IMG/VR virus record: IMGVR_UViG_3300040801_000904
Span: 1-38,307 of that record
From: a virus
DNA: 38,307 nt
Reading direction: 5' to 3' (one strand)
Part shown: positions 1-38,307 of the stretch, in pieces
How positions within the stretch are numbered: the first letter of the stretch is position 1
Layout of the letters: each line of letters starts with the position of its first letter
Position numbers and translations under genes: made by a program
The notes under the pieces: model-generated
Database searches by the model: none
Seen by the model: only the letters and a program-made list of their open reading frames with translations
Told to the model about the DNA's origin: nothing

Positions 1-211
1 CCATAGAAAAAAATGATTTGCCCCCCCAAAAATATTATTATTATTATTAGCTACTATAGCTATTATAACTAATATAGCTATATATATATAATATATATAT
101 ATTATATATAATAATATAATTAGCTCCGCTTTGGGCTACGCTAATTATATTATAATTATAGTAGATATTTTCACTATAATGCAAAAACTTTTTAAAAAAT
201 GTTTTTATTTT
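1..211. other. AT-rich gene-free left end
   Basis: No gene is visible here. The stretch opens with a run of seven C, then ATT and TA repeats (about 35-120) rich in small palindromes such as TATAGCTATA. A long hairpin follows at 111-153. It lies between the leftward sigma-factor promoter at the right end of the window (if the genome is circular or permuted) and the rightward structural promoter. An easily melted end of this kind could be an origin, a packaging site or simply a spacer; the sequence does not decide. Confidence 0.5.
111..153. repeat. Perfect 14-bp inverted repeat (hairpin)
   Basis: Arms at 111-124 and 140-153 (core TAATATAATTAGC / GCTAATTATATTA) flank a 15-nt GC-richer loop. The arms are perfect complements. 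The site lies about 60 bp upstream of the structural promoter and could extrude as a cruciform or act as a protein-binding site. Confidence 0.75.
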
Positions 212-240
212 TTGCATTTTGCTAGATCCTCGACTATACT
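212..240 (+). promoter_or_regulatory. Promoter of the structural operon, TTGCAT-17-TATACT
   Basis: The -35 TTGCAT (212-217) and -10 TATACT (235-240) are separated by exactly 17 nt. Transcription would start near 247 and enter the leader stem-loop at 258. The same -35/-10 pair occurs at 34569-34597, with matching CTATACTT around the -10. This sets the two apart from the TTGACA promoters elsewhere and makes them candidates for late or phage-sigma-dependent control (inference). Confidence 0.7.
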
Positions 241-257
241 TATAGTATAAGGGGTAT

Positions 258-323
258 TATAAGGCAGGGCTCCCGCCCGTCAGGAGTTTTAACCACGGGA
301 AGCAGGAGCCTGATCGCCTTATA
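258..323 (+). promoter_or_regulatory. Long stem-loop leader RNA of the structural operon
   Basis: Three nested helices are visible: TATAAGGC (258-265) with GCCTTATA (316-323), GGCTCC (268-273) with GGAGCC (304-309), and CCCGT (275-279) with ACGGG (295-299). Short internal loops separate them, and the apical loop is A/T-rich. The element starts about 11 nt after the predicted transcription start and ends 17 nt before the first start codon. Its place at the head of a 17-kb operon is where an RNA antiterminator (like HK022 put) or a regulatory leader would sit; this role is inference. Confidence 0.6.
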
Positions 324-340
324 GCAATTTTGGAGAAGCA

Positions 341-445
341 ATGTTATTTTTTCTTGGTGTAGCAGCAGGTGCTACAATAATGTACTTTGCAAAAGACGAT
401 TTTGACAAAATAAAACAAAAAATTAAAGATCGGTTGTTCAAATGA
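341..445 (+). CDS. Small membrane protein, 34 aa
   Basis: ATG at 341 is preceded by GGAGAAGCA, a good ribosome-binding site, and the stop overlaps the next start (ATGA at 442). The peptide starts with a hydrophobic stretch (LFFLGVAAGATIMYF) followed by a Lys/Asp-rich tail. It is the first gene of the structural operon and is coupled to the holin-like gene, so a membrane role in lysis is possible. I do not recognise a family. Confidence 0.6.
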   Translation: MLFFLGVAAGATIMYFAKDDFDKIKQKIKDRLFK

Positions 446-1002
446 TTGCTGGTGTCATCACAGGTGTTCTTGGACTACTGGGAAAATTACCAGGCCTTGC
501 AGGGGATTATTTTGCAAGGCAAGCTGAAATCAAAAAAATACAATTAGAGACACAAAGACAAATAGCAATCGAGCGTCAGAAACTGGCTGCCGTTATTGCT
601 GAGAACGAATTCAAGCATGCACAAGTGTTGCTTAATGCAACTGGTCGTGTGTTTAAATACGTAACGTTTTTTATTTGGTTTGGTCCGTTTTTAACAACTC
701 TTGTTTTCCCACAGTGGGGTGTCAAGATTTTTGATAATATGGCTTTGATGCCCTCTTGGTACGCCGAAAGCATTGTTATGATCATGTTTGCGATATGGGG
801 CTTACAAGTGAGCAAAAACGCTATCAATTCCTCATTGTCTGGGCTTCGAGGGTTCTTCAAAGAGCGGCGACAAGATAAAATACATATGAAGCAAGTTGAT
901 AAAAAAGCGTTCTTCGACGGTTTACGCGCTGCGCAAGGCTTTGTGACTCAGCAAGACGTTGAGAAGTTTAACAAAATATTAAATAAGATGAGTGATGCTT
1001 GA
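442..1002 (+). CDS. Holin-like protein (3-TM type) with C-terminal FFDGLRA motif
   Basis: The 186-aa product has hydrophobic segments at about residues 3-20, 72-90 and 108-124, and a charged coiled-coil-like stretch at 25-60. This fits the three-transmembrane holin family known from gene-transfer agents and many phages. Residues 156-180 (AFFDGLRAAQ...TQQDVEKFNKIL) resemble the short FFdxvR...ltQxQVdgxxaIL motif found at the N terminus of many phage muramidases. It would form inner-membrane holes for endolysin release. It is unusual that it stands at the start of the operon, 15 kb from the endolysin. Holin assignment is probable, not certain. Confidence 0.6.
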   Translation: MIAGVITGVLGLLGKLPGLAGDYFARQAEIKKIQLETQRQIAIERQKLAAVIAENEFKHAQVLLNATGRVFKYVTFFIWFGPFLTTLVFPQWGVKIFDNMALMPSWYAESIVMIMFAIWGLQVSKNAINSSLSGLRGFFKERRQDKIHMKQVDKKAFFDGLRAAQGFVTQQDVEKFNKILNKMSDA

Positions 1003-1261
1003 ACATGGAATCCTACAAAACGTTATCAAATGGGCTGTTGCCCCGCTTGCAGTTGTGGTATGGTGGTTTTTTAGACGGCACGCAAACGATATGCAAAAAG
1101 AAATACAAGAATTAAAAAAAGAAAAAGATTTAATAAAAACTGACATTGCAGTTTTAAAAACTAGTGACGCTGTCATCCAAGCACATTTAAATCATCTTGT
1201 AAACTCAACGTCTGAAATTAAAAAATCAATAGAAAAACTAGACGAAAAACTAAGTAAATAA
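995..1261 (+). CDS. Membrane-anchored coiled-coil protein (XhlA-like)
   Basis: The 88-aa product has one hydrophobic segment near the N terminus (about residues 13-26, ending before RRHAND) and a long Lys/Glu/Ile coiled coil to the end. ATG at 995 is chosen; an in-frame GTG lies at 992. It overlaps the preceding gene by 8 bp. Small phage proteins with one TM plus a coiled coil next to holins resemble the XhlA type of lysis accessory protein. The order here is mirrored (TM first), so the call is tentative. Confidence 0.5.
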   Translation: MLEHGILQNVIKWAVAPLAVVVWWFFRRHANDMQKEIQELKKEKDLIKTDIAVLKTSDAVIQAHLNHLVNSTSEIKKSIEKLDEKLSK

Positions 1262-1262
1262 A

Positions 1263-1685
1263 ATGGGTAGAAACTCGAAGTACAAGAAAAAGTATGATAA
1301 AGAGATTTTCGAACTTGCAGAAAAAGGCTGGCCGAAATACAAAATAGCATATCACTGGGGTGTCACAGAAAAAACAATTGATAATTGGCGTGAGCTGCAT
1401 AAAAAATTCTCAGAAGCTTATGAAATAGCGATGCTTGGTAAGAAGGTTTACTGGCATGATAGGTTAGAAACCGACAAATTTATGAATGCTGCTGAAAAGA
1501 AAATGTGGGCAACGATACATCTTGACTACTCTGATAAAAAAGAAGTTAAGACCACAGATACAGAAATTAAAGCAGTTACAATTGAGATATTAGAACCACC
1601 CAAACGAAATCAATTATCACATAAAGAAAAAGAGAATATAATCGATGTCACACCTACAAATAAAATTAACAAAGCCACAAAGTGA
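1263..1685 (+). CDS. Terminase small subunit, probable
   Basis: A 140-aa protein with an N-terminal helix-turn-helix-like region (about residues 14-45: FELAEKGWPKYKIAYHWGV, then KTIDNW) typical of small terminase subunits that bind the packaging site. The middle part is amphipathic and probably oligomerises; the C terminus is highly charged. It directly precedes and overlaps terL by 41 bp, the usual arrangement. It would recognise phage DNA and hand it to the large subunit. I infer the function from the HTH, length and position, not from a strong sequence match. Confidence 0.75.
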   Translation: MGRNSKYKKKYDKEIFELAEKGWPKYKIAYHWGVTEKTIDNWRELHKKFSEAYEIAMLGKKVYWHDRLETDKFMNAAEKKMWATIHLDYSDKKEVKTTDTEIKAVTIEILEPPKRNQLSHKEKENIIDVTPTNKINKATK

Positions 1686-2976
1686 ATTTGTACAACTACA
1701 AAGTGAATGCTTATATCCTTTGTTCACAGGTGGTTATGGTAGTGGTAAGTCGTTCACATTGGGGGCAAGTTCGTTTCTTGATGCACTACACAGTCCCAAC
1801 GCTTGGATTGGTATCTATGAACCAACTTACAAATTAATTGTCGAAGTGGCTATGCCCTACATTGTAAGCTTTTTAGAGCAATATGGCATACCTTACAGAA
1901 TGAACAAAGACGAGAAAGTCATTGTCACAGATTCAAATCAATTAGGGAATTTTAGATTTCGTTCAATGGATGACCCGTCCACAATTATTGGATATGAAGA
2001 CTATACAAGCCATGTTGATGAAATAGACACTCTACCAAAAGATAAAGCACAATTAGTTGTTGATAAAATAATGGGTAGGTGCCGACAATGGCCTAAAGGA
2101 CTACCGACAGATTTTATGCAATGGTCTGATGTCACGGAGCAGTATGAACCTCGAAACAAGATTTGCTTTTACTCAACACCGGAAGGTTTTAATTACACCT
2201 ACAGCGTTTGGGGTAAAAATACTCCAGAAAGTGAAAATTATAATCCTGAATACATGCATTTAAAATGTAAAACAAGTGATAACCCTTTTGCGTCTCAGGC
2301 TTACATTAATAACTTAACTGCTAAGTACACAGAAGAAAAAGCTAAGGCTTACTTGGAAGGTGAGTGGGTTAACATGGTATCAGGGTCGGTATATTACGCC
2401 TATGACCGAGTTGCTCACGATAGTAAAGAAGAAATAAAAGACGGTGAAGTGTTACACATCGGTGTTGATTTTAACGTGTGTAATATGGCAGGGATTGTTT
2501 TTGTTGAACGCAATGGTGGTAAGACAACTCACGCAGTAGATGAGATGATCGGCTTGTATGATACACCCGATCTAATTGATGAGATAAAAACACGATATCC
2601 AAACAATCAGATTATTTGTTACCCAGATAGCACAGGATCAGGACGAGATACAACAAACGCGTCCAATTCTGATATTAAACAACTTAGAGCGGCGGGCTTT
2701 AGAGTTAAAGCAAGGCCAAAAAACCCACTAGTTAAAGATAGGGTTTCTTGCGTCAACAATGCTTTTAGTAAGCAGGTGTTGTTTGTAAATAGTAAGAATT
2801 GCCCAGAGTTGGTTGAGTGCTTAACGCAACAAGCATACGACAAGAACAATAAACCTGATAAGTCACAAGACCACGACCACCCGAACGATGCCTTTGGTTA
2901 TAGATGTTATTACAAGTTTAACAGAAATACACAACCAGCACAAATAATAGAATTTGATTTCGCAAGACGAGCTTAA
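1645..2976 (+). CDS. terL: Terminase large subunit
   Basis: The 443-aa packaging motor has an N-terminal ATPase with Walker A at residues 29-37 (GGYGSGKSF) and a Walker B/catalytic carboxylate at about 122-128 (SHVDEID). The C-terminal RNase H-fold nuclease has acidic residues at D275 (GVDFN), D328 (YPDST) and D415 (HPNDAFGY). It would pump DNA into the prohead through the portal and cut the concatemer. The length is normal for the family. The start overlaps the small subunit gene, and the next gene, portal, begins 4 bp after the stop. Confidence 0.95.
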   Translation: MSHLQIKLTKPQSEFVQLQSECLYPLFTGGYGSGKSFTLGASSFLDALHSPNAWIGIYEPTYKLIVEVAMPYIVSFLEQYGIPYRMNKDEKVIVTDSNQLGNFRFRSMDDPSTIIGYEDYTSHVDEIDTLPKDKAQLVVDKIMGRCRQWPKGLPTDFMQWSDVTEQYEPRNKICFYSTPEGFNYTYSVWGKNTPESENYNPEYMHLKCKTSDNPFASQAYINNLTAKYTEEKAKAYLEGEWVNMVSGSVYYAYDRVAHDSKEEIKDGEVLHIGVDFNVCNMAGIVFVERNGGKTTHAVDEMIGLYDTPDLIDEIKTRYPNNQIICYPDSTGSGRDTTNASNSDIKQLRAAGFRVKARPKNPLVKDRVSCVNNAFSKQVLFVNSKNCPELVECLTQQAYDKNNKPDKSQDHDHPNDAFGYRCYYKFNRNTQPAQIIEFDFARRA

Positions 2977-2979
2977 TAA

Positions 2980-4380
2980 ATGCCAATAAATAGCGAACAC
3001 CCAGAATACGAAAAAGCTAGAAAAACTAAGCGGTGGTCTTTAGTGCGTGATATTGTTAATAATGATGCTAAGAGGCATTTAAAACCATTTGAAAATAGTA
3101 CAACGTATGATGCTGACGTTTACAAAGAATATGCTGTTTTAGTTAATTTTACAAATCTCACAAAGGTCGGTTTGACAGGTTTAGTTTTTAGAAAACCTGG
3201 TACGGCTACCCTCCCACCTGAGCTTGATTATTTGAAGAACGATATAACTGGCACAGGGTTAGATATAGACCAATTCGGTCAATGGGGAATTGGTGAGTTA
3301 TTAATGACGGGTAGAATATTCTTACTAGCGGATTTTCCAAAGCGTGATGTTGTTGTATCAATCCATGAGGCTGAAAATTTAGGACTTAAAGCACGCATTG
3401 TACCCTATATAGCAGAAAATGTAATTAATTGGCAAACTGCACGAGTTGGAAGTAGAACCATATATACAAAGATTGTTTTAAAAGAATTAAAAGACGAGAT
3501 TGACCACACTGACGGCTTTGCCTGGGTAGAAAAAGAACAATACAGGATATTAGAGATTATAGACGGTGTTTATACACAACGAGTTGAGGATGATCATCAA
3601 GAGATTATTGAACCTATAACCGTACCGCTTGATGGGCAAGGGAATCCACTGACAGAAATACCAGGCGTGTTTATTGGTAGTAGCAACAATGATTCAGTTG
3701 TTGACCATGCACCATTATATGATATAGCAAGAATTAATCTTGCTCATTATAGAGATAGTGCAGATTTACAGAACAGCATCCGCATACATGGTCAAACAAT
3801 GTTGATGATGTCAGGCGACACAGACATACATGATTTTCAAGAAATTTACGGCAAGAAAATCTCAACAGGCAGCAACCGAGCATACTATATGCAAGGTCAA
3901 GCAAATTGGGAATTATTACAGCCAGGTGCTAACACTCTAGTCAGTGCGGAGATGAAACGAAAAGAAGAACAAATCGTTTTGTTAGGTGCCAGAACTATTG
4001 CACCACCAGGAGGCAGAGAGACAGCCGAAGGTGTTCGCGTTAGGTACGCATCACAAAACAGCGCATTACATACCTTGACGAGGAACATGTCAAAGGGTGT
4101 CACGAAAGTGTTACAGTATTGCGCTAAGTTTATGAACGCTAATATTGATGATGTTGTTTACCAATTAAACCGTCGTTTTTATGATGATAAGGCAGACTTT
4201 AATCTATTGGCTGTTATGCGCGACTTGGTTGGTATTGGTGTTGTATCAACAAGTGACGTTAGACAGTATTTAAGAGAAACCAGCGTCATTGATGAAGACA
4301 GAACAGACCAGGATATTGACAGCGATATTGACGTTGAGTTTGACCCGCTTGGAAATGTAGACAATGAGTCTGGAGAGTGA
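2980..4380 (+). CDS. Portal protein (DUF4055 type)
   Basis: A 466-aa protein with features of the DUF4055 portal-like family: the N-terminal region YKEYAVLVNFTNLTKVGL, a LTGLVFRKPG segment, and a central stretch (GLKARIVPYIAENVINW) near residues 130-150. It sits between terL and a MuF-like gene, the standard portal position. It would form the dodecameric ring through which DNA enters and to which the neck attaches. The acidic C terminus (about 435-466) overlaps the next gene by 17 bp. Confidence 0.85.
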   Translation: MPINSEHPEYEKARKTKRWSLVRDIVNNDAKRHLKPFENSTTYDADVYKEYAVLVNFTNLTKVGLTGLVFRKPGTATLPPELDYLKNDITGTGLDIDQFGQWGIGELLMTGRIFLLADFPKRDVVVSIHEAENLGLKARIVPYIAENVINWQTARVGSRTIYTKIVLKELKDEIDHTDGFAWVEKEQYRILEIIDGVYTQRVEDDHQEIIEPITVPLDGQGNPLTEIPGVFIGSSNNDSVVDHAPLYDIARINLAHYRDSADLQNSIRIHGQTMLMMSGDTDIHDFQEIYGKKISTGSNRAYYMQGQANWELLQPGANTLVSAEMKRKEEQIVLLGARTIAPPGGRETAEGVRVRYASQNSALHTLTRNMSKGVTKVLQYCAKFMNANIDDVVYQLNRRFYDDKADFNLLAVMRDLVGIGVVSTSDVRQYLRETSVIDEDRTDQDIDSDIDVEFDPLGNVDNESGE

Positions 4381-5071
4381 TTTAATAAAGCATCGAATCT
4401 TTGTAGAAAGACTTTCGAGGGGCTTTGCAAACAATTACAAAAAGTATTTAAAACAAGCCCAGAATAAAACAATAAGAGCTTTAAAGAAAAACAATACATT
4501 TTTAGACAGGCTTGTGTTAAAACAAAACCTAGATAAAACATTTAAAAGAGCTAACAGTCAGCTATTAAAAAACTTACAAGAGTTCGCTGAATACGAATAC
4601 AGTTTTTTAAAAAGGTTGATAGAAAGACATCTTGATATCAGTAGATTACAAGATGAAGTTAACATCAACAGCCGTCAAATTGAAATTAAAACGTCGTTAA
4701 ATCGCGAAGCATCTAGCATTGAAAATGTATATACACAGTATACACAACAAAAGTCTGAGCAGTACGCGGACATATTACAACAAGACAAAGAAAAAGCAGA
4801 ACGACAAGAAGAAATAAAAAACAAAACAAACAATCTTTTTAACACACAAAATATTGTTTTAGCAGGGCTTGCGGTGGCAGGAGCATCAAAGCTTGTAGGG
4901 CAAGTGATAGCAAGACAAAACCCACAAATAAAAATAAGATGGAGCAGCGTGTTAGAGCCAACAACTTGCCCAGTTTGTGAGGGGTTACACGGGCAGGTTT
5001 TTACTAGTGAGACGGTTCCAGCCTACCCACAACACGCCAATTGCAACTGTAGCTTGATATATGAAATATAA
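4364..5071 (+). CDS. MuF-like minor head protein
   Basis: A 235-aa, Lys/Gln-rich, mostly helical protein. It ends in the typical Mu gpF C-terminal motif: C202-x2-C205 (CPVCEGLHGQ), then H224 and C227/C229 (PQHANCNC). A hydrophobic patch lies near residues 163-180 (IVLAGLAVAGASKLVG). MuF-type proteins are minor capsid components that follow the portal and take part in head morphogenesis. The 17-bp overlap with the portal gene supports translational coupling. Confidence 0.85.
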   Translation: MSLESDLIKHRIFVERLSRGFANNYKKYLKQAQNKTIRALKKNNTFLDRLVLKQNLDKTFKRANSQLLKNLQEFAEYEYSFLKRLIERHLDISRLQDEVNINSRQIEIKTSLNREASSIENVYTQYTQQKSEQYADILQQDKEKAERQEEIKNKTNNLFNTQNIVLAGLAVAGASKLVGQVIARQNPQIKIRWSSVLEPTTCPVCEGLHGQVFTSETVPAYPQHANCNCSLIYEI

Positions 5072-5249
5072 AACATACACAGAATTTTTAAAAGATCAAA
5101 CACCCGAGTTTATCTCGGAGGTTCACGAAACAAACAAAACAGAAACATACAAACACAGGGTGATTAAATCCTGTACATTAGACGAGCTAAAAGAACTCGA
5201 TAACGTTTTCATCAACGCTAGCAAGGCTAGTTCACTACCTAAGGGGTAA
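5061..5249 (+). CDS. Small hypothetical protein, 62 aa
   Basis: A charged, probably helical protein that overlaps the MuF gene by 11 bp and ends 3 bp before the scaffold gene. No family is recognised. Its place between minor head protein and scaffold makes a head-assembly role likely, by context only. Confidence 0.65.
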   Translation: MKYKTYTEFLKDQTPEFISEVHETNKTETYKHRVIKSCTLDELKELDNVFINASKASSLPKG

Positions 5250-5252
5250 ATT

Positions 5253-5954
5253 ATGTCAGAACAAGAAGACGTAAAGCAGGAAGAAAGTCAACAACAAGAT
5301 GTTCAAGAATCTAAGACGTTCACAGAGGCTGAACTGCAAGAATTAGTGAACAAAGAGGTTGAGGGCTTAAAGAATAAGAATAACGAGCTTTTAGGCAAGT
5401 TAAAAGATTTCCAATCTACAACAGAGCAGATAAAAACTGAGGCTGAGAAAGCTAAAGAAGAAGCTTTGAAAAAGAGTGGAGACATTGAAGAATATAAAAA
5501 GTTTGCTGACGAAAAGATTGCTAAGATAGAACAAGAATATAAAGATCAATTAGCGGCTTTAGACGGGCAAATTAAGCAAGGACAAAAACAAGAAATAATT
5601 AATAAACTGGTTGGGGATTTCGTTGATAGCGTATCAGCTAGTTTTATGTTAAACAATTTGGTAGATGTTGAGGACGGAAACCAAAAGTTTAAAGACTTCG
5701 CAGACAACATCGTTGCTGATAATGTCGAAGATTATAGAAAGTGGATTAAAACAAACCCACACATGGCACATTTTGTTCAAGGAACTAAGGCCACTGGTGG
5801 AGATGCCACAGGCGGTAAGGCTGCAAGTGCTCAGAAATCAGAAATAACCAAAAGTGAATGGGCTAGTTATAGTGCCGAGAAAAAAATGCAAGTTGCAAAA
5901 GAACTTGGCAAGAAAGGTATTGCACTAGACTCAGTTTTAGTTAATGATAAATAG
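5253..5954 (+). CDS. Scaffold (capsid assembly) protein
   Basis: A 233-aa highly charged protein with an uninterrupted coiled-coil stretch from about residue 20 to 120 (Glu/Lys/Gln-rich) and a basic C-terminal region around 200-220. This composition and the position directly upstream of the coat protein are the marks of phage scaffolding proteins (gp20/DUF4355-like). These template prohead assembly and are then released or cleaved. No protease gene is seen next to it, so release without proteolysis, as in P22, is plausible. Confidence 0.8.
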   Translation: MSEQEDVKQEESQQQDVQESKTFTEAELQELVNKEVEGLKNKNNELLGKLKDFQSTTEQIKTEAEKAKEEALKKSGDIEEYKKFADEKIAKIEQEYKDQLAALDGQIKQGQKQEIINKLVGDFVDSVSASFMLNNLVDVEDGNQKFKDFADNIVADNVEDYRKWIKTNPHMAHFVQGTKATGGDATGGKAASAQKSEITKSEWASYSAEKKMQVAKELGKKGIALDSVLVNDK

Positions 5955-5967
5955 AGAGAAATAAAAA

Positions 5968-7122
5968 ATGGCTAACGTTTTTACAAACTTAGAACAAGAT
6001 GCACTTATTGCATTAGATACTGTACTACAGGAGCCTGTAGGCTTTTTAGGGGCAGTTAATACGGACTTTTCTAGCGAAATGCTAGCAAAAGATAGGACAA
6101 TTAGAAGTTTTGTTGCTCCTGCGTCTACCGCAGCAGATACAACAGCCTCACAACTACCACCTGATACCGGTGATCAGACGTTCACTAACAAAACATTATC
6201 TATCACGAAAGATAGGCATGTTGCGATTCGTTGGACGGCTGAAGATATGTTGCAGATGAACGGCGGTGGTCCTGGTGCATCTCGTATGCTCCAAGATCAG
6301 CTTAAACAAGCTTATCGTACTTTGCGTAATGAGATTGAGACAGACCTAGGCTCATTGTATGTTGAAGCATCACGAGCACATCAATCACTTGGTTCAGCAT
6401 TATTTGACTCCACTGGTGGCGTTAAAGATATCGCAGCAGCTAAGCAAATTTTGATTGATAACGGTACGCCCGATAGTGACTTGCATTTGGTACTTGGTAG
6501 TACTGATGTTACCAACTATTATGGTGTTCCAAACTTATACAAAGCGAACGAAGCGAATGATGATAGCTTCTTGCGACGTGGTGTGCTTGGTAGGGTATTC
6601 GGTGTCGACGTTCGACATTCAGGGCAGGTGGCTGCACACACAGCAGGTACTGCTAGTTCAGCAACCACAGATAACGCAGGTTATTCCGTAGGTGACACAG
6701 AGATCACTCTTGATTCTGCTGGTACAGGTGCAATCCTCGCAGGCGATATTATCACTTTCAACGGTGATACCAATCAGTATGTTGTAGCGTCTGGTGACGC
6801 GGATGTTTCCGGGGGTGGAACAATCACTTTGGCAGCACCTGGGTTAAAACAGGCTATCGCGGCATCAACAACAGCTATCACAGTTGTAGATAGTGCCAAT
6901 CGTAATATGATTTTTAATCGTAATGCTATTGCATTAGCAACTCGCTTACCAGCAGTAATTGACGGTGAAGCGGATCAGCGTGTGGTTGTTCAAGACCCTG
7001 AGACAAATTTGGCTTTCCAAATTTTGACATACTATGAGCATAAGCGTATGCATATGCAAGTTGGTATTGCATGGGGTTACGCAATGATGAAACCTGAAAT
7101 GGCAGCGGTTGTTATAGCTTAG
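5968..7122 (+). CDS. Major capsid protein, P22 gp5-like
   Basis: The 384-aa product matches the P22 coat-protein family. The N-terminal part has RTIRSFVAPAS and the TNKTLSITKDRHVAIRW segment. An inserted beta-rich domain (about residues 225-300, GYSVGDTEITLDSAG...GDIITFNGD...) precedes the conserved SANRNMIFNRNAIALATR region. The HK97-fold protein forms the icosahedral shell. A strong Shine-Dalgarno (AGAGAAATAAAA) precedes the ATG, and an 8-bp hairpin follows the gene, as expected for a highly expressed message. Confidence 0.9.
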   Translation: MANVFTNLEQDALIALDTVLQEPVGFLGAVNTDFSSEMLAKDRTIRSFVAPASTAADTTASQLPPDTGDQTFTNKTLSITKDRHVAIRWTAEDMLQMNGGGPGASRMLQDQLKQAYRTLRNEIETDLGSLYVEASRAHQSLGSALFDSTGGVKDIAAAKQILIDNGTPDSDLHLVLGSTDVTNYYGVPNLYKANEANDDSFLRRGVLGRVFGVDVRHSGQVAAHTAGTASSATTDNAGYSVGDTEITLDSAGTGAILAGDIITFNGDTNQYVVASGDADVSGGGTITLAAPGLKQAIAASTTAITVVDSANRNMIFNRNAIALATRLPAVIDGEADQRVVVQDPETNLAFQILTYYEHKRMHMQVGIAWGYAMMKPEMAAVVIA

Positions 7123-7130
7123 TAGTAAAT

Positions 7131-7150
7131 AGCAGGGCTTTTGCCCTGCT
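7131..7150 (+). terminator. Hairpin after the coat gene, weak terminator or mRNA stabiliser
   Basis: AGCAGGGC (7131-7138) and GCCCTGCT (7143-7150) form a perfect 8-bp stem with a TTTT loop. The following bases are CCATTCATTTTTG, so the U-run is not immediate. Partial termination or protection of the coat mRNA 3' end are both plausible. Confidence 0.55.
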
Positions 7151-7171
7151 CCATTCATTTTTGAGGGTAAC

Positions 7172-7666
7172 ATGGCAGCAACAATTTTAGTCGAAGATGG
7201 CAGCATTGTGAGTGGGGCAAACTCTTATGTAACCACAACAGAGCTTGCGACCTTTGCCGACGAGCGTGGTGTTACAATATCAGCAGCAGAAACCGAAGAC
7301 TTGTTGATTAAAGCTATGGACTACTTAGAAAACCAGAATTTTAAGGGCTTAAAAGTACAAAGAACACAACCACTTGAGTGGCCTCGCACGGACGTTAGAA
7401 TAGATGACGTTTATTGGGTTAACAGTGATGAAATACCACAAGAACTTAAAAATGCACAAATGCAAATAGCTCTGTCAATAGACGCGGGTTATAGTCCTCA
7501 TAGGGTTCTAACAAGGCGCGTTAAGCGTGAGAAAGTTGACGAGCTTGAAATTGAGTATGCAGACGGTGCGGGAACACTAGACCGAGACCCAAAAGTTAAC
7601 ATGTGGTTAAGGAAATTAATTCGCGGCGGTAGCGGCGGTTTATATGTAGAGAAGTATAGTGGGTGA
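7172..7666 (+). CDS. Head-tail connector (head completion) protein
   Basis: A 164-aa protein of the adaptor type often annotated with a 'DnaT-like' domain in phage heads. The start (VEDGSIVSGANSYVTTTELATFADERG) and the middle (EDLLIKAMDYLENQNFKGLK, then LEWPRTDV) are typical of that family. It sits directly after the coat gene, where the adaptor that docks under the portal is usually encoded. It is all-helical by appearance and would act in the neck. The DnaT name should not be read as a replication role. Confidence 0.75.
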   Translation: MAATILVEDGSIVSGANSYVTTTELATFADERGVTISAAETEDLLIKAMDYLENQNFKGLKVQRTQPLEWPRTDVRIDDVYWVNSDEIPQELKNAQMQIALSIDAGYSPHRVLTRRVKREKVDELEIEYADGAGTLDRDPKVNMWLRKLIRGGSGGLYVEKYSG

Positions 7667-8018
7667 TTTTAGCGATAGAATGCAAGCGACATCAAGTCGA
7701 TTGCTTACAACTTACGGGGAATCAATATCCTGTACAAGAGCAGGAAACCCAGGAACATACGATCCAGCCGATTTATCGGTGACGTTAGGCACACAGACAG
7801 CTTATACAGGTGTAGGACTTCCGACCAACTACTCACAAGACGAGATAGACGGGGATAGTATACAAGAAGGTGACAGCCTGGTGTTGTTTTATTCAACTAC
7901 TGAGCCCGAAGTCGGTGACACATTTACTTTTAATAGCACAGATTACAACGTCATTAGTATTAGCAAAAGTCGAGCACAGGGTGAGAATGTTTTATATAAA
8001 GTACAGGTGAGAATTTAA
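7659..8018 (+). CDS. Neck / head-closure protein
   Basis: A 119-aa beta-rich protein starting with GTG (7659; a later ATG is at 7680) and overlapping the adaptor gene by 8 bp. The C-terminal pattern (VGDTFTFNSTDYNVISISKS) matches small head-closure (stopper) proteins that encode an SH3-like barrel. Assignment comes from size, fold-like pattern and gene order. Confidence 0.65.
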   Translation: MGDFSDRMQATSSRLLTTYGESISCTRAGNPGTYDPADLSVTLGTQTAYTGVGLPTNYSQDEIDGDSIQEGDSLVLFYSTTEPEVGDTFTFNSTDYNVISISKSRAQGENVLYKVQVRI

Positions 8019-8119
8019 TGGAAAATATTTATAATATTTTAGATAAGAAAGCTATTGAAATGGACAAAATTTACGAACGAATTATGAGTTATTCTTATGC
8101 CTACGTTTACAAATTTTAA
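8018..8119 (+). CDS. Small hypothetical protein, 33 aa
   Basis: ATG at 8018 shares one base with the preceding TAA, and the 3' end overlaps the next gene by 23 bp. The peptide is helical and rich in Lys, Tyr and Ile. It is the only in-frame ORF bridging the neck genes, so it is probably translated for coupling; no function can be given. Confidence 0.4.
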   Translation: MENIYNILDKKAIEMDKIYERIMSYSYAYVYKF

Positions 8120-8483
8120 ACAATGGAATCAATGGCAGGCTAAAGAAGTTAAGGCAGTAGTTAAACTCAATCAAGAAATTATAGAAGAAGCAGCAGACGA
8201 GTTTAAAAAACGTGTAGAACACAAAACGCCTTTAGGCGATCCAACACTTTGGAAGCACAAAGCACCACCGGGCTACACACCAGGACACCTTAAAGATTCC
8301 TGGGAAATAGATAAGAGTTTTAACAAAAACGCAATAACACAAGCAATTGTGTATAACACCGCAGTTTATGCACATGTAATTGAAGGCGGGCTACATTCAA
8401 AACAAGCACCCCAAGGCATGATGCGTATAACAATTAAAGAACTGCCTGACATTATAGCAAAAATTGCAAGGCGTAAAAGATAA
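8097..8483 (+). CDS. Tail completion / HK97 gp10-like protein
   Basis: A 128-aa basic protein. The segments KKRVEHKTPLGD, GYTPGHLKDSWEI and VYNTAVYAHVIEGG follow the pattern of HK97 gp10-family proteins (T-P-x-x-T-G-x-L-x-x-S-W ... N...YA..iE.G). These join the head neck to the tail. Gene order (after head closure, before tail terminator) agrees. The stop overlaps the next ATG. Confidence 0.8.
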   Translation: MPTFTNFKQWNQWQAKEVKAVVKLNQEIIEEAADEFKKRVEHKTPLGDPTLWKHKAPPGYTPGHLKDSWEIDKSFNKNAITQAIVYNTAVYAHVIEGGLHSKQAPQGMMRITIKELPDIIAKIARRKR

Positions 8484-8881
8484 TGGCTATATTAGCAAAC
8501 ATACAAATAGCATTAGATAGCAGATTAAACACGCTTACAGGCCTTCCTGATGTCGCATGGTCAAATACAAATTATAAACCAAGCAAAGGCACGACATGGC
8601 TAAGGCCAACATTACTACCAGCAGCAAGCACAAGCGCAACATTTGCGGGTAAAGACAGGCACCAAGGTATATATCAAGTTGATATATTTGTGTCAAAAGA
8701 CAACGGTTTAAAGCCTATGTATGACTTGGCTGATGCCATACGAAGTCATTTTCACAAACAGACTTTGACAGAAAGTGACGACAAGGTTTATATCGATGTG
8801 GTTAGCTTAGCTAATTATGACCGTGTCGAATCTTGGTTTATGGGTAGCGTCGAAATAAATTATTTTAGTATAGAGGAATAA
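8483..8881 (+). CDS. Tail terminator protein (DUF4128-like)
   Basis: A 132-aa protein with the DUF4128/tail-terminator pattern: LDSRLNTLTGLPDVAW at the start, a TWLRPTLLPAAS segment, and GIYQVDIFVSKDNGLKPMYDLAD in the middle. The ring it forms would cap the growing tail tube and set its final length together with the tape measure. It directly precedes the tube gene. Confidence 0.75.
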   Translation: MAILANIQIALDSRLNTLTGLPDVAWSNTNYKPSKGTTWLRPTLLPAASTSATFAGKDRHQGIYQVDIFVSKDNGLKPMYDLADAIRSHFHKQTLTESDDKVYIDVVSLANYDRVESWFMGSVEINYFSIEE

Positions 8882-8886
8882 AAATT

Positions 8887-9306
8887 ATGGGTAGTCATTT
8901 AGTTAACGGGTCAACTCTAGTTGTTGATGATGGGAACGGCACAGAGACCGATATCACCATTGGCGAGGTCATATCAGCCAGTGGTCTAGGCGGTGGCGAA
9001 AGTGAAGTTATTGACGTAACGAATTGGGCATCGACAGAGAAAGAGTATCGAATAGGGCTTGCTGATTATGGCACACCGAGTTTGACAGTATTATTTGATC
9101 CCGATGATAGTGGCCAAGATGAACTTGAAGTTATTAGGAAGGCACAAGAATCAAGAGAGTTTACAATCACATTACCAGACACAGCAACGGATAGGACTGG
9201 AACTTTCACAGCGTTTGTAACATCTGTATCACTTGATGCAAACCTTGGTGATGTATGGAGAGCAACGGTCAATTTTCGTGTAACTCAAGATCTTGAATGG
9301 GCGTAA
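8887..9306 (+). CDS. Major tail (tube) protein
   Basis: A 139-aa beta-rich acidic protein. The pattern 'sGLGGGESEVIDVTNWAS' followed by GTPSLTVLFDPDD and the C-terminal VTSVSLDANLGDVWRATVNFRVT is that of siphovirus tail-tube proteins related to lambda gpV. Many copies stack as hexamer rings around the tape measure. Position between tail terminator and G/GT chaperone is canonical. Confidence 0.88.
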   Translation: MGSHLVNGSTLVVDDGNGTETDITIGEVISASGLGGGESEVIDVTNWASTEKEYRIGLADYGTPSLTVLFDPDDSGQDELEVIRKAQESREFTITLPDTATDRTGTFTAFVTSVSLDANLGDVWRATVNFRVTQDLEWA

Positions 9307-9309
9307 TAC

Positions 9310-9654
9310 ATGACCTTATTAAATAAAGATATTCTTAAAAAGCAATCATCCCCGCTTACAAAAAAATATATTGATGAGTGGGATTGCGAGGTATATTTTA
9401 AGAAGTTCACTATTGCTGATGAAATACTGTTAGAGAAATTAAACTCTAAGAAACGTATTACAGAAGTAGAGAAATTATTAAATATAATTATTCTTGCATG
9501 TGTTGATGACAAAGGCGAAAAGATATTTAAACCAGAGGATAAAGACGAGTTAATGGATATGCAATCCAGTGCTTTAAATAAGATTGTACAGATTGCGAAT
9601 GAAGAAACTGGTTTAAATGATCAAGATATCGAGGAAAAGGCAAAAAACTCCTAA
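9310..9654 (+). CDS. Tail assembly chaperone G (unshifted product)
   Basis: A 114-aa, charged protein between tail tube and tape measure, matching lambda gpG in position and size. The reading frame ends at TAA 9652-9654, immediately after a slippery heptamer A AAA AAC in the correct phase (GCA AAA AAC). A second open frame continues to 9878, so this is the major product of a G/GT pair. Confidence 0.8.
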   Translation: MTLLNKDILKKQSSPLTKKYIDEWDCEVYFKKFTIADEILLEKLNSKKRITEVEKLLNIIILACVDDKGEKIFKPEDKDELMDMQSSALNKIVQIANEETGLNDQDIEEKAKNS

Positions 9655-9878
9655 AGCGTCCATTTTACTACTATACCTTTGTTGTAGCAGATCGTTTAAA
9701 TAAAACTCATAAAGAATTAAACGAGCAGATGGACGCAGAAAAACTGATTGAATGGATTGCTTTTATATCTCTTGAAAATGAAGAGTTTAAGAAAAAAATA
9801 GACCAAAAGTTAGAAGCAGACGCAGATACGGATACAAAAATCGAGATGTTAGAGAAATTATTTAGGGCTAAAAAATAA
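9310..9878 (+). CDS. Tail assembly chaperone GT, frameshift fusion (189 aa)
   Basis: Made by -1 slippage at 9642-9648, adding 76 residues in the other frame (9648-9875) that begin LLKRPFYYYTFVVADRL and end EMLEKLFRAKK. The T part has no good start codon near its beginning, which supports expression only as a fusion. In lambda, gpG binds the tape measure and the T domain recruits tube subunits; the same role is inferred here. The stop directly abuts the tape-measure ATG at 9879. Confidence 0.8.
9642..9648 (+). promoter_or_regulatory. Programmed -1 ribosomal frameshift site A AAA AAC
   Basis: The heptamer fits X XXY YYZ in the zero frame of the chaperone gene and lies 3 nt before the stop codon. 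Slipping back by one base reads AAA AAA, then CTC CTA AAG, and stays open to TAA 9876-9878. A-AAA-AAC is among the most efficient bacterial slippery sites. No obvious stimulatory stem-loop was identified by eye. Confidence 0.8.
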
Positions 9879-11483
9879 ATGGCAAGAGTTGAAAGTGCAA
9901 CATTAATTACTAAGTTTGTCTCAGATGACAGGCAGATGCACCAATCCATGAAAAAATTGGATAATCGTGCCGATAGCTTGAAGCGAAAATTTGCATCTTT
10001 GGGTAAGGGCATTGCAATAGCTGGGGGGGTTGCTGCTGCTGGTTTTAGCGCAGTGTTGAAAGTTGTAAACAACACCGCTAACGAGGTTGACCGATTAGGT
10101 AAAGTGTCTAATAAGCTTGGAGTGCTACCCAAAGAACTCCAGTTTATACAATTTAGAGCGAGACTTGCCGGGGTTGGTATAGAAAAGCTCAATATGGGCT
10201 TGCAACGCATGTCTAGGCGTATCGGTGAGGCTGCTGCCGGAACTGGCGAAGCAAAAAAAGCCTTAAAAGAGCTGGGTTTAAATGCACAAAACCTGGCAAA
10301 TCTTGGAGCCGGTCAACAGTTTTCAGCAATTATAAACGCTTTGGGGCAGGTTGAAAATAAAACAGATCGTTTAAGATTAGGTTTTAAATTATTTGACTCT
10401 GAGGCAGTTGATATAGTCAATACAATTGGTCAGAATGTTAGAGGGTTAAGGCGAGAGTTTGAATCTTTTGGGGTTGGTTTAACCACAAAACAAGTCAAAG
10501 CCGTAGAAAGATACAATGATTCCTGGACTAAATTGACCGCTGTATTAGGGTCTTTCAGTATGCAGCTAACAGCAGAGTTAGCCCCAGAACTAGAAAAATT
10601 CGTTAATAAGTTTTCATCATCTATTAAAGAAATGGGGGGTTTAAAATCCATTGCTCAAGATGTTGCAGACGTGATGGTTACAGCATTTAGACTGATTGCA
10701 AAAGGCGCGCAAGCCACGGCCGCCGCAATAAGAAACAGTAAAAATCTTGCCAAAGGATTGCCCGATATTGGTGGGGATGTTTTAAAAAGCAATAAAAACC
10801 GATCAGGGCTTATAGGAGATTCCGCTAGGGCTTTTCAAGGGTTACAACAAGGGCAATCAATTGGTCAGACATTAGGAAACACACAACCAAATATTCCCAT
10901 ACCACAGAGCTTCGCAGACCGCTTGATGGGGGCTGCGGAAAAACTTTTCCAAGCTGGTGATAAGCTAAACACATCTGGCCAAGTGTTACAATCTAGTATA
11001 CCTAGCATTGCCCCACTTTTATCAAAACAAAAATCTAGTGGGTTGAGGCAGTCAATCAGCAACCTCGGAGGATCTGTACAGTCTGAAATTGACAGACTTG
11101 TGCAGGGCAGTAGCTTAAACAAACCACAGTTTAAAAGTAGTGAGTTTGATAGGTTGTTTAGAAATGTTCTAGAAAGATCACAGAACGCTAGACCAGGCGA
11201 TCAGGCATCAATAAATGCATTACATCAAACACTTGACAGGGCTAGGCAAGAGCTTCTAGTCGGCCAAGGGCAAGGCTTTAGTACTAAGGCGCAAATGGGT
11301 GCATTAGAACAGCTCAGAGAAATGATTAAAGGCGATATAGGCGACCGAAAAGGCAGCTTAAAAATTGAGCTAGTTACCGAAGAAGGTTTAGTAGTTAAGC
11401 ATATTAAAGGTAAGGCAGGCACCAAGCATATAGAATGGGTGCAAGAACAAGCTTTAGAAAACGCAGCACAAACAGTGAGCTAA
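9879..11483 (+). CDS. Tape measure protein
   Basis: A 534-aa protein. An N-terminal helical domain (DDRQMHQSMKKLDNRADSLKRK) is followed by a hydrophobic segment at about residues 45-64 (GIAIAGGVAAAGFSAVL) and the pattern AGVGIEKLNMGLQRMSRRIGEA / AKKALKELGL, typical of phage tail tape measures. The rest is Gln/Ser-rich helical sequence. It fills the tail lumen, sets tail length and may help DNA cross the inner membrane. At 534 residues it is short, predicting a tail of roughly 80 nm. Confidence 0.92.
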   Translation: MARVESATLITKFVSDDRQMHQSMKKLDNRADSLKRKFASLGKGIAIAGGVAAAGFSAVLKVVNNTANEVDRLGKVSNKLGVLPKELQFIQFRARLAGVGIEKLNMGLQRMSRRIGEAAAGTGEAKKALKELGLNAQNLANLGAGQQFSAIINALGQVENKTDRLRLGFKLFDSEAVDIVNTIGQNVRGLRREFESFGVGLTTKQVKAVERYNDSWTKLTAVLGSFSMQLTAELAPELEKFVNKFSSSIKEMGGLKSIAQDVADVMVTAFRLIAKGAQATAAAIRNSKNLAKGLPDIGGDVLKSNKNRSGLIGDSARAFQGLQQGQSIGQTLGNTQPNIPIPQSFADRLMGAAEKLFQAGDKLNTSGQVLQSSIPSIAPLLSKQKSSGLRQSISNLGGSVQSEIDRLVQGSSLNKPQFKSSEFDRLFRNVLERSQNARPGDQASINALHQTLDRARQELLVGQGQGFSTKAQMGALEQLREMIKGDIGDRKGSLKIELVTEEGLVVKHIKGKAGTKHIEWVQEQALENAAQTVS

Positions 11484-11484
11484 T

Positions 11485-12093
11485 ATGGCATTTGTATCAG
11501 GTATATCATATAAATTATACGACGATAGTGGTTTAACAACCGAGTCGTCAACTACGCTACAATTAACACATTTTACAGACTTATCAGACGGGAGTCAGGA
11601 CTTCACTTATTATTTTGGCAGTACAGAGTCTAATAGAGTGTTGAAAGCTACGTCAAACCCAGGGGTTGACCAGATTACGTTGACAGCAACGTACATTCTC
11701 CCGGCGTTTGTAGCCTCAGCGGTTTATAGCTTAGGAGATATTGTAGAGCCAACATCTGCAAATGGCATAATTTATGAAGTGACTCAGGCTGGTACAGCCA
11801 GTACACAGCCTACTTGGCCCACGTCTATTGGTAGTACAGTAACGACAGGTAATGTTATTTTCACAGCATTGTCAGAAGACCATCCAACAACCGAGATTAA
11901 ACTCGCCACCACAGAGGGTGGCCTTGGGGCCGGAGGGCAAACGCTAGACATTGGTACAGAAATTGCCAGTGGCTCGGCCAATGCGGTTGAAATATGGGTT
12001 AGAGTTACAAACACAATTGACACAGTTATGTCAAACTATGGTAATCCTGAGCTGTCAATAGCGATTGAAGAAGTGCAGGAGGAAACAGCTTAA
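11485..12093 (+). CDS. Tail tip protein, beta-rich, unknown
   Basis: A 202-aa protein just after the tape measure. Residues about 75-130 (VYSLGDIVEPTSANGIIYEVTQAG...PTWPTSIGSTVTTGNVIFTAL) form the small 'G-D-x-V...Y-x-x-T-x-A-G...P-x-W-P...G...V-F-x-A' module widespread in phage and bacterial surface proteins, akin to carbohydrate-binding type 5/12 folds. It could contribute to host contact or be a distal tail component. The C terminus is acidic. Stop and next ATG overlap by one base. Confidence 0.6.
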   Translation: MAFVSGISYKLYDDSGLTTESSTTLQLTHFTDLSDGSQDFTYYFGSTESNRVLKATSNPGVDQITLTATYILPAFVASAVYSLGDIVEPTSANGIIYEVTQAGTASTQPTWPTSIGSTVTTGNVIFTALSEDHPTTEIKLATTEGGLGAGGQTLDIGTEIASGSANAVEIWVRVTNTIDTVMSNYGNPELSIAIEEVQEETA

Positions 12094-13205
12094 TGACAAT
12101 AATAAAACATGCAAATAATTTTGCCACTACATTAAACGGAGATATTACAAATGTGGCTACTAGCATTACATTAACTAGCGCTACTGGTTTACCCTCTATT
12201 GGGTCTAATGAGGCGTATTATCTAACGATAACAGATGGTTCTAATGTAGAAATTGTCCTTGTTACTGATGATGCTTCTAGTCCAACCTTAACAGTTACAA
12301 GAGGCCAACAAGGCACATCTGGAACAGCTTTTTCAGATGGAGACACAATTGAACTTAGAGCAACAGCCGATAGTTTTGATCGAAAACAAGATCAAACGGC
12401 TACAGCAGGTGAAGATATTGATTTTAGTGCAGCTGATAGTTTTAAAGTACCATCCAACTCGTCACCAATTTTAGATGGTGATGGGGAGTTTGCTTACGAT
12501 ACTACTGTAACAGGTTTTTCTCATGGATTACCAAAGGGCTATAGTGGGGAGGAGTTTGGTTACGTTGTTATGCCAATTGCTCAATTTACAAGTCCTACTG
12601 ATGGACATGTCCCAGCATATAATGCAACTAATGATGAATTTGAATTAGTAGCTCAGGCAGGAGGCGGCGGTAGTGGGGGTGCTTGGAATTTTCTTGGTGC
12701 TCAGACAGCGAGCACCTCAGCTAGTCTTAATTTTGAAAGTTTAATTGATAGTATCTATGATACTTATATTTTTGTCATAGAGGGTGTGCGTATCAGTAAT
12801 GCAGGACAGTCGCTCTGCTTAAGAACATCAACAGACAACGGATCCACCTACGACTCAACTGCGAGTGACTACCATGACTCTGGTATGCGTGTTGCGACAT
12901 CCGGCACACTAGTCGGCTTCGGTACCTCATCAGGTACACGAATTCGATTATCTAGTGACTTAGGGGCCCAGGTAGCCGCGGACGATACAGTTAACGGGCA
13001 AGTTTGGATGTATAATGCAAACAATGCAGCCACTGATACGATGTTTAAATTTGAGGTAGTATTTAACCACTTAACGGGTTCAGTATGCGTTACAGGCGCT
13101 GGTAAACGTACAGCGATTGCTGACGTTGACGCGGTGCAGTTTCTGTCATCTAGTGGTAACTTAACAAGTGGTACAATACGGTTGTATGGTTTGAGTAAAT
13201 CTTAA
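12093..13205 (+). CDS. Tail fibre / receptor-binding protein candidate
   Basis: A 370-aa modular protein. The N-terminal part (about 1-110) has a beta module common in phage structural proteins (ITLTSATGLPS ... TLTVTRGQQGTSGTAFSDGD). A Gly-rich linker (AGGGGSGGA, about 189-197) leads to a C-terminal domain (about 198-370) beginning WNFLGAQTAS and ending TSGTIRLYGLSKS. That C domain resembles jelly-roll-like tips of marine phage fibres with 'lrtStDnGsTY' motifs. It probably binds the host surface. Confidence 0.65.
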   Translation: MTIIKHANNFATTLNGDITNVATSITLTSATGLPSIGSNEAYYLTITDGSNVEIVLVTDDASSPTLTVTRGQQGTSGTAFSDGDTIELRATADSFDRKQDQTATAGEDIDFSAADSFKVPSNSSPILDGDGEFAYDTTVTGFSHGLPKGYSGEEFGYVVMPIAQFTSPTDGHVPAYNATNDEFELVAQAGGGGSGGAWNFLGAQTASTSASLNFESLIDSIYDTYIFVIEGVRISNAGQSLCLRTSTDNGSTYDSTASDYHDSGMRVATSGTLVGFGTSSGTRIRLSSDLGAQVAADDTVNGQVWMYNANNAATDTMFKFEVVFNHLTGSVCVTGAGKRTAIADVDAVQFLSSSGNLTSGTIRLYGLSKS

Positions 13206-13224
13206 TTAATAGGGGCGTATAGTA

Positions 13225-15261
13225 ATGGCCTTATTAAATAGTGGCCCACTAAATAGTACAGTTTTAAACGGGTCAGGAACCCCCCCAGCGAACATCGTCG
13301 GCACTGGGTCGGGCGACTTGTTACAGATTGAGCAGCAAGTAGCAATCAAAGCCTCTGGCGACTTATTACAAATTAGCCAACAAGTTTTATTAAACACCAC
13401 AACATCAGGCGACTTATTACAAATAGAGCAAAAAGTAAATGCTGTTGGTTCAGGTGATTTATTACAATTAGCACAACGTGTTATATCTGGTGAGAGTCAT
13501 TTTTACACAGTTAATGGTTTTGAGCCAATTATAACAATCGGAGGTTTATCAGTTGATGCAGCCGATTTAATTGAAAATATTCAGACGACATTCACAGAAA
13601 ACGACAACGCAACCGCGAAATTTACTCTCCGTCTTGATAGAGTTCCTGGAACTTACGATCTATATAGTTACCAAGGCAAAACAGTGTCGATTGATATTCG
13701 CACAAGCTCAGGCACTACAAGAATATTCACGGGCTGGGTTGATTTGCCTCGTGTCAACGTACTGATGGAACGAATAGAGTTTAATTGTGTTGCTGATAGA
13801 AAAGATTTATTAAATGATAATGTAAACAAAAACGCCGTGGGGCGTTTTAGTAGTGTAATATCAGGTACACAAGATAAAGTCAATGAGATTGAGGAAAGGC
13901 TACTAGCAACAGCTCAAAGTCTTGACTTTGACGGTGATAATAATTGGTCATTAACTAGCTGGACACCGAAAGCATCCCCTGATTTCACTTTGTCAAACAG
14001 TGATATATTTAGAAGACAGCCAGAAATTGTTATTGAACGTCGTAATCAAATAATAAACAAAGTTAATTTAAATTTTAAGTATGGTTACACACGCTCGTAT
14101 CATTCAACAGCAAGTTTTGTTTGGAACCACCCCTATAATAATCAAGGTATCTGCACGTTTTTAAAAGATTATCCTGATATACCAACTAAAGACATGGTTA
14201 GAAGCGCTATCGATGGGGCGGGGTGGCAGTATAATGACGCTCTTATAGGATGGACAGAGCTGCCAGCGACAGGATCTTATAATTGCTCAGGCACTACTGT
14301 TTTATGGTCAACTACTCCAATTACAAATTATGTCACGCAAGCTAGGCGTGATGCAAACGGCAACACTGTCACTGACGCTAACGGTAACGCACTAGCTGAG
14401 ACTGTATCATTAGGGGTTGTTGATCTTAACGATGTTTATACAATGGGAGCGTCTTGGAACGCATCCTACCGGTTTAATCAAAATATCACAGAAGATTACA
14501 CAATTACAGTGGAGTCAACCCAAAGTCAAAATCGTTATGGCACCAAATCGAGAGATTTAGCCTTTACTTATATAGACGAGTTTGACGCAAGTAGCTGGGA
14601 ACAGTACAACAAGCATGATAACTCAATCCCTAGCGGGGCTATTACTAACGGAAGCAGTTACTATCTAAACAGGGATAGCAACAGTACCAAGTTTGATAAC
14701 GCAATACAAACAGCAATACAAAGAGCTAAAACACTCATTCTTGCTGGCCATAGAGACACAGTGATTACATTCCAGCGAGATTTTTGGAAGGATATCAAAT
14801 TAAAACACACAGTGGCCCTGCCAGGCACAAGATGGATTGTGGGTAAAGGTAAAGTGTTCAGTTACACACATAATATTGATGCTGATGGGGCAGACCACTT
14901 CACCGAGGTTAAATTAAAAACTTATCGCTCAACAGCAAGTGAAACAGACACAACAATTACAGCACCAGCAAGACCTAGTGAGACACTACAAGCACCCACG
15001 TTTGCCATTGCTCTACAATCGCATTATGGGCAAGCACCGATTGAGGCATGGACTGGGCATATCGGTAACATCTGGACAACAGAAAGAATTGGTGCTAATA
15101 CAAACTTTTTTAGAACGACTTATCAAGAAGAATTCAGAGTGGACACGCCGAAAATTTCTAACACTTATCGAAACACTAGGATATTGTCACAAACTGCAAG
15201 TTATAGTGTTAATATACCCCAAGACAATGTAAACGTAATATCACACGGGTTTACAATATGA
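13225..15261 (+). CDS. Tail tip / baseplate hub-like protein with SGDLLQ repeats
   Basis: A 678-aa protein. After a phage-typical N terminus (LLNSGPLNSTVLNGSG), four copies of SGDLLQ(I/L)xQxV occur at residues 29-39, 44-54, 61-71 and 76-86. A beta-rich domain follows (about 90-200: FEPIITIGGLSVDAADLIE, a 'TRIFTGWVDLPRVN' segment), then a large C-terminal part. The domain order resembles tail hub proteins that bind the tube end, where a 'gWvd' beta barrel is common. It lies between the fibre candidate and an unknown tail gene. Exact role is inferred. Confidence 0.6.
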   Translation: MALLNSGPLNSTVLNGSGTPPANIVGTGSGDLLQIEQQVAIKASGDLLQISQQVLLNTTTSGDLLQIEQKVNAVGSGDLLQLAQRVISGESHFYTVNGFEPIITIGGLSVDAADLIENIQTTFTENDNATAKFTLRLDRVPGTYDLYSYQGKTVSIDIRTSSGTTRIFTGWVDLPRVNVLMERIEFNCVADRKDLLNDNVNKNAVGRFSSVISGTQDKVNEIEERLLATAQSLDFDGDNNWSLTSWTPKASPDFTLSNSDIFRRQPEIVIERRNQIINKVNLNFKYGYTRSYHSTASFVWNHPYNNQGICTFLKDYPDIPTKDMVRSAIDGAGWQYNDALIGWTELPATGSYNCSGTTVLWSTTPITNYVTQARRDANGNTVTDANGNALAETVSLGVVDLNDVYTMGASWNASYRFNQNITEDYTITVESTQSQNRYGTKSRDLAFTYIDEFDASSWEQYNKHDNSIPSGAITNGSSYYLNRDSNSTKFDNAIQTAIQRAKTLILAGHRDTVITFQRDFWKDIKLKHTVALPGTRWIVGKGKVFSYTHNIDADGADHFTEVKLKTYRSTASETDTTITAPARPSETLQAPTFAIALQSHYGQAPIEAWTGHIGNIWTTERIGANTNFFRTTYQEEFRVDTPKISNTYRNTRILSQTASYSVNIPQDNVNVISHGFTI

Positions 15262-16394
15262 CAAATAGGCAAGTCCAAAATATTCAAAAAATAGCCAGAA
15301 CAAAAGAAATACAAAAAGCTATTGACGAATTACGCGCTACCGGCCAAATTGATAATTTTGGTGAAATTTCAGGCCAGCGTGGTAGAGCTTTTAAAGATGA
15401 ATCTTTTAATAGTAATAACAGCAGCCAAAACACAACAACAAGAAATGCTTTTGCAGGGTCTAGTCCTCTGTCAGGGGATGGCACTGGTGCTCAAATACCC
15501 GTGTCATCAGAACAAGGCAGCGAAAACGCTGACGATTTTTTAGACGATGAATCTGATTTATTTACTAGCAATGGTGGCGATGAGGAAAGTCTTTCAGGTA
15601 AACAGCAATTAAGAGAGTTGACAGGGCTAGAAGATTGTTTGACGGGCGACCCTTTCGAAGTGCGCTTTGATGGGCAGTATAAACCACCTGCTACATGGGA
15701 CGAGGCTAATACACCCCCTGGAGGGGAAGAAGACGAGACTTGGACGAGCGGAGTTTACTACAGGAACTCCGCTACAGAAGGATCAGCAACTATTTTTGGT
15801 GCTTCTGCCAATATCGTGCTAGACGCTGTATTACAAAACTTGATTGACTCTAATCCATCTTTTGATTATGTTGAAACTGGTCGCTTCCCTATCAGTTTTA
15901 CTATGATAGGGGGAGAACAGGTTTTTAACTATCAAATAAATTACGCCAACTTAAACCCGGACGGTACGGTAGGCGGTATTGGTAATGGTGCAGCGTACGC
16001 ATTTACCTGCTCAGGCTCACCCCCTGCAGGGTCGTCCGCTGCCTGTGCTGTTATGTCAGCCCCAACCACCCCAGTGGAAACCGAGTGGCCAGAAGACCCT
16101 AGCAGACCGACATACCTATCTTGGAATGCAGAAACAGGTAAATTTGAACCTAACCAATATGACCCAAATGTACCTCCAAAATATGTTGATGGCATGAGTG
16201 AATTAAATTTATGTACTGAGGACGGAAAGAACATGACTATCAAGCCTCTTAGGGACGGGGGCTTTGCTATTTATGAGTCACAAAGTAGTGGTGGCCCTGT
16301 AGCCGTAGACGCAACAATAAAAAAAGTAAATAGGAATTTAACTGTAGAAGGAATTATATCAGAAGACGAACTAAATTTTTTACTACCGAGATAA
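15258..16394 (+). CDS. Tail-associated protein of unknown function, 378 aa
   Basis: ATGA overlap with the preceding gene. The N-terminal 45 residues are helical and basic, followed by a Ser/Asn/Asp-rich low-complexity linker (about 50-115). The C-terminal half is beta-rich with Pro/Gly/Trp-rich stretches (GQYKPPATWDEANTPPGGEEDETW; SRPTYLSWNAETGKFEP). It is the last gene before the endolysin and probably part of the tail tip or a fibre cap. No family recognised. Confidence 0.6.
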   Translation: MTNRQVQNIQKIARTKEIQKAIDELRATGQIDNFGEISGQRGRAFKDESFNSNNSSQNTTTRNAFAGSSPLSGDGTGAQIPVSSEQGSENADDFLDDESDLFTSNGGDEESLSGKQQLRELTGLEDCLTGDPFEVRFDGQYKPPATWDEANTPPGGEEDETWTSGVYYRNSATEGSATIFGASANIVLDAVLQNLIDSNPSFDYVETGRFPISFTMIGGEQVFNYQINYANLNPDGTVGGIGNGAAYAFTCSGSPPAGSSAACAVMSAPTTPVETEWPEDPSRPTYLSWNAETGKFEPNQYDPNVPPKYVDGMSELNLCTEDGKNMTIKPLRDGGFAIYESQSSGGPVAVDATIKKVNRNLTVEGIISEDELNFLLPR

Positions 16395-16395
16395 T

Positions 16396-17058
16396 ATGAA
16401 ATACAGAATGAGTGCCGAAGGCAAAGCAGAATTAGCGAATTATGAGGGCTTAATCCTCACCCCCTACTATTGCGCAGCTAACGTTAAAACAGTGGGATTA
16501 GGCAGCACAATATCAGATATCCCAGACTTGCCGAGCTGGCCATGGGATAAAGAAATTAGTGTACAAAGGGCGGTTGATTTATTTGAGCAAGGACTTGCTA
16601 AGTATGAGCGTGCTGTCAATAATGCTCTAAAAGTCGATATTAAGCAACACCAATTTGACGTTCTAGTCAGTATATGTTATAATATCGGTATTGGTGGCAT
16701 GCGTCGAAGCACATTTATGAGACGTGTCAATAATAAAGAATCCGACAGACGTATAACCGCTGCGTTAAAAATGTGGAACAAAGCCGCAGGGCGTGTTAAC
16801 CGTGGGTTAGTTAACCGCAGAAAAGCAGAGTCAAAGCTCTGGAAAACAGGTGTATACAAAAGTGGTGGTTATGTTAACAAGATACCAACAAATAGCCGGC
16901 ACAGACCCGTTTATAGAAAAGGTAAACGGTTCTATATTTTGGCCTATTTCCAAGATCAGGTTGTGGATGATACACCGACTGAAACCGTGTCAGCAGCACA
17001 AGAGACTAAAACGCTATATGATTATATGTTAAAATTTTTGTATGAGGTATTTGCATGA
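16396..17058 (+). CDS. Endolysin, GH24 muramidase
   Basis: A 220-aa phage-type lysozyme that cuts N-acetylmuramic acid to N-acetylglucosamine bonds in peptidoglycan. The catalytic triad is visible as E17 (NYEGL), C26 (YYCAANVKT) and T32, with the family spacing E-8-D/C-5-T; here the second residue is Cys, as in many GH24 members. Further family motifs are QFDVLVSICYNIGIGG and NRGLVNRRKAE. There is no clear signal peptide, so a holin is needed. The C-terminal 60 residues are an unrecognised extension. Confidence 0.93.
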   Translation: MKYRMSAEGKAELANYEGLILTPYYCAANVKTVGLGSTISDIPDLPSWPWDKEISVQRAVDLFEQGLAKYERAVNNALKVDIKQHQFDVLVSICYNIGIGGMRRSTFMRRVNNKESDRRITAALKMWNKAAGRVNRGLVNRRKAESKLWKTGVYKSGGYVNKIPTNSRHRPVYRKGKRFYILAYFQDQVVDDTPTETVSAAQETKTLYDYMLKFLYEVFA

Positions 17059-17117
17059 TAAATTTTCTTTGGTATTGTTTAGTCGATTTATTTAAGAAAG
17101 ATAAAGATGATGAATGA
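17055..17117 (+). CDS. Possible 20-aa leader or coupling peptide
   Basis: An ATGA overlap with the endolysin stop opens a 20-codon frame (MINFLWYCLVDLFKKDKDDE) that overlaps the next ATG. It is hydrophobic at the start and charged at the end. It may serve only for translational coupling; I give it low weight. Confidence 0.25.
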   Translation: MINFLWYCLVDLFKKDKDDE

Positions 17118-17325
17118 AGGCTATATGATAGTAATACTTATGCTTTGTATTGTGAACGGTGTTGCTGTGAGCAAGGCAAGAAAAGTATTCTTACTGGCAA
17201 TCGCTCCCACCCTTGTAGGCGTGTGGGCGTTCTTTAATCTAGATCAGGCCAATTTTATCATGACATTAATCACAAGTTGTGTAATTACTGGTGCAGCGTT
17301 TGTGATTGGAAAAAATTTTGAGTAA
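17107..17325 (+). CDS. Small membrane protein, possible second holin or antiholin
   Basis: A 72-aa protein with two or three hydrophobic segments (about 6-21, 28-44 and 50-67) separated by a short basic loop (SKARK). ATG 17107 or 17110 may be the start. Position next to the endolysin and size fit a holin or antiholin. No spanin genes were identified. Confidence 0.55.
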   Translation: MMNEGYMIVILMLCIVNGVAVSKARKVFLLAIAPTLVGVWAFFNLDQANFIMTLITSCVITGAAFVIGKNFE

Positions 17326-17329
17326 TAAC

Positions 17330-17358
17330 TTGACATTTTATTAATCATCTATTATAAT
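17330..17358 (+). promoter_or_regulatory. Perfect-consensus sigma-70 promoter TTGACA-17-TATAAT
   Basis: TTGACA at 17330-17335 and TATAAT at 17353-17358, spacer exactly 17 nt. Every consensus base is present, so this should be one of the strongest promoters in the genome. Transcription would start near 17365 and enter a gene-free structured region of about 800 nt. Confidence 0.9.
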
Positions 17359-17364
17359 AGTAAG

Positions 17365-18165
17365 TAAGAAAAAGATTCCAGTAGCATAACTCGAAATGTA
17401 TTGGGTATATACTTAGTATTTGTTTCTGATCATTTACTTGAAAAACTGCTCCGATTGACTACCGTAAGTAGTCATAAATTAATACCACTGTAGTGGTATT
17501 TATACAGCGAATTAGTTTAAAACAGTGTAAAATACCATTACAATGGGATTTATAAAAGAGGGGGTGTGACAGGGTTCGACAGCTTGAAGGCCATTAGGCA
17601 AAAAGCTGGACGTGAGTTCGATTCTCACCACCTCCACCAAAATTAGGTTGTCATGGCTGAATAACTCGTAGTGTTCATGGCCACGAGTAAGGCACATAGT
17701 CAGACATAGTAGTCAGGCACGAGAAAGAACGCTTAGTTAATTCTGAGCATCGAAGTGTCACAGCAGATTCACTATCTGCGGCTATGGTTCCCGAAGCATG
17801 CATATAACTAGGCAGAACTAGGGATAATAAGAGGACTTGCTGATCACAAGCCTCCCGACAACTTAAGTGCTCTATTGGGGATTCCTGGTGGGGCAATCGA
17901 TAGCTAGAGTCGATTAATAAAATGCGCTGGCATGTCCTGGGTATGACAATTTAAAATACTTAGACGTTTCCGGCCCGTCTTAAAATAATGCCGGATCCAT
18001 TATTACAGTCTAGGCTGCTGACTAAAAATGCAGCCTCCAATAATAAAAACAAATAATTGGAGTGGGGCTATCGGCAATCCGTTGGTTGTGGCTGAGCCGG
18101 GAACGTAACGCCTGAGGGCTTGCGGAGTTGCTAGAGGGTTAGGGCAACATTACTATAAATTAATG
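17365..18165 (+). ncRNA. Large structured ('ornate') noncoding RNA, GOLLD/ROOL-like
   Basis: No credible gene lies in this stretch, but it is packed with helices. Examples are 17456-17474, 17481-17500 (8 bp, TGTA loop), 17531-17550 (one mismatch), 17664-17688, 17731-17748, 17763-17779, 17831-17854 (4+4 bp with a bulge), 17895-17915, 17962-17980, 18012-18036 and 18036-18061. TCCGGC (17969-17974) can also pair with GCCGGA (17990-17995), competing with the 17962-17980 hairpin. A tmRNA-like domain is embedded at 17560-17639. Size, density of structure, phage location and an internal tRNA-like element fit the GOLLD and ROOL classes of giant phage RNAs; membership is inference. The 3' end is uncertain: no terminator before 18470. 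Confidence 0.7.
17560..17639 (+). ncRNA. tmRNA-like tRNA domain lacking the mRNA-like domain
   Basis: The 80-nt element has a 7-bp acceptor stem, GGGGGTG (17560-17566) with CACCTCC (17629-17635), including a G3-U70 wobble, then A and CCA (17637-17639). It has no D stem; TTCGAC at 17575-17580 stands at the same distance from the 5' end (21 nt) as in E. coli ssrA. GGACG precedes a 5-bp T arm with TTCGATT loop (17612-17628), and this 3' part of 32 nt matches the ssrA layout. The 27 nt between (17581-17607) form a capped stem, AGCTT/AAGCT with inner GCC-ATTA-GGC. There is no tag reading frame and no pseudoknot. A canonical tRNA cloverleaf does not fit. Confidence 0.75.
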
Positions 18166-18173
18166 AGGTGCGT

Positions 18174-18449
18174 ATGTCTTTCTATTCTTATCCGAATCGG
18201 CTGGTATGTAGTGTTCTTGAAGAAATGAGGAATATGTTAAAAATCTTGGACCACAACAATATTGACAAGTATAAATCAAGTCAAGCGATGCTTATAGAAG
18301 AAACGCAAACACTAGTAAATAGAATGGAGGCAGGTCTTGAAGACCAGAGGGACCTCCGAATGGCTCATGAAGAGATCAAAAAGTTAAAGAAAGAGATTAA
18401 AGAGCTAGAGGATAAAAGAGATAGTTTAAAAGTTGATGTAAAAGAATAG
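18174..18449 (+). CDS. Coiled-coil protein downstream of the large RNA, 91 aa
   Basis: ATG 18174 with GAGG five bases upstream is preferred to GTG 18168. The C-terminal half (about 50-91) is a Lys/Glu/Leu coiled coil. It is the only gene in the transcription unit of the large RNA, whose promoter is at 17330 and terminator at 18470, so it may be co-expressed with it and could be a partner protein. No family recognised. Confidence 0.65.
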   Translation: MSFYSYPNRLVCSVLEEMRNMLKILDHNNIDKYKSSQAMLIEETQTLVNRMEAGLEDQRDLRMAHEEIKKLKKEIKELEDKRDSLKVDVKE

Positions 18450-18469
18450 TACAAATCATATTAATAATA

Positions 18470-18493
18470 AAGGGCTTAATTGCCCTTTTTTTT
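18470..18493 (+). terminator. Rho-independent terminator
   Basis: AAGGGC (18470-18475), loop TTAATT, GCCCTT (18482-18487), followed by T to 18493. It closes the unit made of the large RNA and the 91-aa gene. Confidence 0.92.
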
Positions 18494-18504
18494 GTCTCTA
18501 AAAT

Positions 18505-18533
18505 TTGACAATATAACTTATATAATATATACT
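18505..18533 (+). promoter_or_regulatory. Promoter TTGACA-17-TATACT for the replication operon
   Basis: TTGACA at 18505-18510 and TATACT at 18528-18533, spacer 17 nt. A TATAAT at 18521 is too close to the -35 to pair with it. It stands just after the terminator and just before the long run 18567-30877, which has no other visible promoter. Confidence 0.8.
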
Positions 18534-18566
18534 CATTAGTAAGTTAATATGAAATGTGAGAAAAAT

Positions 18567-19445
18567 ATGAAAGCATATACAGCAGGAGTTACTAAACAGC
18601 AATTCGTTAATGAATTGCTTAAGCATCAACAGCTAGATAACTTCATAAGAGGGACTTATGAAGACAATGGCAAAGGCTGTGCTGTTGGCTGTAGTTTAAT
18701 GTCAATAGCTAAGATTAAGAATGTTAATATTAACTTTGACCAGCACAGTCTTTATGAAAAATTCTTAGGGATTCCTGAATGGCTGGCCAGGTTAGAAGAT
18801 ACATTATTTGAGGGTATATCTACAGAGCGTAGTAAAACCTGGCCAGTGGAGTTTGCACAAGCCATCAACACCGGTGCAAACTTAAACAATATTAAAACAG
18901 ATTTTATCTGTTATACACTGCAAGAAAACATCAACACTCTTGAAAGTATTGATGTTGATGATCCTATAGTACAGCAAGTAATAGATGTTAGTAGACAAAT
19001 AATTGCTGCTCAGCGATCTGGTGATAAGCATCAGATAGAGTCCGCACGGTCCGCCACATGGGCCGCACGGTCCGCCACAGAGTCCGCACGGTCCGCCGCA
19101 CGGTCCGCAGAGTCCGCACGGTCCGCCACATGGGCCGAATGGTCCGCCACATGGGCCGAATGGTCCGCCGCATGGGCCGCAGAGTCCGCCACATGGGCCG
19201 CAGAGTCCGCCACATGGGCCGCACGGTCCGCCGTAGAGTCCGCCGAATGGTCCGGCGCACGGTTCATCACATGGGCCGCACGGTCCGCCGCACGGTCCGC
19301 CGAATGGTCCGCACGGTCCGCCGCACGGTCCGCCGAATGGTCCGGCGCACGGTTCATCACATGGGCCGCACGGCCCGCCGTAGAGTCCGCCACATTTGAA
19401 AAATATGCGGATAAACTGTTACAATTAATGAAACAATGTAAATAG
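18567..19445 (+). CDS. Phage protein with GCAVGC N-terminal domain and Ala-rich heptad repeats
   Basis: 292 aa from ATG 18567; an upstream ATG at 18549 is possible but would leave a leader of only about 9 nt. The N-terminal domain (about 1-150) has GKGCAVGCSL and LGIPEWLARLED(T)LFEG, recurring in uncharacterised phage and bacterial proteins. The C-terminal part (about 160-275) consists of imperfect seven-residue repeats of the type R-S-A-T-W-A-A, probably a long alpha-helix, ending in KYADKLLQL. The repeats are encoded by GC-rich DNA unlike the surroundings. Function unknown. First gene after the promoter at 18505. Confidence 0.8.
   Translation: MKAYTAGVTKQQFVNELLKHQQLDNFIRGTYEDNGKGCAVGCSLMSIAKIKNVNINFDQHSLYEKFLGIPEWLARLEDTLFEGISTERSKTWPVEFAQAINTGANLNNIKTDFICYTLQENINTLESIDVDDPIVQQVIDVSRQIIAAQRSGDKHQIESARSATWAARSATESARSAARSAESARSATWAEWSATWAEWSAAWAAESATWAAESATWAARSAVESAEWSGARFITWAARSAARSAEWSARSAARSAEWSGARFITWAARPAVESATFEKYADKLLQLMKQCK
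19041..19391 (+). repeat. GC-rich tandem repeat tract (21-nt heptad-coding units)
   Basis: About 350 bp built from permutations of GTCCGC, CACATGGGCC, GCACG and GAATG blocks. All length changes keep multiples of three. A longer exact-looking block encoding WSGARFITWAAR occurs twice (near 19249-19284 and 19336-19371). Because the units contain no stop codons in several frames, long spurious ORFs appear on both strands. Slipped-strand or recombination-driven length change is likely. Confidence 0.85.
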
Positions 19446-19459
19446 AGAGAGTGGTGTTG

Positions 19460-19648
19460 ATGGGACAAGTATTTTTTAAATATTATGACACATTTGGCCG
19501 TGAAGTTATACAGCATATTGACAAGAGAGATGTTAAATCTTTTAAAATAGCATTAATGGAACAGTCATTATATAGAAACATAGGCCCATTGTACATTTAT
19601 AGAAATGATGAATGGCAGGAGCTAGATTATTATAATGAGAGAATATAG
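19460..19648 (+). CDS. Small hypothetical protein, 62 aa
   Basis: ATG 19460 preferred over GTG codons at 19451/19454. The product is basic-acidic mixed, beginning MGQVFFKYYDTFG, and its stop is directly followed by the next ATG. No family recognised; probably an early accessory protein. Confidence 0.6.
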   Translation: MGQVFFKYYDTFGREVIQHIDKRDVKSFKIALMEQSLYRNIGPLYIYRNDEWQELDYYNERI

Positions 19649-19876
19649 ATGACTAAAAAAGACGATGTACGATACATTAAAAAATGTGTCGATGAAATAG
19701 CAAAGAATAAACACAGTGAGGATATGTTATATTTATTAAATTTCATGTGTAATCTAATGGCCAACGATGTTGGCAGTGGGTTTTTACGTGGTGCCTCTAT
19801 TGCACGTGATTTCACTATTGAAGAATTAAAAGTAAAAGTAAGTTATATTGGTGATAGAGTTAAAACAAGCAGGTGA
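19649..19876 (+). CDS. Small hypothetical protein, 75 aa
   Basis: Starts right after the preceding stop. Mostly helical, ending KVKVSYIGDRVKTSR. The last ~18 codons reappear as a remnant at 20255-20311, before the second YopX gene, showing that it took part in a local duplication. No function recognised. Confidence 0.65.
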   Translation: MTKKDDVRYIKKCVDEIAKNKHSEDMLYLLNFMCNLMANDVGSGFLRGASIARDFTIEELKVKVSYIGDRVKTSR

Positions 19877-19879
19877 TAT

Positions 19880-20260
19880 ATGATTAAATTCAGAATTTGG
19901 GAAAAAGGGTGTAACAGCTTAGATGATGTTAGCTATTATACAATACCTATTGATGATCCAGCGTGTGTTAAGAAGACGATAACGTTCTATCCTGGAGACA
20001 GAATAGATCAATACACAGGGCTAAAAGACAAGAATGACATAGAAATATATGAAGGGGATATAGTAAAAGGATCTATGGGGCGTAAATATGTAATTAAATT
20101 TGGTAAATATTGTGGTTTAGATTTTTATGATAGAGATAATTACGGTTATTACCAAGAAAATACTACAGACAAGCTGAATGTGAATCCCTTAGTAGATGAA
20201 GACGACTTAGAAGTAATAGGGAACATTTACGAAAATTCCGAGTTATTAAATGCTGATTGA
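19880..20260 (+). CDS. YopX-family protein, copy 1
   Basis: A 126-aa member of the YopX family, with the hallmarks IDQYTGLKDKNDIEIYEGDIVKG in the middle and LEVIGNIYENSELL at the end. The family is widespread in phages of Firmicutes and Proteobacteria; its function is unknown. A paralogue follows at 20312. It starts with ATG four bases after the preceding stop. Confidence 0.88.
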   Translation: MIKFRIWEKGCNSLDDVSYYTIPIDDPACVKKTITFYPGDRIDQYTGLKDKNDIEIYEGDIVKGSMGRKYVIKFGKYCGLDFYDRDNYGYYQENTTDKLNVNPLVDEDDLEVIGNIYENSELLNAD

Positions 20261-20311
20261 AAGTTAAGGTGAGTTATACCGGCGATAGAGTTAAAACAAG
20301 CAGGTAATATT
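20255..20311 (+). pseudogene. Remnant of the 3' end of the 75-aa gene, duplicated
   Basis: 20255-20311 closely matches about 19824-19879 (shared GATAGAGTTAAAACAAGCAG) and in frame would read ...KLKVSYTGDRVKTSR, minus the start of the gene. It marks the joint of a tandem duplication of about 430 bp that created the second YopX gene. Confidence 0.75.
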
Positions 20312-20692
20312 ATGAAAGAGATTAAATTTAAATTTTGGGATACTTCTTTGTGTCAGTTTTTATCTCCAGAGAGCTTTTCTGTAGATTTTAAGGGTCAAGT
20401 TTGGAGTAAAACACTAATAAAACCCTACAGTGATATTAAACCTATTCAATACACAGGACTAAAAGACAAGAACGGTGTTGAGATATACGAGGGGGATATA
20501 GTCAAGGGTAAACAATTCGATGATTATTTTAGGTTTCCAACACCAAAACCATTTGTGGCACAGGTGCATTTATATTTTGATACAAATATATCCAGTTATT
20601 CCACAGGCGGGCCAGATGGGTCTACTGAATTTAGAGAATTAGAAGTAATTGGCAACATTTATGAAAACCCCGAGTTATTAAATGCTAATTGA
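20312..20692 (+). CDS. YopX-family protein, copy 2
   Basis: 126 aa, same length as copy 1, with IQYTGLKDKNGVEIYEGDIVKG and LEVIGNIYENPELLN. The N-terminal third and middle have diverged strongly while both family motifs are kept, so the pair is likely functional and not a recent duplication. The 3' end overlaps the primase gene by 11 bp. Confidence 0.88.
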   Translation: MKEIKFKFWDTSLCQFLSPESFSVDFKGQVWSKTLIKPYSDIKPIQYTGLKDKNGVEIYEGDIVKGKQFDDYFRFPTPKPFVAQVHLYFDTNISSYSTGGPDGSTEFRELEVIGNIYENPELLNAN

Positions 20693-21419
20693 AACTAAAG
20701 ATTGCCCATTTTGTGGCCAGGGTGGGAATACTCCGTGTTTCGCCGTATATACTGATGGTTATAAGTGCTTTTCATGTGGAAAATGTAAAATAAACGACTA
20801 CAGCCTGACAAAAGCCTCTCAGCAGACGATTGATAAGAGCTTACCTAACCTACCAAAAGTCAATAAAAACCCCAGCAGCTTCACGATAGACGGTCAAAAG
20901 TGGTTGTTGCAGTATTTTATAACCACAGATATAGCAAAACATTATAATATATGGGAAACTGAAAGAAATAGCTTCATTTTCCCCGTTCTTGATGGGGATA
21001 ATGTAATTTTTTATGTTGAACGATATTACAACGAAAAGAAGATCTTTAACAGAGGACAAAAACAAGAGATGCTAATTCGCTGTTCGCAAACAGCGAACAC
21101 TGTAGTTATCGTAGAAGACTTTATATCAGCAGTAAGAGTGCATAATGCTGGATTTAATGTTCTTTGTTTGTTTGGCACAAAGATAAAGTATGGCAGATTA
21201 AAACAAATGATATCAGACTTTAATAAAATTATTTTGTGGCTTGATGGAGATGAAGCTGGACAAAAGAGCACAGGGGTGTTATACTCTATGATACAGAGTA
21301 TAAATAAAAAACGGCGGGTGTTAGAAAGTCCGAAATGTGTATACAGTATTCAGACAGATTTAGACCCAAAGAAATACACAAAAGAGGAAATAATGAATGA
21401 AATACATAGCATCGTTTAG
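20682..21419 (+). CDS. DNA primase (zinc finger plus Toprim)
   Basis: A 245-aa primase. The N-terminal zinc ribbon has C8/C11 (CPFCG) and C29/C32 (CFSCG). The Toprim fold has E145 (VIVEDFISA) and the D188/D190 pair (LWLDGDEAG). It would make RNA primers for the phage polymerase. Unlike T7 gp4 it carries no helicase domain; the helicase is a separate gene at 22791. This split layout is common in siphoviruses. Confidence 0.88.
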   Translation: MLIETKDCPFCGQGGNTPCFAVYTDGYKCFSCGKCKINDYSLTKASQQTIDKSLPNLPKVNKNPSSFTIDGQKWLLQYFITTDIAKHYNIWETERNSFIFPVLDGDNVIFYVERYYNEKKIFNRGQKQEMLIRCSQTANTVVIVEDFISAVRVHNAGFNVLCLFGTKIKYGRLKQMISDFNKIILWLDGDEAGQKSTGVLYSMIQSINKKRRVLESPKCVYSIQTDLDPKKYTKEEIMNEIHSIV

Positions 21420-22068
21420 TGTTGTTTTAGCCGCCGCATTAATGGCAGCAGTGCTGTTATCAGGTAGAGCAACGGTTAATTTTAACCACAATCCAAAATT
21501 TGACAGGTTGCTAGAGCATAAATATTATCGATATGATTATGCCAACGGTGATTTGAATATTTATTTAACTGATGGCGTTCGAGAGCGTGATGGGTATTTG
21601 TCGTTAATACAACTAATAAACAATAATAAAGATAAAAAAATCAAGCTGTATTTGGCAGGAAATGGGGGCAGAGTGGACAGCACACTGTCATTATGGTTTA
21701 CACTTAAGCATCACCCTAAAGAGGTCACTACTATTATTTATTCAAATGTGTATAGCGCACATGCTTTGCTTGGATTTGCTGGAAACGTTATTATCATTCT
21801 AGATGACGATGTTGTTTTTATGTTTCATATTGAAGCGGTCAATGGTGAACTTGTCAAGGATTATTGCGATAAACAAGAGGGCAAAGATCGGAGTATAAGT
21901 AAAAGAAAAAAATGCCATAAATACCGCATTAAGTTGAGAGAACAGTATGATAACACGATTATGAATATCCTATTTGTCGTATTAAATAAAGACGAGATAG
22001 AACGTTTTTATAAGGGTGAGGATATTTTATTGAGTGGTAAAGAAATTAAAGAGAGGTTAGAAAAATGA
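21397..22068 (+). CDS. Membrane-anchored ClpP-fold serine protease-like protein
   Basis: A 223-aa protein with an N-terminal hydrophobic segment (about 4-22, FSVVLAAALMAAVLLSG), either TM anchor or signal. The rest follows the ClpP/crotonase fold: LYLAGNGGRVDSTLSLW matches ClpP 'iNSPGG', S120 (NVYSAHALLGFAG) matches the nucleophile, H144 (FMFHIEA) the catalytic histidine, and D209 (GEDILLSGKEI) the acid position. A complete triad is therefore plausible. It resembles the SppA/SDH end of the superfamily more than cytosolic ClpP. Substrates are unknown. Between primase and dUTPase, with tight overlaps on both sides. Confidence 0.7.
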   Translation: MKYIASFSVVLAAALMAAVLLSGRATVNFNHNPKFDRLLEHKYYRYDYANGDLNIYLTDGVRERDGYLSLIQLINNNKDKKIKLYLAGNGGRVDSTLSLWFTLKHHPKEVTTIIYSNVYSAHALLGFAGNVIIILDDDVVFMFHIEAVNGELVKDYCDKQEGKDRSISKRKKCHKYRIKLREQYDNTIMNILFVVLNKDEIERFYKGEDILLSGKEIKERLEK

Positions 22069-22253
22069 AATGGTTAATGTTACTTAGTGTTATGGCTGCT
22101 GGCCCTGATGGTGGCCAGCCATACACAATCACAGAAGTTAAAGACAGTTTACAGGAGTGCAGGCGCGTTATCAAAACAATCAAAAAACATGAATGGTTTA
22201 TCCACGGCGCATGCGTTAGGATGGAATTTTTGAGGGAAAAGAATGCAAATTGA
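22065..22253 (+). CDS. Small exported or membrane protein, 62 aa
   Basis: ATGA overlap with the protease-like gene. A short hydrophobic N terminus (MKWLMLLSVMAAG) is followed by a charged part with two Cys (ECRR, GACVR) that could form a disulfide outside the cytoplasm. It may be a partner of the preceding membrane-anchored protein; inference from coupling only. Confidence 0.6.
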   Translation: MKWLMLLSVMAAGPDGGQPYTITEVKDSLQECRRVIKTIKKHEWFIHGACVRMEFLREKNAN

Positions 22254-22791
22254 AATGAAAATACTAGATAGTGATTTATACCCTAGTGGTAATAATTCAT
22301 CGTTATCCCCTTTAGGGTATGCAACGCTAGGGGCGTGTGCTATTGACTTAAGAAGTGCCGAGGATGTCACTTTAATGCCTGGTGAGCGTAAAAAGATCAA
22401 GACAGGCATTGCCATTCATACGGGCAGTTGTTCACGCTGTACTAGGAATAAAAAACACGGTGTCGCTGCGTTAATATTGCCTCGTAGTGGATTAGGTACT
22501 AAAGGACTCGTTCTTGCTAACACCGTGGGTTTGATAGACCAAGACTACCAAGGTGAGTTGATTATCAGTGCATGGAATAGTAATCAAAGTTATCCTGATG
22601 AAGAATATATGGATTTTCAAGGAAGTATTTGGCAGAAAAGTACTGACGATCCTATCGAAATTACACGTGGTGATAGAATAGCTCAATTAATGTTTACACC
22701 AATTATAAGACCAGAGTTTAAAATAGTGGAGGAATTTAGTAACAGTACAGAACGTGGGGAAGGTGGATTTAATTCAACAGGTGATAAATAA
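22243..22791 (+). CDS. dut: dUTP diphosphatase
   Basis: A 182-aa trimeric-type dUTPase that hydrolyses dUTP to dUMP and pyrophosphate, keeping uracil out of phage DNA and feeding dTMP synthesis. All five motifs are visible: ACAIDLRS, PRSGLGTKG, NTVGLIDQDYQGEL, GDRIAQLMF and RGEGGFNSTG. A short insert with CSRCTRNKKHG lies between motifs 1 and 2, where most enzymes have a shorter loop; it could bind metal or partners. Overlaps the neighbouring genes on both sides. Confidence 0.95.
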   Translation: MQIEMKILDSDLYPSGNNSSLSPLGYATLGACAIDLRSAEDVTLMPGERKKIKTGIAIHTGSCSRCTRNKKHGVAALILPRSGLGTKGLVLANTVGLIDQDYQGELIISAWNSNQSYPDEEYMDFQGSIWQKSTDDPIEITRGDRIAQLMFTPIIRPEFKIVEEFSNSTERGEGGFNSTGDK

Positions 22792-24029
22792 TGTCTATAG
22801 AGATAGAACTATTACAAGCTTTATCAAAAAGAGACAATTATAACAAGTATGAACCATATCTGAATAAAAAAGCTTTACATGATGATACACGCATCATACT
22901 TAAAGACTTCGGTAAGTGGTTCAAGCTGTATGAAGATAAAGACGTTATCGATTTTGATAGTTTAGAAACCCATGTGCTACAAAATTGGCACAAAAAAGAC
23001 TTTGACGAACAGGATATTATTTATTACAAAAACACATATTTTCCAACACTTAAAGAAACGAGAGATGTTGATTGCTCCAAAACTGTTTTAGCTTTATACC
23101 AGCAGCAAACAAACAATGAAATTATCGACAATATTGATAATTACAACAAAGTTAGGGAACTGCTAGAAAACTATCAAGACGTTGAAGATAAAATACTTGG
23201 TACTGATGTAGGTATTTTTGATATTGCTGACATTGACTTATCAGCTATTTGTCAAGACCACGGGCTGCCATGGGCGTTTAAGAGCTTAGAAAAAGGATTT
23301 GGCCGTATTGTGCCAGGTCAGTTTATCGTTGCATGTGGGGATAGCTCAACGGGTAAGAGTGCATTTTGTTTAACGATTGTTGTTGAGATATTCAAACATT
23401 TACATAAGATAGAGAACCCCCGCCCGATATTGTATGCAACAAGTGAGGACACACAAGAAGATCTAGCCGCTAGGTTTTTCTCTAACTTGTATCACGAAAA
23501 GATAAAGGGGGGTTTTGAAGAAATCTTAGAACGTAGGGAAGAAGTGCAGTCCAAGTTTAGACAAAGTTTTAACAGTAGACTATTAATGCCATTTCAAATT
23601 GATGGTCCTCACGACATGATTAAGATTGAAAAACTTGCAGAAAAATATAATCCGGCTATAATTATAATAGATATACTAGATAAGCTAGCAGAAAGTGACG
23701 ACCAAAAAGATTTAACAAAAGTTTACGGCCGTGTCAGGAGTTTAGCAAATAAAGGCTTCCCTATTCTTGCAACGTCACAGAGTGGTAATACAGGGTATTA
23801 TTGTAAAGAAACAAACGAATGGCGATATAGACGTTGGTTAACTGATAAAGATATGGCAAACAGTAAGTTTGGTAAGCAGGGTGCTTGTTATGCGATTATT
23901 GGGATTGGTAAAGAAACGGACGACTCCCCGTATAGGTTTATTAACACTACAAAGAAAAAGCGTGGTAAAAATATCGCCTGTACGTGTGAATTAATTGATA
24001 AATTCAGCCTTTATAAAGAGCAACTATGA
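22791..24029 (+). CDS. Replicative DNA helicase (DnaB/RecA-like)
   Basis: A 412-aa protein with an N-terminal helical domain (about 1-140) and a RecA-type ATPase. Walker A is at 183-190 (GDSSTGKS), ILYATSEDTQEDL at about 213-225, and Walker B at 290-294 (IIIID). The layout matches phage helicases of the DnaB superfamily that unwind the fork. The gene sits between dut and the DNA polymerase and overlaps both by a few bases. Confidence 0.88.
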   Translation: MSIEIELLQALSKRDNYNKYEPYLNKKALHDDTRIILKDFGKWFKLYEDKDVIDFDSLETHVLQNWHKKDFDEQDIIYYKNTYFPTLKETRDVDCSKTVLALYQQQTNNEIIDNIDNYNKVRELLENYQDVEDKILGTDVGIFDIADIDLSAICQDHGLPWAFKSLEKGFGRIVPGQFIVACGDSSTGKSAFCLTIVVEIFKHLHKIENPRPILYATSEDTQEDLAARFFSNLYHEKIKGGFEEILERREEVQSKFRQSFNSRLLMPFQIDGPHDMIKIEKLAEKYNPAIIIIDILDKLAESDDQKDLTKVYGRVRSLANKGFPILATSQSGNTGYYCKETNEWRYRRWLTDKDMANSKFGKQGACYAIIGIGKETDDSPYRFINTTKKKRGKNIACTCELIDKFSLYKEQL

Positions 24030-26179
24030 AAGTACTAAGTTTAGATACAGAAACGAGTATACAATCAGACCATTGGGGTGCGGATGCTCGTTGTCCTGAT
24101 AATGACTTTTATACCGTTATCATGGCGGACAAGCCTGATAATGTGTCAATTTGTCACGAATTGACAGGTTTTTCCCGACAACTACCTGACCCAGTGTGTT
24201 CCAATTTGGAACAAATGGGAAAGGGCGATTTAATTATTGGTGTAAATCTTGGATTTGACCTGAGGTTAATGTGGAACCATAACAACGAATTAAGAGATTT
24301 CTTTGTCAGAGGCGGGCAGGTCTGGGATTGTCAATGTGCGGAATATATTCTTACAGCACAACAACATTGCTTTGCATCATTAGGTGAGTTACAAGAGAAG
24401 TATCTAGGACACAAACAAAAAGTCGATAGAATTAGTCGGTTATATCAAAAGAAAATAGGTGCGGATAAAATCTTACAAGCACGAACAAGGTGCCCCCGTC
24501 TCTTTGCTCTGTATGAAAAATACTGCAAGCTCGATGGTGTTACACCGTTAAAAATATTTAAAAAACAATACATTAGGGCTAAAAAGGAAGGTATGCTTGA
24601 TATTGTCATGCTCTATCAAGATTATTTAGCCAGTTTGATAAATATGTCATCAACGGGTATCCATCTTGACACCGAGAAAATTGGTGAGCTACGGATACAG
24701 TACGAAAAGAAATATATCGAATATCTTGAAAAAGCACAAGATAAACTCAAAGACGTTTGGACTGATGAACGCCTGCCAGAATTCAATGTCAACAGTAATG
24801 ACCACAAGTCAGCCGCGCTATTTGGTGGTATGATTAAAAACAAAATACGAGAACATGTAGGACAATACAAAAACGGTAAAGACAAATTTAAATTTGTTGA
24901 GTATAATATACCAGTTGTGGGGCTAGGCGTTGACACTAAGCTAACCGAAGAAAGTAGAAAAGAAGGGGTTTACAAGACGGACACGCACGTTATTGAACGT
25001 ATATTACATGAATCAAATAACAATAATGCTATTGAATACTGTAAGTACCAAAAAGAAGCAATGTCATACAAAAAGACAATCTCAACGTATCTTGATGGGT
25101 TTGAGCGTGTCGCTGTCGACGGTGTGTTGTATCCAAACTTTAACAATTGTCAGACAGTGACAGGGCGATTATCATCGTCTAACCCTAACAATCAGAACGT
25201 TTCTAAGCGAAATAAGTTTGGCAAAGACTTACACAGTTTGTTTATTGCCCTACCTGGCTGGGTATGTGTGCAGATAGATTACTCACAGCTTGAAATATTT
25301 GTGCTCGCATGGTTGTCTAATGATAAGAAGCTAAGAGAAGATTTATTAAATGGGGTTGACCTTCACTGTGTGCGCCTATCGTATTACGTTGATAAAACAT
25401 ATGATGAGCTGATACAACTGTGTAAAGTGGACGCTGACCCTTATTGGGTTGGGCTACGGACTGCCGCTAAGATTGTATCCTACCAATCAGCTTACGGGGC
25501 TATGCCTAAAAAAATCAGCCAATCATCTGGGCTTGATGTTGAGACAGTCGAAACTATATTTGAAAAAGAAAAACAAAATTACTCAAATGCTGCACAACTT
25601 GGTGACACTGTCCGACAAACAGCGGAACGCAGTAAGAAACTAAGTTATGGGCAAAATATCCCGTACGTGATGAAAAAGGGCAAGAATGGGTCGCGTATTG
25701 ACAAAAATGGCGTGGAATTACTCCCAATATTTGACAAAGCAGGTAACGTAGTATATAATGATAATTATGTAAGAATGGTGGGATATTGGCAAAGCCCTAC
25801 TAATAAAAAATACCATTTTCTTGAGAATGGACGACGGCTACGCAACGGTGATGTTAGTCAAGGTGTATCATTTACACAGACTAAAAACTACCCTATGCAA
25901 GGGAGTGCAGCAGATATACAAGGAGCAACAACAGCAGAGCTTTTAAAAGCTTGCCTGACAAGACCAGATAAAATCAAGATGATTAATGAGGTCCACGATT
26001 CAAAATGGTTCTATATTAGAGAGGACGAGAAAGATGTGATAATACCGTGGATTGTTGGTGTTATGGAAGACATACCAAAGGTATTTTTAAGAAGGTTTGG
26101 TATCCACGTACCATTTAAGTTCCCCGTTGATGTTGAGATTGGGGAAGATTTTGCAAACATGCAGGAGTATAAAGTATGA
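24026..26179 (+). CDS. DNA polymerase, family A, with 3'-5' exonuclease
   Basis: A 717-aa T7/PolI-type polymerase. Exonuclease motifs: D7/E9 (SLDTETS), N74-D78 (GVNLGFDLR) and Y166-D170 (YCKLD). Polymerase motif A has D418 (QIDYSQLE), motif B runs RTAAKIVSYQSAYG with K482 and Tyr486 at the position of E. coli Phe762, and motif C has H657-D658 (NEVHDS). Tyr at that position, as in T7, raises dideoxynucleotide use and is common in lytic phages. There is no 5'-3' exonuclease domain; RNA primers may be removed by the RNase H proteins at 31344 and 32111. Confidence 0.96.
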   Translation: MKVLSLDTETSIQSDHWGADARCPDNDFYTVIMADKPDNVSICHELTGFSRQLPDPVCSNLEQMGKGDLIIGVNLGFDLRLMWNHNNELRDFFVRGGQVWDCQCAEYILTAQQHCFASLGELQEKYLGHKQKVDRISRLYQKKIGADKILQARTRCPRLFALYEKYCKLDGVTPLKIFKKQYIRAKKEGMLDIVMLYQDYLASLINMSSTGIHLDTEKIGELRIQYEKKYIEYLEKAQDKLKDVWTDERLPEFNVNSNDHKSAALFGGMIKNKIREHVGQYKNGKDKFKFVEYNIPVVGLGVDTKLTEESRKEGVYKTDTHVIERILHESNNNNAIEYCKYQKEAMSYKKTISTYLDGFERVAVDGVLYPNFNNCQTVTGRLSSSNPNNQNVSKRNKFGKDLHSLFIALPGWVCVQIDYSQLEIFVLAWLSNDKKLREDLLNGVDLHCVRLSYYVDKTYDELIQLCKVDADPYWVGLRTAAKIVSYQSAYGAMPKKISQSSGLDVETVETIFEKEKQNYSNAAQLGDTVRQTAERSKKLSYGQNIPYVMKKGKNGSRIDKNGVELLPIFDKAGNVVYNDNYVRMVGYWQSPTNKKYHFLENGRRLRNGDVSQGVSFTQTKNYPMQGSAADIQGATTAELLKACLTRPDKIKMINEVHDSKWFYIREDEKDVIIPWIVGVMEDIPKVFLRRFGIHVPFKFPVDVEIGEDFANMQEYKV

Positions 26180-26721
26180 TATTTAATTTAGTTAAAGTTG
26201 AAACGAAACAAAACGGGCAGTATACTAATATTATCACGACCTTTAAGTCGCAAAAAGGTAAAGAGTTTAAAGTGAGCACAAATGTTGATGCATTAGATGA
26301 GACATCAAAGAAGTTCTTACGTCCTTTGAACGGTCAAAGTGTTGACCTAAAAGTGAATGCTGACGTTAATAAAGACGGTAAATTCTGGTCATTAAATAGT
26401 ATTAGTGAGGCAACACAAGAGCAGCTACAACAAGCTGCTGAAAAGAAAGCTCAATATAATAACAATAAAGGTGGTAGTTATGACAACACAGGCGTAAAAG
26501 TAGGGGCTGCACGTAACCAGGCCATCGCTTACCTAGCCGCTGTAAAAGACAAGTTTAATTTAAACGATGTTGATGAAGCGGCTTATGAAATTCTTGAACG
26601 TCAGGCAGCTATGGAAAAGAATTACAAAGACGGCATCAACCCTTTTGAAGAAGAAACAAAAAACCAACAGGAGCAAGATACACAAGATGCTTTAGAAAAC
26701 GATGATGATGTACCATTTTAG
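26176..26721 (+). CDS. Single-stranded DNA-binding protein candidate
   Basis: A 181-aa protein coupled to the polymerase (ATGA). The N-terminal part (about 1-85) is beta-rich and OB-fold-like; the middle is Gln/Asn-rich and linker-like. The C-terminal tip reads ENDDDVPF (174-181), nearly the DDDIPF tip through which bacterial SSB binds its partners. It would coat single-stranded DNA and could recruit host repair and replication proteins. No direct family match, so the call rests on fold pattern, tail and position. Confidence 0.75.
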   Translation: MIFNLVKVETKQNGQYTNIITTFKSQKGKEFKVSTNVDALDETSKKFLRPLNGQSVDLKVNADVNKDGKFWSLNSISEATQEQLQQAAEKKAQYNNNKGGSYDNTGVKVGAARNQAIAYLAAVKDKFNLNDVDEAAYEILERQAAMEKNYKDGINPFEEETKNQQEQDTQDALENDDDVPF

Positions 26722-26730
26722 AGGTGTAGA

Positions 26731-27153
26731 ATGATTATATACTTAGCAAACCCATATGGATTTTCAAAACAACAACGTAATAAATTGTTACCTGAGTTGG
26801 TTAGTAAATTAGAGTCTTTTGGCCATGAAGTATGGGAACCATTTGAAAGAAACGCTCAAATTGACTTTAATTGTACTGGTTGGCCCTATGATGTAGGGCA
26901 GAAAGATAAAAAAGATGTAGAAAATTGCGATGCAATATTCGCTGTATGTAACGGAAATCCTCCTGATGAAGGTGTTATGATTGAGCTTGGTATGGCGATA
27001 GCTCTCCATAAGAAAATATATTTATTTAGAGATGATTTTAGGAAATGCTCTGATTCGCCAGACTACCCACTTAATTTAATGTTATTTTGTGGATTTTACC
27101 GACATGAGTGGAAAAATAATTATTTCACATCTATAGAGGGTATTAAATTATGA
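26731..27153 (+). CDS. Nucleoside 2-deoxyribosyltransferase-like protein
   Basis: A 140-aa protein of the nucleoside 2-deoxyribosyltransferase family. It has an N-terminal YLANPYGFS, then VENCDAIFAVCNGNPPDEGVMIELGMA with D67, D79/E80 and E85 (likely nucleophile), and FRDDFRKCS followed by NLMLF. It would move deoxyribose between bases, or act as a deoxynucleoside hydrolase, in nucleotide salvage. Neighbours dut and the 27150 gene fit a nucleotide-pool role. Confidence 0.85.
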   Translation: MIIYLANPYGFSKQQRNKLLPELVSKLESFGHEVWEPFERNAQIDFNCTGWPYDVGQKDKKDVENCDAIFAVCNGNPPDEGVMIELGMAIALHKKIYLFRDDFRKCSDSPDYPLNLMLFCGFYRHEWKNNYFTSIEGIKL

Positions 27154-27518
27154 GTATTGATCCAAAACAAGGTGCAGGACAAAAAAAGCAAGGTTTTGAA
27201 GCCCTGCCTCACACAGCAGTCATGCTGCTGGCAAAAGCTTGTCAGAATGGAGCTGATAAATATGGCCCACTCAACTGGCTTGATCTTGATGATGGCACTA
27301 TGTCAACACAGACATATATTAACGCCATTGAACGTCATTGGTTACTGTTTAAAGCTGGCGAAGACATAGCGTCTGATAGTTTGGTACATCATCTTGATCA
27401 TATAATGGCGGGATGTGCTGTGTTTCGAGATGCTATGTTGTTAGGTAAAGTCAACGATGATAGAATTAAGCTGACAGATGAACAGTTAAAAGTGTTAAAA
27501 CAACTAATAGGTGGATAA
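27150..27518 (+). CDS. dATP/dGTP diphosphohydrolase-like protein (DUF5664/MazZ-like)
   Basis: A 122-aa helical protein with the pattern LLAKACQNGADKYGPLNW, YINAIERHWLLFKAGED and DSLVHHLDHIMAGCAVF. This is the signature of the dATP/dGTP diphosphohydrolase N-terminal family, related to MazG. Some members (MazZ) work in 2-aminoadenine phages, but no PurZ is present here. Coupled by ATGA to the preceding gene. Confidence 0.8.
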   Translation: MSIDPKQGAGQKKQGFEALPHTAVMLLAKACQNGADKYGPLNWLDLDDGTMSTQTYINAIERHWLLFKAGEDIASDSLVHHLDHIMAGCAVFRDAMLLGKVNDDRIKLTDEQLKVLKQLIGG

Positions 27519-28292
27519 ATGGGGCATTATTATAAACAAGACGGTTCAGCTTGCTATTTTCAGCCAGATGGTAAAGACACTACTATAAGGCACGCTAGAC
27601 CACAAAAGCTGGTACCTAGTGTGACAGAGGTGTTGAATGTAGCTGCAAGCCCAGGTTTAGCCATATATAAACAAAACCAGCTTCTTGACTCGGTGATTCG
27701 TTACAACCCCAGCAAATTCTGGAGTTTAGACGAGGTGTCGGACGAGCAGCAAAAATGGCGTAAGACAGTTGTTGCTATGTCAAAACAGCACGCGGAGAAG
27801 GCGGCCGCTGAGGGCAAGAAAGTTCATGATATGCTTGAACGTTGGTTCAAAGGGGAACACGTATATGAGGCCAGAAAACTCGTCCTATACGTTATGGAGT
27901 GCTTCGAGGAAAACGGCCTACCGTTAAAAGGGTGGGTTGCAGAAAAAAGCTTTGCCTCACCATTAGGTTTTGGCGGGTGTGTTGACTTACATCACCCAGA
28001 GGCTAGAATTATTCTTGATTTTAAGACAAAGAGCAACGACAACTTTAGCAAGGCTAGAGCTTATGAAAGTCATCATATGCAGACGGCTGCTTATGCTGTA
28101 GGGTTATTTGCCAATGGGGCGTTAGAGATCGGTGATCTAGGTTCTGTAAAAAGATATAACTTATTCATTAATAAAGATAATTTTAATGAAATGAAATTGA
28201 CAGAAAGCACAGACTTTGACAAAGATTGGAAAATGTATTATAATTTACTTGAGTATTGGAAATTAGTTAAGAATTATGACGGGAGTTTTTGA
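27519..28292 (+). CDS. PD-(D/E)XK exonuclease, Cas4/RecB-like
   Basis: A 257-aa nuclease with H103 (GKKVHDMLE), D156 (GFGGCVDLHH), the core D167-x-K169 (IILDFKTK) and Q188-x3-Y192 (HMQTAAYAV), the RecB-family order. It starts next to the preceding stop. It may act in recombination or in degrading host DNA; no Cys cluster of Cas4 type is visible, so a plain RecB-like exonuclease is more likely. Confidence 0.88.
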   Translation: MGHYYKQDGSACYFQPDGKDTTIRHARPQKLVPSVTEVLNVAASPGLAIYKQNQLLDSVIRYNPSKFWSLDEVSDEQQKWRKTVVAMSKQHAEKAAAEGKKVHDMLERWFKGEHVYEARKLVLYVMECFEENGLPLKGWVAEKSFASPLGFGGCVDLHHPEARIILDFKTKSNDNFSKARAYESHHMQTAAYAVGLFANGALEIGDLGSVKRYNLFINKDNFNEMKLTESTDFDKDWKMYYNLLEYWKLVKNYDGSF

Positions 28293-28293
28293 A

Positions 28294-28551
28294 ATGGCAA
28301 AATGTTTGAATGAAGCAATAAAACGCTATTACGATGAAAATAGTGTAACTTTACCTGAGTTTGTCCAGTGGGCGGAGTATGTCCATATAAACGACTCACA
28401 AGCGGCTATTCAACAAGCTATTGAACAGGCATATGCTAAGGGCTTGTCGTTAGGGTATCAAGCCGGCTACAAAGACGCTAAGGACGAATGGTGGCGTGAG
28501 CAAGACAAAGAAATAACAAAATTAGTGCGAGGTGCTGGTGAAAAAGACTAA
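28294..28551 (+). CDS. Hypothetical helical protein, 85 aa
   Basis: ATG 28294, two bases after the exonuclease stop and 8 nt after GGGAG, is preferred over an in-frame ATG at 28276. It is rich in Ala, Gln and Glu and probably helical (AAIQQAIEQAYAKGLSLGYQAGYKDAKDEW). No family recognised. Confidence 0.6.
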   Translation: MAKCLNEAIKRYYDENSVTLPEFVQWAEYVHINDSQAAIQQAIEQAYAKGLSLGYQAGYKDAKDEWWREQDKEITKLVRGAGEKD

Positions 28552-28888
28552 AGCGGGGGGTACTTGGACAAGTGCTCGATATTTTAGCTTCATACGTAGT
28601 GCTTTACGCAGAGCTTTTGTTAAATACCCTGTTAGGTATCAGGCTTTAGAAAAAGCCCGCAGACTCTCAGAATTGAGTGATAAACGCACAAAGTGGGAGT
28701 ATCAGTGCAATCATTGTAAAAAATGGTTTAAGCAAAAGGATATTCAAGTAGATCATATCAAAGAATGTGGGAGCTTAAAGACTTACAGAGATTTACCTCG
28801 ATTTGTTAAGACGTTGTTTTGTGAAGCTGGGAACTTGCAAGTGCTGTGTAAACCGTGCCACAAGGGTAAAACATATGAGAAAAAATAA
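28538..28888 (+). CDS. HNH endonuclease
   Basis: About 116 aa from GTG 28538, with GAGG six bases upstream (an earlier GTG is at 28532). A basic N-terminal part is followed by an HNH fold with CNHC, QVDHIKECGS and CKPCHKG zinc and catalytic motifs. It may be a homing-type nuclease or part of the DNA-processing set; inserted between two small unknown genes with overlaps on both sides. Confidence 0.88.
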   Translation: MKKTKAGGTWTSARYFSFIRSALRRAFVKYPVRYQALEKARRLSELSDKRTKWEYQCNHCKKWFKQKDIQVDHIKECGSLKTYRDLPRFVKTLFCEAGNLQVLCKPCHKGKTYEKK

Positions 28889-29024
28889 AAGAGCGCGATT
28901 TGCGTGGGCGGAGCGCAGTATTAAATGCTATTTAAAAAGTTTAAACGAGATGATAGTCGATACTGGTATTAAATTGAAATTAGTGAAAACTAGTGAGGAT
29001 GGTAAAAATGGCAAAACCGATTGA
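28875..29024 (+). CDS. Small basic protein, 49 aa
   Basis: ATG 28875 overlaps the HNH gene by 14 bp. Very basic (MRKNKRARFAWAERSIK), possibly nucleic-acid binding. No family recognised. Confidence 0.5.
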   Translation: MRKNKRARFAWAERSIKCYLKSLNEMIVDTGIKLKLVKTSEDGKNGKTD

Positions 29025-29358
29025 GGAACACATAAGGTTTTTGGGTGGCGAAGTACCTAAGAAAGATATAAACGTAACATTACATTACCAAAATAACGAT
29101 GGGTATTATGATTGTGAAATTCACTACGACGGTATACCCGTTGCGTATTTTGACACATCAGGTGGAGGCATTGTCGCTATAGTGTTTGAGCTACATTATT
29201 ACACTAGAAAGAACAAGCAATTCTGGGATAATTTACGAAACGCTAACGCAGAGGTGTTAAGAGATATCCAGTATTTAGAATCAAAAGGCGTTGACTTTGA
29301 CGTTAAAGAAAGGCACACAAAACAATACTGTATCAAACTAGAGCAAGGATTTTACTAA
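29008..29358 (+). CDS. Hypothetical protein, 116 aa
   Basis: ATG 29008, nine bases after GAGG, is preferred over GTG 28993 and ATG 28999. Beta-alpha pattern with a Gly-rich segment FDTSGGGIVAIVF. Stop and the next ATG overlap by one base. Not recognised. Confidence 0.6.
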   Translation: MAKPIEEHIRFLGGEVPKKDINVTLHYQNNDGYYDCEIHYDGIPVAYFDTSGGGIVAIVFELHYYTRKNKQFWDNLRNANAEVLRDIQYLESKGVDFDVKERHTKQYCIKLEQGFY

Positions 29359-30119
29359 TGGTTAAGCATTTATTTATACCGGACGTACAAGCGAAAGCTG
29401 GTGTGCCTTTAGAACATCTTGCTTGGATTGGCCAGTACATTGTTGATAAACAGCCCGAGGTTATTGTTAATATTGGGGATTTCGCTGATATGCCAAGTCT
29501 ATCAAGCTACGATAAAGGGAAGCTTAATTTCGAGGGTAGACGATATAAAAAAGACATAGCGGCTGTAGAGCTTGCTATGGATACACTATTACAGCCGTTG
29601 CGTGAATACAACGCAAAAAAGCGTAAAAATAAAGAAAAACAGTATAAACCTAGAATGGTGTTGACACTTGGTAATCATGAAGAAAGAATAAAACGTGCTG
29701 TAAACGATTCCAGCGAGCTAGAGGGTTTAATTAGTTATAACGACTTGCCATATAACGATTGGGAGGTGTACGATTTCTTAGAACCAGTTTTTGTCGACGG
29801 GGTTTGTTATTGCCATTACATGGCCAATCCTATGAGTGGCAGACCTTATGGGGGTATGGCTAGCACAATACTCAAAAACGTTGGCCATAGTTTTGTCGTA
29901 GGGCATGCGCAAAAACTTGAAGTGGCAACAAGGCATTTAATTACTAATGAGCAACAATGGGGCATTATAGCTGGGGCGTGCTATCTTCACAATGAAGATT
30001 ATAAAGGGTACCAAGGTAATAACCACTGGCGTGGTATAATCATGCTACACAGAGTGCAAAACGGCAGTTTTGACCCCTGTTTTATTTCACTAGATTATTT
30101 GAGGGATAAATATGCGTAG
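29358..30119 (+). CDS. Calcineurin-like metallophosphoesterase
   Basis: A 253-aa phosphoesterase with the family's metal motifs in order: IPDVQ (D9), NIGDFADM, LGNHEERI and GHAQK. The usual order D-x-H / GD / GNHE / H-x / GH-x is partly visible; the first His is replaced by Gln (IPDVQAK). It may dephosphorylate nucleotides, DNA ends or proteins. Directly precedes a 57-aa gene and overlaps it. Confidence 0.85.
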   Translation: MVKHLFIPDVQAKAGVPLEHLAWIGQYIVDKQPEVIVNIGDFADMPSLSSYDKGKLNFEGRRYKKDIAAVELAMDTLLQPLREYNAKKRKNKEKQYKPRMVLTLGNHEERIKRAVNDSSELEGLISYNDLPYNDWEVYDFLEPVFVDGVCYCHYMANPMSGRPYGGMASTILKNVGHSFVVGHAQKLEVATRHLITNEQQWGIIAGACYLHNEDYKGYQGNNHWRGIIMLHRVQNGSFDPCFISLDYLRDKYA

Positions 30120-30285
30120 TATTTTACACATAGATTACATGATAGATTTTGAAAAAGATGTTGACGAGGATTTACGCAACGAATTTAATGACAAGGTGTT
30201 TGAATTGGTAGAAAGTTTTGGCGCGACTTGCTGCGGTATGTCGAGATTATTTACTGAAAATGAATGGTTAAATCACGATGAGTAG
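30112..30285 (+). CDS. Small acidic protein, 57 aa
   Basis: ATG 30112 with GAGGG seven bases upstream overlaps both neighbours (8 bp each). The product is acidic and has a Cys-Cys pair (GATCCGMS). Overlap on both sides makes translation likely. No family recognised. Confidence 0.6.
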   Translation: MRSILHIDYMIDFEKDVDEDLRNEFNDKVFELVESFGATCCGMSRLFTENEWLNHDE

Positions 30286-30877
30286 GTATGCAATTTGTGA
30301 TGGGTCTTTAGTAGACATTGAAACAATGAATTTTAATGTGGGTATAGACATTATTGCTCACCATTTAGCAAAAATTAACCGCTTTAACGGAGCTCTCCCA
30401 CTTGATGTCAATTATAGCGTTGCAGAGCATTGCTTAAACCTATGTGATTACTTTTTAGAACATACACAGACCAGAGAAAAATTAGAACAAAAACAACTGG
30501 ATTACAAAAAAGTTGCGTTGCTCGCTTTGTTACATGATGCAAGCGAAGCCTATGTAGGGGATATGGTGAGCCCACTAAAAGCGTTCTGCCCAGATTATCA
30601 GAGGATTGAGACTAGAGTATATGGTGAAATTCTATCAGAGCTGTGGCCTCATTGTTCTATCAATGATGAGTTTGCTAAAACCACTGAGTTGGTTCATAAA
30701 GCTGATAAACAGATACTGCTTGATGAAGTTGCGTGTATTATACCTAACAAACTAGAAATTTATCAAAAAGAATTGCCGAAAACAAAGGCTTTACAGTGGA
30801 GAATTTATTACAATTACAAACCATCATATGTAAAAAATTTATATATAAAACGCTATAAAGAGTTGACATCTTTTTAA
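30278..30877 (+). CDS. HD-domain phosphohydrolase (YfbR/DatZ-like)
   Basis: A 199-aa HD-superfamily protein with H51 (SVAEH), H86-D87 (LLHDASEAYVGD) and a late D (HKADKQILLDE). The N-terminal IIAHHLAKINRFNG and PLKAFC near residue 99 match the branch containing 5'-deoxynucleotidase YfbR and phage dATP triphosphohydrolases (DatZ). It would cleave deoxynucleotides. Its substrate cannot be fixed from sequence. Last gene of the replication operon; a new promoter overlaps its 3' end. Confidence 0.88.
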   Translation: MSRYAICDGSLVDIETMNFNVGIDIIAHHLAKINRFNGALPLDVNYSVAEHCLNLCDYFLEHTQTREKLEQKQLDYKKVALLALLHDASEAYVGDMVSPLKAFCPDYQRIETRVYGEILSELWPHCSINDEFAKTTELVHKADKQILLDEVACIIPNKLEIYQKELPKTKALQWRIYYNYKPSYVKNLYIKRYKELTSF

Positions 30878-30891
30878 AGTTGTACTATTAT
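30863..30891 (+). promoter_or_regulatory. Promoter TTGACA-17-TATTAT
   Basis: TTGACA at 30863-30868 and TATTAT at 30886-30891, spacer 17 nt, inside the 3' end of the HD gene. It would serve the run of very small genes from 30923. Confidence 0.75.
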
Positions 30892-30922
30892 TTATATAAG
30901 AGGATAGAAAAAAGGCAGCATC

Positions 30923-31021
30923 ATGGCAATTTTATTTATTTTAGCAATTATAGGAGTAATTTTTCACGATTACATAACTTTAACATATAAAAGACGGGGC
31001 AAAAGAGGAAGATGTTTGTAA
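30923..31021 (+). CDS. Small membrane protein, 32 aa
   Basis: First gene after the promoter at 30863. One hydrophobic segment (ILFILAIIGVIF) followed by a basic tail (KRRGKRGR). Overlaps the next ATG. Not recognised. Confidence 0.5.
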   Translation: MAILFILAIIGVIFHDYITLTYKRRGKRGRCL

Positions 31022-31131
31022 TATTAATGATTATTATAGGGTTTTTTGTGGTACTAGGGTTGTCTGAATATATCCAGTACCGAAAATGGGTTAAGCACCA
31101 CAAACCAGGAGAAGGAAATGACAATTTTTAA
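31012..31131 (+). CDS. Small membrane protein, 39 aa
   Basis: One hydrophobic segment (FVILMIIIGFFVVLGL) and a basic tail. Overlaps both neighbours. A pair of adjacent tiny membrane proteins after an early-type promoter could act on the host envelope or exclusion; inference only. Confidence 0.5.
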   Translation: MFVILMIIIGFFVVLGLSEYIQYRKWVKHHKPGEGNDNF

Positions 31132-31294
31132 GGCGAGAGATGGCAGAGCAAGATCTTATGAAGATTGGTGGCTTGAGGCGTATAATTTTTACAACGATAT
31201 TGATCCTAGTGGTAAAATAGTTAAAATGCCGCACGATTGGTGGCGAAGGTGGGTTGTAGTACTTGGTATTGAGAAAATGGAGGTAAACAAATGA
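31118..31294 (+). CDS. Small Trp-rich protein, 58 aa
   Basis: ATG 31118 with AGGA upstream; contains two WW pairs (EDWWLEAYNF and PHDWWRRWVV). Overlaps its neighbours by 14 and 4 bp. No family recognised. Confidence 0.55.
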   Translation: MTIFKARDGRARSYEDWWLEAYNFYNDIDPSGKIVKMPHDWWRRWVVVLGIEKMEVNK

Positions 31295-31347
31295 GCATTG
31301 AAGAAGCTGTCGAAATACTAAAAAAATTTGCAAAAGGTGAGGTATGA
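31291..31347 (+). CDS. Possible 18-aa peptide
   Basis: ATGA at 31291 opens an 18-codon frame (MSIEEAVEILKKFAKGEV) preceded by GGAGG and ending over the next ATG. It may only couple translation to the RNase H gene. Confidence 0.3.
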   Translation: MSIEEAVEILKKFAKGEV

Positions 31348-31694
31348 TGATTTACTGTGATGGGAGTTATAATCAATATACTGGTGATGCATCGGTTGGT
31401 GTTACTTACTACAATATAAGTAAGCGTGTTAATGCTTCAAATAGCTTTGAAGCTGAACTCTTAGCAATTTACCAAGCTTTGCTTATTTGCAAGTGTGGCA
31501 CAACTATTGTGACAGACTGTAAAAACTTACAAGAGATTTTATGTAATTACGTGCCAAGACAATCGCCCTATCCATTGTCAAAAGTGTACTCATTAATGAA
31601 ATTTAAAAAATGTGACGTGGTATATATGCCAAGAACAAACCCAGGCATGAAAAAAGCTGATAGGTTGGCGACACAAGTAGGGGGAGCAGAGTAA
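31344..31694 (+). CDS. RNase H-like protein 1
   Basis: 116 aa with the RNase HI active-site order: D in IYCDGSYN, E in FEAELLAIYQAL, D in IVTDCKNL and D in KKADRLAT. It would cut RNA in RNA-DNA hybrids, for example Okazaki primers, which the phage polymerase lacks a 5'-3' exonuclease to remove. Start ATG 31344 or 31347. A diverged paralogue follows at 32111. Confidence 0.85.
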   Translation: MMIYCDGSYNQYTGDASVGVTYYNISKRVNASNSFEAELLAIYQALLICKCGTTIVTDCKNLQEILCNYVPRQSPYPLSKVYSLMKFKKCDVVYMPRTNPGMKKADRLATQVGGAE

Positions 31695-31915
31695 TGTTTG
31701 ATGACGAAATGTTTATAGTAGACCAACAGGCCTCAATTCCTGCGGATATAGAGGCATTATGCCGTTGTCGCGCACATTTATCAGATTGTTCAATGTTGCT
31801 ACTACTACTAGATGAGATTATCGCTATAGAGCTTAAAATAGCTCGTATAGCAAGCAAAAAAGCGTTAAAAAACCTTGAAGGTGAGGTCACAACACTAAAA
31901 CCAGTGGGAAAATAG
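31694..31915 (+). CDS. Hypothetical protein, 73 aa
   Basis: Overlaps the RNase H stop by one base. Acidic N terminus, then a Leu-rich helical stretch (SMLLLLLDEIIAIELKIARIA). Not recognised; lies between the two RNase H genes. Confidence 0.6.
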   Translation: MFDDEMFIVDQQASIPADIEALCRCRAHLSDCSMLLLLLDEIIAIELKIARIASKKALKNLEGEVTTLKPVGK

Positions 31916-31916
31916 T

Positions 31917-32114
31917 ATGGAAGTTTTAGTCAGTCGCTTAGATGGCGACCTAGATATGATTGTATATAATGATGAACTGGGATTTTTTGGGCGTGTGGGT
32001 GTTGCTGTTGACGATGTAGGTAATATGTTTGGCGGTGTACAGGTCGATAAACAAAAAACTTGTATCGTTTTTATTAACGGCTTGTTTATTGAAGGCTGGG
32101 AGCTAGTACGATGA
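31917..32114 (+). CDS. Hypothetical protein, 65 aa
   Basis: Beta-rich small protein ending CIVFINGLFIEGWELVR, coupled to the second RNase H gene (4-bp overlap). Not recognised. Confidence 0.6.
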   Translation: MEVLVSRLDGDLDMIVYNDELGFFGRVGVAVDDVGNMFGGVQVDKQKTCIVFINGLFIEGWELVR

Positions 32115-32452
32115 GTGATTGGTATTGCGACGCTAGTTTTTGTGATAGGACTAAAACAGCGGTGATTGGTATTACACCGATTAATAAAGTTTTTGACGCA
32201 CACTGTGAAACGTCTTACGAGGCTGAAACTTTAGCGATATATACAGCCCTGTTATACTGCAAAAAGAAAACTAGAATCCACAATGATTGTAAACAGGCTG
32301 TCAGGGCAATATCAAAAACAAAGGCAAGACGTACAGCGTTCCAGGAAGCAGCTAGAGAGCTGTTAAGAAAAAAAGGCTGTACATTGCAGTGGTCGCCAAG
32401 AAACTGTTTAAAGATGAGAGAAGTTGATAAATTGACGAGAGGTGTGCTATGA
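32111..32452 (+). CDS. RNase H-like protein 2
   Basis: 113 aa with D in WYCDASF, E in YEAETLAIYTAL, D in IHNDCKQAV and D in REVDKLTRG, again the four RNase HI carboxylates. Similarity to copy 1 is limited to the active-site regions, so the two are old paralogues or were acquired separately. Both keep all four acidic residues. Confidence 0.85.
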   Translation: MSDWYCDASFCDRTKTAVIGITPINKVFDAHCETSYEAETLAIYTALLYCKKKTRIHNDCKQAVRAISKTKARRTAFQEAARELLRKKGCTLQWSPRNCLKMREVDKLTRGVL

Positions 32453-32520
32453 TGAGTACTGTTGTAGATCCTAACGTTGTGATAGGTGTAAAACAGGAGG
32501 CAGCTAATGAAGAGTTTTGA
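32449..32520 (+). CDS. Possible 23-aa peptide
   Basis: ATGATG at 32449 opens a 23-codon frame that carries the ribosome-binding site (CAGGAGG) of the next gene within it. Probably a coupling leader. Confidence 0.3.
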   Translation: MMSTVVDPNVVIGVKQEAANEEF

Positions 32521-32725
32521 TAAATGGTGTGAAGATTTAGAAAATAGCGTCGAGGATACATCTTATCCGCAGAAAGACAGGCAAGAAAAGCTAACTATCG
32601 CTGATTTGTGTGAAGACACTCGCGCCAATATCGAGAAAGAAAAAGAAAAAGCTAACCAAGAAAAACCCAAAAAAACACTTCGCGATCAGAATATGGAAGC
32701 TTACAGAACTTGGAAAGGGTGGTAG
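32507..32725 (+). CDS. Small charged protein, 72 aa
   Basis: ATG 32507 after CAGGAGGCAGCTA. Acidic first half, Lys/Glu coiled-coil-like middle (IEKEKEKANQEKPKK), Trp at the end. Not recognised. Confidence 0.6.
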   Translation: MKSFDKWCEDLENSVEDTSYPQKDRQEKLTIADLCEDTRANIEKEKEKANQEKPKKTLRDQNMEAYRTWKGW

Positions 32726-32726
32726 T

Positions 32727-32885
32727 ATGAAACTTCGCGCACGATATGACTGGCAATTGCAAGATTGGGTGTGGTTTCCATATAGACCAGAGCAACTGGT
32801 GTTACATTATAAACTATATCCAGAGAAAGCTTTCAAACAGGCTGTGAAAGACCAACTACAATCTAAAGGTGGTAAAGATGCATAA
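32727..32885 (+). CDS. Small basic protein, 52 aa
   Basis: ATG 32727 follows the preceding TAG by one base. Aromatic-rich N terminus (YDWQLQDWVWFPY) and a basic C terminus. Overlaps the next ATG by 8 bp. Not recognised. Confidence 0.55.
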   Translation: MKLRARYDWQLQDWVWFPYRPEQLVLHYKLYPEKAFKQAVKDQLQSKGGKDA

Positions 32886-33156
32886 AATGTTTTTGTTTGA
32901 GGATAGCAGGTGTATTGGACAGTTCTATACCTTAAAAGTCCAAGATGATAAGATATTTACTACATTAAAACTCAGGGAGGGTTTTCATAGCTACAAACTT
33001 TTGATAATCAAAGATCAAAAGGTTGGTCGTCTAAACACTAAAGCAGCGGTTGAATTTAGTGCTATAGCGTCCGACATTGATGATTGTTTGCAGCTTTATT
33101 GCTTACATTTGTGTGGTGACATTACTTGGGTAAATTTAGTAGGGTGTATACAATGA
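32878..33156 (+). CDS. Hypothetical protein, 92 aa
   Basis: ATG 32878 with AAAGGTGG upstream is preferred to GTG 32869. Alternating beta-alpha pattern; Cys-containing C terminus (LYCLHLCGD). ATGA overlap with the exonuclease gene. Not recognised. Confidence 0.6.
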   Translation: MHKMFLFEDSRCIGQFYTLKVQDDKIFTTLKLREGFHSYKLLIIKDQKVGRLNTKAAVEFSAIASDIDDCLQLYCLHLCGDITWVNLVGCIQ

Positions 33157-33704
33157 CTAAGAATATAATGTTAGATTTAGAAGCCCTCGATCCGAAGATT
33201 GGGGGTGTATTGGTTAGCATTGGCGCTGTTTATTTTGATTTTGAGACAGGCGAGCTGGGGGATACGTTTTATCGTGAAATATCACGCCAAGGTTTAGAGG
33301 AACAGTACAAAGAGTACAATCGCACAATATCTTTGAGGTGTTTACAATGGTGGATGCAACAATCCGACGGTGCCAGGGAAGTATTCCAAGCTAAAGATTG
33401 TCATGGTAATGACTTCAAAACTGCACTAAGAGCATTTAGGCAGTTTGTCGATGGCCCAAAGACTAGGATATGGGGTAATGGTGCTGATTTTGATAATGTG
33501 TTCCTGGCAGACTGTTATAAGAGTGTAGGACTTAGATTGCCCTGGTCATTTAGGTATAATAGATGTTATCGTACTGTTAAGAACATGTTTGGCCATAAAG
33601 CAAAACTTGTTCGCGTTGGTAACCACCATAATGCGCTGGATGACGCTAAGACACAAGCAGTGCATTTAATGGCTATGATGAAAGGAGAAAAGGTTAATGA
33701 GTGA
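33153..33704 (+). CDS. DnaQ-like 3'-5' exonuclease (DEDDh)
   Basis: 183 aa from ATG 33153. Catalytic residues follow the DEDDh order: D8/E10 (MLDLEAL), D in NGADFDN, and H-x4-D in NHHNALDDAKTQA. The segment WWMQQSDGAR is typical of phage members of the family. It could trim DNA or RNA ends, proofread, or degrade host nucleic acid; the polymerase already carries its own proofreading domain. Last gene of its operon. Confidence 0.9.
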   Translation: MTKNIMLDLEALDPKIGGVLVSIGAVYFDFETGELGDTFYREISRQGLEEQYKEYNRTISLRCLQWWMQQSDGAREVFQAKDCHGNDFKTALRAFRQFVDGPKTRIWGNGADFDNVFLADCYKSVGLRLPWSFRYNRCYRTVKNMFGHKAKLVRVGNHHNALDDAKTQAVHLMAMMKGEKVNE

Positions 33705-33710
33705 CAGGTC

Positions 33711-33739
33711 TTGACAAATTCCCCCATATATACTATAAT
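33711..33739 (+). promoter_or_regulatory. Perfect-consensus promoter TTGACA-17-TATAAT
   Basis: TTGACA 33711-33716, TATAAT 33734-33739, spacer exactly 17 nt. It drives a single 62-aa gene that is closed by a strong terminator, so this short unit is likely expressed very early and strongly. Confidence 0.9.
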
Positions 33740-33770
33740 ATAAATAGAAGGTAATTAATTGGAGAAAGAA

Positions 33771-33959
33771 ATGTACCAAGTCAAATGTAAATATATAGAA
33801 TCAGGAAATACTTATATATTAGGGGAGTGTGATTCCTTAAAAGAAGCAACTGATCATAAATTAAGGGCTATGAAAAAAGCTGCTTTTCAACGTTGTGATA
33901 TCACAATAGTTCCAACTAATAGTCAGATTAAAACAGTGGATAAACCTAGATTAAATTAA
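33771..33959 (+). CDS. Small basic protein, 62 aa, under its own strong promoter
   Basis: ATG 33771 follows GGAGAAAGAA. A monocistronic unit with perfect promoter (33711) and terminator (33982). The product mixes beta (MYQVKCKYIESGNTYIL) and basic helical (HKLRAMKKAAFQRC) parts. Such isolated, strongly expressed small genes often code for host-takeover proteins; inference. No family recognised. Confidence 0.65.
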   Translation: MYQVKCKYIESGNTYILGECDSLKEATDHKLRAMKKAAFQRCDITIVPTNSQIKTVDKPRLN

Positions 33960-33981
33960 TAAATTGCACCCGCCACCTAAG

Positions 33982-34008
33982 AAAACCCACCATAAGAGTG
34001 GGTTTTTT
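33982..34008 (+). terminator. Rho-independent terminator
   Basis: AAAACCCAC (33982-33990) and GTGGGTTTT (33998-34006) form a perfect 9-bp stem with a 7-nt loop and a T run. The A run before the stem means it could also work on the other strand. Confidence 0.92.
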
Positions 34009-34168
34009 ATTGCCTGTAATTACCATTATAATAACAAAAACAGACCATAAAGGCTGTTTTGTGGTACAATTCTATGTAAAATATGCCTATTTTACTGTGA
34101 TAACGGTGTTATTTACGTTCTTATGTCTTGTACAAAGATAAGTAAATAAATACACTAATAACTACTAT

Positions 34169-34208
34169 GAAATAACTAACGAAATAACGTAACAGCGTTA
34201 GTTATTTC
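34169..34208. repeat. Perfect 13-bp inverted repeat
   Basis: GAAATAACTAACG (34169-34181) and CGTTAGTTATTTC (34196-34208) with a 14-nt spacer. GAAATAAC is itself repeated in the spacer. Not followed by a T run, so more a binding site or structural element than a terminator. Confidence 0.75.
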
Positions 34209-34256
34209 TATTGGTACGCGTGAACTGGTAAGTGAACGTGGACATAGCAAACACCA

Positions 34257-34295
34257 TGCCAGCTTTCAATTATTTTTAAGAAATAATTGGTGGCA
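34257..34295. repeat. Long hairpin
   Basis: TGCCA (34257-34261)/TGGCA (34291-34295) outer stem and CAATTATTT (34267-34275)/AAATAATTG (34281-34289) inner stem, loop TTAAG. Confidence 0.7.
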
Positions 34296-34301
34296 CGGAT
34301 G

Positions 34302-34367
34302 TTGCATGTCTATGCAATAATCATGCCGGCATAGAAATTGCATGCAGATGCAAGTTTCATGCCATAG
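34302..34367. repeat. Tandem repeat of TTGCAT-N4-ATGCAA palindromes
   Basis: Two units share the framework TTGCATG-nnn-ATGCAA-nnn-TCATGCC-(nnn)-ATAG: 34302-34334 and 34338-34367. The three-base linkers differ while the palindrome arms are conserved, the pattern of protein-binding operators or iterons. TTGCAT is also the -35 hexamer of the promoters at 212 and 34569. Confidence 0.75.
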
Positions 34368-34417
34368 TTAGGGGGGTACGATCCCCCATCGGGGTTTGGT
34401 ATGGATCGTGCCTATGG
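34362..34417. other. Three-helix foldable element
   Basis: CCATA (34362)/TATGG (34413), GGTACGATCC (34375-34384)/GGATCGTGCC (34403-34412, one wobble) and CCCC-ATC-GGGG (34384-34394) can form a compact structure, though the last helix competes with the second. Could act as RNA or as a DNA cruciform. Confidence 0.5.
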
Positions 34418-34444
34418 GTACAGCCATAATAAAATACATTTCGA

Positions 34445-34546
34445 CCCTATTAGGTAGGGCCTACAACGTAGGGCATAAAGCCCTTGCTTCACAACCGAAG
34501 GTTGCTTGCTACGGGGTTGTTGATTGCTAAGCTACGCTACACAATC
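34445..34546. repeat. Row of short GC-rich hairpins
   Basis: CCCTA/TAGGG (34445-34459), CCTAC/GTAGG (34460-34472), GGGC/GCCC (34471-34483), CAACC/GGTTG (34492-34504) and GATTG/CAATC (34522-34546) follow one another. The region is richer in GC than its surroundings. Confidence 0.6.
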
Positions 34547-34568
34547 GCAAATTTAACGTTGTTACAAT

Positions 34569-34597
34569 TTGCATATTTATAACATATGGTCTATACT
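34569..34597 (+). promoter_or_regulatory. Promoter TTGCAT-17-TATACT
   Basis: TTGCAT 34569-34574, TATACT 34592-34597, spacer 17 nt, with CTATACTTTATA around the -10. Same class as the structural promoter at 212-240. It serves the genes at 34624 and 34825. Confidence 0.7.
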
Positions 34598-34623
34598 TTA
34601 TACAGGTAACAAAGGAGATTGAT

Positions 34624-34812
34624 ATGTTCAACTTATATGCTGACGACTACTTACTAGATGATATAATAGACATGCTCTCAACTCGTGATGAATGGGGAGA
34701 GCCTATCGTGCGCTATTATTTCCAGATGGATGAATGCCCCACCTTGTCAGACGCTATAAAATGCGCCTGTCAATATTATAAAACAGATGTATCTATACAA
34801 CCAGCTTTTTAA
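34624..34812 (+). CDS. Small acidic protein, 62 aa
   Basis: ATG 34624 after AAAGGAGATTGAT. Acidic N-terminal half (YADDYLLDDIIDML), then CPTLSDAIKCACQYY. First gene of its unit, upstream of the methyltransferase. Not recognised. Confidence 0.7.
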   Translation: MFNLYADDYLLDDIIDMLSTRDEWGEPIVRYYFQMDECPTLSDAIKCACQYYKTDVSIQPAF

Positions 34813-34824
34813 TACGAGGTAATT

Positions 34825-35535
34825 ATGCAATACATAGGATCAAAAAGACGACTAGCTAAACACCTGCTCCCTATTATCTTAAAAGACAGGCAGCCGGACC
34901 AGTGGTACATAGAACCATTTGTCGGAGGGGCTAATATGATTGAGAATGTGCCTGGCCCGAATGTTATTGGTGCTGATGCTGATATACACACTATAAGAGC
35001 ATTACACGCTATTAGAGACACCCCCACGCTATTACCTAAAGATTCCAACATCTTGACTAAGGAAGCTTATCAAGCCGTACAGTATAAATATAGGAACACA
35101 CCACATAAAATCACTGATGTTGATTGTTATGTTCTTATTGCTTGCGCTTTTCGAGGTGTGTTTAATAGGGGGTATAGTGGTGGTTTAGAACGCGATAATT
35201 GTGATCGTATAGCCTCACAATACAGAGCGGCACAGAAACAATCTAAACTATTACAAGATAAAGCTTTAATTTGCACTAAGTATAACGAGCTTATACTGTT
35301 CCCTAACAGTATTATTTACTGCGATCCACCTTACCAGAGCACACAAGGGTACGGAATAGAGTTCAATCATGATGAATTCTGGCAGTGGTGTAGAGACAAG
35401 CATAAAGAAGGGCATACAATCTTTGTTAGCGAATATAACGCCCCTGGTGATTTTACATGTATATGGGAACGTGAGTTGATAAACAACTTGAACACCAAAA
35501 AAGCCACTGAGAAACTATTTACTCTTAACAAATAA
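34825..35535 (+). CDS. DNA adenine N6-methyltransferase, D12 class (Dam-like)
   Basis: 236 aa with the D12 signatures: YIGSKRRLAKHL at the start, IEPFVGGANM (SAM-binding, about 29-38), FNRGYSGGL and catalytic DPPY at 167-170. It would add a methyl group to adenine N6 in a short site, possibly GATC as in Dam. No restriction enzyme is nearby, so it is an orphan enzyme that may protect phage DNA or mark it for timing. Confidence 0.92.
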   Translation: MQYIGSKRRLAKHLLPIILKDRQPDQWYIEPFVGGANMIENVPGPNVIGADADIHTIRALHAIRDTPTLLPKDSNILTKEAYQAVQYKYRNTPHKITDVDCYVLIACAFRGVFNRGYSGGLERDNCDRIASQYRAAQKQSKLLQDKALICTKYNELILFPNSIIYCDPPYQSTQGYGIEFNHDEFWQWCRDKHKEGHTIFVSEYNAPGDFTCIWERELINNLNTKKATEKLFTLNK

Positions 35536-35561
35536 TTTACAATTATTTTTATTTGAAAGTG

Positions 35562-35590
35562 TTGACTTACGTCTATACACTTGCTATAAT
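35562..35590 (+). promoter_or_regulatory. Promoter TTGACT-17-TATAAT (extended -10)
   Basis: TTGACT 35562-35567 and TATAAT 35585-35590, spacer 17 nt, with TG one base before the -10. It serves the small genes from 35617. Confidence 0.82.
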
Positions 35591-35616
35591 TTAATTAGAA
35601 GATGAGAAAAGGAGCA

Positions 35617-35745
35617 ATGAAAATGAGAAATTATAAAGACAGACGGTCTATCGACCTGTCAAAATGGCTTGATAAGTATCGTGATGAACTTATGAAGAAA
35701 GACAACGAATATAGAAGGAGAGTGAAGAATGAAGGCACACACTAA
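35617..35745 (+). CDS. Small basic protein, 42 aa
   Basis: ATG 35617 after AAAGGAGCA. Very charged (YKDRRSIDLSKWLDKYRDEL). Overlaps the next gene by 17 bp, whose ribosome-binding site (AAGGAGAG) lies inside it. Not recognised. Confidence 0.6.
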   Translation: MKMRNYKDRRSIDLSKWLDKYRDELMKKDNEYRRRVKNEGTH

Positions 35746-35896
35746 ACGCGTATTGCACTCAATAGCTCTACATATTAACCTTAGTAAGATGACCACTGAG
35801 GACATTATACAGGAGCTTGAATGGGTGTTCCAAAACGGGTACGAAAACGGTCAAGTTGACAAAGAAATTGAGGTGTTAAATGAAAACAATCGCTAA
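35729..35896 (+). CDS. Hypothetical protein, 55 aa
   Basis: ATG 35729 with AAGGAGAG upstream. Helical, with TTEDIIQELEWVFQNGYENGQ, a pattern seen in short phage proteins of unknown role. Overlaps the next ATG by 17 bp. Confidence 0.6.
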   Translation: MKAHTKRVLHSIALHINLSKMTTEDIIQELEWVFQNGYENGQVDKEIEVLNENNR

Positions 35897-36110
35897 ACAG
35901 TTTTTAAAGAAAGTGGGTAAAGACCAAGCACAGTACCTAATGTATAGCATAACACCCTCTTACTTTAGGGCTAAACGAGAGAAGTTCAAAGAGCTGGGCG
36001 TTAAACGTAATATCGACATTAACGCTAGTATACTTGATGACTACATCCAAATATGTTTTACTGATGGCAGTATGATAGTGTTTGATGGTGAAGAAGTGGA
36101 GGCATGTTAA
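35880..36110 (+). CDS. Hypothetical protein, 76 aa
   Basis: Basic helical first half, beta-like second half (YIQICFTDGSMIVFDGEEVE). Preceded by GAGG. Not recognised. Confidence 0.65.
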   Translation: MKTIAKQFLKKVGKDQAQYLMYSITPSYFRAKREKFKELGVKRNIDINASILDDYIQICFTDGSMIVFDGEEVEAC

Positions 36111-36111
36111 A

Positions 36112-36627
36112 ATGAATATTTTTGTATTAGATAAAAACCCTATCAAAATCCCACAACATTACTGTGACATACATTTAAGAAAAATGATTGTTGGGTATAC
36201 GCAATTACTCTGTACGGCTGCGCAGATGGCCTCAGATTCTGCCATTGAGGGTTTTTATAAGATTACGCACGTCAACCGTCCTTGTTCCAAGTGGGTACGG
36301 GGGTCACGAGCCAACTATGGCTGGCTCTGGGAGCTGTTGTTTTACTGCCATACTGAATATGAGCTGCGGTTTAAAAAAGAACATGCTAGTAAGCGTTTAT
36401 TAATGCGTTTAGGTAACTTTTTAATCAGTGATTGCCCACTCCCGGATCGATTTATGTCAGTATGGCCCCAAGTAATGCCTGATGAGTTCAAACGCAGTAT
36501 TAAATATACTAATTCAATCTTAATGATTGAACAAGCTATAACAATTAAAGCTTATAGACGCTATTACGCTTATAAGCTTAAAGACTTCCGTAAACGTGGG
36601 ATTTGTAAGTTTACTAAACCTTTGTAA
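36112..36627 (+). CDS. Conserved phage protein of unknown function (IFVLDxxP family)
   Basis: 171 aa from ATG 36112, preceded by GGAGG. The layout MNIFVLDKNPIKIPQHYCDIHLRKMIVGYTQLLCTA, followed by H-V-N-R-P-C-x-x-W-V and NYGWLWELLFYCHTEYELRF, recurs in T4-like and marine phages. Conserved His, Cys and Trp residues suggest an enzyme. I know no established function. Confidence 0.75.
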   Translation: MNIFVLDKNPIKIPQHYCDIHLRKMIVGYTQLLCTAAQMASDSAIEGFYKITHVNRPCSKWVRGSRANYGWLWELLFYCHTEYELRFKKEHASKRLLMRLGNFLISDCPLPDRFMSVWPQVMPDEFKRSIKYTNSILMIEQAITIKAYRRYYAYKLKDFRKRGICKFTKPL

Positions 36628-36751
36628 TTTTAATACTTATTATAGTTTTCGTCTGTCAAATATAAGTAAGGCACAGCTAAAAGACGAGCCTGATAATGGT
36701 CTAATTCTTTCCAGAGTCAATCTGGAGTGCGCCGTTCGTCTGATAATTTAG
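36628..36751. other. Gene-free junction between convergent operons
   Basis: About 125 bp between the rightward and leftward operons. It holds TCGTCT (36647-36652) with AGACGA, a 6-bp hairpin TCCAGA/TCTGGA, and a second TTCGTCTGATAA-like copy near 36735. No T-run terminator is visible for either strand. Could encode a small RNA or a termination region; unresolved. Confidence 0.4.
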
Positions 36752-37027
36752 TCATAATATCTCTCCGCATGCTTCTGTCATAATTGCGTAAAAAATAGGG
36801 AGTACATCCTCAGCGGTAATTAAGTTTTTACCTCCGTACTCATCGTATAAATCAACACCAACTAACTCAGCAACATATATATCCATAAAAGCCATGAATT
36901 CTTGGGTGCTGAGTGGTGGCATATTGCCAAATTTCTTATACGCTATTTTAAAACACTGCTTACGCCAGCGCGCAGGTGTATTTAAACTAACACCCTCTAT
37001 TTTTTGTGGGGTTAAGTATTTTTTCAC
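36752..37027 (-). CDS. Hypothetical protein, 91 aa (leftward operon, gene 4)
   Basis: Last gene of the leftward operon, overlapping the previous one by 4 bp. Mixed helical, with NTPARWRKQCFKIAYKKFG near the start and an acidic C-terminal part. Not recognised. Confidence 0.65.
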   Translation of the reverse strand: MKKYLTPQKIEGVSLNTPARWRKQCFKIAYKKFGNMPPLSTQEFMAFMDIYVAELVGVDLYDEYGGKNLITAEDVLPIFYAIMTEACGEIL

Positions 37028-37284
37028 AGCCCCTCCTTTTCGATAGCTTCTGTTATTAGGTTTGAAGCGTCTGTGACAGCCTGTGTGAGGTTTTTATACT
37101 CAGGGAGGGTTATCATAGCCTCTTTAACCAATCTTTTTGCCAGTGGCGTGATAGACACATAGAAGCCTACTATTTCCCAGTAGGGTTTTTTATCTTCTGG
37201 CGTGCGCCATTTTTTTAGAATGTATTGTCTACTGTCGTTTTCTACCTGGTACTTTGCTCGACCTTTTGCCAATGTAATAATCAT
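37024..37284 (-). CDS. Hypothetical protein, 86 aa (leftward operon, gene 3)
   Basis: Start at 37284, in an ATGA overlap with the preceding gene, is chosen; a longer frame begins at 37377 inside that gene. Beta N terminus (MIITLAKGRAKYQV), helical C terminus. Not recognised. Confidence 0.65.
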   Translation of the reverse strand: MIITLAKGRAKYQVENDSRQYILKKWRTPEDKKPYWEIVGFYVSITPLAKRLVKEAMITLPEYKNLTQAVTDASNLITEAIEKEGL

Positions 37285-37484
37285 GATACTATCACCTTCC
37301 CATTTTCGTCTGTTGGGAAAACACAATCCCTTCCTAGTTCGTTGTTTCTCAATATTGTGCCGTTTGCCATCACCCATAGAATAGTTTTTCCGTTGACGTT
37401 AAGTGCGACATCCCCTTCAACATCAGGGTCGCTTAAAGATACTGTCACATATTTATCTTGTATAGTTTTCAGATTGAGTTTCAT
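37281..37484 (-). CDS. Hypothetical protein, 67 aa (leftward operon, gene 2)
   Basis: Overlaps the sigma-factor gene stop by 4 bp. Beta-rich and acidic-neutral (MKLNLKTIQDKYVTVSLSD). Coupling to the sigma gene suggests a regulatory partner, such as an anti-sigma, but there is no sequence support. Confidence 0.65.
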   Translation of the reverse strand: MKLNLKTIQDKYVTVSLSDPDVEGDVALNVNGKTILWVMANGTILRNNELGRDCVFPTDENGKVIVS

Positions 37485-38224
37485 TTTTTAAACCTCCGCA
37501 TTGGTACATCACCATCTTTAATTTTTGTATCGTACATATACCTGATTCGATTCACTGCTTCACGATACAGTTGTGAACTAGCTTTTTTATTAAAATTTAT
37601 CTCTGCGTCAGCAGGATAGCCTTGAATACGTTCTTTTATTGCTTTTTTGTGTGATGGGCTGAGTGTGTTTTCGGCAAGTTGATCAATCTCTGACAGAGCA
37701 ATAATTTTGTCGAGGGGGTCAACTGTAGCTGCCCCCGCATCCATCAATGAATTATCGTTCACGTCTTTGTAGTTATTGTTTATTGAGCGACCTTGATGCA
37801 CAACAAGGGCGTCGGACTCTAGTAAATTATTTTCTTCCAAGAATTTTTTATACTCAGAACTATCATTGTAGTCGTTGAAAATTTCCATCAACTTAAAAAA
37901 ATACTTATAAGCAGGACTTGCCTCACTTATTGTGTAATTTAAGCTGTGTCGTCGGACGTATTTTGACACACGGCGGCCAATTGCGCAAGAAAGATAAGAA
38001 GAAAACCTAATATTTTTATCACAATCAAAACTTTTTAAAGCGTAAAGCAAAGCGATATACGCTTCTTGAACAAGATCCTCATAAAATGCATGAGTCTTGT
38101 AGTGGGAAACACATTTAAAAACCAATTTTTTAAAAAACAGTACAACTTCGTTCTCAATAGCAGGAGAATTATTTTGCTGGTATTTCTGTATCATTTCTTT
38201 TTCTTTCTCAATTGTGTATTTCAT
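37481..38224 (-). CDS. RNA polymerase sigma factor, sigma-70 family
   Basis: 247 aa. Region 2 spans about 25-95: EDLVQEAYIALLYALKSFD and IRFSSYLSCAIGRRVSKYVRR are close to sigma-70 region 2.1-2.4 ('DLvQEG...fD...rFsTYa...I'). A long Asn/Asp-rich linker (about 100-180) leads to a helical C-terminal part (LSPSHKKAIKERIQGYP, then EAVNRIRYMYD) in the place of region 4. It would redirect host RNA polymerase to phage promoters, plausibly the TTGCAT-17-TATACT class. First gene of the leftward operon. Confidence 0.85.
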   Translation of the reverse strand: MKYTIEKEKEMIQKYQQNNSPAIENEVVLFFKKLVFKCVSHYKTHAFYEDLVQEAYIALLYALKSFDCDKNIRFSSYLSCAIGRRVSKYVRRHSLNYTISEASPAYKYFFKLMEIFNDYNDSSEYKKFLEENNLLESDALVVHQGRSINNNYKDVNDNSLMDAGAATVDPLDKIIALSEIDQLAENTLSPSHKKAIKERIQGYPADAEINFNKKASSQLYREAVNRIRYMYDTKIKDGDVPMRRFKK

Positions 38225-38254
38225 AATTTATCCAATTAGTAACTCATACCTCAC

Positions 38255-38283
38255 AGTATACCATAGGTTTTTAAAACTGTCAA
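38255..38283 (-). promoter_or_regulatory. Leftward promoter TTGACA-17-TATACT for the sigma operon
   Basis: On the minus strand, TTGACA (38283-38278) and TATACT (38260-38255) with a 17-nt spacer. The -35 is perfect, so host RNA polymerase should read it from the start of infection and make the phage sigma factor early. Confidence 0.82.
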
Positions 38284-38307
38284 CTAATAAACAATTAAAA
38301 ATTTTTC

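Follow-up and report, generated by a model that had tools for sequence, protein, structure and literature searches.

Trans-translation is a main bacterial ribosome-rescue pathway, and versions of its RNA, the tmRNA, that hold little besides the tRNA-like domain (TLD) have been described. In Mycobacterium phage DS6A, the tmRNA is reported to be little more than this domain ('TLD only'; PMC4131195, with Mao 2009 cited there; PMC11915505), and it is the one phage RNA of its kind that we found on record. According to PMC4131195, again citing Mao 2009, a similar molecule strongly inhibits tmRNA whether or not it can be charged, perhaps by titrating SmpB; PMC11915505 repeats the inhibition of tmRNA by a TLD-like molecule, and the precedent, as relayed by these later papers, comes from heterologous expression in E. 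coli. The CDS-less tmRNAs of Mallomonadaceae plastids (~65 bp) and the tag-less mitochondrial tmRNAs, both organellar, likewise consist of the TLD only by their description (PMC11915505). Permuted two-piece tmRNAs (RF04321) are common in aquatic phages (PMC9004378). A further structured RNA relevant to this locus, the manA RNA (RF01745), is a candidate 5' UTR element, and the paper reporting it makes no mention of tmRNA (Weinberg 2010, PMC2864571).

The window analysed here, a whole virus record of 38,307 bases, contains an 80-nt element that shares with the DS6A molecule, going by the published description of the latter, its phage origin, a mostly tRNA-like body and the lack of a tag frame. 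It differs from DS6A in its setting: the record has no recognisable integrase, and the element, here called a mini-tmRNA, has a consensus promoter upstream and a structured manA-like RNA downstream. A preliminary description of this DNA had stated that no such RNA was known from phage, which is wrong in view of the DS6A TLD-only tmRNA. New here are the breadth of the class, which was the unexpected result, the evidence from covariation, a division into two structural subclasses and the setting in the window.

A tmRNA without its mRNA-like domain

The mini-tmRNA occupies positions 17560-17639 of the plus strand and is built from a 21-nt 5' end (GGGGGTGTGACAGGGTTCGAC), a 27-nt insert (AGCTTGAAGGCCATTAGGCAAAAAGCT) and a 32-nt 3' end (GGACG ... 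CCACCA). It opens with the 5' strand of the acceptor stem, GGGGGTG (17560-17566), whose third G belongs to the alanine identity pair G3-U70. There follow the D-loop analogue TGACAGGG with its GG and the TTCGAC motif (together 17567-17580), the insert, which forms the P2 hairpin (17581-17607), then GGAC with the T arm GTGAG TTCGATT CTCAC (17608-17628) and finally the 3' acceptor strand CACCTCC, with U70 at 17633, A73 and an encoded CCA (17629-17639). Within the insert, AGCTT (17581-17585) pairs with AAGCT (17603-17607), and GCC (17590-17592) pairs with GGC (17597-17599) in an inner hairpin. The predicted fold comprises a 7-bp acceptor, a 6-bp P2, the inner 3-bp hairpin and a 5-bp T stem, at -29.3 kcal/mol (z -2.5 vs shuffles). 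Sequence, model match and fold thus bear out the coordinates, segment lengths and G3-U70 pair first given for the element.

When the whole window was scanned with cmscan, the element matched the Rfam tmRNA family RF00023 at 68.6 bits (cut-off 47, E 7.9e-25), and no other Rfam family exceeded its cut-off. The alignment runs from the first to the last model position (1-374), with 312 internal positions replaced by 17 nt. Acceptor, D-loop analogue, TTCGAC, the start of P2, GGAC, T arm and CCA are all shared with canonical tmRNA, whereas the pseudoknots, the tag frame and most of P2 are absent. Of the checks proposed in the preliminary description, the tmRNA model was positive and ARAGORN returned zero tRNA or tmRNA calls in the entire window, which agrees with the claim that the element is no cloverleaf tRNA.

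Only 27 nt separate TTCGAC from GGAC, and the 312 missing model positions take with them the pseudoknots, resume codon and tag frame of a functional tagging tmRNA. No tag-like reading frame was found on the plus strand between 17330 and 18170. Since neither the element nor the surrounding non-coding stretch provides a resume codon or tag frame, the mini-tmRNA is unable to add a tag to a growing polypeptide. The features that alanyl-tRNA synthetase, EF-Tu and SmpB require of the tRNA-like domain of tmRNA are in place, and those needed for tagging are missing. We therefore regard it as very likely a phage-encoded, TLD-only tmRNA, in line with the original view of a tRNA-like domain that has lost its mRNA-like part.

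Mini-tmRNAs are strongly associated with viruses

Relatives were collected with two sequence patterns. Pattern 1 fixed TTCGAC, a gap of 12-42 nt, GGACG and the T arm and left the acceptor stem free; it returned 50 viral loci, among which those with a perfect 7-bp acceptor represent 29 distinct sequences, the window included. G3-U70, a pair not imposed by the pattern, is present in 29/29 of these. Seven distinct pattern 1 sequences fail acceptor pairing and were rejected (L003, L007/L030, L016, L019, L026, L046 and L050). Pattern 2, anchored on GGGG and CTCCA, yielded 93 viral stretches, together with 5 matches in 84,980 bacterial and archaeal genomes. Combined, the patterns recover 97 viral loci with 64 distinct sequences of one design. 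Two of the five genome matches look like true minis, one on a Mycobacterium MAG contig (L116) and one on a Bacillota MAG contig (L118), with Rfam scores of 66.1 and 64.1 bits. Two Microvirga matches precede the coding piece of a permuted host tmRNA, and a Planctomycetota match resembles the 3' end of another tmRNA; inspection of the flanks showed L114, L115 and L117 not to be minis. With 97 viral loci against two true cases in these genomes, the element is strongly virus-associated.

Three sequences (L060, L066 and L106) were kept as uncertain, each being mini-like in sequence and either a mini or a real longer tmRNA; on L060 and L106, ARAGORN calls a longer tmRNA that encloses the mini-like sequence and has an implausible 30-aa tag. 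Blastn matches of the mini in phages were for the most part tRNAs, tmRNAs of permuted or full form and, in temperate phages, T-arm/CCA ends, as sorted by Rfam and by eye.

The surroundings of the relatives vary. In some, an intrinsic terminator lies within tens of bases 3' of the mini (L013, L031, L032, L041 and L042), and in others the mini sits inside a tRNA array (L009, L039, L041, L047 and L049, as well as the Streptomyces phages described below), both as expected for an independent RNA gene. In a minority, the mini fills the gap from a stop codon to the ribosome-binding site of the gene that follows. No SmpB gene was found in 36 records, in a search whose positive controls were recovered, and the mini-bearing records hold no tmRNA above cut-off besides the mini; since most contigs are fragments, these absences are weak evidence for any single record.

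P2 is maintained by compensatory change

The set used for covariation comprised 68 distinct sequences in 49 clusters. The acceptor and T stem are paired throughout, both being partly selection criteria, and the universality of TTCGAC and GGAC is not independent evidence because both were imposed by the search patterns. The GG of the D-loop analogue is present in 47/49 clusters. P2 played no part in selection. Over its first five pairs, 91% of positions in the 49 clusters are paired, vs 43% when the 3' arms are shuffled among sequences. Among 16 sequences with 28-nt inserts, aligned with the D-loop linker omitted so that no gaps arise, each of the five P2 pairs (5/5) has changed on both sides and 96% of cells pair; the covariation score of the whole structure is 0.72, vs 0.17 after shuffling and no more than 0.23 when the partner is slid. 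P2 is thus kept by compensatory change, and the co-variation that had been proposed as a check on the element is present in its relatives.

Two structural subclasses can be distinguished. Class A minis, which include the window copy, have inserts of ~25-36 nt in which a 4-8-bp P2 leads through a purine-rich internal loop to a short CC..GG hairpin. Class B minis carry inserts of 12-16 nt folding into a single hairpin (e.g. TTGAC-CTCG-GTCAA), for a total of about 62-66 nt, similar in size to the Mallomonadaceae plastid CDS-less tmRNAs (PMC11915505). The 27-nt insert of the window is not arbitrary: its P2, purine-rich internal loop and short CC..GG hairpin recur across phages.

Copies in isolated Streptomyces phages

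Copies are also present in cultured phages. Streptomyces phages pSt2308, LuckySocke, GiJojo and BRock carry minis scoring 57-65 bits, Alone3 has a weaker copy (36.8 bits), and in Riptide a divergent mini was spotted by eye, with TTAGAT replacing TTCGAC and GAAT replacing GGAC. All six lie after tRNA-Val(tac), within a tRNA-rich region. Along these phages the acceptor changes from GGGGCTG through GGGTCTG to GGGTTTG, each time compensated, with G3-U70 kept. None of these minis is annotated; in GiJojo, a hypothetical gene overlaps it. This gene 44 (L126 999-1241) runs across the mini-tmRNA and is probably a misannotation. Mini-tmRNAs are easily missed: ARAGORN is silent on the window copy, and among the Streptomyces copies annotation is lacking or a gene is drawn across the element.

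Setting of the mini-tmRNA in the window

Genes for head, tail and endolysin precede the mini-tmRNA in the record, and genes for primase, helicase and polymerase follow it. Upstream, a sigma-70 promoter-like site on the plus strand (TTGACA-17-TATAAT, 17330-17358) matches the consensus at 12/12 positions, from which a transcript would start near 17365. Two similar hairpins, AATACCACTGTAGTGGTATT and AATACCATTACAATGGGATT, lie between this site and the mini-tmRNA (17478-17550).

Directly 3' of the mini-tmRNA, starting at its CCA end, a stretch of 229 nt (17637-17865, plus strand) aligns end to end with manA RNA, with CUGAAUAA and GUAAGG matched, yet scores only 27.3 bits against a gathering cut-off of 55.2 (E 8.1e-5); we accordingly refer to it as manA-like. 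Its closing stem TTGTC/GACAA is visible in the fold. The non-coding stretch 3' of the mini-tmRNA as a whole (17640-18160, plus strand) is more stable than all shuffled versions (0/100 as stable, z -3.0) and probably shares a transcript with the mini-tmRNA. A 93-aa open reading frame to which no family was assigned (18168-18449, plus strand) would stand at the end of this transcript, followed by an intrinsic terminator-like hairpin with a T run (18469-18488, plus strand). A second promoter-like site, matching at 11/12 positions, is found at 18505-18533.

A GOLLD identity for the surrounding large RNA was considered and dropped, there being no Rfam match. A search for manA beside a tmRNA end elsewhere gave one pattern match, which is not a mini-tmRNA. 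The filtered manA search of 38 records produced no match; it also produced none in control genomes and missed the window's own weak match. By blastn, nothing in phages matched the window region, and a search for close relatives of the window phage through its endolysin and DNA polymerase found none. Elsewhere in the record are a ClpP-like protease frame (PF00574, 21397-22068), two neighbouring YopX-family frames (PF09643, 126 aa each, 19880-20260 and 20312-20692) and a minus-strand frame for a sigma-70 region 2 protein (37481-38224).

A candidate decoy against host trans-translation

The preliminary description had offered two roles for the element, a decoy that blocks host trans-translation and a processing handle within a larger RNA. 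The first is the best-supported mechanism, and it has the experimental precedent in the literature described above. As we picture it, the transcript would be trimmed at both ends by host tRNA-processing enzymes. Comparison with the relatives shows that the RNA adopts the acceptor and T-arm fold of tmRNA, together with a P2 hairpin that is short and closed. It could then be charged with alanine through G3-U70 and bind SmpB and EF-Tu. By occupying SmpB, EF-Tu and stalled ribosomes it would lower host trans-translation during infection, as the inhibition reported for a similar RNA suggests. The gain for the phage, for instance that its own proteins are spared tagging, is speculation. We assign a probability of roughly 0.6 to the mini-tmRNA being such a competitive decoy against host tmRNA. 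Because the reported inhibition is independent of charging, simple titration does not explain the strict G3-U70 pair, which hints at an alanine-dependent role.

This pair keeps alive a different proposal, in which the alanylated TLD and SmpB would enter stalled ribosomes and accept the nascent chain, another factor freeing the peptidyl-TLD, so that the mini would assist rescue while phage proteins escape being marked for proteolysis. A similar suggestion exists for tag-less mitochondrial tmRNAs, which persist together with SmpB (PMC11915505), and the strict G3-U70 fits a charging-dependent role. In one 108-kb phage record (L047), a 120-aa protein with a GGQ release-factor domain (PF00472) is encoded 703-340 nt upstream of the mini. 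However, such a gene occurs in 1/32 records, and in this tRNA-rich region a chance association is plausible; moreover, what the later papers report for a similar RNA is inhibition. We consider non-tagging rescue rather unlikely. The processing handle, in which the fold would merely give RNase P and 3' tRNA enzymes defined ends for the surrounding large RNA, appears less probable still. It draws on the window, where the mini is directly followed by the structured manA-like stretch, and on the minority of relatives whose mini directly separates a stop codon from the ribosome-binding site of the following gene. Against it, a shared structured RNA 3' of the relatives' minis is unsupported (median fold z -0.7), other relatives are stand-alone copies next to terminators or within tRNA arrays, and the tmRNA- and alanine-specific features that are kept are unneeded for processing.

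Two further readings concern the origin and the identity of the element. tmRNA genes often serve as sites of integration (PMC11915505), and the mini could be the 3' end of a host ssrA gene carried as attP by an ssrA-integrating phage; L042 has its mini ~0.3 kb from a tyrosine integrase gene, and the T-arm/CCA ends matched by blastn lie in temperate phages. Although the 3' part alone would do for an attP, the 5' half and P2 are maintained as well, with compensatory changes. Integrases are rare, with a tyrosine integrase in 4/33 records and, in the window record, no match to PF00589 (tyrosine integrase) or PF00239 (serine recombinase) in searches with positive controls. For the window, such a relic is thus disfavoured and very improbable. 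A degenerate or unusual ordinary tRNA, or one half of a split or permuted tmRNA, is hardly credible. The permuted model does give a weak match (16.5 bits, E 0.62), and permuted tmRNAs and minis are both phage-encoded tRNA-like domains; in the mini, however, the halves stand in normal order, joined by a short hairpin, and there is no coding piece. An ordinary tRNA is opposed by the lack of an ARAGORN call, of a D stem and of an anticodon arm. As to a split tmRNA, the 38,307-base record holds a single tmRNA match with no second, the neighbouring plus strand is free of a tag-like frame, and with both acceptor and P2 closed within 80 nt no arm is free for a partner piece; a second piece completing an ordinary tmRNA, which the preliminary description had named as grounds for refutation, was not found.

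Returning to the decoy, dozens of independent versions in other phages suggest that interference with host ribosome rescue is common among phages and has been overlooked. A bolder and more doubtful extension, which we offer tentatively, is that TLD-only tmRNAs form a widespread class of phage RNA effectors in many unrelated phages, that P2 and its loop have a binding partner of their own, that these RNAs shut down or replace host trans-translation, and that the window copy is cut free of a larger, structured RNA with a regulatory role. Their presence in dozens of unrelated phages, together with the covariation, makes manipulation of rescue by phage decoy RNAs testable in culturable hosts, e.g. 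Streptomyces.

Other structured RNAs in the records

Several further RNAs came to light. Pistol ribozymes lie ~2 kb from the mini in L035 (10682-10769, 62.2 bits) and L021 (5916-6012, 50.7 bits). A permuted-model match overlapping the 3' end of the L035 mini was rejected, as it is a terminator-like hairpin starting GGGGGTG. Permuted tmRNAs of family RF04321 (86-111 bits) were found in phages (L053, L055, L057, L058 and L054, including S-CAM3). They carry no annotation in Alcaligenes phage QDWS595, Xanthomonas phage Rb1, phage Tunturi_5 and Achromobacter phage JWDelta, and the one in Synechococcus phage S-CAM3 is covered by an annotated hypothetical gene.
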